This document shows, piece by piece, positions 1 through 64,000 of a stretch of DNA of 64,000 bases (its first letter is position 1; each line of letters starts with the position of its first letter). Below the pieces are notes generated by a model. The model was not told where the DNA came from. It made no database searches and worked only from the letters and a program-made list of their open reading frames with translations. A program made the position numbers and the translations under genes. The DNA is from Mycoplasmopsis synoviae ATCC 25204 (lineage in GTDB: Bacteria > Bacillota_I > Bacilli_A > Mycoplasmatales > Metamycoplasmataceae). The stretch is taken from NCBI RefSeq assembly GCF_000969765.1, contig NZ_CP011096.1:496001-560000 (forward strand), given 5' to 3'.

Positions 1-1072
1 TATAAATATAAAAATCTAAAAAATTATATAAAAGCGGTTTTTTTGTATTTTGTTTTTCAGTATCAATTAATTTTTTTAATTTTAATTTAGGCGAATTTAA
101 AATTTCTAAATAATTATCATAATTTTCAAATTCGCTAAAATTTTGAGTTTCTATTTGATATGAATTTGTATATAAACTTTTATATAAATTAACCGCATTA
201 AAAAAACTATATCTAGGATTTGGATCTTTATAATTTGATTCGTAAAAATAAATCTCATCACCAGTTAGTTTTAGTGCATAATTAAATTCTTTATTATTAA
301 CTGAAAAGTTTTTATTTTTTGAAATAGTAGCGGTTTTAGTAAATGCCGCTCCAAAAGCTTCGTAGAATAATAATTCTTTTTGTTTAAAATTTCTTTTAAT
401 AGTAGTAAAAGGATCAATTATTATTACTGAAAAATTTCTAACGTCTAAATTTCATTTTTTAACGATATTAGATACATAAAAAAAGTCGAAATAAAACTTA
501 AATTTTGAAGTTTTAGAAAAGTTTAATAAAACAATTTTTTTATTTACTTTATCATATGCAAATGCAGTTGAATTAAAATTAAATATTAAATCTTTTTCTT
601 CTTCACTAAAAGAAAAACTAGGATTAAAAATTAATTTTTTTGAATCATCTTTTATAGCTTCTTTAGTTGAATTTATTTTATTTTCTAAACTAGATTTAAT
701 TCCAATATATTCAATTTCTTTGGCTTTAAATTTGTATTTTTTTGAATATCATTTTTGCGCTAGCTCTACATATTTTTTAAACATTTTGTCACTAACGCTT
801 TTTGAAAGTGAAAAATATTTTTGTTTTGTAGAACCATCATCACTTTCAAGAAATTCTGTATATAAAGTTAAATCACCTAAATCTATTTCATCATCTGCTA
901 AAGCTTGTTCTGAATCTGAATTTGAATCTAATAAAATTTCTTCTTTATTTAAATTTTGAAATTCAGCTTCGATAGCGCTTTTGGCAAATATTAGTGCTGG
1001 ATTAAGCAAGAATACTCGCTTAAATAAACTTAGATTTATATTGATGATTTTTTGCATGAAAAAATTATACAT
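1..1072 (-). CDS. Hypothetical protein, possibly UU173/DUF2779-like (3' end outside window)
   Basis: The frame stays open, with TGA read as Trp, from an ATG at 1072 to the window edge, so about 357 N-terminal residues are visible and the C terminus is missing. There is no signal peptide or membrane segment. An acidic stretch lies around residues 45-70. A later part alternates hydrophobic beta-like segments (AFAYDKVNKKIVLLNFSKT, FSVIIIDPF), which resembles the nuclease-like fold of mollicute UU173/DUF2779 proteins. That family guess comes from overall pattern only; no catalytic motif is proven. A second in-frame ATG at 1057 is possible; neither start has a clear ribosome-binding site. The gene is divergent from the membrane-protein gene beginning at 1132. 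Confidence 0.6.
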
Positions 1073-1131
1073 TTTTCACATCTTTAATTTTGTTTTGATA
1101 AAATAATTTAACGTTTTGTGAAAGGTATTCT

Positions 1132-1986
1132 ATGACTAATCATTTCCCATTTTTTCAATGAAAAAAATATCGTAAAATTTCTCTTTTTGCAGGGATTTTA
1201 ATTCTATTAATCGCTTTATTTGTTACTTTATCAAACTGAGTTTTAGATGTGAGAGGACTTAATAACTCGCTTTCTAAATTATCAGCTTCAGCAAGACAGG
1301 AAATTATTTATGCTGATGCGGCCCCTTCGGTGCTAGCTACTTTATGAAAAAACACTTTAACCTTTACTCATATGAGTAATTACGCGCTTGGAATTATTTG
1401 AATTTTATTTGCGCTTTATCCTACAAAGTGACATAGCCAAAGAGCTGCTTATTTAATTACTGTATATATAACAATTACATTTTTAGTTTATTGAGGACTT
1501 ATTTTTCCACAAATTTTTAAAGGTGGAATTGGCCCATTTAAAACATTTTTAACAACACTAGTTCATGCTATTAATCCAATTATAGGTTTTAGCTTAATTA
1601 CTTACAATAGAAAAAGAATAACAATTTCTAAAGGCACATTTTTTGGACTTATTCCAATAATGGTAATTTACTATGGTTTTGCTTTGGTTTCATTTTTAAT
1701 CGGGCAAAATACAGCAGATAATTTTGCTGGACTTAAAAAATCTCCAGATAGTGATGTTTTAATAAATCACCAAAATGGACAAAAACTAGTAGATAACGTT
1801 ATTTATGAATTTTTAAATATTCTTCATCCATTTTTCTACCAAGGTGATAACTTAGCAATTGTAGTTGCAATTAATTTTGGATTAGTAGTTGGCGGTATTT
1901 TATTTACACTTCTACTTGGCTTTATTTGAAAAGTTTCACTTAGATTAAAATGAGATAGAGAAAATAAAGCACATTTGGTATATTAA
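1132..1986 (+). CDS. Six-helix integral membrane protein, unknown function
   Basis: This 284-residue protein starts at an ATG preceded by an AAAGG ribosome-binding site and contains several TGA Trp codons. About six hydrophobic segments can be seen, near residues 15-38, 75-95, 100-128, 138-158, 166-188 and 255-278, with a soluble loop around 195-250. The N terminus is short and basic, and no cleavable signal or lipobox is present. I recognise no transporter motif; the shape resembles mollicute-specific six-helix proteins of unknown role. It lies 6 bp upstream of the pseudouridine synthase gene and is probably cotranscribed with it. Confidence 0.75.
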
Positions 1987-1992
1987 TAGTAA

Positions 1993-2697
1993 ATGAAAAT
2001 ACGAATTGAAAAATTTATCGCAGATTCTACTTTATATACTAGAAACGAAATTAAGAAATTAATTTCAAAAGGTTTAGTTAAAGTTAATGACTTAATAATT
2101 AAAAAATCACAGTCAATTGATCCTAAGCTAGATAAAATTTATTTAGAAGGAATTCTTCTCGAGGCCAGAGAAGAATTTTCTTATATCATGATGAATAAAC
2201 CTGCCGGATATATCTGTGCTAATTTCGATTGAAATAAACAAGTTGTTTTTGAACTTCTTCTTGATTTAGAAATGAATCTAAAAGACTTTTTTACAATCGG
2301 AAGACTAGATATCGATACCGAAGGATTATTAATTATTACTAACGATGGAAAGCTAAGTCATAATCTCCTTTCTCCAAAAAAACATATTCCAAAAACCTAT
2401 TATGTAGAGCTAGATAAACCGCTAGAGAAAAACATAAAAGAATTACTTGAAAAAGAACTTTTAATCGATGAAATTAAATATAAAAAATCGATATTAAATA
2501 ATATTTCAAATAACAAATGTGAAATTACTATCTTTGAAGGAAAATTTCATCAAATTAAAATTATTTTTTCTCACTTTGGATATAAAGTTACTTATTTAAA
2601 AAGAATAAAAATGAATAATTTATCTTTAGATGAAAATCTAAAGTCAGGTGAATATAAATTTTTAACTAAAGAGGAATTGGACTTATTAAAAAATTAA
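1993..2697 (+). CDS. Pseudouridine synthase, RsuA/RluB family
   Basis: The 234-residue product has the two-part RsuA architecture. An S4 RNA-binding domain occupies about residues 1-60 (MKIRIEKFIADS, then RNEIKKLISKGLVKVND). A catalytic domain follows, with the family motif GRLDIDTEGLLIITNDG, in which the first Asp after GRL is the catalytic nucleophile. It isomerises uridine to pseudouridine in rRNA. The length matches the small-subunit enzyme RsuA (about 230 residues) better than the longer RluB, but the exact rRNA target cannot be decided from sequence. It lies 6 bp after the membrane-protein gene, and its last 4 bp overlap the end of the convergent coiled-coil gene. Confidence 0.9.
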
Positions 2698-5168
2698 TTT
2701 TTTAATACTCTAGCTAGAATTACATTTATTATTTCACTAGTTTCATCTAGAATTCATTTTGTATTATTTTTAATGGTAAAAGCAGCTTTATTGATTCTGC
2801 CTGCTTTAGTTTGATAATTTTCAGATTCTAAATGCAGTGGCGAGTTGAATCTATAAGTGTTAATTAATTGTCTAATAGGATCTGTTTTTATAGGTTCAGC
2901 TGCTAAATCGATGGCATCATTAATTTCATCAATTCATTTTTTAAATTTACTAAGTTTATTTTTAATTGAAATTGCAGCATTTCTTAAAGCAGAATATTGA
3001 TTAGATAAAAGTGCATTTTGTTTTTTGAAATTATCTAATTCACTTTTGGCTAGATTATATTTTTCAGTTGCATTTCTTATTAGATTTGTTTTTTCATTAA
3101 GCTGATTTTGCAGCTCTTGATTTTGCCTCTCTCAATAAGCAATGTTACTATTATTTTGATTAAGCTGCGATCTTAAATTATTTAAATTTAAATTATTTTG
3201 ATTTATTGTATTTTTGAAATTTGAATTTTCAATTTTAAGAAGTTTTATTTCATTTATTTTTTTCTGAAGTTGATTATTTATCGAGTCTATCAAAGAATTT
3301 AAATTATTAATTTCTTCTTTGTTTTTAATAATTGCTTTTTCTTTTTCTAAAATTAATTTTTCTAAATTGCTAGAGTCAAAGTTTTTATTTAACTTATTAG
3401 TATTAAGTTCAAATCTTAAACTTTCAAGTTGACTTTGATCTTGTAAATTATTTAAACTCAGCCTTTTTATTTCATCTAAATATGAATAAATTAAATCGTT
3501 ATCTGCAGAAAAATTATTAGCCAAAATTTGAGCTTGAATAAAATAATTTTCAATTTCACTATCAGATAAATTTTTATCTAAAAGCTTTTCTAAAATTTTA
3601 CTTTTAGCAATGTAGTCAAAATTTTTATCAGTTAATGTTTTATTGATAAATTCTAGCTTTAGTGAATTTAAATAAAGATTTTCTAAGGCTTTATCTAAAT
3701 GAGTTTTATTTTTAGAAATTTGATTTTTAATGCTTGTTTTTAAAATATTTATAGCATTAATTTCTTTGTAAATATTTTGAATATTTACATCTTCAATTGA
3801 ATCGATAAATTCATCGCTAACTGAATTATTTTCTGGATTATTATTTAGTGAAATTAAAGTTAAATTTAAATTATTTAGTCTTAAATTTTTTGTATTTAAT
3901 TCTAAATATAAAGAATTTTCTTTATTTATTAAATTTAAAATTTCACTGCTATTTTTTGTAATAGATGAAAATTTAGAAAGTAAAAATGAATTTAACTCTA
4001 AATTAATATCCTGAATAAAAGATGAATATTTATTTATTAAATTTACATATGAACCACTAATTAAAAATTTATTTGAATTAACATTAAAAACATATTTAAA
4101 ATTGTCTTCAACATATTTTTTGGCATCTTTTAAAAGATTATTTATTTTTAAAGCACTTTCTTCATTTGAATAAACATTAAATACTTCAAAATAAAAATTA
4201 ATTAAATAATTAAATCTTAAAGAGACTTCTGCAATTTTTCTTTCAATATTATTTTTTTCAATTAAAGAACTACTTAAAAAAGTTTTTTCTTGAAGATATA
4301 AATCATTAAAATTTTTAGCCAGTTTATCTAGCTCTTTTTTAGCGCTTAAATTTTCTAAATTTATTTCATCGCTTTTATTTAAATTCAGCGAGTAATTTTG
4401 ATAAAAAGTTTCTGAAAATGAAAAGTATAAATTATAGTTTTGAAGATTAGTTTTAAATTTAGCTACATATTCATTTAAAAGTGCAAGGCTAGTTTTAAAA
4501 TTTTGCGAACTAAATGCAAATGAATCAAGTTTATTTTTAAATTGATTTAAATAAGCTAAAAATCCATTAGCATTGTCTAGATTTAATTTTAAAATATCTT
4601 TAGTTTGACTTTTTTGTAAATCAAATTCATTAATTGCATCAATGCTAGCATTTGCGTTATATATAAATATATCGATAAAAGCCTTTATTTGAGCTTTAAG
4701 CTCTAATAATTCTTTATTTATTTCATCAAATTTTAAATTGTTAATTTCTTTAACTTGCAAAATTTTATTTGTAAATTTTAAATATTTATTTTCATAAAAT
4801 TCATCGAAAAGTTCTACTTGATTTAGTGACGATGAAATTCTAGTATATAAAAGTAAAAATAATTTTTTTAAATTATTTTCGTTATTAAGCTTTTTAACAT
4901 TTTCATTTAAAAGTTCTATATTAGCGCTTAGTTTATTTTCTAAATCATCAAAGTTAGTTGAAGCGCTTAATAAATTTTTAATTTTACTTTGGTTTTCACT
5001 TGAAATTAAATTGTAATTTGGTGGCGCTAAATTAACCAGCTGCGAATCTGAATTAAATTTTGAAAATTTAATATCTGATATTATTTTATATATCGGATAA
5101 ACGCTAGCACAAGCAATTGCGCCAAGAGCGCTGAAACTAGTAAGTAAGATTTTGGCTTTTTTATTCAT
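2694..5168 (-). CDS. Large coiled-coil surface protein with N-terminal membrane anchor or lipobox
   Basis: The 824-residue protein begins at an ATG with an AGGAG site just upstream. The N terminus is a classic export signal: three early lysines, a hydrophobic stretch, then LGAIACAS with Cys20 at a plausible mycoplasma lipobox. Hydrophobicity continues past the Cys, so an uncleaved anchor is also possible. The rest is almost wholly helical, rich in Asn, Lys, Leu and Glu with heptad-like spacing. The strongest coiled coil is near residues 560-740, where Leu/Ile/Asn repeats are dense. No enzyme motif is visible. It probably projects from the membrane as an elongated surface or cytoskeletal component. 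At least two TGA codons (at 3132-3134 and 2754-2756) encode Trp near the C terminus. Confidence 0.75.
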
Positions 5169-5212
5169 TTTTCTCCTTTAGTTAATAAAGTTAAAAATCA
5201 AAAAAAGAGAAA

Positions 5213-5242
5213 AAAATGGAAAAAACCTAAGTTTTTCCATTT
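5213..5242 (-). terminator. Rho-independent terminator
   Basis: Perfect inverted repeat AAATGGAAAAA/TTTTTCCATTT with a six-base loop; the minus strand then runs into Ts. It sits just after the small membrane-protein gene and before the coiled-coil gene, so the two are probably separate transcripts. Confidence 0.65.
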
Positions 5243-5259
5243 CAAAATTTAAATAAAAA

Positions 5260-5751
5260 TTAATTCTTTGATAAGGTGTCAAGAATGTTTCTTGCCTTTA
5301 GTAAATTAAAAATAGCAACAAAATCCAATATTAATCATAAAGCTATTCAAGAAATACTAACAAGAACTTTAGCAGTAATTAAAGCACTAACTGCATCTGC
5401 TTTTTGATGGTAGGTTTCTTGATCGTTTGTTACGTATTTATTTTCTACTTCTCATCTTAGACTTCAAACTCTACCGGTGTAGTATACTTTAAAAACAATA
5501 GGAACTACTGTGGCTAAAAGTCCTCCTAAAAACATAATTGAGATAGAAGCAAAACCTGATGTGTCAGCAGCAAGCATTGAACCTCCTACTACTAATATTA
5601 TTACACCAACAAGGGTAAATACTAGCCCAGTAATAATTAAATTTTTAGTGTGAGTTAGTCTTCTTTTAAGCACTTGAAGATTTTCATAATTAACATATGA
5701 CATGTCAGAAGTTGAATTAATTCTTTGGTTAAGTTTGTTGTTAAAATCCAT
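5260..5751 (-). CDS. Small membrane protein with four predicted helices, unknown function
   Basis: The 163-residue protein has a hydrophilic N terminus of about 35 residues and then four hydrophobic segments, roughly residues 37-60, 68-90, 118-135 and 137-155. A basic motif (LKRRLTHTK) precedes the first helix. One TGA Trp codon at 5464-5466 splits the gene under the standard code. No family is recognised. The ATG lies only 6 nt downstream of a perfect TATAAT box and has no Shine-Dalgarno sequence, so it is probably translated from a leaderless transcript. It is divergent from the ribosomal protein operon. Confidence 0.7.
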
Positions 5752-5757
5752 GAGCTC

Positions 5758-5763
5758 ATTATA
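5758..5763 (-). promoter_or_regulatory. -10 box of a leaderless promoter
   Basis: TATAAT on the minus strand is followed by GAGCTC and then the ATG at 5751. A start site 6-7 nt downstream of the box would fall on the ATG itself. Confidence 0.6.
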
Positions 5764-5807
5764 ACCGAAAAATTATTTTTTGTGCATATAAAAAAATAAA
5801 TTTTTGT

Positions 5808-5813
5808 TATAAT
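5808..5813 (+). promoter_or_regulatory. -10 box for rplJ-rplL
   Basis: TATAAT lies about 85 bp upstream of rplJ and directly before the structured L10 leader. No convincing -35 hexamer is present, as is common in mycoplasmas. Confidence 0.6.
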
Positions 5814-5819
5814 AGAAAA

Positions 5820-5898
5820 GCAATACATTTAGACAGTAACTGCTATGCTTAATTTGTTACCGAGTGTATACTGTATTGCTACTAATTTAAGGAGGTTT
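5820..5898 (+). promoter_or_regulatory. L10-type mRNA leader
   Basis: The 5' region of rplJ can fold. GCAATACA (5820-5827) pairs perfectly with TGTATTGC (5872-5879), enclosing a smaller GTAAC/GTTAC pairing (5836-5840 with 5856-5860). The ribosome-binding site AAGGAGG follows. In many bacteria the L10-(L7/L12)4 complex binds such a leader and represses its own synthesis. The pairing is seen in the sequence; the regulatory role is inferred from position. Confidence 0.6.
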
Positions 5899-6396
5899 AT
5901 GAAAGAATCTAGCTTAAAATTAGCAAAAAAAGTAACAGTTAGCGAAATAACTAACAAAATTTCAAGTGCTAAAGCAATTGCTTTTGCAGAATATCGCGGA
6001 TTAACTGTTGCCCAGTTAAAAGAAATGAGAGTCGAAGCTAAAAAAGTAGGCGTTGAACTTAAAGTTTATAAAAATCGTTTATTTAAATTAGCAACCGATA
6101 AATTAGGTTATGACTTATCAAGTTTCTTAGTTGGGGCAAATATTTTTGCTTTTTCTAACGATGATGATATGTCGGCTGCAAAATTACTTGTTAAATTTGC
6201 AAAAAAACACAAAGAATTTGTAGTTTTAAAAGCCGGTACATTTGAAGGAAAAGTAGTTGACACACAAGAACTTAAAAAAGTGGCAGCTCTTCCAAGCTAC
6301 GAAGAGGCACTTACCATTCTTGCTCGTTCACTTATGGCACCTTTACAACAACTTTCACTAGGACTAAAACTAGTTAGTGAACAAAAATCAAATTAA
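5899..6396 (+). CDS. rplJ: 50S ribosomal protein L10
   Basis: This 165-residue protein is recognisable as L10, the base of the ribosomal stalk that anchors L7/L12 dimers and takes part in GTPase factor recruitment. The segment around EYRGLTVAQLKEMR and the following KNRLFKLA motif are typical, and the C-terminal helix that binds L12 is present. The ATG at 5899 is chosen because AAGGAGG lies 4-9 nt upstream; a longer in-frame extension back to 5845 would run through the folded leader. rplL follows 36 bp downstream. Confidence 0.95.
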   Translation: MKESSLKLAKKVTVSEITNKISSAKAIAFAEYRGLTVAQLKEMRVEAKKVGVELKVYKNRLFKLATDKLGYDLSSFLVGANIFAFSNDDDMSAAKLLVKFAKKHKEFVVLKAGTFEGKVVDTQELKKVAALPSYEEALTILARSLMAPLQQLSLGLKLVSEQKSN

Positions 6397-6432
6397 TAAT
6401 AATAAATATTTAAATTTTTAAGGATAATCAAT

Positions 6433-6804
6433 ATGGCAAAACTTACTAAAGAAACTTTTGTTGAATCTCTAAAAGAGATGTCAATTAAAGAAGTTATGGA
6501 ACTTGTAGAAGCAATGAAAGAAGAATTTGGAGTTGATCCTACTGCGGCTGTTGCTGTTGCTGTTGCTCCTGGAGAAGCTGCTGAAGCTGCTAAAACTAGC
6601 GTTAAAGTGGTTCTTAAAGCTGATAACGGTAAAAAAGTTCAAATTATTAAAGCTGTTAAAGATCTTCTTGGTGGAAGCTTAATGGACGCTAAAAAAATCG
6701 TTGACAATCTTCCTGCAGTTGTTAAAGAAAACATCAAACCAGAAGAAGCAGAACCTATTAGAGCTGCTCTTGTTGAAGCTGGTGCTGAAGTTTCAGTTGA
6801 ATAA
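6433..6804 (+). CDS. rplL: 50S ribosomal protein L7/L12
   Basis: The 123-residue product has the three parts of L7/L12: an N-terminal dimerisation helix (about residues 1-38), an Ala/Val/Pro-rich flexible hinge (about 40-53), and the globular C-terminal domain that contacts translation factors (KTSVKVVLK..., then the [10 protein letters not shown] region). AAGGA lies upstream of the ATG. It is the second and last gene of the stalk operon and is followed by a strong terminator. Confidence 0.97.
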
Positions 6805-6820
6805 TAGTTTCATAAAATAA

Positions 6821-6846
6821 AAATTCGCGCCTTGCGAATTTTTTTT
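6821..6846 (+). terminator. Rho-independent terminator of rplJL
   Basis: AATTCGC/GCGAATT stem with a GCCTT loop, followed by eight Ts. It lies between the convergent rplL and asnS genes. Confidence 0.85.
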
Positions 6847-6847
6847 A

Positions 6848-8191
6848 CTACATTTTGATGTTGTCAACAGTTCTTGGATATGGAATTGAGTCTCTAATGT
6901 TTTCAATGCCGGTAGCGTAGACCACTAGGCGTTCAAAGCCGAGTCCAAAACCTGATGATCCCATATCTCCAAATCTTCTAAGATCTAAATATCATTTGAA
7001 GTCTTTTTCTGAGATATTTAATTCGTTGATTCTTTGTTTTAGTTTTTCGTATCTTACTTCTCTTTGAGATCCACCGATTAATTCCCCCACTTGTGGAATT
7101 AAAAGATCAAATGCGGCCACTGTATTACCATCATCATTTTGATGCATATAAAAGGCTTTAAAAGCTTTAGGGAAGTTTATCAGTGCTATAGGGCATTTGA
7201 AAATGCTTTCAACTAAATATCTTTCGTGTTCGGTTCCTAGGTCAAGCCCAAATTTAATGTCTTTGTTTTCGAATTTATCTTTGTGTTTTTCTAGTTCTTT
7301 AATAGCGTCTCTATAGTCAACTATTTTAAGATCGCTTTTAGTGAAAAGCTCTATTCTTTCTTTAAGATTAATATTTAAAAACTCGCTTAAAAATTCAAAT
7401 TCAAATTTATTTTTCTCTAGCGTTTTTTCAAGTACGTTTTTAAGTAGATTCTGCGCTAAATTTATCATGTCATATAAATTAGCAAATGCGACTTCAGGCT
7501 CTACCATTCAAAACTCGGCAAGGTGTTTTTTGGTATTTGAATTTTCAGCTCTAAAGGTAGGTGCAAAGGTATAAATTTTTTTAAAACCAACCGCGTAGCT
7601 TTCTCCGTGAAGCTGTCCGGTTACTCCTAGAGTTGCTTTATTATTTTTCCCAAAGAAATGCTTAATTTCTGATCCATAAACTTCAAAAGTCTCGCCTGCG
7701 CCTTCTCCATCATTTGAAGTAATGATAGGAGAGTTCATATAGTAGAAATTTTTATCGATAAAATACTTATGAATTTCTTGAGCTAGAGTTGATCTAATTA
7801 GCATTACTGCTCTTAACACTTTAGTTCTATGTCTAAGATGAGGAATTTCTCTTAAAGTTTCAAGCTTTATTTCTTTATTTTGAATCGGATAGTCTTCATC
7901 GGCTTTTTTATAGTCAACTAGCTCTAGCGCTTGCATTTCAACTTCTTGACTTTTGCCAGGAGTGTGAAGAATTTTTCCTTTGATAACTGTAGCTGATCCT
8001 GGCTTTAGATTTTCTAGCAATTTAAAATCAAAACCTTTAAATACAACTTGCAAGTTTTTAATAGTGCTTCCATCGTTTATTTCTACAAAGCAAACTTTTT
8101 CATTTCCTCTAAAATATGAAACTCATCCTGAGATGGTTAACTCGCTTTGATCGTAGCTTTTTGGCTTAAGTAAAATGTCTTTAATATCCAT
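6848..8191 (-). CDS. asnS: Asparaginyl-tRNA synthetase
   Basis: The 447-residue class II synthetase charges tRNA-Asn. It has an N-terminal OB-fold anticodon-binding domain (about residues 1-110, starting with [11 protein letters not shown] and including ISGWVSYFRG), then the class II core. Motif 2 is [20 protein letters not shown], a signature that separates AsnRS from AspRS. Motif 3 is [13 protein letters not shown] near the C terminus. The start has AAGGA upstream. TGA codons encode Trp, for example after KHLAEF. Confidence 0.96.
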
Positions 8192-8257
8192 TTAAATCCT
8201 TATATTAATTAGTAGTTAATAAATTAACCAAATTATAAAGTAAAAATTAAAAATTTT

Positions 8258-8287
8258 TTGCGCAATTAATTTCTTTTTCTGTATAAT
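8258..8287 (+). promoter_or_regulatory. Promoter of the APC permease gene
   Basis: TTGCGC (8258-8263) and TATAAT (8282-8287) are separated by 18 bp; the start codon lies about 77 nt downstream of the -10 box. Confidence 0.65.
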
Positions 8288-8363
8288 ATGCTTTAATAAA
8301 TTTTTTTATTAGCGCTAAAAATGCGTTTTAAATAAATTTATTGAATTATTAGAAAGGAAAAAA

Positions 8364-10082
8364 ATGAAAGTAAAAACCGCGAGAAAAATCGGGCTATTAA
8401 CTGCTACTAGTATTTCAATTAGTTCAGTTATTGGTATCGGTATTTTCTTTAAAAACTTTACTGTACTTGGTGCTCAGGCTGTTCCAGAAACAGATACCTT
8501 CGCATTTTGAAGTTTTATTCTTGCATGAGTATTAGGTGCATTTATTTCTCTACTTACAGTATATAGCTTTAGCGAACTTTCAAGCTCTCGTCAATCAAAA
8601 TCAGGACTTGCTGGTTGAGTTGAAGAACTTTCAGGTTCTAAAAAGCAAGGTATGACTGTTAAGTTTCTTCACTCTGGATTTTACTACGCGCTATTAACTG
8701 CTGCTCTTCCTGTTTTTGGAATGGAAGCTATCTTTAAAGCATTTGAAGTAGCAACAGGAAGTAGCGTTAGTCAAGACCCAGAATTCTACCTTGTTGTAAT
8801 ACTGCTTTCTCTTGTATTTTTAGTTGCAATGACTACACTAAACTACTTCTCATTAAAGTGATCATCAAGACTACAAGTATTTTCAACAGCTTTTAAACTT
8901 TTACCACTTGCAATTGCATTTATTCTAGGATTTGTAGGAACTAAATATCTAGGAGTAGATCCTAAAGCGACTGATTCAGCTTCGCTAGAAATTGTAAATA
9001 AAGCAAATGAAGCTAAATCATATTATTTATTTGGAGGATTAAGTTACGGAATAACCTCAGGTGAAAAAAGCTTTAACTTTGCTGGAATGTTTATAGCTTT
9101 ACCTGCTGTTTTATTTGCATTTGACTCATTTTTATCTGTAGGAAACTTAGCTAAAGATGTTAAAAATCCTAAAACAGTTCCTGTTGCTGCTGTTTTAACA
9201 ATTGTAATTTCAGCTACCGTTTATATATTAATTTCTATTGGAGCTGCTCTTAAAGGAACAGGATTTGTTGGTAATTTATTTACAGACATTGTTTTATCTG
9301 TATCAAAAGATCCTGCAACAAGACTAACAGCAAGCAAAGTATTAAATTCATTTGTATTCTTCTTAATTGGTTTTGGAGCGCTTTTTGTAGCAAACTCTAC
9401 ATCAATAGTGCTTTTAAAATCAAGTGAAGGATTAATTGAATATCGTCAAGTAATGTTTTACAAAAAACTAGGTGAATTAAACAAAAGATATAAAAACCTA
9501 GGAAGCTTAGTATTATATTCTGTCTTTGTTTCAATTTATTTACTAGTGGTGGTTTTACCATCAGCGATATCACTAAGTGATTCTGTAATAGATTCATCTA
9601 CAAACTTACCAACTATAATGTTTTTCTTTATATATGCATATACAATGCTATTAGGAATAATAGATAGATTTAAAGGTGGTAAGAAAACAAAACTTAAGGT
9701 TAAAGGATTCCTACCTGCTTCTGTTTTAGCAATTTTATTAATAGTAGCAGTAATTGGATTCCAATTTGTATATAAATTTATAGCAAAAACAGCTCAAAGC
9801 CCAAACGTTGCTGATTCTGCTGGACTATTTTTCTCAGGAACCACTGTCTTTACCTTAGCTCACAATAGTTTAACTAACTTCGGTCTATTAGCTCTTTGCA
9901 TTATTTTAGCGCTAACTAACTACTTTGTTGTTAAAAGACAACTAAGATCAGAAGGGCTAACAATTGAAGATACAGGAAACGCAAGTGATTCTGAGGAAGA
10001 AGTATCATATGAAGAGACTTCTCATGAAAAACATGAAGGCATTTTCTGCAAGATGATGCACAAATTTAAGCCTAAAAAATAA
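8364..10082 (+). CDS. APC-family amino acid permease
   Basis: The 572-residue integral membrane protein begins with the APC pattern: a basic start, then GLLTATSISISSVIGIGIFFKN, the unwound first helix that binds the substrate amine and carboxylate. About 12 hydrophobic segments follow. FDSFLSVGNLAKDVKNPKTVP is the conserved TM6-TM7 region of these carriers. It probably imports an amino acid, which matters in an organism that makes few; the substrate cannot be told. The C-terminal tail is acidic (SDSEEEVSYEE). An AAAGG site precedes the ATG, a good promoter lies upstream and a terminator directly downstream, so it is monocistronic. Confidence 0.85.
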
Positions 10083-10110
10083 AAAAGCATTTCTGCTTTT
10101 TTATTTTTTT
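10083..10110 (+). terminator. Rho-independent terminator
   Basis: AAAAGCA/TGCTTTT stem with a TTTC loop and a T-rich tail directly after the permease stop codon. Confidence 0.75.
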
Positions 10111-10129
10111 TCATTTTGGAAATTAAAAA

Positions 10130-10571
10130 AATAGCCATTGGTTATTTGCTCATTATAACTTCCAAGATACCGCTATCAAAAAATATGTTAATTTTTTTAG
10201 AAGTTTTTTAATAAATAAAATGAACAATAAATTTGTTCATTTTATTTATACAGAAAAAAATTATTTAAAAAAATTTATTTGTCTTGTTTATTTTAACAGG
10301 ATTTTCATTATTTAGCACTTATGCACTTTAACACTACAATGTTAATTTCAGACGGTAATATTAGTACAAAAAATGAAAAAAACTTTGAAGATCTGATCTT
10401 TTAGGATCTGATAAATATAATTATATAACAAAAAATAAATAATGTCAATAGTTAAAATTAAAAAAAATTCAAAAAATGTCAAAATAAAAAGCCGATTTTT
10501 AAAATCGGCAATTTTATTAAATTCTAAGTGGCGCGCTGCACTTTACAATATAGCAATAACTAGTGGCTATT
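10130..10571. mobile_element. Internally deleted IS30-type (IS1630-like) element remnant
   Basis: Both ends resemble the two longer relics at 31.1 and 39.2 kb. The left end CATTATAACTTCCAAG starts at 10151. The right end is the GCCGATTTT/AAAATCGGC hairpin, then TAAGTGG...GCACTTTACAATA (to about 10551). The roughly 320 bp between carries no readable transposase; it includes a hairpin (AAATGAACAA/TTTGTTCATTT) near 10217-10241. Each side is flanked by the same small inverted repeat, AATAGCCATTGGTTATT (10130-10146) and AATAACTAGTGGCTATT (10555-10571), which match as direct repeats at 13 of 17 positions. This is what is known for IS1630, which targets and duplicates inverted repeats. Confidence 0.65.
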
Positions 10572-11846
10572 TTATAATTTTTCAATTTCAACTAAGGTTT
10601 TGGCTTTATTTTTTTGGTTAAGCTTTAAGACTTTAAAGCTAATTTTTTTGTTATCTAAATAAATTTTTAAATTGGTTTTAAAGCTATTATCTTCGCTTTT
10701 AGAAACAATAAAATCATACAGTGACATTTCTTTTTCTTCATCGCTAAGAAGCTCTAAATTAAGCTCAAGTTGCTTGAAGATTGCATCCATTAATGTGCTA
10801 GCTTTAACCAGAGATTTTTCTCAAGAAATTTCATGAATTTCTTTTATTTCTTCTTGGTCATATTCATCGTAGATTTCACCAACTACTTCTTCTAGAATAT
10901 CTTCTAGTGTAATGATTCCTATCACTTGATTGCTTGAATTATTTTGGGTGACAAAAAGCATTTGAATTTGGTTTTGCTTCATGATCTCAAGACCTTTAGC
11001 AAGCGAGCTATGAATTGAAATGCTTGGCACCATTTTAACCAGTGATAAAAGGCTTTTATTTTGACTAAAGATTAAATCTTTAAGTAGAACTATTCCGATA
11101 AAGTTTTTATCTTTTTTAACCGGCATTCTAGAGTAGTTTGTCTCTTTGAAAGTCTCTAGCGCTTTATTAACTGAAAGACTTGAATCTAAATAGACAACGT
11201 TTTTTAGCCGAATGTAGTGCTTATTGATTTTTGTCGAATTTAAATCAAGCGCTTTTTGAGCTAGAATTTTTTCTTTAGTATCTAAAATTCCTTCATAATT
11301 AGCCAGCTCTAGAATTTTTTTAATATCGTCTTGTGAATGCGTATGATCACTTTGTTTTGAAAACTTACTAATAGGATAAGTAAGTACAAAGAAAAAGTAA
11401 TATAAAACTTCGATAAAAGGGCTAAATAATAGCAGAAATAACTTAGGTTTTTTCTTTGCAAAAAGCTTTGGTAGTATCTCTCCAAATATAACTAGTATAG
11501 GGGTTACCACTAGCGTTGATATTATCAGTACCAGCGGATCATCGTCATTGGCAAAAAATGATCCAATGATAAAACTAGTTAAAACCGAAGAAGCTACGTT
11601 AACTAAGTTATTAGCAATTAGCACGGTACTTAAAATTTGGTTATATCTTAAAAGCTGTTTTTTAATTAAATTACCAAATCTAGTTTTTTTATCGTTTAAT
11701 TCTTGAATTTGAGTTGCGGGTATAGTGCTATAGGCAGTTTCAGATCCTGAAAAAATACTGCTTAATAAAAATAAAATAAAAATAATAATAAATATTGTTA
11801 TTTTTATGCCTATACCCAAATGACTGGGCTCAGTTGTTGTTTCCAT
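10572..11846 (-). CDS. CorC/HlyC family CBS-domain membrane protein
   Basis: The 424-residue protein has an N-terminal CNNM/DUF21 domain with about four hydrophobic segments (residues 10-150, including FSGSETAYST, a family signature). Two CBS domains follow (about 205-330; YSRMPVKKDKNFIGIVLLKD and QVIGIITLEDILEEVVGEI). A C-terminal transporter-associated domain completes it. The family is linked to Mg2+/Co2+ efflux or homeostasis. A TGA Trp codon at 10821-10823 would falsely split off the last 84 residues. The ATG overlaps the dnaB stop as TAATG, so translation is probably coupled. An inverted repeat at the gene's 3' edge is the IS insertion site described for the neighbouring remnant. Confidence 0.87.
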
Positions 11847-13372
11847 TAATTGCGTCCTTTGTTGAATTTATTTGTAGGTCTATATTCATTGTAATCTATA
11901 AATAATACCCTATTTGAGTAAAATGCTAAATTTGTAGTTCCAATTATACCATTTCTATTTTTAGCAATTCCTACTTCTGTATTAATTACAAAAGCACCTT
12001 TTTCAGTTCTAATGCTTTGTGCATTTTTTTGAACTTCACCATCTTTAGATACTTTCGATAACTTATCATATGATTCTTTTCTTGATAAAAAGATAACAAT
12101 ATCGGCATCTTGCTCGATTGATCCTGATTCACGCAAGTCATGAAGCTGCGGCCTTCTATTTTCACGGCTTTCTACGTTTCTTGAAAGCTGTGATAGCGCT
12201 AGAATTGGAATATTAAGCTCGATAGCTAGCTGTTTTAAGCTTCTTGATATCGCTGAAACCTCATTTTGACGATTTCCTGAAATATCAGTAGCGCTTACTA
12301 GCTGGAGATAGTCAACTACTACAAAAGCAAGATCTTCATTATCTTTTTTAAAGTTTTTAATTTTCCAAATAATATCGTTTAAATTACCAGTAACGTCATC
12401 ATCATATAATAAATTTTCGTTGAGTTTTTTAAATTCGTTATTACGATTATTTGATCAAACTAGCTCAGGAACTTTTCATTCACGAGGCTTTTTAATATTT
12501 TTCGGATTAGTAAGATATTTTAAATCCACGTTAAGAGTAAATGACATAACTCTTTTGGCAAGTTCTTTTTTTTGCATCTCAAGAGAGATAAATAAAACTT
12601 TATTATTTTTATCTTTGTCTTGAACGTTTCTAGCGATATGCGCTGCCATATTTAAAGCTAGCGCGGTTTTACCGATTCCAGGACGAGCAGCTAGAATAAC
12701 AAGTTGCCCTGGACGAAATCCTTGAACTATGTCATCGATATTTTTAAAAGAAGAAGTTAGTCCTCAGTGTTTGTTGAGCCCTTCGATTACTTCTTGAACT
12801 TCAATAACTACATCCATTTGGACATTACCGTGTTCGACGAAGTTTTTAGATTGAAGCGATTTTTCTCTGGTTTCTGATTTTAGATTTTCTAAATCAGTCA
12901 TTAAAGTTTTAACGTCAAAGGTTTTTTCTTTAACAGTTGATGACATTTCCTTAAAGTAAGCTTCAAAATATCTTTTAATATATAAATTTTCTAGCTCTTC
13001 AATATAAGGAATTAAATTTTCTGTATTTAAATTAGTAGAATAAAGTGAGTTTATATATTCAGGAGTAACTCTAGATGAAATATGTTTATATTCATCGAGT
13101 TTTAAATCCCGCAAAATATCAACTAAATCAGTGAATTTGTGTCTTTCTTTTTTTTCAATTATCTCGCCAATTAATTGAAATATGGCTTGATTTTCTGTAT
13201 AAAAGAAATACTCTTTTTTAATAACGCTAAGGGCGAATTCTTGAGATTCTTTAGAGTCAATAATTAAAGATAGAAGTTGTTCTTCTAGCTCTTTATTTTG
13301 GTGTTTAGTAGCATTTTCTGGCTTTAGGTTATATTTTTCAATAACGCTATAAATGGCCTTATTTTTTGACAT
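11846..13372 (-). CDS. dnaB: Replicative DNA helicase DnaB
   Basis: The 508-residue hexameric 5'-3' helicase has an N-terminal helical DnaB domain (about residues 15-130) and a RecA-like C-terminal domain. Walker A reads AARPGIGKTALALNMAAH. The H2 region VVVDYLQLV, the H3 region LSQLSRNVESRENRRP and DLRESGSIEQDADIV are all present. The gene overlaps rplI by 14 bp at its start, keeping the common Firmicutes order gdpP-rplI-dnaB. Several Trp codons in the middle are TGA, so the gene looks broken under the standard code but is intact. Confidence 0.96.
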
Positions 13373-13817
13373 TGATATGAAGATTTACCCTTAATTTTGC
13401 CTTTATATCTTTATATAAAGAAACTTCAACAACATGAGTTCCTTCTACGTTTAAATGCACATGTTGAATTGCATGATCGTGAAGCTTGATTTTGTGCTCT
13501 AAAAGCTTGGTTTTTAGTTCTTTAGTTGAAACCGATCCATGCACATGAAGATTTTGAGCTTTATCAATTGCAGCGTCAAGAGTAAACATTAAGCTTAGCT
13601 CTTCGATTTGTTTTTGAAGCTCTCTAGCTTTTGATCTTTTTTCGTGTTCAAGTGCTGATAAATCACTTAACTTTTGTTCACGAATTTTAAGATTATCTTG
13701 AGAGTAGGCCATTGCAAAACCTTTTGGTATTAAAAAGTTTTTAGCGTATCCATCTGCAACTTCTATGATTGCATTTTCTTTACCGTATTTTGAATCTTTA
13801 GTTAAAATCACTTTCAT
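13359..13817 (-). CDS. rplI: 50S ribosomal protein L9
   Basis: The 152-residue protein has the L9 N-terminal domain (MKVILTKDSKYGKENAIIEV, then YAKNFLIPKGFAM), the connecting helix and a C-terminal RNA-binding domain with conserved LHVHGSV. It binds 23S rRNA and helps keep the reading frame. It overlaps both neighbours (gdpP by 20 bp, dnaB by 14 bp), so the three are one transcript with coupled translation. Confidence 0.95.
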   Translation of the reverse strand: MKVILTKDSKYGKENAIIEVADGYAKNFLIPKGFAMAYSQDNLKIREQKLSDLSALEHEKRSKARELQKQIEELSLMFTLDAAIDKAQNLHVHGSVSTKELKTKLLEHKIKLHDHAIQHVHLNVEGTHVVEVSLYKDIKAKLRVNLHINVKK

Positions 13818-15843
13818 TTTTAATCTCTTTTCCAGTTGATGTTATTGCCATTATGGTATTGTCAACAAAAACTTCTAATTCTTCTTCGCTAAAAGCTGCT
13901 GCAGTATTAAAGTGTCCTCCACCACCAACGGCTTCACAGATGATTTGAACATTGGTTTCAATTCCTCTAGCTGAAAGTTTATATTTATTAGTATTTTTAA
14001 GCTTTGCAATTACAAACGATGCAAAGCGATCTCTAACTTTTAGCATTTCATCTGCTGCTATAGATATTATATCGTTATCAAGTTCGTCTTTAGTATAAGC
14101 TAAAAAATATCCTTTTTTAACTTCAATTGGATTTTTAATAATTTCGTTAACTAACTTTTTAGTTTCGAAATTAATTTTTAGCATATCAATTGCATAAATA
14201 GCTTTAGCGCCTTTAGCTTCAAGTCAAGCAGCTGCTTGAAAAGTTCTTGAAGTCATAGACTTGGTAAATTGCGATGTATCTAGATAAATACCATTTAGTA
14301 GATGCTGCGCTGCAACTTGAGAGATGTTATGTTCTCCTTCAAGGAAGTATAAAATCTCTGAAATAATTTCACAAGTCGATGACGCGGTAGTATCGATATA
14401 AGTATTTTTTTCGTAACAAAAGTTAATGCTTCCGGCTACTCTATGGTGATCTAATATAAATATATTTTCTTTTTTAGCGTTAGCTAGCGAATTTGGATAA
14501 TCTGTTCTTTGTGGATTAGATGTATCTACTATTATTATAAGCGTATTTGAATCAGTATTTTTTTTCGCAGTTGATTCTTTTTCAATAATTTTTAAATCTT
14601 TAGTTTTATATTTAACTAGCGATAGCATTCTAGCGACAGTACTATCGTAGGTTTTCATAAATAAATTAGCTTGCTTTTTGTATTTAACTCTAGCAAGTTC
14701 GCAAAGCGCAAAGGCCGATCCTATAACGTCTAAGTCGGCATGTTGGTGTCCGTAGACTATTACGTTTTCAATTTTTGGATCTTGCAGCTTTTCTTTTAGC
14801 TGATTGGTAATAAAATTAATTTTAGTTTTAGAACTAGTTGGCAGAATTTCGGTATTTGATCCAAAGTATTTGGTAGGCTCGTTAAATGAATTAACAACAA
14901 CTTGATCTCCACCACGGTTTTGCGCTACCACTAGCGCTTTTTTAGCGCTTTCTAGCTTTTCTTTTAGATTTTCTCAACCACGAGCAAATCCTACTGATAA
15001 AGTAAGTTTGGCATCTAATAAATTAACATCGTCTTTGCTACTTAAATCTAAATTGTTTTTGATTTTGAAAAATTCGTGAAAGTTACCTTTTTCCAGTGTT
15101 TGAAATGACTCTTCATTGGTAAAGATAATAAATTTTCCATCAGAGTATTGGCGATAGATAAAATCGTAATTATTAACGCAAGTATTTAAAGAATCTATTA
15201 AAACCTTATTTAATTTAAAGATTTGTTCATCTGAATAAATACTTTTATATAGCTGGAAATTATCCATTTCAATTTCACCAACTATAGATCTTTTTTGAAA
15301 AATATTAGTTTTATAGTTTTTTTCAACGTTGATATTTCTAATAACGACAATATTATTTAAATATCAAAACTGCGTTTCATAGAATGTATTTTCATATTCA
15401 AATTCTAAATTGCTACTGTTGTTATTTACGTCAAGTTTTGATAAAAAATCAGCGCTATGTTTATCGCTAGTTATAAATTCTAAATAACTATTTAATGTCT
15501 TTGAAGTATAGTCTTCTTTGAAAGTGTTTTTAAGATATTTTGACATTCAAATAATACGCATGTCAACGTCATAAATTAAAATACCTAAATTATTATTAGA
15601 CATAACTTCATCGATTAAATGATGAAATGAATCATAAACTAAAAGCTTTGAATAGCTATAACTAGATAGCACAAATAAAAAGCTAATTAAAGCACCAGCA
15701 AATGAAAAAACCATAACCCCGCTAAAGATAGCCATTAGCATATCAGTTATTTTGTTAAGAAATACCAGTGAAACAAAAGCCACTGTAAAACTTACAAAAA
15801 TAACTAAAAAGGTTATTAGAAATAAATATTTTTTGTTAATCAT
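13798..15843 (-). CDS. gdpP: Cyclic di-AMP phosphodiesterase GdpP
   Basis: The 681-residue protein has the full GdpP layout. Two membrane helices lie in the first 65 residues. A PAS-like sensor and a degenerate GGDEF domain follow (about 170-300; the GGDEF signature is absent). Then come the catalytic DHH domain (GHQHADLDVIGSAF and LDHHRV) and the DHHA1 domain (AVGGGGHFNTAAA). It hydrolyses c-di-AMP to pApA and so controls potassium and turgor. Four TGA codons encode Trp. The gene begins an operon with rplI, dnaB and a CorC-like protein. A start at 15843 is supported by the hydrophobic N terminus and GAGCAAATG context. Confidence 0.93.
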
Positions 15844-15851
15844 TTGCTCCT

Positions 15852-17477
15852 TTAAAATTTAACATTTATATTAATTTTATCGTTTTGAATTAATTTGTCT
15901 AATTTTTCAATTATTTTAGTGTTATCTAAATAAAGATAAATATCAACTTTAGCTTGAGATTTTTCTTTATTATTAGGATCGACTAAAAATAAATTTTTTG
16001 AATTTCCATAATTAGATTGAAATTCATTTAATATAAATTGTGAATCTAAATAATTAAAATTAAAATTTAAATTAACACTGCTATTTTGTATATTGATTCT
16101 CGAAATTACAAAAGGCAGAACCGAATAAATTTCAAAATTATTTTTTACAAATAAATCATTTTTATCTTCTTGCAGATAGCTATTTAAGCTATTGGTAAAT
16201 ATGCTTTCCGGAAATGATTCATTTAATAAAAACGAAAATTTAACAACGTAAGAATTAGGCTTAGCATTTTTTAATTTAGAGCTAAGCAGATTTGTTTCAG
16301 TTGAATTTTCTACTTGAAAAATTCCATTTTCATTTGCTTTATAAAATGAAACAGTTAGCTCTTCATTTTCATTTAAATAATTAGCGCTAGCTTTAACTTC
16401 TTTTGTTGGAGTTAAATCGTTGGTAAAATCATTAGATAAAAATTTAAAACCATTTTCTGATAAAGAATTAAGTTTGTTTTTAAATTCTTCAGCGTCACTA
16501 GTTGCTTTGCTTGCCGCTTGCGCTTTCGATAAAATTTCGCCGTTATTAACAAAGTAATTTATAAATTGTTTTGGTGTTGAATAAAGGCTTTGCATTTGCT
16601 CTGCAGCTTGAGATAAAACATATTGTTCATATAGTGGAAGCAGAGCCTTAAGTTGCGCTGAATTTTCATCAAATAAATCATCAAGAAGTTTATTGTTAGC
16701 TATTGTTTTTGGAAGATTAATTAAGGAATTATATTTAGTTTCAAGTTCACTTAAATAACTTTGTGATTTGTTTTTAAAGTCTAAAACCTTTTCATAGTTT
16801 GATTCAGGATTTTGCTTATCGCTTTCTGAAAAAGTTTTTAAAACAAGCTTGGAATCATTTATAAAGTTTTGATAGTGAACTTTATATCATGTAAATGAAA
16901 AATTACTTCCCAAAGCGCTAAAGCTTTTGGTGTTAAAGTCTAATACATCTTGGGCCAGCTCTGGAACGTATCTAACAATAGTAATTAGCGTATTAGAAAA
17001 AAAGTTTGTAATTAATTTTATTCAAGTATTAATTAATTTAATGCTATTGTTATTTGAAAATAAACTTGAATATTTTTGGATTTGTTCCATTAGCACATTT
17101 AAATATGCGTTAATGGTTTCATCGCTTACAAAATAATTTAAAAAAGTAAAGTTTTCTTTTGGAATATAAACTTTGCCAGAATAAACTTTTAAAACGGTAG
17201 CTTGAACTTCAGGCTTTACTTTTTGCTTTATAAATTTGGAAAGCTTTTCTAGAAACTGTTGATATGAATTTTTAAATTCGTTAATGCTTTCTTTTAAAAC
17301 GGCTTGAAATTCAACATTATTTTTTTTAAGGTCTTTTGTGGCTTCTTGGGCGAGTTCTATTCTTTTTTGGGTTAAAGTTTTATTGGTTTGAATTAAAGCT
17401 ATCCCGGTAGTAAAAACAGCTCCAATAGTCACACTACCAGCTGTTAATACGAAAAACTTTTTACCTGTGAATTTCAT
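15852..17477 (-). CDS. Signal-anchored surface protein, paralogue of the upstream lipoprotein (P80/P60-like)
   Basis: The 541-residue protein has a basic N terminus and one hydrophobic segment (about residues 8-30) with no lipobox Cys, so it is probably an uncleaved membrane anchor. The rest is extracellular: helical to about residue 330, then beta-rich. Its last 90 residues match the pattern of the lipoprotein encoded upstream: a NFNFNYLDSQF-like start, a Q-S-N motif, VDIYLYLDN and a closing INVKF. The paired arrangement recalls the P60/P80 surface complex of M. hominis; that assignment is inference. It starts 42 bp after the lipoprotein gene. Confidence 0.72.
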
Positions 17478-17519
17478 GATAAATAAAGCGCTTTATATAA
17501 AAATTATATTAGTTAAATA

Positions 17520-19454
17520 CTAAAAACTAAAACTAATATTTAGATTTGTTTTTTCTTGATTATTTAAAAAGCTATCAAATTTGCTTATTTGGCTACTATC
17601 TGTAACTACAAAATAAAGATCTAAATTAACATTACTGGTGTCAACGTTTTGTTGTAAAAAGTTATTACTTAATAAAATCAAAGTATTAGCTTCAGTTAAA
17701 TTACTTTGATTTTCAGTTAAGAATTTTTCTTGAGATCCAAATTTATAGTCAAGATCTAATTTTAAAGTGTATTGATTTTGGTTGCTTGTAAAATCAAAGT
17801 TTCTAACAAAAAATGGAATAAGTCCCACAAATCTATACCCTGATCCTAAGCTTTGAACAGGGTCTAAATCAAGATTTCTAGCTTGAAAAGCTTTAAGTAT
17901 CGAAAGCGGAATTGAAAAGGCATTCATAGAAACTTTAACAAGATAGTTTCCGGTTTTATTAACTTCTTTTACAAGGCTAGTTTCTGATAGTGAAGTTAAA
18001 TTAAATGTTGCATTAACTTTAGTTGCATCAACTTCGAATTTAGCGTCACTTCCGGCTTTATAAAATGTAGCTCTTACTTTAAAATCACCTAAAAGATTAG
18101 TTGATGAAAATTCATAAGTTTTTAAAGCTTTTAAATTATCAAAAACACCTTTAAAAGTATCGTTATAGAGTTTTAAATCGCTATCTTTAATGCTTTTTAA
18201 AGTTGCATTAACTTGCGCAGTTTCTGCTACGCTTTGGTTTTCTTTAAGCGCGCTAAAGCTATTTGGTACTAAATTATCAGGAAAGCTTACGCTAAAAAAT
18301 GAACTTATATTAGAGCTAAAGCTGTTTTCAGCAATAGCATCATTTAAAATATCGGCGCTATATTCTTGTTGAAGCGCTGAATTTAATGATTGCATTGAAT
18401 TTCAAATACTTGAAAGGTTAGTTGCTCTTTGAGCGCTAGCTATATTTTCAGATAAAGAAAGCTCATATGTGCTTTGGTATAAGCTGTAAAGTTTTTCAGC
18501 TTTTGTTTTAAAGCTGCTTCATTTTTCTTTTTTACTTGTAAGGTCAGCTTTTCCACCTGTTTTTAGAAGTTTATCGACATCAACTAAATAATTTAAAACA
18601 GTTAAATAATTTTGATTAAGTGAATAACTTAAAAAGTATTTTGGAAATATATCTTTATAAAAAGTAGTTAGCTCATTTCTTAAAGCGCCAACTAGTGATA
18701 AAAGACTTTGAAGCTCTGAATTCATTTGATTGGTTACTAATTTATATGTAGCTTCTAAATATTTAAGTTGACTATTTCTTTCTAGTAAATTTTTAAATTT
18801 AGCAAGCTCATCACGCATTTTTTGTGTGTGAGCTGAAATAGATTCCGCTGATGTAAAAGTTGTTAAAAATTCTCTTTGCTCAGCGGTTAGTCCAGGAGCT
18901 GCAGCTTGCTGAGATTTTCTAGTTGAATCACCGCTTCCTGGATTACTTGGAGTTACTGGAGTTGAAGGGTTTGCATGATTTTCAGGTGCACTAGTTTCTG
19001 GAGTTCCTGGATTTGGCTCGCTAGAATCTACTCCTGGAACCGCGTCACCGCTTGATCCTGGAACTGAGCCAGATTCGCCATCTGAAGATGTAGGTGAATC
19101 TGGATCTGTGCTAGTTCCACCAGAAGAAGTAGTTCCGCTACCTGATTCTCCATCATTATTTTTTAGCTCGCTAAAATCAACCTTAACAGCCGCTGTAGTT
19201 GTTTGGTTTTTTTCTTGAGCTTGCATAGCTAAAAACGCATTAACTTTAGTCATTACATCGCTTGAGTAGAATTTTTCAAGTTCATCAATGGTTTTTAGTG
19301 AATCGCTATAAAATTGGCTAACTACGTTAGCTTTTTTAGTTTCATAACTTGTTTCAGGCTGTGAAGAAGCACTTCCACAGCTTGTGGCAATAACTGCAGC
19401 GGTAGTTAGCGCGCCGGCTATTGGCATTAATTTAAATAGTTTTTGTATTTTCAA
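17520..19454 (-). CDS. Surface lipoprotein with Ser/Gly/Pro-rich linker (P60-like)
   Basis: The 644-residue product begins with a lipoprotein signal: a basic start, a hydrophobic core and IATSCGS, with Cys26 as the lipidation site. Residues about 100-185 form a low-complexity linker of Ser, Gly, Thr, Pro, Asp and Glu, unusual in this AT-rich context because it needs many GC-rich codons. A helical region follows. The C-terminal part is beta-rich and parallels the neighbouring anchored protein (LDLDYKFGSQEKF, then LDLYFVVTD, then LNISFSF). It probably forms a membrane complex with that paralogue. Two TGA Trp codons occur mid-gene. Confidence 0.75.
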
Positions 19455-19463
19455 AATGTTTCC

Positions 19464-19847
19464 TTATTTTCTAAATATCGATTCTGCGCCACCTAATAAA
19501 ATTGCACTTACAGCTATCATTGCAGAAAAAACTAAAAGGCCTACAAATATCTGAATAAAATAAGCTTTTAGTGATATTGTTCTTTGGTGACTTCTAAAGA
19601 TATTTTTTTCTCTTTCAAGATCTTCGTTTAAAACAGCATTATTTTCTAGCCGTACTTTTAAATCAACAAAATAATCAATTGATTGTTGAATTGATGCTTT
19701 AAAAAAGAAATTTATTTTTTGAGCTCTAATTAATTTTTGAATAACTCTTTCGACTTCTTTAATAAATAAAACCCGATAAAGTCCAAAGTCTTTAGACTCT
19801 AGCTTTGGTGGTGGTGTTTTTTTCTTTTTTTTAAAAAAGTTAAACAT
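19464..19847 (-). CDS. Small tail-anchored membrane protein, unknown function
   Basis: The 127-residue protein starts with a highly basic, Pro-containing segment (KKKKKTPPPK). A helical middle follows, then a single hydrophobic helix near residues 98-120 and a short basic tail. It overlaps the Asp23-like gene by 8 bp. In other Gram-positives Asp23 proteins are tethered by small membrane partners such as AmaP; whether this is the equivalent here is speculation based only on adjacency and topology. Confidence 0.6.
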   Translation of the reverse strand: MFNFFKKKKKTPPPKLESKDFGLYRVLFIKEVERVIQKLIRAQKINFFFKASIQQSIDYFVDLKVRLENNAVLNEDLEREKNIFRSHQRTISLKAYFIQIFVGLLVFSAMIAVSAILLGGAESIFRK

Positions 19848-20154
19848 GATTTATCTCTAAAACGCTAACTGATAAATTCTTTGGAAATTTACCAATTAAA
19901 GCTTTAACTCTTTCGTTGATTCTATTGGTTAGCTCTTGCATAATATCAGCAAGGCTAAATTTTTCAATATTTAGTTTTAAATATAAATTTATTGACAGAT
20001 TTTCATTGTCTTCTTCAAAATTAAGTTCAATAGCAGAGGCTAGGCTTAATTTTTGATTCATTTTAAAAATTACGCTTTGAATTACTTGCAAAATCGCATT
20101 TTCTTTAATAAAGGCGTAATTTGAATTATTAATTGAAAGCTTAATTTGATTCAT
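19840..20154 (-). CDS. Asp23/Gls24-like small protein
   Basis: The 104-residue protein has the shape of Asp23/Gls24 family members: a strand-rich middle (LSINLYLKLNIEKFSLADI), a long amphipathic helix (IMQELTNRINERVKAL) and a final strand (LSVSVLEINHV). It has no signal peptide. Asp23 proteins act at the membrane in envelope stress, but the family assignment here rests on weak pattern similarity. It abuts efp at its start (sharing one base) and overlaps the small membrane-protein gene at its end. Confidence 0.5.
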   Translation of the reverse strand: MNQIKLSINNSNYAFIKENAILQVIQSVIFKMNQKLSLASAIELNFEEDNENLSINLYLKLNIEKFSLADIMQELTNRINERVKALIGKFPKNLSVSVLEINHV

Positions 20155-20714
20155 TATTTGCTTTTTCCGACATATTTACCGGTTTCAGTTGAAACGATAA
20201 TTACATCATTTTCTTTAATAAACATTGGAGTTTCTAATTCAAAATTAGTTTCTAGGGTAACTTTTTTCTGTGGATTAGTAGTGGTATTACCTTTAACAGC
20301 GTCAGGAGCGTATGTTACTTTTAAATCAACATTAGCAGGAAGTTCGATATCTAGAATTTCATCTTGAAACATTCTAACTTGAACTTCTAAGTTTTCTTTT
20401 AAGAAATTCATCTCTCATTCTACTTTTGATAGATCAATTTCAATTTGGCTATAATCAGAGCTATCCATTAGATAAATATTTGAATCATCTGAATATAAAA
20501 AATTCATTTTTCTTTTTTCAATGTGAGCTGGTTCTACTTTATCTCCACCGGTAAATGAAAGAATAGTAGTAGCTCCGGTTCTTAAATTTTTAGCCTTAGC
20601 TTTAACGTTGGCTTGACCTCTACCTTGTTTTGAATGAGTAGCTTCTAAAACTACGTAGATATTTCCTGAATCTTGAAATGTAATTCCAGGTTTAAATTTG
20701 TTAACTTCAATCAT
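20154..20714 (-). CDS. efp: Elongation factor P
   Basis: The 186-residue protein has the three beta-barrel domains of EF-P, which relieves ribosome stalling at proline runs. The N-terminal domain carries VNKFKPGITFQDSGNIYVV and the modifiable loop region SKQGRGQAN. In that loop the tip residue is Gln or Gly rather than the Lys or Arg modified in many bacteria, although alignment by eye is uncertain by one or two positions. The ATG at 20714 is preferred over a TTG four codons upstream, because the upstream codons contain the GGAG ribosome-binding site. One TGA Trp codon lies mid-gene. Confidence 0.95.
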
Positions 20715-20763
20715 TAAAATCTCCAATTTTTCAATTATCTATTTGTTTATTTATTAGTAATTA

Positions 20764-20769
20764 ATTATA
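20764..20769 (-). promoter_or_regulatory. -10 box for efp operon
   Basis: TATAAT on the minus strand about 50 nt upstream of the efp start. Confidence 0.5.
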
Positions 20770-20791
20770 TCAAATTTGGGCCAAAATAGGC

Positions 20792-20818
20792 AAATAAAAA
20801 AGCAAGCTCTCACTTGCA
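20792..20818 (-). terminator. Terminator of tRNA-Leu(AAG)
   Basis: On the minus strand, GCAAG/CTTGC with a six-base loop is followed by TTTTTT, just after the tRNA 3' end. Confidence 0.7.
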
Positions 20819-20820
20819 TA

Positions 20821-20905
20821 TGGTGCCCGGAACAGGACTTGAACCTGCATGCGTTGCCGCACTAGATCCTTAGTCTAGCGTGTCTGCCAATTTCACCATC
20901 CAGGC
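20821..20905 (-). tRNA. tRNA-Leu, anticodon AAG
   Basis: The minus strand folds as a type II tRNA. The acceptor stem GCCTGGA pairs with TCCGGGC, the discriminator is A and CCA is encoded. The D arm is GTG...CAC. The anticodon stem CTAGA/TCTAG encloses the loop CTAAGGA, giving anticodon AAG. A long variable arm (TGCGGCAACGCA) and the T arm GCAGG TTCAAGT CCTGT follow. It would read CUU, and CUN more broadly if A34 is modified or wobbles freely. Confidence 0.9.
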
Positions 20906-20932
20906 AGCTTTACTATTATATACAATTTACGG

Positions 20933-20938
20933 TATAAT
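20933..20938 (+). promoter_or_regulatory. -10 box of a leaderless dUTPase promoter
   Basis: TATAAT followed by GTATCT and then the ATG at 20945; TTTACT at 20909-20914 is a possible -35 with 18-bp spacing. There is no room for a ribosome-binding site. Confidence 0.65.
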
Positions 20939-20944
20939 GTATCT

Positions 20945-21445
20945 ATGAATTTAGAAGAAATCTTTTTACGTCAAAAAGCTTTAGATGAAAAAATTCTTCA
21001 AAAAAGTAATAGCTTGAGAAGTGAAAAATTAGATAGTAATTATAGATTCAAACTTGCATCAATTGCACTACTAGTTGAGCTTGCAGAATTTGCAAATGAG
21101 ATAGAATCTTTTAAATATTGAAAAGCTAATAAAAAAGATAATTCGGCCAAAATTCGGGAAGAATTTGCAGATGCACTACATTTTTTAGTAAGTTTTGCAA
21201 ATGAATATAAAATATGTTATAATATATCCACTAAAATCATTTCAGATGATATAAATATACAGTTAATTGAGATACTAAAAAGCGTTGTAGATTTCTTCAA
21301 TGACTTAAATAAGGAAAAGTTAACTAAAGCCTTTGAATTGATTTTAGGAATATATCAAATGCTAGGTTATACCGAAGCAGATTTACTTAGTGATTACATT
21401 AAAGTAAATGAAAAAAACTTAAAAAGACTTGAAAACAATTATTAG
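20945..21445 (+). CDS. Dimeric dUTPase (all-alpha NTP pyrophosphatase family)
   Basis: The 166-residue all-helical protein matches the dimeric dUTPase/MazG-like superfamily. The metal-binding motifs are visible as ELAEFANE (ExxxE-type helix), then KYWK and EEFADALHF (ExxD-type helix). It hydrolyses dUTP to dUMP, keeping uracil out of DNA and feeding dTMP synthesis. It is expressed from its own promoter, apparently without a leader, and its stop lies 10 bp before the following tRNA-Leu gene. One Trp codon is TGA. Confidence 0.85.
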
Positions 21446-21455
21446 TCTTACTTAT

Positions 21456-21539
21456 GCCCAGGTGATGGAATGGCAGACATGGTAGACTCAAAATCTACTG
21501 AAGAAATTCGTGCTGGTTCGAGTCCAGTCCTGGGTACCA
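21456..21539 (+). tRNA. tRNA-Leu, anticodon CAA
   Basis: Type II tRNA: acceptor stem GCCCAGG/CCTGGGT, D arm, anticodon stem GTAGA/TCTAC with loop CTCAAAA (anticodon CAA, reading UUG), long variable arm, T arm GCTGG TTCGAGT CCAGT, discriminator A and encoded CCA. It follows the dUTPase gene and may be processed from the same transcript. Confidence 0.93.
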
Positions 21540-21596
21540 AAGTGGCATGAAAATGCCTGTTTGGCTTGGCTAATTGAACCATCAATTAACTAAATT

Positions 21597-21626
21597 AAAA
21601 GCCCTTTAATTAGGTGGGGCTTTTTT
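21597..21626 (+). terminator. Terminator after tRNA-Leu(CAA)
   Basis: AAAAGCCC pairs with GGGGCTTTT, followed by further Ts. Confidence 0.75.
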
Positions 21627-21650
21627 ATTTGCTTTTTTTTAGATTTTTTG

Positions 21651-21677
21651 AAAAGAAAAAACCACTTTAAGTGGTTT
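21651..21677 (-). terminator. Terminator of the arsR-helicase transcript
   Basis: Perfect repeat AAACCACTT/AAGTGGTTT with a minus-strand T tract; it overlaps the ArsR stop codon. Confidence 0.75.
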
Positions 21678-21996
21678 CTTTTTGACTTTTTTTGCATTTG
21701 CAAAAATAAGATTTAATTTCATTTCTTCTAGCGGTAAAATCGAGTATTTCACGAAATTCTTCAAGAAAAGAATTAGTTAATTTATAGTAAATAAAACGCT
21801 TATTTTTAGTAAATTCAATTACATTTGAATCAAGTAAAATTTTTAAATTTTTACTTAAATTAGCTTGCTTTACTTTGAATTGTTGAACTAAGTCATCGAC
21901 GTTGCAATCGGAAATCGAGCATGAATATAAATGCATTACAATTGCAAGTCGAAGCTTAGAAGATAAAAGCTTATAAATTTTATTCATACTACTCAT
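21667..21996 (-). CDS. ArsR-family transcriptional regulator
   Basis: The 109-residue protein is a winged helix-turn-helix of the ArsR type: an N-terminal helix (KIYKLLSSKLRLAIVMHLY), a recognition helix (VKQANLSKNLKILLDSNVIE) and a wing (TKNKRFIYYKL). Cys residues near residues 24-29 (SCSISDC) and a C-terminal FCKCKK could bind metal, but this is untested. The ATG at 21996 is preferred: a longer TTG-start reading back to 22047 would lie inside the helicase gene, and the ATG has an AAGAAAG site. It overlaps the helicase 3' end by 8 bp. Confidence 0.85.
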   Translation of the reverse strand: MSSMNKIYKLLSSKLRLAIVMHLYSCSISDCNVDDLVQQFKVKQANLSKNLKILLDSNVIEFTKNKRFIYYKLTNSFLEEFREILDFTARRNEIKSYFCKCKKSQKETT

Positions 21997-24900
21997 ATGA
22001 CATTGTACTTTCTTTAAATCATGATGGAATTTCACGGTTTTTTTCAAGTCATGAAATCGGATCTAAAATTACAACATCATATTTTTTACTTTGAAGGTAT
22101 TTAACCTCATCGTAGATATCACCATATCTTTTGATATTTTTTTCATAGTCAAAACTATCGAATTTAATGGCTTTATAAATTGAATTATTTTTAACAATTG
22201 CTAGATCTAAAGTAATAGATCCAATTTGATAATCTTTATAGATTTTATATTCTTGATGCTTTGAAGTTACTTCTTTTAAATAACTATAAACGTGATCGAT
22301 AAAAAATGAATTGTTAAATTTAGAAATTTCGCTAGTTTTTTGTTGACTGTAGCTATGAGTTTTTGATTTAACGTAAACTAGTTTTTGATCTTCTGCTAGA
22401 TCTAAATAATTTAGTCATTCTCTAAATAGTTTTAAATCTTCATTTTCATTTACAGTAACTTCGCTAGCGTATATTGATTTATAAACAATCATTTTTTCTT
22501 TAGCTCTCGATATAGAAACGTTAAGTGCAAAACGACCATTTTTTTGTCCTAGCCGAGTTGATGAAATCATTGTGTTTCTATCATATGAAACTGAAAAAAT
22601 AATTAAATCACCTTCATCACCTTGTGCGTTTTCGATGTTTCTAATTAAAAGCTGTCCGCTATTTAAAGCTTTAATTAATACTTCAATATTTTTCTCATAA
22701 ATTATGCTTAAAACATAATCACTTTGTTTTTGGTTAAGTGAAATAAAAATTATTTTTTTGTACTTAGGAAGACTTTCAATTATCTTTTTAATTGAAAATA
22801 CTGCTTCTTTAAAATTCTTTGAATTATCTCAAACACCATCAACGTTATAAACTTCAATTGAAGGTGAATGCTTACTTGAATTTTCATCAATTGCATCTAA
22901 ATTAGATGAATAAAAATTCTTTGATGAAAAGTTAATTAAATTAGCTCATTTAGAACGATAGTTTTTATTTAAAAAGACTTTATAAATACCAAGTGATATC
23001 GCGTAGTGCAGAAGCGATCTAATAGATCCTAGCACTGTTTCATTTATTTTTCTAGCCACAAATGGAGTATATGGCTGCATTTGCATATCATCTCCTGATA
23101 AGATTTTAATCTTACCAAGATATAGCGCTGGAATTCCACGTTCTGCTTGAATTTGAGATGCCTCATCGATTAAAACATAGTCAAAATCATTTTTATTATA
23201 TTGACTTAAGTTTTCATCGATTTTGGTAATCATTACAGGAAATACATCTTTAATGATTTCTTTAAAAACTCTTACAAATTTATCAGGTGGAAGATTCATA
23301 GCATTAGCATTTGCTATGAATTTTTTATATAAATTCATCTTAGATGAATCGTATTGTGATATTAGGTTTTTTAGCCTTGTTAAAATCACGTTAACGACTT
23401 CATCTTCTGAAGAAACTGGTTTGAATTTAGCTTTTTCTTTAAGAAGTTTTTCGTAAGTTAGAGCTAATTTTTGAAACTCTATTAGAATGTTAATATCACT
23501 ACTTTGAAGAAGTTTTAATTCGAATAATTTATCGAATAAAAGAGCTAAATTTCCTTCAAATGAACTGAGCGTATTTTTGATGCTATTTGCAACTTCAATG
23601 GCTTTTTTTCTCTTTAAAGATAAAAGAGAAATTTTATTTTCTTTAAGGAATTTTTTAACAAAAAGCTCATCGATTTTTTCAGGAATTTTATAGTTTTCTG
23701 AAATACCTAAAATAAATTCAATATCACTGACTTTATAAGTAGGATTATTTTCGGCGTAGTAATATATTGCTTCTAATGCTTTAATAGAATTTGATTTTGA
23801 AACAAATTCGCTAGCAAGCTCTATAAATTCAATTTCTGTTTGAGTGAAAACGTTTAACTTTTGTTCTGAGAGATTTTCTCAGTAGTTATCAAAGTTTCCA
23901 ATTTTATTTAATACGTTAATGATGGGAGCATAGAATTTTTGTTTTTGAGCTTTACTTGTTCCATAGTCATAAAAGTTAAGACAAAATCCTCCTAAGCTTC
24001 CTAGACGATTTAATATAACTTCTAGTGCTACTTTTTTCTCTGATGAAATTAAAGTAGTTTTTCCATTAATTAAATTATTGGCAACTATATTTGAAATAAC
24101 CTGGCTTTTTCCGGTTCCAGGAGGCCCTCAAATAATAGTGTCATGAGTTAATGAAGAAATAATAGCAGCATCTTGGCTTAAGTTAGTGTTTTGAATTTTA
24201 ACTAACTTGGTATTTGGATCTTTAATTTTTTCTGAAACGCTTTTTTTGTAGATAGTTTTATCAAAAGAAATATTAAACATTGAATCAAGTTCATCGTTTG
24301 CGATAATTTCTTTCATTCTTCTACGAGGATAAGCTCCTTGAGGTTGGAATAATCCAACAACGTATCCTGGACGAATTTCAAATTCTTCGTTAGGAAGTTC
24401 TAGTGAGTCAAAATCTTCAATTTTGCTTGCGAAATTATCTGGAAAGTTAAATGCACCTTTTCATTCAACTTTCATAGTTTGAATTAAATCATTAATTTTA
24501 CTATCAACGATATTATCTAAGTTAAGGCTAATGCCTTTATTTTCCATAAATAAAAGTAGCTTTTCGTTAACGATAACGTTTCCGCTAACTTTTAAAATAA
24601 TTTTTCCACGGCTATAGTCAATATTAGCTTGTTTGAAAAATAGTGGTGCAAATGCTTTATTTTTAATGTCTTGATAAGAGAAAAAGAAAAAACCTAAATA
24701 TAGCGTATGCGCGCTATTTGTGTGGTAGTTTTTTTCATGATCTTGAGCTAGATCTTTTCATGCAAAAATTCATTCTTTGATTTGTTTTTTTACTCTTGTA
24801 ATTAAATCTTCTTTAATGATTTCAAAGTTAATTACAAGCTTTTCTTTTTCACGCTCAGTAATTTCAAAGATATCGGTTTCTGCAAAAGCTGCAATCATAT

Positions 24901-25171
24901 CTTTATAGGTTTGCGCTTTTGAGATTTTATCTACGATAGGATCATAAATTTGTGAATTTAAATCAACTTCCATTTCGGCGCTATTTGAAATGGCGTGTAT
25001 TACTTTTTTACCTAAAGTTTTAGCTAAATCAAAATATGATAAAGTCTTAAGCTCACTAGGCTTTACAAAAATACAACTATCATTTGATCTAAAATTTAAT
25101 AAATTATCTAGAGCAATTTTAATTTCACTTGAAAAAATTTCATTATCACTTGGTTTATTATTTTGATTCAT
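21989..25171 (-). CDS. Superfamily 1 helicase (Upf1-like) with C-terminal nuclease-like domain
   Basis: The 1060-residue protein has Walker A WGPPGTGKSQVISNIV (residues 348-363) and Walker B LIDEASQ (D669, E670). It also has a GDDMQMQP motif III, LNKNYRS (motif IV) and, near the C-terminal end of the core, LNVSISRAKEKMIVY, the SF1 motif VI. About 330 residues precede the ATPase core. The last 90 residues (YKDYQIGSITLDLAIV, then YDVVILDPISW) look like a DUF559/restriction-type fold, but the catalytic triad is not certain. The family includes RNA/DNA helicases in defence and repair. The start at 25171 is chosen because it follows the overlapping EIIB-like gene; many Trp codons are TGA. Confidence 0.82.
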
Positions 25172-25523
25172 GTTTTTGCCCCAATAATTTATCGTATGTA
25201 ACTTGAGTGTATTCACCTAAAACTAAGGCAATAGAATCGCTTTTGAAAAAGATTCCATTAATGCCTTTAAGGCTCATTAATTTATTTTGATCAATTAAAG
25301 ATTTATCCTCAAAGAAAACTAAAACTCTTGATGTTGTTTTTTCTAAAGATTTTAAATTTTCTGGCCCGCCTAAATATAAAAGAAGCTCTTTAAAATCAAA
25401 AGGAAGCTTAGCACTTTGATAAACTGTATTTTCTTTTTTCTCTAAAGCTTTATTTCATTTTCGATAAATAAAACCTAAAGTAAATATGATTAAAAGTATT
25501 TTTTTAAGACGAATTTTTAGCAT
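25158..25523 (-). CDS. Membrane-anchored PTS EIIB-like protein lacking the phosphorylation Cys
   Basis: The 121-residue protein has an N-terminal hydrophobic helix (about residues 7-22) and then a domain with the glucose-type EIIB pattern. It shows LLLYLGGPENLKSL, then TTSRVLVFFEDKSLIDQ, LKGINGIFF and IALVLGE. In active EIIB proteins the second motif reads CATRLR and its Cys carries phosphate; here the position is TTSRVL, so the Cys is missing. It therefore probably cannot relay phosphate and may be regulatory or structural. It is the first gene of the helicase-arsR operon and overlaps the helicase start by 14 bp. Confidence 0.65.
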
Positions 25524-25534
25524 AATTAATTTAT

Positions 25535-25540
25535 ATTATA
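25535..25540 (-). promoter_or_regulatory. -10 box, near-leaderless promoter
   Basis: TATAAT on the minus strand ends 11 nt before the ATG at 25523, leaving only about five nucleotides of leader and no ribosome-binding site. Confidence 0.5.
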
Positions 25541-25578
25541 TATAATAAATTTTTAAATTTTATATCTAATTGAAAATT

Positions 25579-25620
25579 AAAAAAGATCCTTCAAGGTAAA
25601 TGCCCTGAAGATCTTTTTTG
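25579..25620 (-). terminator. Bidirectional-looking terminator
   Basis: AAAAGATCCTTCA pairs (one bulge) with TGAAGATCTTTT; there are T runs on both strands. It lies between the promoter of the helicase operon and the downstream edge of the mscL gene, so its likely minus-strand role is to end the mscL transcript. Confidence 0.65.
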
Positions 25621-25665
25621 AAATTAAGTAATTTTGTTTTTTACGCTTAAATTATATTACTTTAA

Positions 25666-26187
25666 TTACTTTTTGTTTAATTTTTTAGAAGAAGCGCTTC
25701 TAGATTTAGTTTTTCTAGCGCTAGTTTCTAGCGCGCTTAAACTAGTTTGCATATCTTGTGAAAGTTGGTTTTTGGTTATATTAGAGTTTAATTGTTGTAA
25801 TTCTTTTAGGATTAATTCATCTACAGTTAAAGGTTTAACTACAGGTTGAGGAGGGTTTTTTCTATTTTTGTGTTCAACGTAATTATTTTTGATTACAAAA
25901 AATAAAAACAATACAACAAATAATAGCACCATTACAATTGCAAATTGGATAACGGTTCCTAAAAATTTACCAATTAAAATACCGTTTTCTAGTTTTCACT
26001 CTTGTAGGTTTTTAATACCAAAGGCATTAACGATATAACTAAGTACTACGTCATTTGCAAATGATGAAATCATTGCATTTGTAACTGCCCCAAGTAAAAA
26101 GGCAACAGCTAGCAGTAGGAAGTTATTTCTTTTAATATTAGCTTTCGCGTCTTGTCAAGATTTTTTTAAAATTTTATTCTTTGACAT
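25666..26187 (-). CDS. mscL: Large-conductance mechanosensitive channel MscL
   Basis: The 173-residue protein opens with a basic segment and then FLLGAVTNAMISSFANDVVLSYI, the MscL TM1 pattern that lines the pore. A periplasmic-type loop and a second helix (VIQFAIVMVLLFVVLFLFF) follow, then a basic C-terminal tail with KNPPQP. It releases solutes under osmotic downshock, which is vital in a cell without a wall. The tail is longer than in E. coli MscL (136 residues). It lies 9 bp after aspS and is the last gene of the pgm-like/hisS/aspS run. Confidence 0.85.
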
Positions 26188-26196
26188 AAATCTTTC

Positions 26197-27897
26197 TTAT
26201 TTTTTTAGTTCTAAAAATAATTCGCTAAGTTGCTTAGAGCTAATCTCTGAAGGAGCTTTAGTAAATACGTCTTTATTTTTTGCATTTTTTGGAAATGCAA
26301 TAACGTCTCTAATTGTGCTTTTATTGGCGAGAATCATTAACAACCTATCAAGACCAAGTCCGATTCCGCAATGTGGCGGAAGGCCGTAGTCAAATGCTTT
26401 TAAAAAGAATCCGAATTTTTCTTCTTGTTCTTTTTTATCCATTCCAAGGCTTTCAAAAATAAGTTCTTGAACTTCTTTGGAATAAATTCTTGCAGAACCA
26501 GAACCTAGCTCAAAGCCATTTAAAACTAGATCATAGCTTTTCGCTTTGATTTGATTTTTAGAAAGACTTTTAAATTCTTCTACTGTGTTTTCAAACATAG
26601 TAAAAGGATGATGCGCGGCTTGATAACTTTGAGATTCTTCATCGAATTCAAACATTGGTCAGTTAATAATTCAAGAGAAATTATAACCATTTTTTGCGTA
26701 ATTAAACATTGAATTTAATTCAACTCTTAAAGCCCCTAGCGCCTTTGAAGCATTATCAAAATTATTAGCAACTATAAAGCAAGTTCCGTTTTTAAAGTTA
26801 TGATCTTTAATTAGTTTTTCAACGTCACGAGGCGCTTTATTTGTGAAGTTGCTATGAAGCACTTTTCCATTTTCTAGTACAAAGTAAAATAAAATATTTG
26901 CACTGTTTTTCTTTGCAATTTCTTCCAAAGCTTTAAAGTCTTTTTTGGTAATTTGCTCGTTAATAAAAAGCATTCTTTTTGACGCTTGCTTTTTAATGAT
27001 TTCAAAGTTATCTTCTTGGAAATAATTATTTATATCTTGAATTTTTAAATCAAATCTTAAGTCGGGCTTATCTGTTCCATAGTCTTTAATGCAAGTATCA
27101 AAATCTAGTCTTTGGAAAGGAGTTTGAATATCGACATTCAAAACTTTTTTAAAGACGTATTTAAATAAGTTTTCAACTAATTTTTGAAAAGCGCTAACTT
27201 CTAAAAATGAAACTTCCATGTCAAGCTGAGTAAATTCTGGCTGACGATCTTTTCTTGAGTCTTCATCTCTAAAACATCTTGCAATTTGATAGTATTTTTC
27301 AAATCCGGATGCCATTAATAACTGCTTGAAAAGCTGAGGGCTTTGAGGTAACGCAAAGAAGTTATTTTGACTTCTAGTTGGAACTAAAAAATCTCTAGCT
27401 CCTTCAGGAGTAGCCTTAGCTAAAATTGGGGTTTCAATTTCTAGAAATTTTTCTTTATTTAAAAATTCACGAATAGCAAAAAATACCTCGCTTCTAAGCG
27501 ATATGGCATTTTGCATTGACTCTCTTCTTAGATCTAAGAAACGGTATTCCATTCTTAGATCTTCTGAAGCTGAAATTTTTTCTGAAATTTCAAAAGGAAG
27601 TTCCTTTGATGAAGATAGTAGCTCGTATTCACTAACTAAAACTTCAATAGTTCCTGTTTTTAAGCTAGGATTGATATCTTTTCTTTTAGAAACTACTCCA
27701 GTTACTTTAATTACTGATTCTTTAGATAGCTTTATATCTTCACTAAAAACTAGTTGAATAATTCCGCTATGATCTCTTAAATCGACAAAAGAAATTTTTC
27801 CAAATTTTCTTTTGGTTGCAACTCATCCATATAAAGTTACGCTTTTATTAATATAGCTTTCATCTAAACTAGTATTACTTATTTTGCTAAATTTCAT
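26197..27897 (-). CDS. aspS: Aspartyl-tRNA synthetase
   Basis: The 566-residue bacterial-type AspRS charges tRNA-Asp. It has an N-terminal OB-fold anticodon-binding domain (GWVATKRKFGKISFVDLRD), then the class II core with MEYRFLDLRRESM, the motif 1/2 region FLEIETPILAKATPEGARDF, and motif 2 RCFRDEDSRKDRQPEFTQLD. The bacterial GAD insertion domain follows. Motif 3 is GLGLDRLLMILA, preceded by GFELGSGSARI. Trp codons near INWPMF are TGA. It starts 16 bp after hisS. Confidence 0.96.
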
Positions 27898-27913
27898 ATG
27901 TTAGTTAATTATA

Positions 27914-29410
27914 TTAACTTTTAGCAGATTTTCTTTTTGATTTTTTAATTTTTTGATCTGAGAAATACACATCATCTTCAGAGTAGTGGAATTGCTTAGC
28001 AAATTTTAGCAGAGCCTTGCTATCTCCGAATCTATTTCTAAATGCAGAACACATACACATTAATTCTTTAGGTGACGGTTTAAATAAATTAGAATCAAAT
28101 AAATTATCAAAGTGTCTTGAATCAAGAAGGCTTGTAAAGTCTAAATGATGGTATTGTTCTTTTAAATCTACATCTTTTTTAGTTCCATATTTAAAGTCAT
28201 AAACTGTTAGCGAATTATCTTCTTCTAAAGTAACAAAAGCTTTAGAATTTAGTTTTTTAGCTTTTTCAAAAGCTTTGTTTCTATTAGGTGAATCATAGTC
28301 AAATAATAGTGATGAAGAAATATGTTCGTTTAGTTGCAAGTTAAAAAATCATACAAAGAAGTTAAGTTTATAACTTGCTTCTGGATGAGCTCAGAAGTAG
28401 TATTCATTTTCAGAGTGAGCAGTTTCTAGTTTGTCAAGATGTTCTTTATAAACTTCTTGATCCATTAGGTAGTCTACTACTCTATCAACCCCCATGGCAA
28501 AGCCAATTGATGAAGTTTCTGGTCCTTCTAAGTCTTTGATTAAATTAGAATATCTTCCGCCACCGATTATTACGTCTTGCGCTGCTTTTGAATCTTTAAT
28601 TGAAACTTCAAAAACTAAATCATCGTAGTAGTCTAGTCCTCTTACTACTTGTTCATCGAATTGATATTCAAGTCCGTTGTAAGTGTCAAGGCCTCTTTTG
28701 ATGTTTTTAACGTATTCTTTGTCTTCTTCGCTGTAGAAATCTGACAATTTTGGCGCGTTTTTAACAAAGTCTTTTTGTGAGTCTTCTTTATCATCTAAAA
28801 CTCTAAATACGTTTCCAGTTTCTAGTCTTTTTTGTGAAGCTTCTGAAAGCTGGTCTTTGTATTCTAGAAGATATTTATGAAGGGTTTCTTCATATTTTTT
28901 TCTAGTTTCTTTATTTGATATGTAATTTAATTTTAAAGTGTATTTAATATGTAATTTTGCTAAAAGCCTAAGTACTAAGGTTATAACGTATAAATCTTTG
29001 AAAAAGTCAGCCTTACCGACAAATTCCACTCCAGCTTGAGTGAATTCTCTATAACGACCTTTTTGTGGTCGTTCGTATCTAAATACTTTTCCCACGTATG
29101 CATATTTATTTTCAGCACTAGCTGCATGTCATTTATTTTGAACAAAAGCTCTAACAAAGTTTGCTGTCATTTCTGGACGAAGGCAAAGTTCTCTTTGTGA
29201 TTTGTCTAGAAATTCATACATTTCTTTGTTTCCGATATCGCTTTGTGCTACTGTGCTTTTAAAAAGCTGAGCATGCTCTAAAGTAGGAAGTTCTACATAT
29301 TCAAATCCATGTAGTCTAACTTCCTTTAAAAATAATGATTCAACTGCGTCTTTTAGAAATGCTTTTTCAACGCCATAATCTTGAGTACCTTTAACTCTTT
29401 GATATTTCAT
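27914..29410 (-). CDS. hisS: Histidyl-tRNA synthetase with C-terminal extension
   Basis: The 498-residue class II synthetase has the HisRS start (KGTQDYG), motif 2 FRYERPQKGRYREFTQAG, the HisA motif RGLDYYDDLVFEV and GGGRYSNLI. Typical bacterial HisRS is about 420-430 residues. Here the usual C-terminal anticodon-binding fold appears modified and extended, ending in a very basic tail (KIKKSKRKSAKS). TGA Trp codons lie in the KWHAASA and YYFWAHPEA regions. The gene begins 20 bp inside the end of the pgm-like gene, so the two are cotranscribed. Confidence 0.93.
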
Positions 29411-31037
29411 AATAAGTCTCCGTTTTTTTGATATTGTTTTTATACTTTTTGATTAGAAAATTAAAAATCATAAGCATGTATTTATTGATAAAAAATTCTT
29501 TTATCTTGATTCAGAAATTATCATTTTTTTCTGAAGTCATTTTAATTTCTAATTTCTTTGAAATCAAATTGTATGTCAAATTAATTTTAATTTTATGAGC
29601 GGTTTTTTTGTATTTATATTGATAGTAGATATCAAATAAATAGTGGTAATTTTTTGATAAATAATTAATTGTTTCTATTTTTTCTAGCTTTAAATATTTA
29701 CCAACTTTTTCAAACTGTTTGGTGTTTTTAATAAGAGTTTCAACACCATCTTCGCTAAATTTTGTTTTTTTAGTAGTTTGTCAGAATAAACTTGCAAATT
29801 TTTTAACAGTTTTATATTTTAGATTTATTAAATTATTGCTATCCTTATACGCATTTAATATGCTGCAAAAATTCATCAGAAATGCATAATTGCTTTGGAG
29901 ATTATTAAACGATTGCCCTGATGAATAAAATCCATTTTCATATGCAAGAAGCACATTTGTAAAATTAGCCTGATCAATGTATTTGTAATTGATTTTATAG
30001 TTGGTTAGGATTTTATGAACAATGGGGCCTGCGTTATAAGGAATATAAATAAAGTTTTGATTTAATAAATTAAGTTTTTTAAGCGATAGATAGAAATAAG
30101 ATACATAAATGAAAATTATTTCATCATCGCTTAAGAGTCTAAAGCCTTTTTTGGTTCTAATTACTAGTTTTAGTTTGTGATTAGCATCAAGAATTACTAA
30201 CACATCGCTTTTATTAAGTGAATTATTTAAAAATTTTTGAAGTGAATATTTTTTCCACTTAGATAATTTTTTATGTAAATTTCACGTATATTTAATGACT
30301 TTATAATTAGCTTTCTCTAGCGCTTGGGTTAGAATTTTTTCGTCTAAATTAGATGCTACTAGCATGCTAACAATTAATGAGTCATTGGTTCATTGGCTTT
30401 TTTTCAGCAAATTAATTTCGCTAGGTAAAATTGCCGATTCGATTATTTTATTGATATCGATTTTTTTGTTATTATCGATATTTTCTTTAAAAACAAAATC
30501 GTGATTTGAATTTTTAAAGTGTTCTAAAATTTCTTCGTATTCTAAAGTAGATAAAAGGAAATTTTTCTTATAAATTTTTAAGTAATATTTATTATTTACT
30601 TTATTTTTTTGTAGGAAAATAACGTAATCTAAGTTAAAGGCCTTTGAAACTTGATAAACGACAAAATCATTTGCTAAATCAAGCTTGTAGACATTATTTT
30701 CTGAATTAAATAGATAAATATTTTCCACATTATAATTAATTAGTGAAATTGCTTTTCGAACTAAAAATGGACTAATATTTTCATCAAAGTGCATAAAAAT
30801 GTGTTTATTTTTAACATTTTTAAGCTCACAGAAGGATTTTAATATCCCTAGCAGTGTAAATAAATTTAAATTACTTAAATTATTTTCGGCATCTGAATTA
30901 AATTCTAAAGAATAAAAATTAATCTTAGGAAGGGAAAGGTTTTTTTCTAACGCGCTTTGCTCTTTGAAAAACTCAACATCTAAATAATGTTGTGTATATA
31001 ATCTTTTTCAAGAATCGATTAAATTATTTTTCTGCAA
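29391..31037 (-). CDS. Degenerate phosphoglucomutase/phosphomannomutase-like protein
   Basis: The 548-residue protein has the length and order of alpha-D-phosphohexomutases but has lost their active site. The start (SWKRLYTQHYL) resembles the family's opening. The region where the phospho-Ser motif TASHNP should be reads FLQKNKVNNKYYLKIY. The metal loop DADADR corresponds to LDANHKLKLVIRTKKGFRLL. The sugar-binding GEES motif corresponds to AYENGFYSSGQ. The fold therefore seems kept while catalysis is probably lost. It starts with TTG after GGAAAGG, overlaps hisS by 20 bp, and lies just downstream of an IS insertion. Confidence 0.65.
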
Positions 31038-31082
31038 AGTTTATCCTTTCCAAAAGATTTTTAAAAATAATTATTAGCTAAC

Positions 31083-31088
31083 ATTATA
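31083..31088 (-). promoter_or_regulatory. -10 box for the pgm-like/hisS/aspS operon
   Basis: TATAAT on the minus strand about 45 nt upstream of the TTG start. The IS-flanking inverted repeat begins within 10 bp upstream, so the -35 region was formed or replaced by the insertion. Confidence 0.5.
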
Positions 31089-31092
31089 TAAC

Positions 31093-31116
31093 AAAAAAAT
31101 TAGCGGCGCTAATTTT
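31093..31116 (-). terminator. Terminator-like inverted repeat at the IS edge
   Basis: AAAATTAGC/GCTAATTTT with a GGC loop and a minus-strand T tract. It directly abuts the left end of the IS relic and is probably the insertion target of that copy. Confidence 0.6.
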
Positions 31117-31117
31117 C

Positions 31118-32391
31118 CCACATTGTAACTTCCAAGTTGTCACTCTCAAAAAAATATTAAAATTTTTTTGGTAGTTTTTTTTGTTAAAAACTTACTACAA
31201 AAAGAAAGAAAAATGCTACTTTGAGAGCATTTAAAAATCATCATTAAAAATTATAGACGAATTTCTTATGATATTCGCAAAAAATAAAATTTTTATTACA
31301 AAACTTTAACTTTTCTCTTAGAAAAATGCTAAAGATCTCGGTATTAGTCATTCTTTATTGATTAAAGAAATTAAAAATAATTCAAGTGAATATGGTTATG
31401 ATGCCAAGCTTGCTCAAAAAAACATGACATTAAAATTCGCTAAAAAAACCACTTTAAACTTAAATCTGAAATTTATAAATTTAAAGAATTTGAAGAAAAA
31501 TTCTTAAAAATTTATAACTCAAAGAAATGACAGTTGAAAGCACTGCGGAATTTATCAAGCGTAGCTATAGCATTAATGCTTTCAATTAAAACGATTTACA
31601 ATTGAATTAATTCAAAAAATTGAAAAATAAATCGCAAAAATTTACTTAGAAGCAATTATGTATTTGGCGGCAAAAGGCAAAAATCTCTCCAAAAACGGCT
31701 TGCTTAAAAACGCTAAGTTAAGCCTTTTAAAATAGCTCAAAGAAAAAAATTGGCCACTGGGAAGCAAATTTAATCAAAGGCAAAAGAGGAGCTAAGGTTC
31801 ATTTACTAGTTTTCCAAGAAAAACTCACCAGATTTGTTTTAATTAAAAAAATAATGACTAAAAATCCATAAAACATTAATTTAGAACTTTGGAATTTAGT
31901 TAAAGGATATTGAGCTTAATGTCAATCCATTACCATAGATCAAGGCTTAAAATTTAACTTAATTTTTTATATAGGATATAGGTTAAAAATTTATATTTAT
32001 AAAGCTCATCCTCATGCTTCACATCAAAAAGAAACTACCTAAAATATCAATAAATACATTCGAAGATATTTTAAAAAAAGTACTAACTTTGAAAAAATTG
32101 ATGACCTTGAAATTTGAAAAGTTTAAAACATATTAAATCTAACTTGAAGAAAATTTCTAAAAAATTGAGAGCATCCAAACGAAATGTTTCATGAATATAA
32201 TTGAAACAAATATTTATAAAATCCAATTCCTAAAGATATGCCACTATATACCAGAGCTAAAGGATTTGTACCAAGAAACAAAATTCACAAATACTTAAAA
32301 AAGAAAAAATAATAACTAATAAAAAAAAGCCGATTTTGAAAATCGGCAATTTTATTAAATTGTAAGTGGTAACTTGCACTTTACAATATGG
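31118..32391 (+). mobile_element. Degenerate IS30-family element (IS1630-like), copy A
   Basis: About 1.27 kb bounded by imperfect inverted repeats of about 29 bp. The left end has CATTGTAACTTCCAAG (31121) and the right end TAAGTGGTAACTTGCAC...TACAATATGG (to 32391). Inside lies a plus-strand transposase relic with frameshifts and stops in every region. Recognisable pieces are a SSLIKEIK-like helix-turn-helix, TIDQGLKFN, YKAHPHAS (the IS30 position of ADPYSPWQRG) and FKKSTNFEKIDDL. A GCCGATTTT/AAAATCGGC terminator precedes the right end. It is nearly identical to the copy at 39242. Confidence 0.8.
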
Positions 32392-32535
32392 GATAAATTA
32401 ATTGAAATTTTTAATTTAAACTAATTTATTTTAATTATTTGTTGTTTATATTTTAATAGTCTTTAATCTAAAAAAATAAATTTTGATAAAATAAACATAT
32501 GTTGCCACATATATTTATAGCTTATATATATATAT

Positions 32536-33732
<1,197 letters not shown>

Positions 33733-33802
33733 CTTTAATATTTTTTTTCAAGAAAAAGCTAATAGCCTTTTTATTCCTTTAAATAATTTTTTATTTAACA
33801 AG

Positions 33803-33824
33803 CAGACTAAAAGTCTGTTTTTTT
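33803..33824 (+). terminator. Terminator-like hairpin just upstream of the methyltransferase
   Basis: CAGACT/AGTCTG stem followed by seven Ts, ending only 6 nt before the GTG start. It could end read-through from the island's left side or act as an attenuator. Confidence 0.65.
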
Positions 33825-33830
33825 GCTTAA

Positions 33831-35081
33831 GTGAAAAAAATTAGAATATTTGAAGCTTTTTCTGGTATTGGCGCACAGAACAAAAGTTCAAAAATTGTAA
33901 ATTTAAAAAACAATGACGATAGATTCGAAGTTGTTGCTACTTGTGATTGGGATGTTTATGCAACTATTTCCTATAGTTTTATGCATCACAATTTAACTTT
34001 AAATAAAGCTAAAAAAATTCTTAATAAATTCAAATTAAATAATGAAGAACAAATTAATATTTTTTTATCAAAGTACACATTGTCTACAAATTCCAAATAT
34101 CCAATATTACAAATAAAAAGAAAATCATTAAATTTAAAAATCTTATTATCTGCATCTATATTAATAAGCAAAAATTATTGTGATATTAAAAAAGTTGATG
34201 GTCAAATATTAGATGAAAATAAAATAGACTTGCTTACATATTCATTTCCATGCCAGGGACTTAGCGTCGCAAATATGGGAAGAGATAAAGGGATAAGTGC
34301 AATCGATAGTTCAAGTCATTTGGTGTGGGAAATATCAAGAATTTTAAAAAAAACAAATAATAAACCAAAATATTTATTATTGGAAAATGTAAAAAATTTA
34401 GTAAATAAATATAAGTTAGAATATGAATCTTGAAAAAAGGAATTATCAAAATTAGGATATAAAACATATACTGCTTTACTTAATGCAAGAGATCATGGAT
34501 CATTACAAAAAAGAGAAAGAGTTTTCGCAATTAGTGTTTTAAAAAAAACAAAAGTGCCTTTTAAAAATGACGTTGATTTTAAAAAATATATAAATAATAT
34601 AGGTCAAAAAAGAATTTTAGAAAACAATAAAAAAGAATTTTTCGCAATTTTTGATTTAAAAAACAAAAAATACTTAGAAGCCGATAAATGTCTAATTAAA
34701 GATACGCCATCAAGAAGAAAAATAATAGAGAAATGCAAAAATATTAGTGATATTAATAAATCTATAAAAAATAATTTTGTGATAAATACTTTAACAACAA
34801 AACAAGACAGGATACCAAATGGTGGTTATATAGAATTTGCAAATTCAAAACAAAATTACTTAAATTATAGATTTATAACACCCAGGGAAGCATATAAAAT
34901 AATGGGTTTTACTGATAAAGATTTTGACAAATTAAAAATACCAATAGAAGAAGGTATTCTAAATAATAATGTTTTGTGAAGACAAGCTGGCAATTCAATT
35001 GACGTTAACGTATTAGAAAGTGTTTTTCAAACAATATACGAAATTGATAATATGAATGGAGAAAAAAATGAAAAAAAATAA
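33831..35081 (+). CDS. DNA (cytosine-5-)-methyltransferase
   Basis: The 416-residue enzyme has all the key C5-methyltransferase motifs in order. Motif I is FEAFSGIGAQ (residues 6-15), binding S-adenosylmethionine. Motif IV YSFPCQGLS carries the catalytic Cys. Motif VI is LLENVKN, motif VIII QKRERVFAIS, and motif X GNSIDVNVL. The variable target-recognition region lies about 250-340. The recognition sequence cannot be told. The GTG start follows a stop codon in frame and is fixed by motif I; no ribosome-binding site is seen. It overlaps the DUF262/DUF1524 gene by 14 bp. Two of four Trp codons are TGG, unlike core genes. Confidence 0.93.
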
Positions 35082-37995
35082 AGCCTTTTTAGATGAATAT
35101 TTTGGAATATGAAAAATTGGAACAAGTATATCAAATTATATAGATAAGTCAATTATAAATTGATTTAAATGCAAAAATTTTCTTGATAAATTTTTGGAAG
35201 ATAAAAAGCAAAAATTCTATTTTGATAAAAATACAAATAAATTTAAAAATCTTTTTGATGCAAATGATACAAGTGAAGAAAATTATTTGTTTTTTTATGA
35301 CAATGGAAATTCAGAAGTTAGTGATACAGTTTTTAAACAAATATTATATGTTCTTGATTATTTGGAATTTATAAATTATTCTTTTGATCCATCATATATT
35401 GAATTATCATATAATTTTCGTGATTTTTTTGAAAAAAATAACAATACAGAAAATTTAGAAAAATTAATTTATCAATATGCTTCATATTCATTTTTTAAAA
35501 TTTCTAATGAAATAATAAAAAATTTAAAAAAATATAAAGATTGCTATCAAAATTCTAATGAAAATTGTGAAGATATCAAAAAGAAATTAAGAGAACAAAA
35601 AGAAAAATTAATTACTTCAATTTGATATTCTTTCTTAGAAATTAATGATCATATAAAAACTGATTATAGCGTATTTTTTGATCTAAAAAATTTTGATCTA
35701 AAAAATAAAAATAAGTTAGTTAAAAATTACAAAAATTTTATTAAAAAATGTTCTGAAAATAATGAAAAATTTAATGATGAATTGCTAGTAGACATATTTG
35801 AAAAACTTAAAGAAATATATGATAAAGATTTATATATCAAAATAAAAATTAAGGATTATGTTTTATTAAATGAAAACATAAATGAAGAAAATATTTATAA
35901 ATTAAATATTGAAAATTATAATATTGAACAAAAAAAAGAAGCGGAAAAAGAAGATATAAATCAATTTAAATCAAAAACTTTTAATTTATATAATTTTATT
36001 AATGAATATTTATTAAATTCTCGAAATAATAAATGGTCATTCATAATTCCTTCGTATCAAAGGAATTATGTTTGGGATAAATATAATTTAGAAACATTAT
36101 TATCTAATATTAACGAAATAACAATATCTGAAAAAACTTATTCACATTTTATTGGCTCTTTATTTTTTACAAATAATGAAGAAACTATGGAATTTAATAT
36201 TGTTGATGGACAGCAGAGAATCACTTCATTAATATTAATATTGTTTGCAATATATAACATTTTTTTTAACAACATAAAATCTAATAAAGAATTAAAAATT
36301 GAAAAAAACCTATTAAATCTATTTAATAAAAACGCTAATTCTAATAAAGATGAAAATTCAAATTATATAATTTCAAAATTTCCTGATATTAAAAATAGTG
36401 AATCCTTAAAATATTTATATTCTCTATTAAATGGTCAAGATTTAGAAGAAAAAAAGACATTACCATTAATATTTGAAAATTATAAATTTATAATTCAATA
36501 CTTATATAAAATATTAAGCGATAATAATAAAATAGATAAAAATAAATTAGAAAAATTTACTGAAAAATTGTACAAATATATTGAATTTAGTGTAATTAAC
36601 ACTAAACAAAAAAATCAAGATTTTAAAATTTTTAGTTATATAAATTCTACTGGAAAAAAATTAAATGTTTTAGAAATAGTTAGAGCTGACATTTTTGGTT
36701 TATCAGAAGAATCTGATTCTCAAAATACAAAAACTAATATTGATAATTACAATAAATATTTTGTTAAAAATATAGAAAAAAACAACATAAAAATTTTAGA
36801 ATTTATTTATTATTTTCATGCTATAGAAATAAAAGCAAACGATAATTTCAAATTTGAATTTTCAAGTAAGGAAAATAGAGAATATGATTTCTTCAAAAAT
36901 TATTTCTATGAATACAAAAAAGAGATAAAACTTAATGAAAAAATAAAGATATTAGTTCAACATTTATTATTTTATATTGCAATAACAAAAATAGGTTCTA
37001 CAAATAAAAATAAAAAAGATTTTGAAATTTGAAAGACACCAATTGAAGAAATAATTAAAGATAATCCTGAAAATTTAAATATAAATTCATATTTTTTAAA
37101 TAATGTTAAAAATATTCTTCCTAAAATTTATATTTATATAAATTTATATAACGAAAAAACAACAATGACCACATTAATTTACGCTATATTAAATAAAAAT
37201 GAATTATGAAAAAGTGAAAAAGAGTTAAGCGATAACGATCTTAATAAAGAAATTAAAAAATTTCATAAATTTTTACTTGAAATTCAAAAATTTAATTTTG
37301 TATGAAAAATTATATATTTTGAAGGGCAATCTATTAGAAAAAATATTGAAAAAATAGCAATTGATATAATAAATCAAGAAATTAAAGATGAAAAACAATT
37401 ATTTAAGGAACTTTTAAAAATTCTGGGATTAACTAACAACGATGAATGAATAAATCATTCTAAAAGAAAAATTGAAGAATACTTTCTAAATGAGAAATTA
37501 AACGATAATAAAACTTCTAAAAATTTATTGATAGTAATTGATTATTATCTTAGAAATGAAAAAAGCATGGAATTAAATAATTCAGATTTTTTAGAAGAAA
37601 TGGTTAAATCTTATTTTAAAATGACTTTGGAGCACTTATTATCACAGGATTTAATAAAAGAAACAAAAAACGAAAAATTAGAAAAAATTTGTTATCAGAT
37701 TGGAAACCATTTTATTTTCACTCAAGGAAAAAATTCTGAATTAAAAAATAAACATATTAATGAAAAAATTAAAAAAATTAAAAAAATTATTAATGAAAAT
37801 AAAAAAACAATTTCAATAGGCAAAGATGTTAACAAAATAGAATTAGAAAATATAAAAAATGAATCTGAAAAAATTGGTAAGAATTGAATTGAAGACCCTG
37901 AGAAAATTAATAAAATGGAAGAAATCTTTGAAACAAGAACAAAAATTTTGTCTGATTATTTATTGGAAATTTTTGATTTTAAAAATAAAAAATAA
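35068..37995 (+). CDS. DUF262/DUF1524 (GmrSD-type) putative DNA-targeting nuclease
   Basis: The 975-residue protein has three parts. Residues 1-290 are a helical region I do not recognise. A DUF262 domain starts near 300, with the hallmarks IIPSYQRNYVWDK (about residue 325) and NIVDGQQRIT (D380-R384), which in GmrS-type proteins bind and hydrolyse NTP. The C terminus has a DUF1524 His-Me-finger pattern: TLEHLLSQ (E855-H856) and IGNHFIF (N880). GmrSD, BrxU and SspE relatives restrict modified phage DNA. Here the partner is a cytosine methyltransferase whose gene overlaps by 14 bp, so the pair may be a restriction-modification module. Trp is TGG twice and TGA eight times. Confidence 0.83.
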
Positions 37996-39224
37996 CAAGG
38001 AATTTTATTACAAAAATATATTAAATGGAATTTAGTTAAATATTTTAATTCAATTTCAATATCGCTAATTGGTTCTGAAGCTTTTAAATTAGCTTCTTCT
38101 TTGTATATTTTTAAAATAACAGGTAGTTTTTGGTTAGTTACTATTTTATATTTGTTAATACAATTACCTTCTATTATTATTTATATTTTTTCCAATAAAT
38201 TAATAAAAATTTTAAAAGATAAAAATGCGCATGTATTATGTGATATATCAAGCGCTATATTTTTAGGTATTGTTTTATGGAATTTCTTTTTGATATCTTC
38301 AAGAAGAATTATTTTCTGTTGTTTTAATTACACTTTCCACAATACTTGAAACTATTCATGCTTATCGTTTTATACATCTAAAAAATGTTTTATATTATAT
38401 AACTGGTAATTATGATAATTTAAAAAAATTCAACATAGCTAATTCCATAGCTTTATCTGTTGGCTTTGTACTTTCTCCTATTTTTTCTTTTTATTTATAT
38501 AACTATTTGCAGTTTTATTGAATGATTGCTTTTACATAGCTACTTATTTAATATCAGGTTTTTTGTATTGAAGTTTAAAAACCTCAAAAGAAGCCGTTAT
38601 TTTTGTAAATGAAAATCAAAATAATGAAAAAACGCAAATAAATAAAATTTATGGTTAAATTTTTGTTTTATCTTTTTCTATTTTAATCGGAATTCTTTTA
38701 TATCCAAGACAAAGTGGTTTAATTCAGTTTTTTGAATACATAAAAGATTTTAAATATGATCAATGATCATTTTGGTTTTCTTTAAGTATCTCAATTAGCG
38801 GTTTTATTGCTGGTATTTTATTAATTTTTATTAATCAATATAGTAAATCTAGGTTTATTAATTGCAATTATTATACTTGTTGGAATTTCTTGATTAATCG
38901 TTAATAAGGTTACAAAAGATAAAAAAAATAATTTTTAGTTATTATTTTGCAATAAATATAATTCAACAATTTTTCTTTAATTTAAGCCTTCCTTATTTTT
39001 AGTCTAAATCTTATAAAATATTTGACAAAAATACATTTCATAAACAAAATGAAATATCATTAGTAATTAGAATTATTTTTTTCAAGTGGTTTTATTTTAG
39101 TATTAACAGCTTTAAATAATAGTTTTAATTATTATTACTCTTATGCTTTATATTCTGGACTTATTTTGTTATTAGGTATTTTAATAATTTTTAGTTATTT
39201 TAAAATAAATAAAAAAATAAAAAC
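37996..39224 (+). pseudogene. Broken MFS-type transporter
   Basis: A transporter coding region lies directly behind the nuclease gene but is disrupted. There is no ATG in the first frame; an AAGGA site sits just after the nuclease stop. The first readable part (SISISLIGSEAFKLASSLYI, then GSFWLVTILYLLIQLPSII) matches the start of MFS efflux proteins of the MefA type. Frameshifts near 38300 and stops near 38537, 38657 and further on interrupt it. Later fragments (IANSIALSVGFVLSPIFSFY) still show the central MFS pattern. Trp is TGG three times in the first part, as in the two upstream genes. It ends against the second IS relic. Confidence 0.65.
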
Positions 39225-39241
39225 ATAACTTTGGGTTATTT

Positions 39242-40534
39242 CCACATTGTAACTTCCAAGTTACCACTCTCAAAAAATATTAAAATTTTTTTGGGAGTTT
39301 TTTTATTAAAAACTTGAAGAAGAAAGAAAGAAAGAAAAATGCTCTCAAGAGAGCATTCATATATAACCATTAAAAATTAGAGACGAATTTCTTATGATAT
39401 TCGCAAAAAATAAAATTTTTATTCCAAAACTTTAACTTTTCTCTTAGAAAAATGGCTAAAGATCTCGAAATTTGTCATTCTTCATTGATTAAAGAAATTA
39501 AAAAAACTTAAGTGAATATGGTTATGATGCAAAGCTTGCTAGAAAATCATGACATTAAAATTCACTAAAAAAACCACTTTAAACTTAAATCTGAAATTTA
39601 TAAATTTAAAGAATTTAAATACAAATTCTTAAAAATTTATAACGCCAAAGAAATTCCAGTTGAAAGGGCTGTGGAATTTATCAAGCAAAGCTATAGCATT
39701 AAATGGCCTTCAATTAAAACGATTTACAATTGAATTAATTCAAAAAATTGAAAAATAAATCGCAAAAATTTACTTAGAAGCAATTATGTATTTGGCGGCA
39801 AAAGGCAAAAATCTGTCCAAGAGCGACTAGTAGGAAAAAGGTGAGTTAGGCCTTTTTGAACTAGGCCTTTTTTAAAATAGCTCAAAAAAAATGGCCACTG
39901 GGAAGCGGATTTAATCAAAGGCAAAAGAGGAGCTAAGGCTCATTTACTGCTTTTCCAAAAAAGACTCACCAGATTTGTTTTAATTAAAAAAATAATGACT
40001 AAAAATCCATAAAACATTAATCTAGAACTTTGGAATTTAGTAAAAGGCTATTGAATTTAATGTCAAATCCATTACCATAGATCAAGGCTTAGAATTTAAC
40101 TTAATTTTTTATATAGGATATAGGTTAAAAATTTATATTTATAAAGCTCATCCTCATGCATCACAAAAAAATAACTACCTAAAATATCAATAAATACATT
40201 TAAAGATATTTCAAAAAAAGTACTAACTTTGAAAAAATTGATGACCTTGGAATTTGAAAAGTTTAAAACATATTAAATCTAACTTGAAGAAAATTTCTAA
40301 AAAATTAAAAGCATCCAAATGAAATGTTTCATGAATATAATTAAAACAAATATTTATAAAATCCAATTCCTAAAGATATGCCTCTATACATCAGAGCTAA
40401 AGAATTTGTACCAAGAAACAAAATTCACAAATACTCAAAAAAGAAAAAATAATAACTAATAAAAAATAAAAGCCGATTTTTAAAATCGGCAATTTTATTA
40501 TATTGTAAGTGGTAACTTGAACTTTACAATATGG
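39242..40534 (+). mobile_element. Degenerate IS30-family element (IS1630-like), copy B
   Basis: About 1.29 kb, in the same orientation as copy A and very similar over its whole length. Left end CCACATTGTAACTTCCAAG (39242) and right end TAAGTGGTAACTTGAAC...ACAATATGG (40534). The transposase relic is broken by frameshifts and stops. Inverted repeats flank both sides: ATAACTTTGGGTTAT (39225-39239) and ATAACC...GGTTAT (40536-40555). They are related to each other apart from small insertions, as expected for a duplicated inverted-repeat target. Confidence 0.8.
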
Positions 40535-40576
40535 GATAACCTTTGCTTGGGTTATTTTTTTATTAATTTGCAAAAT

Positions 40577-40597
40577 AAAAAATCCAATAATGGATTT
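40577..40597 (-). terminator. Terminator of deoDAC operon
   Basis: AAATCCA/TGGATTT with an ATAA loop; the minus strand continues into TTTTTTATTTT. It overlaps the deoC stop codon. Confidence 0.7.
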
Positions 40598-41267
40598 AAT
40601 ATTTGGTTTCTATTTTTTGGTTTTTAAGAATTTCTACAGATTTAGAAAGTCCAAATCTTGTAGCTCCGGCTTCATGCATTTTTTGCATATCTTCAAGTGT
40701 TGAAATTCCACCAGCAGCTTTAATTTCTAGCTTTTGATCTTTAATAACGCTTTTCATAGTAACTACGTCATCAAGGCTAGCTCCACGGTATGAAAATCCA
40801 GTTGAAGTTTTAATAAATTCTGCTCCTGATTTTAAAACTATTTCGGTCGCTTTTTTAATTTCTTCTTTGGTTAGCAGAGCGGTTTCAATTATTATTTTTA
40901 AAACTTTATTGCCAATAGCTTTTTTAACAGATTTAATGTCATTTAATACATATTCATAATCTTTTTGTTTTAAAAATCCAACAGCGATAACCATATCGAT
41001 TTCATCTGCGCCATGCTCTACTGCAAGTTTGGCTTCATGAGCTTTTGCTTGAGTGATGCTAGCTCCTAAAGGAAAGCCAACTACTGCTGTTATTTTTAAG
41101 TTAGAATTAAGTTTTTTGATTTTTTCTTTTACGTATTTAACTCAAATAGAATTAACGCAAACTGAGAAAAAATTATGTTCAAATCCTTGCATTATAAGGT
41201 TATCGATATTTTTTTTAGTTGCTTCTGGTTTTAAATATGTATGATCAATTAATTGATTGAAATTCAT
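40596..41267 (-). CDS. deoC: Deoxyribose-phosphate aldolase
   Basis: The 223-residue TIM-barrel enzyme cleaves deoxyribose-5-phosphate to glyceraldehyde-3-phosphate and acetaldehyde. The Schiff-base lysine is in FIKTSTGFSYRGAS; the start INQLIDHTYLKP-type motif and the proton-relay region DEIDMVI are typical. The ATG overlaps the deoA stop (TAATG), so translation is coupled. With deoA and deoD it turns nucleosides into a glycolytic triose, a useful energy and carbon route for a host-dependent organism. Confidence 0.95.
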
Positions 41268-42565
41268 TATTGCATTCTTTCTAAAATTATTTTATTTTGT
41301 ACTTTATTATTTTGAATTTTATAAGCGGTTTTTAACTCTTCAACTAATGAAGGATCAATTACATTAGATGAATGAAGTTTGAAAATAACTTCATTTTTTG
41401 AAACTTTTTCATTGGTTTGTTTTACTAACGTAATTCCTGCTTCGTAGTCGATTTTATCTTCTTTGGTTTGTCTTCCAGCGCCGAGTTTCATTGAAACTAT
41501 CCCAAAAGTAAAGGCGTTAAAAACATTTAAATAACCATCTTTATCAGCTTTGATTTCATAGGTGTATTTTGGATTTCAAAACTTTTTCAAATCATTTAAA
41601 GCTTCAACATTTCCACCTTGATATCTAACAAGCTCGTAGAATTTATTTAAAGCTAAATAAGTTCTAATTGATAGAGCTATTTTTTGTCTTGCTTCGTCTT
41701 CAGTTTGCACCATTCCCATTTCCAAAAGAATAGCTTCACAAGAAGAGAAAACAAGTTTTGAAAAATCACTAGGACCTTTATTTGAAAGCATATTAATAGC
41801 TTCAATTATTTCGTTTTTATTTCCTATCTCTTTACCAATAGGACGTGACATATTAGTTATTTCAACTATTACTTTAACACCAAGCTCTTTACCAATATTT
41901 ATCATGGTTTGAGCTAGCTCTTTAGCGCTTTTTAGATCCTTCATAAATGCACCATTGCCGCATTTAACATCAAGCAGAATAATATTAGCTCCTGTAGCTA
42001 ATTTTTTACTCATTATACTTGATGCAATTAAAGGAATAGACTGCACTGTAGAAGTAACGTCACGGAGAGCGTATAGCTTTTTATCAGCTGGTACTATTTC
42101 ATTGCTTTGCGCTGCAATTACGCATTTAATCTCTTTTAATTGCGCCTTAAAATCTTCAATTGAAATATCAGTTGTTAGCCCTGGTATGCTTTCGAGCTTA
42201 TCTATAGTTCCACCAGTTTGGCCTAGTCCTTTTCCAGAAAGCTTAGGCATATAAACTCCTAGCGAAGCTAGAATAGGAACTACGGCTAGAGTTGTTTTAT
42301 CACCAATTCCACCGGTTGAGTGCTTATCAACTAAAACTTGATCAAAATCACTAAAATCATAAACTTTACCTGAATTTAGCATGGCTAAAGTTAAATAACT
42401 TATTTCTTTGTAAGTCATTGAATTAAATAAAATAGCCATTAGCATTGCAGCCATTTGATAATCAGGAACAAATTCTTTAGTGTAATTTTCAATTAAGAAA
42501 AAAATTTCTTCTTTAGTTAATTCTTTTTTATTAACTTTTTTTTCGATTAAATCAACAATTCTCAT
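41267..42565 (-). CDS. deoA: Pyrimidine-nucleoside (thymidine) phosphorylase
   Basis: The 432-residue enzyme phosphorolyses thymidine, deoxyuridine or uridine to the base plus (deoxy)ribose-1-phosphate. The family signature is clear: VDKHSTGGIGDKTTL, then KLSGKGLGQTGGTIDKLESI. The substrate contacts (ALRDVTSTVQSIPLIASSIMSKK) and a C-terminal lipoyl-like domain (MKLGAGRQTKEDKIDYEAGI) are also present. It lies 1 bp after deoD and overlaps deoC by one base. One Trp codon (NPKYTYE region) is TGA. Confidence 0.95.
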
Positions 42566-42566
42566 T

Positions 42567-43265
42567 TTATTTAATCTCTAAAGCTATCTCCATCATTTTT
42601 GTAAAAGAATTTTGTCTCTCAAGAGCCGATGTAACTTCGTGAGTGATTAAATTATCGCTAACGGTGAGTAGGCACGCTGCTTGTTTATTTAAAAATTCAG
42701 CATTAACAAAAAGTGCATAGCTTTCCATTTCAACTGAAATTGCTTTGCTTGTTGAAATTCTTTCTTCGAGAGGAATTTGTGAATAAAAAATATCCGATGA
42801 ATGCACTCTACCAAGATTTAGTTTTATTTTTTTAGATTTAGCTATTTTTTTAATTTGCTCGTTTAATTCTTTGCTAGGGAAAGCTAGCCTTGATTTTTTT
42901 CTAAGCATATTGTATTTATAAGCTGAGCTATCTGAATAAGCGCTTTTAGCTAGCACTAAATCATAGTTTTTTAAATCTTTTTTATATGATCCAGTTGAAC
43001 CTATTCTTATGATTTTTTCAACGTCGTAAAACTTAAATAATTCAAATGAATATATTCCAATAGAAGGGCAGCCCATTCCTGATCCTGCTATTGAAATTTT
43101 TTTACCTTTATATGTTCCGGTATAGATAAACATATTTCTAACGGTATTAACTAATTTGTAATCTTGCAGATATGTCTCTGCGATAAATTTAGCTCTTAAT
43201 GGATCGCCAGGCATTAAAACAATTTTGGCAATTTCATCTTTTTGAGCAGTAATGTGTGGAGTCAT
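42567..43265 (-). CDS. deoD: Purine-nucleoside phosphorylase (DeoD type)
   Basis: The 232-residue enzyme is the hexameric, low-molecular-weight PNP. PGDPLRAKFIAETYL and the phosphate site VRNMFIYTGTYKGK are typical. GSGMGCPSIGIYSFEL follows, then the base-binding VEMESYALF and LTVSDNL with the catalytic Asp. It releases purine bases from nucleosides and supplies (deoxy)ribose-1-phosphate. It is the first gene of deoD-deoA-deoC and is divergent from mutM. Confidence 0.95.
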   Translation of the reverse strand: MTPHITAQKDEIAKIVLMPGDPLRAKFIAETYLQDYKLVNTVRNMFIYTGTYKGKKISIAGSGMGCPSIGIYSFELFKFYDVEKIIRIGSTGSYKKDLKNYDLVLAKSAYSDSSAYKYNMLRKKSRLAFPSKELNEQIKKIAKSKKIKLNLGRVHSSDIFYSQIPLEERISTSKAISVEMESYALFVNAEFLNKQAACLLTVSDNLITHEVTSALERQNSFTKMMEIALEIK

Positions 43266-43346
43266 AATAATCCTTTATTTTAGTGATTTTCTTAAGTAAT
43301 TAATATTATACAAAGTTATTATTTTTATTCTTTTGATCTTTTAGTT

Positions 43347-43352
43347 TATAAT
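43347..43352 (+). promoter_or_regulatory. -10 box of near-leaderless mutM promoter
   Basis: TATAAT ends 9 nt before the mutM ATG. The AAGGA next to it looks like a ribosome-binding site but would lie mostly upstream of the transcription start. Confidence 0.5.
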
Positions 43353-43361
43353 AAGGAAATC

Positions 43362-44207
43362 ATGCCAGAATATCCAGAAGTTACTGTCGTTTGCCAGAGT
43401 TTAAGCAAGCTTTTATTAGGAAAAAAAATAAATAATTGCGAGCTATTAAGTGAGAAGTTTGCTAAAAATTCTTCAGTTAAAGATTTTGAAGAATTTTTTA
43501 ATAATAAAACTTTTAAAAAAATAAATAACACCGGTAAATTTATTGAATTTATCTTTGACGATAAATCAAGAGCTATAGTTCACCTTCGTATGGAAGGAAA
43601 ATTTTTCATTAGAAAAACCAGCGATTTAGAAAAATATAGATTCAAACACGATCATATATATTTCCATTTAGGTAATGACGAATCGCTAGCATATAATGAT
43701 TCAAGAGGATTTGGTTCTTTTGAAACGATTTCAAAAGAAAATAAATTAAGCGTTAAAGAAATTAAAAATTTAGCAAATCTTCCAAAAGACGTTGACATTG
43801 ACTATTTATATAAAAAACTGCAAAACACAACAAGAAGCATTAAAACTATTTTGCTAGATCAAAAACTAGTTTTAGGAATTGGAAATATCTACGCTGATGA
43901 AACTCTTTTTGCATCAAAGATTTTCCCAATGGAAAAAGCAAAAAATTTATCAAAAGCGCAGCTTAAAACTTTAATGGATAACGCTCAAAGAATTATGGAT
44001 GAAAGCATAAAGCTTGGAGGATCTACAGTGCATTCATATCAAAGCGTAAATGGAATTGATGGTAAATTCCAACAAAGACTTAAAGTTTATGGAAGAGCAA
44101 AATTAAATTGCCTAGAATGCGGTAACTTTGTTAAAAAAGTAAAACTAGATTTCAAACAAAACGGAAGAGGAACATCATATTGTCCAAGTTGTCAAAATGA
44201 AAAATAA
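43362..44207 (+). CDS. mutM: Formamidopyrimidine-DNA glycosylase
   Basis: The 281-residue base-excision enzyme removes oxidised purines such as 8-oxoguanine. The mature N terminus PEYPEV carries the catalytic Pro and Glu. The beta-domain Lys is in LRMEGKFF. QKLVLGIGNIYADE is the helix-two-turn-helix. A zinc finger CLECGNF...YCPSCQ closes the protein. It overlaps the following cysteine-hydrolase-like gene by 11 bp, so expression is coupled. Confidence 0.95.
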   Translation: MPEYPEVTVVCQSLSKLLLGKKINNCELLSEKFAKNSSVKDFEEFFNNKTFKKINNTGKFIEFIFDDKSRAIVHLRMEGKFFIRKTSDLEKYRFKHDHIYFHLGNDESLAYNDSRGFGSFETISKENKLSVKEIKNLANLPKDVDIDYLYKKLQNTTRSIKTILLDQKLVLGIGNIYADETLFASKIFPMEKAKNLSKAQLKTLMDNAQRIMDESIKLGGSTVHSYQSVNGIDGKFQQRLKVYGRAKLNCLECGNFVKKVKLDFKQNGRGTSYCPSCQNEK

Positions 44208-44739
44208 AGTAATTTTTGTCTTAAATTTAAATAACGGTTTTACAAAGCTTGATGAAAATATTAAAGCCATAGTTTCTAATGTTAAAAAGTTTTTATTAGA
44301 AAACAAAGATCATAGCGATATTTATTTTGTAAATGATTTATATACAAATTTAGATATGGAATTTGAAACTAATAAAAATTTATATTACTGCAATGAAAAT
44401 ACTGATGAATTAAATATTGATTCTTCTTTACTTGAATTTGTAAATCTGCAAAATAAATTTCAAAAAAATTCAACAAATGCATTTTGAGATTTAGATCCTA
44501 ACTTGTATTTAAAATATAATGAATTCACATTAGTTGGGGCTTGCACTGATTTAGATATTTTAGAATTTGCATTAACTCTACAAACCTATTTATTAAAGCT
44601 TAAATTAAAGAAAAACATTGTAGTTTATAGTGATTTAGTTGCAACTTTTGATAATGAAAATCATAGTTATAAAAAATATCAAGAGTTATCTTTAGAGCTG
44701 CTTTCTCAAAAAGGCATTTTAGTTAAAAAACATGGCTAA
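44197..44739 (+). CDS. Cysteine-hydrolase (isochorismatase/nicotinamidase-fold) like protein
   Basis: The 180-residue protein shows the isochorismatase-fold pattern. An N-terminal strand LNLNNGFTK stands where active enzymes have the catalytic Asp (D-x-Q/N-xxF); here Asp is replaced by Asn-Leu-Asn. The nucleophile loop VGACTDLDILEFALTLQTY keeps the Cys. A SDLVATFDNENH motif follows. It may be a nicotinamidase-like amidohydrolase or a diverged relative. It overlaps mutM by 11 bp and the Smr-like gene by 8 bp. A TGA Trp codon sits at 44485-44487. Confidence 0.7.
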
Positions 44740-45103
44740 GCATTTTGATTTTCATGGAAAAACAGAAGAATTTGTAGCCGCTAAACTTCCTAATTTAATA
44801 CAAGAAAACGTTTTAAAAAACAATGAAACAATTGTATTAATTTCAGGAAGAGGAACTTATGCAATGAAGACTCATCTTGAAAATTATTTAAATGAATATG
44901 AAGGTATTTCCTATTCATGAGATGATAGAAGTAATTCTTTTTTTGTAAGAAAAAAAGAAGAAAAAAATACTTATCAAGACGATGATAGTGAAGATAATTT
45001 TTATAAAGATTATTTTGATGAAAGCAATTATTTTACTCCTGAAAATAGCGCATCAAATAAAGATGTTGAAGAAATTTTCCAAAGCTTTAAATTCAAAAAA
45101 TAA
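44732..45103 (+). CDS. Smr-domain protein
   Basis: The 123-residue protein consists of a compact Smr domain (about residues 1-75): FDFHGKTEEFVAAKLPNLI (the DLHG-type first motif), then LISGRGTYAMKTHLENYL (the HGxGxG-type loop, here SGRGTY) and a last strand. The C-terminal 45 residues are acidic and Ser/Asn-rich. Smr domains, as in MutS2, are nucleases or nucleic-acid binders; the usual His of the second motif is Ser here, so activity is uncertain. It ends the mutM operon and is followed by a terminator. Confidence 0.75.
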
Positions 45104-45125
45104 AATACCTTGCGGGGTATTTTTA
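45103..45125 (+). terminator. Terminator of the mutM operon
   Basis: AAATACC/GGTATTT stem, T tail. It overlaps the stop codon of the convergent gene. Confidence 0.7.
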
Positions 45126-46385
45126 AAATGCTTTTTGACTTGAAATCATTGAGTAAAATATTTTGCTTCAATATAAAATTGCAAGCAGCTCACCTAAGGT
45201 TTGTTCTTTGTTGTTTTCAAGATTAATTTCTATCGATTTAGAATTAGGATTAAGTGATAAAAAGTTATTGTCAAATACATCTTTTGAATGTCTTTTCATT
45301 TCATTTAATGTGTAGTTTTCAAAGTCTTGACCATAGTTATCATTTAGGTTTGAAGAAAACTGAAAATCAAAAATTTTATTATTAATTGTTAGATAAATCA
45401 TAAAAATATTTTTAGCGCCATTTAGCACAATTTGCCCAACAGAATAAATCTGACGAGGAAAGTGAAGATAATCACAAAATGCTCTATATTTAGATAATAA
45501 TTTTTGATATTTAATTGAAAATAATTTTGAAATATTAATTAAAAAATCATCATAAGCTACAAAGAAAATTTTTTGTGTATCTTCTTCTACAAATAATTCA
45601 TTTCTAGCTTCATATAATGAAACTGCAAGATCTAAAGACTTAGGCATTTCACTTGTTTTAAAGAAAATTTTATTAACTTCAATTTCGTATCCATCAATTA
45701 ATTTTGAAATGTTAATTCCTTTTAATGCTAGAAAAATTAAAACGTTTTCAGAGAAGATATTATAGTCATTGTGAATATCTTCTGATGAGAATAATATGTT
45801 TTCTTTTAATAAATTTAAATTTTCATAATTTTGTGAAAATAGTGAACGTTTTCCAACATAAAATAAATATTTTTTAACAATAAAATGTGAAGAAAATTTA
45901 TTGAATTTAATAATTAAATTTTGTCCAACTTTTTTTAGTTTTTCATTTTTTACTATTTCATCAATAAATAAAAGTCCAACACGATTATCTCTTACTTTTT
46001 CAAAAAAGTAATCAATTTTTTCATCAATAGAACTACTTGATTCAGATTCATCTATGAAGATAAATTTTATTTTTTTATCTTCGTTGAAATCTTGTTTTCC
46101 AAGTACAAAATCAAGGCAAGCTAGTATCGAAATTTTTAAATCACTTGGCGTAAGAATTAACAGATAATCTAAATTCAAATTGTAGATATTGTCACAGAAA
46201 TTTACAATGTGTTTTATTCCGCTATTTTTTTTAGAAAAAGAATTAGCAATATCGTTAAATGCAATATTTTCCGAGCGATCAAAATCTAGCGAAACTATTT
46301 TAGAAATCTGGCGACTTAAAAATCTCTCATTTTCAATTAGATAGTTTTTATCATAGTTGTTATTTTTAATATTTACGTTGCTCAT
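45123..46385 (-). CDS. Divergent glucose-6-phosphate isomerase-like protein
   Basis: The 420-residue protein follows the glucose-6-phosphate isomerase layout but has lost most signature residues. The phosphate loop (S-G-T-T in active enzymes) appears as SESSSSID. The core segments LSIKYQKLL...YRAFCDYLHFPRQIYSVGQIVLNGAKNIF run parallel to the canonical WWKQLFGES...LHSLGQYIQEGRRNLF. The C-terminal LNDNYGQDFENYTLNEM and EQTLGELLAILY parallel LDGLNYLAGKTMDYVN and YTLGELIYF. The final Gln-Gly/Lys catalytic stretch is missing. It probably does not isomerise sugar phosphate. A TGA at 45168-45170 is Trp. Confidence 0.55.
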
Positions 46386-46386
46386 T

Positions 46387-46710
46387 TTAAGTGTAGTTTT
46401 CTATTTCTAAATCAGTAAATTTCTTTAAATTTAAAAATCCATTTTCAGTTTCATCTGAAATTGTAATTTTACAATTTGCTTTATTTAAATTAGCTGAAAT
46501 ATATTTTGTTTTTTTAACACCAATTTCAACTAATATTTCAACTTTTTGATCTTTTTCAAAAGAGTTATAGCAATTTTGTAAAGTTACGTCTTTTCCTAGA
46601 TTGTTTTTATAAACTCTATAAAGCTGATTATGAGATTGAATTGTAATGTAAAGAGCGGTTCTTTCAATTAAAGAACCAGTAACTAGTTTTTGCTCTTTTT
46701 TAGTTTTCAT
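46387..46710 (-). CDS. Small hypothetical protein, possibly OB-fold
   Basis: The 107-residue protein is strand-rich: GSLIERTALYITIQSHNQLYRVY, then VTLQNCYNSFEKDQKVEILVEIG and KYISANL. The alternation suggests a small beta-barrel such as an OB fold. There is no signal peptide. No family is recognised. Its stop lies 1 bp before the ATG of the divergent isomerase-like gene, so the two are cotranscribed and perhaps functionally linked. Confidence 0.55.
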   Translation of the reverse strand: MKTKKEQKLVTGSLIERTALYITIQSHNQLYRVYKNNLGKDVTLQNCYNSFEKDQKVEILVEIGVKKTKYISANLNKANCKITISDETENGFLNLKKFTDLEIENYT

Positions 46711-46769
46711 TTTTAAAAATTATAAAGTAAAAATACTTTAATTTTTTAACAAAAAATTTAAAAATCAAA

Positions 46770-46775
46770 TATAAT
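46770..46775 (+). promoter_or_regulatory. -10 box of the glyS-dnaG-rpoD-nif3 operon
   Basis: TATAAT about 64 nt upstream of glyS. Confidence 0.55.
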
Positions 46776-46778
46776 TAA

Positions 46779-46807
46779 GAAATTACTATAAGTAATTTTC
46801 TTTTTTA
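46779..46807 (+). promoter_or_regulatory. Hairpin in the glyS leader
   Basis: AAATTACT/AGTAATTT with an ATA loop, followed by TTCTTTTTT. It resembles a weak terminator in the 5' leader and could act as an attenuator. No T-box specifier or other known riboswitch is seen. Confidence 0.4.
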
Positions 46808-46838
46808 CTTATATTTTTTTATCAAAACTGGAGCTATT

Positions 46839-48194
46839 ATGAACCAAAATAAAATGCTAGAGCTAATTAATCATTTAAAAAATGCCGGTTTTGTTTTTCA
46901 AGGTAGTGAAATTTATGGTGGAGTTGCCAATACTTGAGATTATGGGCCTCTTGGAGTTTTACTAAAAGATAACATTTTAAATTACTGAAAAAAGTTTTTT
47001 GTATTTTCACAAAATAATATTTACATGCTTGATTCTAAAATCCTTCTTAACTCTAAAGTTTGAGAAGCATCAGGACATGTTGGAAATTTTAATGATCCAT
47101 TAATTGAAAATAAAATCAATAACAAGCGTTATAGAGCAGATAAAGTAATTGAAGAATTATTTCCAAATGAAAACGTTGCAAAAATGACTCATGAACAGAT
47201 GCAAGAATTTTTGCAAAAAAATGTTACAAATTATGACAATTCAAAATGCGCTTGATCTGAAATTAAAAAATTCAATTTAATGTTTGAAACATTTCAAGGT
47301 GTAGTTGAAGATAAAAAGAAAGCAATTTATCTAAGGCCAGAAACCGCTCAAGGAATTTTTATTAACTTTAAAAATATTCAAAGAGCAATGCGGGCAAAAC
47401 TTCCTTTTGGAGTAGCTCAGGTTGGGAAAAGTTTTAGAAATGAAGTAACTCCTGGTAATTTTATTTTTAGAACAAGAGAATTCGAACAAATGGAACTTGA
47501 ATTTTTCTTCGATGAAGAAACTCCAAATTCATATTTTGACGAACTAGTAAATAAAAGCTATGACTTCATGCTTAAACTAGGATTATCAAAAAATAATTTA
47601 AAAGTTAGAAAACATGATCAAGAAGAACTAGCTCATTATTCAAAAGCGACAGTTGATTTAGAATATAACTTCCCATTTGGTTGAGGCGAGCTTATGGGAA
47701 TTGCTCACCGTGGTAATTTTGATTTAAGCACTCACTCAAAATTCAGCAATGAAAAACTAGAATACTTAGATCCAAATACTAATAAAAAATTAATTCCAAG
47801 CGTTATTGAGCCATCAGTTGGTCTTGATAGATTAATGCTAGCTATTTTATGTGAAGCTTATAGCGAAGAAAAAGTATCAGAAAGCGACACTAGATTAGTT
47901 TTAAAACTAGATAAAAAACTATCTCCATATAAAGTTGCGATTCTTCCTTTAATTAAAAAATTCAACCCAAAAGCAAATGAAATTTATAGCTATCTAATTG
48001 ATAAAAACATATCAGTAACATTTGATGAAAGTGCGTCAATTGGAAAAAGATATCGGAGACAAGATGCAATTGGGACATATTATTGTTTAACAGTTGACGA
48101 ACAAAGTCTTGAAGATAATACCGTTACTTTAAGAGATAGAGATTCAATGCAACAAGAAAGAATAAATTTTAAAGATATTTTAAAATTTTTATAA
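46839..48194 (+). CDS. glyS: Glycyl-tRNA synthetase (alpha2 type)
   Basis: The 451-residue class II enzyme is the dimeric type found in mycoplasmas and eukaryotes. It starts with [20 protein letters not shown]. Motif 2 gives [20 protein letters not shown] with [13 protein letters not shown]. Motif 3 is [14 protein letters not shown]. An anticodon-binding C-terminal domain follows (VAILPLIKK..., then [20 protein letters not shown]). GGAG precedes the ATG. It opens the operon glyS-dnaG-rpoD-nif3, which joins translation, replication and transcription initiation. Confidence 0.96.
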
Positions 48195-48203
48195 GGACTT
48201 ATA

Positions 48204-50042
48204 TTGAAAATTAGTGAACTAAAAGACTTAATTAATCAGAAATTAAATATAGTTTCGGTTATTTCTAATTTTATTTCACTATCTAAAAAAGGAAATAACT
48301 ATATTGGCCTATGTCCTTTCCATGAAGATAAAAACGCCAGCCTAACTACTAATGAAACTAAAAAAATTTATAAATGTTTTTCATGTGGTGAAGCTGGCGG
48401 AATTGTAGAATTCATTCAAAAGTTTAAAAAAATAAGTTTCATGGAAGCGCTTAAAATTGCAGCCACCATGGCAAATATTGACGAATCTGAATTTAGTTTT
48501 TTAAATAAAGAATTCAAGCAAAACTTCACCTATGATCAAATTAAAATTTACGATCTACTTGACTTTACAAATACTTTTTATAAAACTAATTATCTAAAGT
48601 CAGAACTTGCTCGAAATTACGCCAAGGAAAGAAAAATAGATTCTCCGCAAATCCGACAGCGATTTGACATCGGTTTTGCGGATAATAAAACTAAAGAATA
48701 TTTAATTGAAAATGATTATCAATTAAATGAATTAAAAAACGCCGGAATAATTAATGAAAATTTCAATTCAATAATTAATAACCGGCTTACATTTGGAATT
48801 AGAAATCAAGACGGAAAAATTGTTGCATTTTCTGGAAGAGATTTAACAAATAATTCTAGTGCTAAATATGTTAATTCAACTGAAAATTTAGTTTTTAAAA
48901 AATCAAGCATTTTATATAACTATCATAATGTTAAAGACGAAATTTTTAATAAAAAAGAAGTTTATATAGTTGAAGGCTTTATGGACGTAATTGCATTTTA
49001 TAAAGCCGGAATAGAAAACGTTATTGCAATTATGGGAGTTGAATTATCAAGCGCTCATATTAATCTTTTAAAAGGTGTTAAAATTAATCTATTTTTAGAT
49101 AATGATCAAGCCGGTAAAATTGCAACATATAAATTAATTAAGAAGTTAGCAAATCATAATAATGTCGTTTCTGTTATAAAAAATACCTATAACAAAGATG
49201 CCGACGAAATTCTTCTTTCACAAGGTAAAGAAGTCTTAATTAAAATGCTAAATGAAAATAAAGTTAGCGCCATCGATTTTGCATTTAATTCATTGTTTGA
49301 AGATTTTAATTTAGATAAACAAAAAGACTTTAATAATATCAATGAATTTTGCAGAAAAATTGATGATACATTTGGCCTTGCGCCACCATCCATAAAAAAC
49401 TATCTAACTTCTTTAATTAAAGAAAAACTAAATTTTGATTATAAATTTAAAGCAAGTTTTACTCCAAGAAGTTTTTCTGAAAATAAACCTGTATACAAAC
49501 CTAAAATAAATGAGAAAAATCTTCTTATAAAACTAAAAGCTGAAAAACGTAATGAATTATTAATTATGCTTTTATCAAATCCAGATATGATTAATTATTT
49601 CTTTGATGATTCACTTAAATGAGAATTATTAACCCAAGGAACTTCAGATGACTTTTATAGTCATTATGAAAAAAATATAAGCATAAAGGATAAATCTAAA
49701 AGCGATCAAATAAAAGCTGGTATTGTAAATTTTTTACATAAAAAAATTTATAGTGAACTTAGTAAAACTTATTTAGTTGATGAAAAACAGTTATTAGATT
49801 TAATTAAAAATTACGTTGATCAAAATTGAGATTATTGAATTCTTAAAGACAAAGAAAACATAGATACAATTAATCAAATAAGAAGAATAACTAGACTTCT
49901 CACCATGAGTTATTTAGATATTCAAAAACCAAAAAGGCTTAATACAAGCGTTTTTATAAATAAATTACAAAACATCAAATCACTAGCAGAAGCTTGTGAA
50001 AGTGATGAAAAATATATTAAATATTTGAAAGACAAAAAATAA
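48204..50042 (+). CDS. dnaG: DNA primase
   Basis: The 612-residue primase lays RNA primers for replication. The CHC2 zinc-binding domain (CPFHEDKNAS...YKCFSCGEAGG) is at residues about 37-68. The catalytic TOPRIM domain has VEGFMDV and FLDNDQAG. The C terminus is the helicase-interacting part and is divergent. The TTG start has an AAGGA site 8 nt upstream and follows glyS by 9 bp. Its stop overlaps the rpoD ATG by one base (TAATG). TGA codons encode Trp in the C-terminal half. Confidence 0.95.
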
Positions 50043-52444
50043 TGGCAACACCAAAGAAAGCTAAATTAAGTACTACTTCAAAAGTAAAAACAGAATCAAA
50101 AAAAGTTGTAGCTAAAAAAGCTCCAGCTCCAAATGCAAGGGTTAAAGCAGAACCTAAAAAAGAATTAAAGACTGTTTCAAAAGCAAAAACAACTAAAGCT
50201 ACTCCTAAAAAAGTAGAAATTAAAAAAGCTGCGCCTATTAAAAAAGTTGCAAGTAAAAAAGTAGAAAAATCTTTTAGTAAAAAAGCTGCTTCTGTAGCTA
50301 AAACAAAAGCAGTTAAAAAAGCTCCTGCAGTTAAAGTAGAAAAAAAAGTTGCAGCATCAAAAGCAAAAGTTAGCGAAAGCAAAACTAAAAAAGTAGAAGT
50401 TAAAAAACCAGCTGCAAAAACTACTTCAAAAGCTAAAGCAACAAAAGCTCCAGCTGCTAAAAAAGTTGCTGCAAAACCTGTAGCAGTTAAAAAACAAGCA
50501 GCTAGCACAAAAGTAAAAACAACAGAAGTTAAAACAACAAAAAAAGCAGTAGTTAAAAAAGCTGTAAAACCTGCTGTTAAAAAAGCTGCACCAGCTGCTA
50601 AAGCTAAAGTAGAAGCAAAAGAAAAATCAAAGGCTAAAGTGGCTTCTACAACAACAAAAAAAGTAGCAACTAAAGCTTCTGCAAAAACTGCTAAGGTAGA
50701 AAAAAAAGCAGCTCCAGTTAAAGCTAGCGTAACAAAAAAAGTAGCTCCTAAAAAAGAAGAAAAAAAAACTAAAACTACTACAAAAAAAAAGCAACTAAAA
50801 ACTAAAACAACTAAAACTCAGGCAAAAAACAGCACTTTAAACACTAAAACATCTGCAAAACCAAAAACAAAAGAAGTAAAGAAAGCTAGCAAAGCTTCTG
50901 TTTTTACATCTGCAAAAGCACAAGAAAATGAAGAACTTTCAGATAAAGAAATTAGCTATAACTTAATTTTAGATCAGCTGAAAAAAAGTAAGCCACATCA
51001 GAAAAAATGAAAAGTTGAAGAAGTTTTAGAATTCATTGAAAGAAAAAAACTTGACATTGAAGAAGAAGTAGTTGATGAGCTATTTGACTTCTTTGCGCAA
51101 AAGAATTTATTTAAAGCTGATGAAAATATAGTGTCTTCAGAAAAAGATTTAAAGGAAGAATTTGAAGAAGAACTAAAGGCAGAAAAAAAATCTAAAAGTG
51201 CTAAAGATTTAAAATTAAATTTTAACGCAGATTTTGATGATGATTTATTAGATGAAGACGATTCACCACTTTTTGATTCTTATGATGACGAAGAATTTGA
51301 TGATGATTTTATCGAAGATGAAGAAGTCGATGTTAATCTAGAAGAATACGATCACGACGAAGAAGAAGACGAAGAAGAAGATGAAAAATTAGAAGAAGAT
51401 GACGAACTTGATTTTTCATTAGTAGCCTCTGATGATGATCTAGATGAACTTGATTTAGATAACTTTTCACCTGATGAAATTGATCTTCAAATTGATGAAG
51501 AAAACAAGAAACAAGATCTTTCAAATAAACTAACCGAAACAACCGATATCGTTAAATGATACATGCGTTGAATCGGTAAGTATGGAAAACTTTTAACTCC
51601 TCAAGAAGAAAAAGATTTAGCTGAAAAAATGGACAAAGGTGGTTCAAGAGGAAAAAGAGCTAGAGATCTAATTATTAAAAGAAACCTTCGTTTAGTAGTT
51701 AACGCTGCTAAAAAATACAAAAATAGAGGACTTAGCTTTATTGATTTAGTTTCTGAAGGTAATGCCGGTTTATTAAAAGCTGCACAAAAATTTGACATCA
51801 AAAAAGGATTTAAATTCTCAACATATGCAACTTGATGAATAAGACAATCTATTTCTAGAGCTGTTGCCGATCAAGCTAGAATTATTAGAGTGCCTGTTCA
51901 TATGGTTGAAACCATTAATAAGATTTATAAAATCGAAAGAGAAATCCAACAAGAAAATGGTGGTGAAATAATCGATGAAGAAATCGCAGCAAGACTTGGT
52001 GGAAAAAGCAAAAAATATGATGCATCATATATTAGATACATTAGAAAAATAAACACAAGTCCTATTTCATTAGATAAACAAGTCGGAAAAGAAAACGATT
52101 CATTCTTTGGAGACTTTGTTAAAGATGAAAGCATTATTAGCCCTGTTGAATTTGCCGATAAAGAAGAACTAATTACCAAAATTAATTACTACGTAGAAAA
52201 ACTTCTTAGCGAAGCTGAAGCTGATTTAATTAAAAGATATCACGGAATCGGTTACGATGCAAAAGGTAATCCAGTAAGATCAGCTACTCTTGATGAAATT
52301 TCAAAAGACTTCCGCGGTGAAGGTAAGAAAATTTCTAAAGAAAGAGTTCGTCAAATAATTACTAAAATTTACAAAAAACTAAGAGGATATCCTGAAGTTG
52401 TTGAGTTATTTGAAAACTTCATAAAATTTAAAAATGAAGATTAA
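50042..52444 (+). CDS. rpoD: Primary sigma factor with histone-H1-like and acidic N-terminal extension
   Basis: The 800-residue protein is far longer than usual mycoplasma sigma factors (about 480-500). Residues 1-320 are almost only Lys, Ala, Val, Thr and Ser, in KKA/KVA/PAKK-type repeats like histone H1. Residues 323-370 form a region 1-like domain ([20 protein letters not shown]). Residues about 395-490 are densely Asp/Glu. The canonical sigma core follows: region 2 [23 protein letters not shown] with TYATWWIRQ, region 3, and region 4 with SKERVRQI. It directs RNA polymerase to promoters. The whole frame is open with TGA Trp codons at 51008-51010 and 51557-51559. Confidence 0.93.
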
Positions 52445-53216
52445 AGAATTAGCCTCATTTTTAGAATATTTATATCCAAAAGATAACGCCGAAGAATGAG
52501 ATCCAGTTGGATTTTCACTATCATATAAAAACATGCTAGTTAGAGGCGTTATAACTTGCCTAGACGTTACTAAAGAAATCGTTAATTTTGCAATTGAAAA
52601 TAACTACAATTTCATAGTTTCTCATCATCCGTTTTTATTCTATGAAGATCTGAACGAAGAGCTGAATACTTATTTTTACAAAAAAGAAATTTATGAATTA
52701 TGCAAAAAGCATAAAATTTCTTTATTTTCTCTTCATACTAACTACGATAGTGATAAAAATGGAACCTCATATCAAGTAGCCAAGTTTTTAAATTTATTTG
52801 ATAGTCCTGCACATAAAGAACTTAAAACAGTTTCTAAATATGCTTACTGTTTTAAAGATAATTTAAGCGTTAGTGAGCTTGCAAAAGCAGCAAAAAATAG
52901 CTATAAAATTGATTCTTTAGCGACTAACGTTAGCGATTTAGATGCTAAATTTAATTCATTTTGCATCATTGCCGGAAGCGGAGCTAGCGAGATATCTCAG
53001 CTAAAAAGACAATACAAAATTGATCTATTTTTAAGCAGCGATTTTAAGTGAAGCGATTATTTATTTTATGATCAATCTAAGATAAATTTTTTAGAAATAG
53101 CTCACCTTCAAGAATCGGTTTTTGCCCTTGATTTAGCTTGACTTTTAAATCAGCATTTTCCAGATTTAAAAGTCAAAACCATTAATCAAATAAGCCTGCC
53201 ATACAAGGTAATATAA
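52434..53216 (+). CDS. Nif3/YqfO-like dinuclear metal protein
   Basis: The 260-residue protein matches the Nif3 (DUF34) family. It opens with LASFLEYLYPKDNAEEWDPVGF, has metal-binding VSHHPFLF and SLHTNYDSDKNG, and a last part AHLQESVF. The family sits next to rpoD in Firmicutes; a GTP cyclohydrolase I-like or tRNA-linked role has been proposed but the function is unproven. The ATG overlaps rpoD by 11 bp. TGA Trp codons occur early and late. Confidence 0.88.
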
Positions 53217-53243
53217 AAATTTGCAACAATGCAAATTTTTTAT
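53217..53243 (+). terminator. Terminator of glyS-dnaG-rpoD-nif3
   Basis: Perfect AAATTTGCA/TGCAAATTT stem with an ACAA loop and a T tract, between convergent genes. Confidence 0.8.
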
Positions 53244-53256
53244 ATTCAATTGTTTT

Positions 53257-53487
53257 TTAGACGTAAATTTTAAGTAAAATTGCACCTAAAATCAGTGAAA
53301 TTCCTAGGAAAAACATGAAGTATTTTAGGAATTTTTTTATTCCTCTTTCCTTAGAAACTTTAAATAATTCCAAATCACTAGAACCAACTAACGCTCCAGA
53401 AAATGAGTTAGAATCAGGCGACATTAATAGTGAAACTATCATCACACAAACGCCAATTAAAACTAAAAATATAACAAGAGTTAACAT
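53257..53487 (-). CDS. secG: Preprotein translocase subunit SecG
   Basis: The 76-residue protein has two hydrophobic helices (about residues 2-21 and 54-75) separated by a polar loop with ALVGSSDLELFKVSKERGIKK, the conserved SecG pattern. It stabilises the SecYE channel during protein export. It is a single gene, convergent with nif3 and divergent from the giant surface-protein gene. Confidence 0.85.
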   Translation of the reverse strand: MLTLVIFLVLIGVCVMIVSLLMSPDSNSFSGALVGSSDLELFKVSKERGIKKFLKYFMFFLGISLILGAILLKIYV

Positions 53488-53602
53488 TAGATTAATTTTA
53501 CTATTTTTTTAGTAATATCTGCATTTTTGCATAAATATAAATTTTGAAATTTTTCATAGCTTTCCGATATTTTGTGATACTATTTCAATTTGCATAATTT
53601 AG

Positions 53603-53608
53603 TATAAT
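53603..53608 (+). promoter_or_regulatory. -10 box of the giant surface-protein gene
   Basis: TATAAT about 63 nt upstream of the ATG at 53672; an AAAGG ribosome-binding site lies just before the ATG. The rest of the 184-bp gap to secG shows no further feature. Confidence 0.55.
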
Positions 53609-53671
53609 TTATTCAAAAAATAAACATATGTTTTTTATAGTAATAAATTACTATAAGAAAGGCAGAATAAT

Positions 53672-56600
53672 ATGGAAAAGAAAAAACTTGTTAAGGGTAC
53701 AGCATTAGCCCTTCTTTCTACCGGAGGGGTAGCAGGACTTATTGCTATTGCTGTAACAGAAGCGCCAGGTTCATCAAAACCTATTCTTAAAGTGGATCCA
53801 GGATCACGAGAGGAACACAAAATAGAATATGAAACCATAGTACAAAAACCTGGTTCTGATAAAGACGACAAGGAAAAAAATGGCAGATCATATGAAGACT
53901 TACTTAATGGTGATGCCAATAGACTTTTCAACGGTGATAATAACCAAAGAACAGAAAAGCAAATATCAAAAAAGTTAGTTTTAGCAAACGATAAAATTAA
54001 CTATATCGCGCTAGGTGATTCAATTGCAGCTGGTTTTGATGGAAGTCTTGATAAAGACTATCAAGGTCAAAAAGAAGAATCAGGAGCAATATCAGGAGTT
54101 GGATATCCTGCATTTTTAGCTCGTCTTCTTAATGGCGATAACAACAGAGTTACAGATTTTAAAAACTATGCAGTTTCAGGAAGTAGAATTTTAGATTGAA
54201 TTAATCTTCTTGGAATTAACTACGGAACTCAAGATGCATCTCAAGTAGCAACTCAATTAAGTCAATACTTTGGAAAAGACTACCAAAGCGTAGCAGAGGA
54301 TTTAAAAGCTAGACTTAAAAATGCTAATCTTGTAACTATTTCTTTAGGTGGAAATGATTTATTTTCACTTGTTTTTGAATCTCTAAAATCTCTAAATTTA
54401 TCATCACTGGTTGAATCACTACTTGGAGATAATCCAACATATTCTGATGTAATTGGCGCAGTTAATAACTTATACAAAGCCATCGTTCCTGAAATTAAAA
54501 AGCGTTATGTAACTCTTCTTGCTAACTTAAGAGTTTTAGCTCCTAAAGCTAACATTAACATCATCGGTTACACAATGCCTTTCTTAAGACTTAAAAAGAC
54601 AATCGATAGCATTCTTGGAAACTTTTCAGGAATGAATATTTCTGTTTCTGATACATTACTTTCATATATCAATGGCCTTTTAAAATCACTTGCTCAACCA
54701 AATAACGATATTTACTACGTTGATACATGAAATAGTGATTTCTACAGTCAAAACGCAAGATTATTAAGTGATACTTTCCTTGATATTCATGGAAACATAA
54801 ACTCATACAAAAGAATGGCAATGGATATTTATCTAAAACTAACCACAGCTAATACTAACTTATCAAGCTATGGAAATTCTAGTTATGATTTCACTGAAAA
54901 ATTCATCAAAAGCGATCTTACAACCCTTAACTATCAAATTCAAGTTAATAATAAAAATTTAAATTCAATTTTTGGAGCTAATTCATTAACATACCTTAAC
55001 AACAAAGGTATCTACGAGCTGCAAGCATTAAGTAAAAGAAATGTAGGTAATTATCCAAATCGTATTTTTGAAATCGGTAGACAGCTAAATTACGTATTTA
55101 TCGACTTTTTAACCAGTTTAATCTACACCAATAAAGCTGGTTCATCAAGCAAAGAAAATGCTGATTTAATTAAGCTCTTAATGCAAAAAGATGAATTTGG
55201 TAATTACAAAATTGCCTCACTAATTGAAAGCATTGCAAGATCTAATGGTGTTCAAAACATTTTAAATAACATTCAAAATGAACTTGATGAATTAGATAAA
55301 CAAAATAAATTAGATTTAAATTCACTAATTAGAGTTTTACTTAAATCAGTTTCTAGAGAAAGCGATGTTGTTTCTTTAGTTAAAGCAGTAGTAAGTAGTG
55401 ATTTCGTTGACCAAAATTCAGATGAGCTTTCACAAAAAATCGGAGCTTGACTTACAGCATTTGCTAGAGACTTTAAAGGACTAGCGATTAATATCGCTAC
55501 TAACTTTGTCGCTAGATCTCAAGTAGGAGACTTTGTTTCAGTTGAAGATTTAAAGCTTTTAATTGAACAATTTTTTGACTCACCTAGCTTTAATAGCCTA
55601 CTTAAAAACGTAGTTTCAGCTGTCTTTACAAATAAAGCATTATTCAAAGACGCTCAAACTTATGACGATTTAGCTAGAGCAATTTTTGGAAATAAAGAAA
55701 TCAACCAAAAAATTGCAAACGATTTATATGAACTTCTAAAAGCTACATTAAATAATTCAAGCTTTTCAAAACTAGTTTCAGAATTTGTCTTTAAATTCCT
55801 ACAAAGCCAAAAATTAGACAATAATCTAACCCAAGAAAAAGTTACTAAACTTGTAGCTGATTTATTAAAATGAACTAACTCATACAACAAACTTAACGAT
55901 CTTCTAAAAGGCGTAGTTGCTACTTATCTAGATTCAGTTGCAACCAAAGGACTTAACACTTCACTAGAAGCTGTATCTAATTTAGCTCTTACTTCATTAA
56001 GAAAAGAATTTAATTCTGTAGAAGAATCTATCACTGGAGTAGTTAACTCACTAGCAGAATCTAATTTAGTTACCGAAAATAAAGAAACACTAAAAACTTT
56101 AGTAGCTAATTTAGTTAACGGATTAAATAACGTTTCACTAAATAAACTGCTAAGTTTATTCTTAAAAGATGAAGGCAAATTAAATTCATTCCTTACAAAT
56201 AAAGATTTAAAAAATCTATTTTCAGTAGTAGCTGATAACGATCAAAGTAAGAAAATCTTAGTTCAAGTAGTTAGCGATTTAATTGATAACTTTGATAAAT
56301 TCAAAAACGCAAAAACTACTGATGATTTATTCAAAGCAGTTCTTGGTAGCCTTAACTTAGATAAACTACAAGAAGAATCAAAAGATTTTATTTCTAATCT
56401 ACTTAAAAATCCTAGCTTCCAATCTTCAGTATCTGGATTGTTAAGTAATGCTTTAGGAAGCACATTAGCAGAAGATCCTAAAGTAAAAACTCTTCTTGAT
56501 AGTTTAGTTAAAAATCTTCCTACATTACTTGAAGGAATTAATCTAGATGAAAAATTCCTAGAAACTACTTTTGGTGTATTAAAAGAAGCAAAACAATCAA

Positions 56601-59600
56601 ATTGAGGACTAGAACAAACCTGAAATAAACTTCTAGAAAATGCTAATTCTCAAGTTACAAAAGTTCTAGAAGGAAATCTTTCTAACCTTGTAACAAAACT
56701 ATTAACAGATAGCGAAATAAGCAAAGACAAAGATTCACTAAATAAAGTAATTTTTGGATTATATAAAAACCTTAAAGATAGTGATTCTTTAACTAATTTA
56801 ATAGTTTCACAAGTTGAAAATCTTTCTAAAACTACACCACTACTAAATGGGCTTTCAAAAGAAGCTTTAAAAAAAGTAGTTACTTTAATATTAAATTCAC
56901 CACAAACTGATTCATTAGTTAAAAAAGTAATTGAAAGCTTAACTAAAGATACCGAGTGAACCTCGCTTCTAGATAATCCTTTAAAACTAGTAGAACATTT
57001 ACTTAAAGATAAAGACTTTGTAACAGCACTAAAAGATCCAAGTTTAGAACTTCTAAAAACTTTAGTTACAAACTCAAACTTTAACTCACTTGCAAGCACG
57101 CTATTAACTAACTTATTAACCCAATATGGCGTTACTTTAGATCCTGTTAAATTAAATAGTTTATCTTTATCACTTACTAATGATTTATTCCCATTCTTAA
57201 AAGATAGCGGAATATTAGATAAAGCTACTAAATTCTTCTTTGATGATTTAGCTAAAACACAAAATCTTCTAAAAACTGTTAATAATTTAACAAGTAATTT
57301 AGCATCACTTGTTAATTTTAGTGATTATTCAGTATTTAAATCACTTGTAAAATCAGATTTCTTTAAAAATCAAAAAAGCACAATTAAAGATATTACAAAA
57401 CAAGTTGCAACTTCACTACTAGCTAATGAAGATTTTGTAAAAAATAATTTATTAAGCCTTGACGTTGTTAAAAAACCTACAACTAGTTTTGGGCTTTTAG
57501 ATGACGCTGCTTTAAAACTACTTAAAGCTGTTTTCAATACACCAAGCTTTAAAGAAACAACTAATTTACTTCTTGATAAAGTATTTGATTCACTAGATAA
57601 AATCGATTCAACAAATTCATATCTAGACTTATTAAAATTAATATTTGGTGATGACGACTTTAACACTAAATTCGTAACTGCTTTCAAAAAAGCTCTTGTT
57701 GACTTCTCACAAGATCCACAATTTAAAACACAAGTTGCTAGTGTATTAACTTCAATAGTTTCATCAGATAGCAAACTTTCAACTCTTCTAGATAAAATAA
57801 CCGATAAAGAAGGATTTTTATCAAGCTTAGTAGGACTAGTAAAACCTTTAGATGAAAATCTTGATTTAGTTTCATCTACTTTAAATTTAGTGCTTGCAAA
57901 ACTTAAAAACGCATCATCACTTAATTTAAATATGCTTACTAGTGAAGTATTAAGCAATTTAAAATCATTATTAGATTTAGGAAGCCAAGAAAAAGTTGTT
58001 AATCTGCTAAAAGCTGTATTAAACGATCCTGAAGTTCAAAAACAAAAAGATAACTATGTTCAATTTGTTAAAAACGCAGCTAAATTTGCTCTTAATAACT
58101 TAGACGTTACAAATCTAGTTTGAGATTCGCTTCCTCAAGGATTAAAAAATGCATTAACTTCAGCATTTGTTTCTGAAGGAACACTCAAAGATGCATTAGA
58201 AAAAGTTCTTAAAAATGAAGCGGTAGTTGATTTAGTGGCAAATGCAACTAAATACTTCTTAGATAATCCAACATCACTTAGTGACGCAAAAACATATGTT
58301 GATGTATTAAAAACATATCTAAAAAATAATAAAAATACTCTAAAAGCTGATTTATCAAAATTAGTAAATGTTTCTTTAAATTCAACTGAAGTTAAAAAAG
58401 CAGTTAACGAATTTCTTTGAAATCTATTAAATAAAAATAATTTAACAAATGGAATCACAAAAGAGCAATTAGAAAAACTAACCAATGACGTACTTGCTTG
58501 ATCAGGTAGTTATTCTAAATTTGAAACTTTATTTGATTCATTAGTTGATGGATTTGTAAATGGATACTTTACAGGAGCTGGATCAAGTGTTGATTTAGTT
58601 TCACTAGTTACAAATTCACTAAGCACAAGCTTTGGAAATCTTCCTGATTTTGCAGCAGAAGTTTTATCTTCTCTTGCTGGATCTAGTGCATTAACTGAAA
58701 ACAAAGATGTTCTTAAAAAACTATTAAGTAATGTTGCTGATAATTTATCAACATTTAACTTAGAATCACTATTATCAACTCTTGTTAAAAATACACCAGT
58801 TAATGATTTCGTATCAAATAGTGATTTAAATAAACTATTAAATATAGTATTAAGTACAGAACAAAGTAAAACCTTATTAAAATCACTTCTTGGAAGCGTT
58901 GTTGATAACCTAGATTCACTTAAAGGTGCAACAAGTGCAAACGATTTATTTACCAAACTACTTAAAGTAGTTGACTTTGATACTCTAAAAACTCAATCAG
59001 AAAACTTCTTCTCTAATTTACTTTCTGATACAAAAATGCAAGATGCGTTATTTGATCTTGTTAAAGGATTCTTAAAACCTGCAAAATTAGAAAACTATAA
59101 AGACGCTCTAAAAGCATTAAGAGTTTTAGTAAAACAACTTCCAGAATTAGTTAAACATTTCAGTTTAGATAAAGAATTTATCGACCTTGCATTTAATACT
59201 TTAAAAAATGCAAAAGATAAAAATCTTAACCTAGATCAAACATGAGCTGAGTTATCTAAAAAATTATCTGAAAAAGTAAATTCACTTCTTGGAACTAAAT
59301 TTAAAGACATTGCAAAATGACTTCTAAATAATGCTGAAGTAAATAAAAACAAAACTGGATTAAATAATTTATTATACGGTCTATTTACTTTTGCAAAAGA
59401 TAAAAACTTATTAAATTCACTTCTATTAAGTCAATTAAAAAAACTAAAACAAAGCAATCCATTATTTAATAATGTATCAAGCTCTGCTTTATCAGGTGCT
59501 TTAACTACTTTATTAAATAGTTCTGAATTTAACGTTGTTCTAAAAAATGCTTTAGCATTATTAACCAAAGATTCATCATGAGTTGATAAATTAAATAAAC

Positions 59601-62600
59601 CTCTTGATTTAATTAATCACTTTGTAAGTGATGATAAATTTGTAAACACCTTAAAAACACAAAGTCTTAACTTAGTTAAAACTCTTTTAAGTGATGCTAA
59701 CTTTAAATCAGTTTTAAGTCAAATATTAACTAACCTATTAAAACAATACAAACTTAATTTAGATGCTTCTAAAGTTAAAGCATTAGTTGACTCACTTTCA
59801 ACTGATTTATATGCATTCTTACAATCTAATTGAATTCTAGAAAAAGTTAACACTTTCTTCTTTACAGATTTAGCAAAAACCAAAAATCTATTAACTACAT
59901 TAAATAATTTAACAAGCCAATTTAGCAGCTTCTTTGATTTAACTGATTACAATTTATTTAAAAAATTAGTAACTTCAAAATTCTTTAAATCACAAAAAGA
60001 AACTCTAAAAGACCTTGTAAAACAAGCTTCAACTATACTTCTTAAAGATGCTAACTTTGTAAAAACAAATTTACTTAACTTTGAACCAGTTAAAAACCTA
60101 GTTTCTTCATTAGGACTTTCAAATGATTCAGCTGCTAAGGTATTAAACCTTGTAGTTAGCGATTCAAAATTTGCAGAAGCTACAAAACTTCTAATTGATA
60201 GAGTATTTACTTCACTAGGACAAGTAGATAAAACTAAATCATACTTAGATCTATTAAAAGAAGTATTTAATGATTCAACCTTCAAAACTAATTTCGTATC
60301 TAAATTCAAAGATGCGCTATTATCACTTACACAAAATTCAGGCTTTAAATCTGAAGTTTCAAAAGTGGTTCTTTCAATTATTAATAAAGATCCAAAACTA
60401 TCAACTTTATTAAATAATGTTACAAACCAAGAACAATTCCTTTCAAGTGTAATTGGACTTTTTAAACCTCTTGATCAAAACTTAAATCTTGTATCAAATG
60501 TTGTTAATTTACTACTTGGAAAATTATCAAATCCACAAAAACTTAATTTAAATTCAATTCTTGCATCAGTTACAAACGATTTAAAATCAGTAGTTGACTT
60601 AAGTAATGAAAAAACATTAATTAATTTACTTAAAACTATTCTTAAAGATAGCGAAGTTAAAAAACAAAGAAATAACTACGTTCAATTTGTTAAAAACGCA
60701 GTTGACTATGCTGTTAAGAATTTAAATCTTCCAGAATTAGTTTGAAATAATCTTCCACAAAATGCTAAAAACTTATTAAATAGAGAATTTGTTTCTAAAA
60801 AAGAATTTAAAGATCTATTATCAGCTGTTTTAAGAAATAATTCAACAGCTACTTTAGTTGCAAACTTTGCAACATACTTCTTAAATAATCCTAATTCATT
60901 AGATAATGCAAATTCATTAGTTGACGTTCTAAAAACATACTTAAAAGCTCAAAATTCAAAATTTAAAACTGATTTAAATAATTTAGTTAAATCATCATTA
61001 AACTTAACTGAATTCAAAAATGCAGTTAACGATGTTTTATGAAAACTATTAACCAAACATCAATTAACTACTAATTTAACTAAAGAAAAAGTTGGAAAAT
61101 TAAGCGGCGACTTACTTGCATGAGCTGGAAGTTATGATAAAGTTGGTGAAATTTTAAATTCAGCAATAAATAAATTCCTTGATCTATATGCAAACGATAG
61201 AAATAATAACAAAAACTGAGATATATGACATCTTGTAAATAATGCTGTTACTTCAAAATTTGGAAATGTAACTAGCTTTGCAACAGATGCACTTTCATCA
61301 TTTGTTAAATCAAACGCAGTAGAAAATAATAAAGATACTCTAAAAACTTTATTTACTAATGTAATTGATAAATTAGAAAGCTTTGACTACAATGCATTAT
61401 TAAATGTATTATTAAAAGATAATCCAGTTAATAAATTTGTTTCAAGTTCAGATTTAAATACCTTATTAAAAGCGGTATTTAGCAACGGTGCAGCAAAAGA
61501 ATTACTTAAAAAACTTGCAAATAATTTAGTAGATAACTTTAAAGAATTTAAAAACGTTAAAAACCTTAATGATTTACTAACTTCATTATTAAAAGCATTA
61601 GACTTCAATCAATTAAAAGTAAATGCGCATACATTATTTGACAGTCTTTTAGGTAATGAAAAAGTTCAAAACGCATTAGTAAATGTTGCTAAAAACTTTC
61701 TTGCACCTGCTAAATTAAATTCTGATACTAAAGTTATAAATCACTTAAAAGTTATAATTGGAGAACTTCCTAGATTATTAACTAAATTCCGCTTAAATGT
61801 AGATGTTGCTGTTAAATCACTTGAAAATTCAAAAAACAAAAAAACAACATTAGATCAAACTTGAAACTCAATGCTATCTGACGTTAGCGTTCAAGTTGAA
61901 GTAATGTTTAAAACTCAATTTAAACCATTAATTAAATGAGTATTAGACAATAAAGAAATTTCAAAAGACAAAAAATCATTAAGCAAATTAGTATATGGAA
62001 TCTACGTATTTGCAAAAGATAACCATGTATTAAATAATGCAATTTCATCACAAGTTGATAACTTAACTAAAAACCTTGATCTATTAAAAAATGTTTCAAA
62101 AGATTCATTAGTTAAAATGTTAAATACACTTTTAAATAATTCTGATTTTGATTCAATTGTAAAAAGTGCATTTGACGTATTAACAAAAGATTCAAGCTGA
62201 GTTGATTTACTTGATGATCCAGTTAAATTATTTAACTACTTTGTCAAAGATTCAACCTTCTTAACTAAATTAAAAACACCTGCATTAAACTTAGTTAAAA
62301 CTCTAGTAAGTGATAACAACCTTAAAGCAGTATTGAAAGTAGTATTAAATAACTTCTTAAATAAATACGGTGTTAAAGTAGAACAAAATAAAGTTGATAA
62401 GTTAGTAGATTCACTAGCTAAAGACTTCTATCCTTTTATAGAATCAAACGGAATCCTAACCAAAGTTACTGATTTCTTCTTTAAAGATTTACAAACAACC
62501 AAAAACGTTTTAACTACATTCAATAATTTATCTTCTAAATTAGTTGAACTTGCAAATCTAAATGACTATACAGTTTTCAAAAACTTTATTTCATCTAACT

Positions 62601-64000
62601 TCTTTGCAGGTCAAAAAGATACCATTAAAGACATTGTTAAGAAATTAATTACAAACCTTTCAAATAATCCTGAATTTATTAAATCTTCATTATTAAACTT
62701 TGGTTTTGTAAAACAATTAGTTTCACAATTTAACCTTTCACAAGACACACTTGCAACAACTCTTCAATTAGCTCTGAAAAATGAAAGTATGCAAAAAGTT
62801 GTTAATACTTTAGTTGATAGAGTATTTGCAGCAACAGATTCAATTAAATCTACAAGTTCATACAACGACTTATTAAAATTAATATTTAACGATAAAAGTG
62901 TAAATGCTACTTTAGTTAAAGATATTAAAGAAGCTCTTCTTGGATTAACTCAAGATTCAAGTTTTAGAGATCTACTTTCAAATCTTTTAGTTTCATATGT
63001 TGATAATGATCCTAAACTAAAACCTTTATTTAAAGGAATTAACGATAAAAAAGGTCTTGTTGGAGCACTGCTTTCTGTATTAAAACCTGTAGATAAGCAA
63101 TTAAATCTAATTTCACCATTCTTAAATAAATCACTTGAAGAATTATCAAAAGCTTCAGCTCAAACTGATTTAAACAAAGTTGTTCAAGTATCATTAACTG
63201 CTTTACAAAATGTATTCTCTAAAGATAACGAAACTAAAGTTGTTAATTTATTAAAAACCTTAATCAATGAAAGAGAGTTATTCTTAAATAGAATTCAACT
63301 TTCTACATTGATGAAAAACATGATTAAACAAATGCAATCAACATTTGATTTAGGAACCATGTTATGAAATGGACTTGATTCAAATCTAAGAAATCAAGTT
63401 CAAGACAAAGCTCTTGATCAAGGCGTATTTGTTAAATTTGTAAATACAGTATTCCAAAACGTTAAACTTGGTGATCAAGCAGATAGAATCTTTAACTATG
63501 TATTTAATACAAGAAAAAGCAATCCTTTAAAAGATGTAACCACATACTTTGGAGTGTTTAAAAAATATGTTAAAGATAATCAACATGCACTTGTAATTGA
63601 TCTTCAAAACTTTATTTTAGATGCTGTTAAAAATCCAAAAGTTCAAGGTGCATTAAATGATGCTCTTTGAAGTGTATTAACTAAATGAGGAATTAACAAA
63701 TCAAAAGCTCTAACAGATGCAATTTTAAAAACAACCAGTAATTTAAGTTCATTCCTTGAAAGCACTCAAATTCCAGTTCTTCTTGGAAAAATGATAAGAG
63801 ATGCAGTATTAAAATCATCTAACTTTACTGAAGTTGCAAATCAAGTAAATGCTACAATGAAAGATTACCTTCCATTTAATGACTTTTCATTTGTGGCTAA
63901 AATCTTAAGAAACGCAACATTTAGCAATAACAAAGCATTATACAAAAACGCAGTTAATGACTTATTACAACAAATTTTACGTTCAAGAGATAGTGTTAAA
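53672..64000 (+). CDS. Giant surface protein: SGNH/GDSL hydrolase with long helical repeats (3' end outside window)
   Basis: The frame is open for 3443 codons and runs off the window. An N-terminal hydrophobic segment (about residues 7-30) has no lipobox Cys and probably anchors the protein. Residues about 105-390 form an SGNH hydrolase: GDSIAAG with catalytic Ser117, the oxyanion residue Asn228 in SLGGNDLF, and Asp371-His373 in LDIHGN. Such domains deacylate lipids or sugars. After about residue 530 it is all-helical with three tandem units of about 875 residues, starting near 845, 1718 and 2594. Trp is always TGA. It has its own promoter. The repeats probably form a long stalk or fibre at the cell surface. 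Confidence 0.85.
56204..58822 (+). repeat. Long protein repeat, unit 1
   Basis: 873-codon unit of the giant protein. It begins at KDLKNLFSVVADNDQSK, the same alignment point as SDLNKLLNIVLSTEQSK (unit 2) and SDLNTLLKAVFSNGAAK (unit 3). A partial unit corresponding to the C-terminal third precedes it from about 55300. Confidence 0.8.
58823..61450 (+). repeat. Long protein repeat, unit 2
   Basis: 876-codon unit. Landmarks in the same order as unit 1: DQTWAELSKK, NSTKNLLTTLNNLTS-type segments, NNYVQFVKNA and a terminal SDLN-type start of the next unit. Divergence between units is high enough that they read as old duplications. Confidence 0.8.
61451..64000 (+). repeat. Long protein repeat, unit 3 (incomplete)
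   Basis: At least 850 codons of a third unit; it shares landmarks such as DQTWNSML, LTTFNNLSSKL and SYNDLLKLIF. It nearly reaches full unit length at the window edge. Confidence 0.75.

Follow-up and report, generated by a model that had tools for sequence, protein, structure and literature searches.

Related systems

Enzymes combining the DUF262 and DUF1524 domains that have been characterized so far all act on or sense modified DNA, and a current review describes them as either modification-dependent or SspE-type (PMC12707154). GmrSD and BrxU act on modified cytosines (PMC12707154), and DndI and SspE sense host phosphorothioation (PMC11662687, PMC12707154). In M. hominis, DCM5, a short atypical methyltransferase (MTase) without motif I that is listed as solitary, has been noted together with a long neighbour, "down DCM5" (979 aa, DUF1524), without further meaning being given to the pair; the family, domain and switch treated below are not described there (PMC10305163). 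For control by repeats, the pil1 locus of S. gallolyticus is the proven case, in which the length of a leader, set by a repeat, decides whether the downstream terminator is read through (PMC3894217).

The locus of Mycoplasmopsis synoviae ATCC 25204 studied here, in which a C5-cytosine MTase gene overlaps a gene for a DUF262/DUF1524 protein, resembles each of these systems in part. It shares with GmrSD and BrxU both domains and the catalytic motifs, as well as a fold match to BrxU, but adds a constant overlapping C5 MTase, an N-terminal domain termed IGT below, and probable phase-variable control. SspE and DndI are its closest solved folds, have the same domain pair and work beside a DNA-modification system; the partner of the mollicute nuclease is, however, a 5mC methyltransferase instead of Ssp or Dnd proteins, and its N-terminal domain is new. 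DCM5 and its neighbour (PMC10305163), in which a gene of MTase type precedes one for a long DUF1524 protein, are similar in arrangement to seven of the mollicute loci described below. With pil1 the locus shares a repeat within a leader ORF, a terminator and a frame that would decide read-through, whereas the repeat is GCAGA in pil1 (PMC3894217) and (TA)n before a putative restriction-modification operon in mollicutes. No earlier description of the family, the modular nuclease or the switch was found. A GmrSD-type system protected by an MTase would be new, because those listed in the review belong to the two classes named above (PMC12707154).

Gene organization of the M. synoviae locus

The locus was analyzed in a window of 64,000 nucleotides from the M. 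synoviae genome, a single contig of 846 kb using genetic code table 4. Reading with table 11 was rejected since it breaks both the MTase and the nuclease gene; table 4 (TGA = Trp) is therefore required, and with it both genes are unbroken, sharing 14 bp, in agreement with the coordinates and lengths given in an earlier note on this DNA (Table 1). As that note had proposed, the module is unclassified: Pfam, PADLOC and NCBIfam give no system name to the C5-MTase/GmrSD-type pair. The leader, (TA)n tract, terminator and IS30 insertion upstream of the MTase were absent from the note. Within the window, the neighbourhood consists of IS30, the MTase and MFS fragments, and no phosphorothioation genes of the ssp/dnd type were found beside the nuclease. 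The region 3' of the nuclease (38000–38700) carries an MFS-like membrane-transporter gene broken over several frames, probably a pseudogene.

Table 1. Features of the M. synoviae locus (positions in the window)
Feature	Position	Strand	Remarks
-10-like TAAAAT	32487–32492	+	6 bp before leader ATG; direct reading
Leader ORF, 5' half	32499–32535	+	M-L-P-H-I-F-I-A-(YI)n, cut by IS30
IS30-family element	32536–33695	-	IRs 32536–32561 and 33670–33695; transposase 32573–33595; inside (TA)n tract
(TA)16 slippage tract of leader	33696–33728	+	
Leader, 3' half	33729–33844	+	open in one of three (TA) phases to TAG overlapping MTase start (+14)
Terminator-like hairpin	33803–33824	+	CAGACT-aaa-AGTCTG + T7, directly 5' of MTase start; direct reading
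C5-cytosine DNA methyltransferase	33831–35081	+	416 aa, GTG start, PF00145 4e-45
GmrSD-family nuclease	35068–37995	+	975 aa; IGT + DUF262 + helical region + DUF1524
IGT domain	35068–35970	+	approx. residues 1–300; W15-K-I-G-T19 ... S-x-T-x-x-Q91; proposed recognition/coupling module
DUF262/GmrSD_N NTPase-like domain	36010–36696	+	residues 315–543; PF03235 1e-29; YQRNYVW, VDGQQR
DUF1524 His-Me-finger nuclease core	37585–37857	+	alignment conservation; PF07510 on relatives; model confidence approx. 80
DUF1524 residue codons	H856 37633–37635; N880 37705–37707; N889 37732–37734	+	

Methyltransferase and nuclease

The MTase proved to be complete, as had been claimed from the first reading, with FEAFSGIGAQ, PCQGLS, ENVKNL, QKRERVF and AGNSI all found. 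Its closest solved structure is M.MpeI (5e-37), and the match to M.MpeI and M.SssI, mollicute CpG methyltransferases described as orphan enzymes, extends over the full length, including the stretch inserted between motif I and motif IV. Identity to them is, however, roughly 30%, and the recognition region differs in the alignment (TLTTKQDRIPN versus TLTASGANSRIK), so that CpG specificity is not to be assumed. Word avoidance in 464 kb of the M. synoviae genome was not decisive for the target motif (CpG o/e 0.76; GTAC 0.50). Other words strongly avoided in this sample were GGATCC (0.14), TCCGGA (0.29), GAGCTC (0.43) and CGCG (0.60), which, like GTAC, are perhaps footprints of other restriction systems.

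The hallmarks of DUF262 and DUF1524 pointed out in the earlier note were retained on proper alignment. Among 24 nuclease sequences, P328, Q331, R332, Y334, W336, D380-GQQR-384, N526, N880 and N889 were invariant and H856 was nearly so. In Pfam searches, PF07510 (DUF1524) fell below significance on the M. synoviae nuclease itself and was significant on full relatives (8.6e-18 and 3.5e-13). The AlphaFold model was good in the DUF262 and DUF1524 parts only, the IGT part being of low confidence with too few homologues; Foldseek matched the model to DndI (2e-10), SspE (2e-8) and also BrxU. Identity of the nuclease to its relatives is approximately 25%, versus approximately 50% for the MTase; judged by these values, the nuclease is diverging much faster than the MTase. 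Fast divergence is usual for restriction enzymes.

Distribution of the module in mollicutes

A single-sequence search of genome contigs for relatives gave no match, and a profile search of the contigs returned mostly generic DUF262 proteins. A separate profile search, of 320 genomes of the order, gave DUF262-type matches in 125, with several dozen full-length relatives. In about 36 mollicute genomes from four families, the gene for an intact C5 MTase with FxGIGxQ immediately precedes that for an intact nuclease of the M. synoviae architecture, 850–1060 aa long; the two genes usually overlap or lie a few bases apart. Absence of conserved pairing, named in the earlier note as grounds for refutation, was thus not what was found, and adjacency kept in dozens of genomes indicates that the M. 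synoviae pair is more than a chance association. Recurrence of the MTase-IGT-nuclease module in mollicutes is practically certain. As in Type II systems, MTase and restriction nuclease are encoded together, with an intact fused pair in 36 genomes; the conserved overlapping MTase also sets the module apart from GmrSD, for which lack of a cognate methyltransferase is a defining trait. A C5 MTase of M.MpeI/M.SssI-like architecture and an overlapping nuclease of predicted GmrSD fold are hereby shown to be conserved as a unit. The M. synoviae MTase is 52–57% identical to those of five sister modules and 38% identical to that of a more distant one (first six loci). In NCBI annotation, the members of such a pair are called "dcm" and "DUF262 domain-containing protein".

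Six loci (L137, L152, L213, L204, L208 and L214) had an intact MTase with a broken or missing nuclease, and among the fetched loci, every intact full-length nuclease was accompanied by an MTase-type gene. This pattern of loss (6 MTase-only versus 0 nuclease-only), although small in numbers, agrees with a nuclease that would be harmful, or serve no purpose, in the absence of the MTase. At L153 and L241, the nuclease was intact and the MTase gene was broken by a (GA) or (TC) tract.

At seven loci (L021, L140, L142, L146, L148, L157 and L166), a short DCM5-like gene replaces the MTase. Tracts of (GA)n or (CT)n lie inside the MTase or DCM5-type gene at L153 (1919–1942), L021, L140, L142, L146, L148, L173, L241 and L243 and shift its reading frame in several assemblies; the short DCM5-like ORFs apparently represent phase-off versions.

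Several loci had unusual arrangements. L138 (3121–10886) carries nuclease, MTase and nuclease in tandem with a separate (TA)n leader for each unit, and L156 (5843–7078) has a 411-aa membrane-like ORF between MTase and nuclease. In one genome (G110), a duplicated region is present in two copies (L204 and L205), with the MTase intact in one and broken in the other and two small unknown genes in place of the nuclease.

N-terminal IGT domain

The N-terminal region of approximately 290 residues, unrecognised at first reading, forms a conserved domain of its own, which is elsewhere encoded by a separate gene or attached to other nucleases, as would be expected of a part for recognition or coupling. 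It was named IGT here from W-x-IGT, the full signature being W-x-IGT...S-x-ST-x-RQ. In approximately 19 genomes, the N-terminal 200 residues or so form a gene of their own, on one side or the other of the DUF262/DUF1524 gene; in other genomes, the same MTase is followed by a protein of approximately 400 aa, in which IGT is fused to HNH_2 or NOV_C. Profile comparison by hhalign gave 97.4% for fused versus separate IGT and likewise for separate versus HNH type, 93.7% for fused versus HNH type and 84% for separate versus NOV_C type, with no significant match between fused and NOV_C-type profiles. On the MTase tree, which was read without L173 because it is off frame, fused and split forms interchange at least 7–9 times. 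The profiles show IGT to be, at the level of sequence, a movable domain that two further nuclease types, likewise encoded after these MTases, also possess.

IGT is the domain retained beside the MTase when the nuclease is exchanged, which makes it the leading candidate for recognizing the target or for coupling MTase and nuclease. We infer that its S-x-ST-x-RQ..L..FG-I part may resemble a winged-helix recognition element. A PF09208 (MspI) match on one IGT protein (E 0.006) was below the cut-off and was dropped.

Outside the order, relatives of the MTase have other partners and no IGT; we therefore make no claim beyond mollicutes. In other Bacilli (L357–L366), they adjoin different large proteins that are not IGT/DUF262, read from sequence as an AIPR-like protein of approximately 700 aa in several and a GHKL-ATPase-like protein in two. 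In the viral contigs searched, remote MTases alone were matched.

Repeat tract, leader and terminator

Of 77 loci, 59 carried a hypermutable repeat at the MTase, versus 12 tracts elsewhere in 546 kb; the other 18 loci had no detected repeat. The commonest form is (TA)n within a short leader ORF, with a terminator after the ORF. At nearly every fused locus, a (TA)8–16 tract lies 30–160 bp 5' of the MTase; 28 of 44 loci had a (TA) tract within 200 bp upstream, versus 2 tracts elsewhere in 415 kb, and in M. synoviae, one tract of at least 8 TA units was present in 400 kb of the genome outside the window. Five close genomes with flanks 95–100% identical had from 10 to 16 TA units. Other lineages have A15–A18 upstream, or (GA)n/(CT)n or G9–G11 inside the MTase gene.

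A short ORF starts from an ATG 5' of the tract and enters the repeat as (Tyr-Ile)n. TATAAT was found within 40 bp before this ATG in 14 of 21 relatives (0.8 expected), and an intrinsic terminator lay between tract and MTase at 18 of the 21 loci (combined P 3e-15 versus shuffles) and was absent from three leaders; these loci are relatives, and the M. synoviae hairpin is additional to them. In one of three phases, the leader ORF reaches -36 to +25 of the MTase start, often overlapping the MTase. Such an open phase was present at 21 of 21 loci, with 16.9 expected from shuffles (joint P approximately 0.006); being weak alone, the open frame was rejected as proof, and the case for a switch rests on the position of the tract, the terminators and the promoter. 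As in pil1, the repeat is placed in a leader ORF behind a promoter, and the first gene is preceded by a terminator in most relatives and by a terminator-like hairpin in M. synoviae. Phase-variable control by slippage is likely, and attenuation at the leader as its mechanism in the (TA) group is a little less so.

Proposed mechanism and alternatives

On the evidence from sequences and models, we propose, with a probability of about 0.6, that the module is a phase-variable restriction-modification system of mollicutes with MTase-protected restriction, an IGT-guided nuclease and a (TA)n leader switch. The MTase would methylate a short cytosine motif and so protect it, and the nuclease would use NTP and the guidance of IGT to cut DNA without that mark. 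Slippage in (TA)n would decide whether the ribosome on the leader translates past the terminator (ON) or halts upstream of it (OFF). MTase and nuclease would switch together, and the lethal state of nuclease without methylase would thereby be avoided. Protection by the MTase, taken as a component of its own, is favoured to a similar, modest extent. Points that speak against the proposal are the action of all characterized DUF262/DUF1524 enzymes on modified DNA, or their sensing of it (PMC12707154), the weak signal of the open leader phase, the leaders lacking a terminator, the loci with no detected repeat, the low confidence of the IGT model and the seven loci with a DCM5-like gene. A wider reading, in which IGT, as a small recognition domain, couples the conserved C5 MTase to interchangeable nucleases (NTP-dependent GmrSD-type, HNH and NOV_C) in a mollicute-wide restriction-modification class switched by a (TA)n leader-terminator attenuator, is tentative, with chances slightly below even. 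If the proposal is true, the GmrSD fold, so far one of modification-dependent defence, enters the field of methylase-protected restriction, recognition may reside in the movable IGT domain, and it is explained how minimal genomes switch a dangerous nuclease and a protective methylase together. "Orphan" mollicute cytosine methylases would become testable as halves of switchable restriction systems, with a bearing on gene transfer and transformation in mycoplasmas.

The nuclease could instead act in the manner of SspE or DndI, being activated by host methylcytosine or by the MTase and nicking unmarked foreign DNA, in which case the MTase would license rather than protect. Both closest folds combine DUF262 and DUF1524, the two genes overlap, and the intact nucleases behind frameshifted MTases at L153 and L241 would be safe if the nuclease needs the MTase. 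However, HNH_2 and NOV_C nucleases, for which we know of no mark-sensing role, stand in the equivalent position, following IGT and these MTases, and the M. synoviae module has no ssp/dnd-type modification genes beside it; we regard such sensing as unlikely. Still more improbable is a type IV nuclease directed against phage DNA with modified cytosines, which would ignore the mark of an adjoining epigenetic MTase and be paired with it through co-mobility. It has precedent in GmrSD and BrxU (PMC12707154), the latter being among the fold matches, and such MTases also stand alone or with other partners; against it are the adjacency and overlap kept across four families, the lack of an intact nuclease without MTase among the fetched loci, and the tie of IGT to these MTases even where the nuclease domain changes. 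The conservation and constancy of the MTase, which exceed those of any other part of the module, make the "self-protected type IV" option of the earlier note less likely.

For the switch alone, (TA)n might be a promoter-spacing or AT-rich promoter element instead of part of a coding leader with attenuation. Relatives of family f6 have A15–A18 upstream, in several of them between -35-like and -10-like boxes, an arrangement comparable to that of vlp-type promoters, and the open phase of the leader exceeds chance only weakly. This explanation is nevertheless doubtful, since TATAAT stands upstream of a leader ATG that itself precedes the tract, terminators lie downstream of it, and the order TATAAT, ATG, tract and terminator is not explicable by promoter spacing.

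State of the M. synoviae copy

To the left of IS30 are the -10-like TAAAAT, the ATG and MLPHIFIAYIYI..., and to the right are (TA)16, the leader tail and the hairpin CAGACTaaaAGTCTG-T7. The element places 1160 bp between the leader start with its promoter and the operon, and because of this separation the M. synoviae copy is probably OFF. Judged from this arrangement, silencing by IS30 is reasonably likely; alternatively, IS30 itself may drive the operon.

IS30 is present in four near-identical copies, the others being at positions 37797, 179887 and 341165 of the genome contig. These three copies are flanked by duplications of approximately 26–30 bp that are hairpin-like or AT-palindromic, suggesting that the element favours terminators and inverted repeats as targets.
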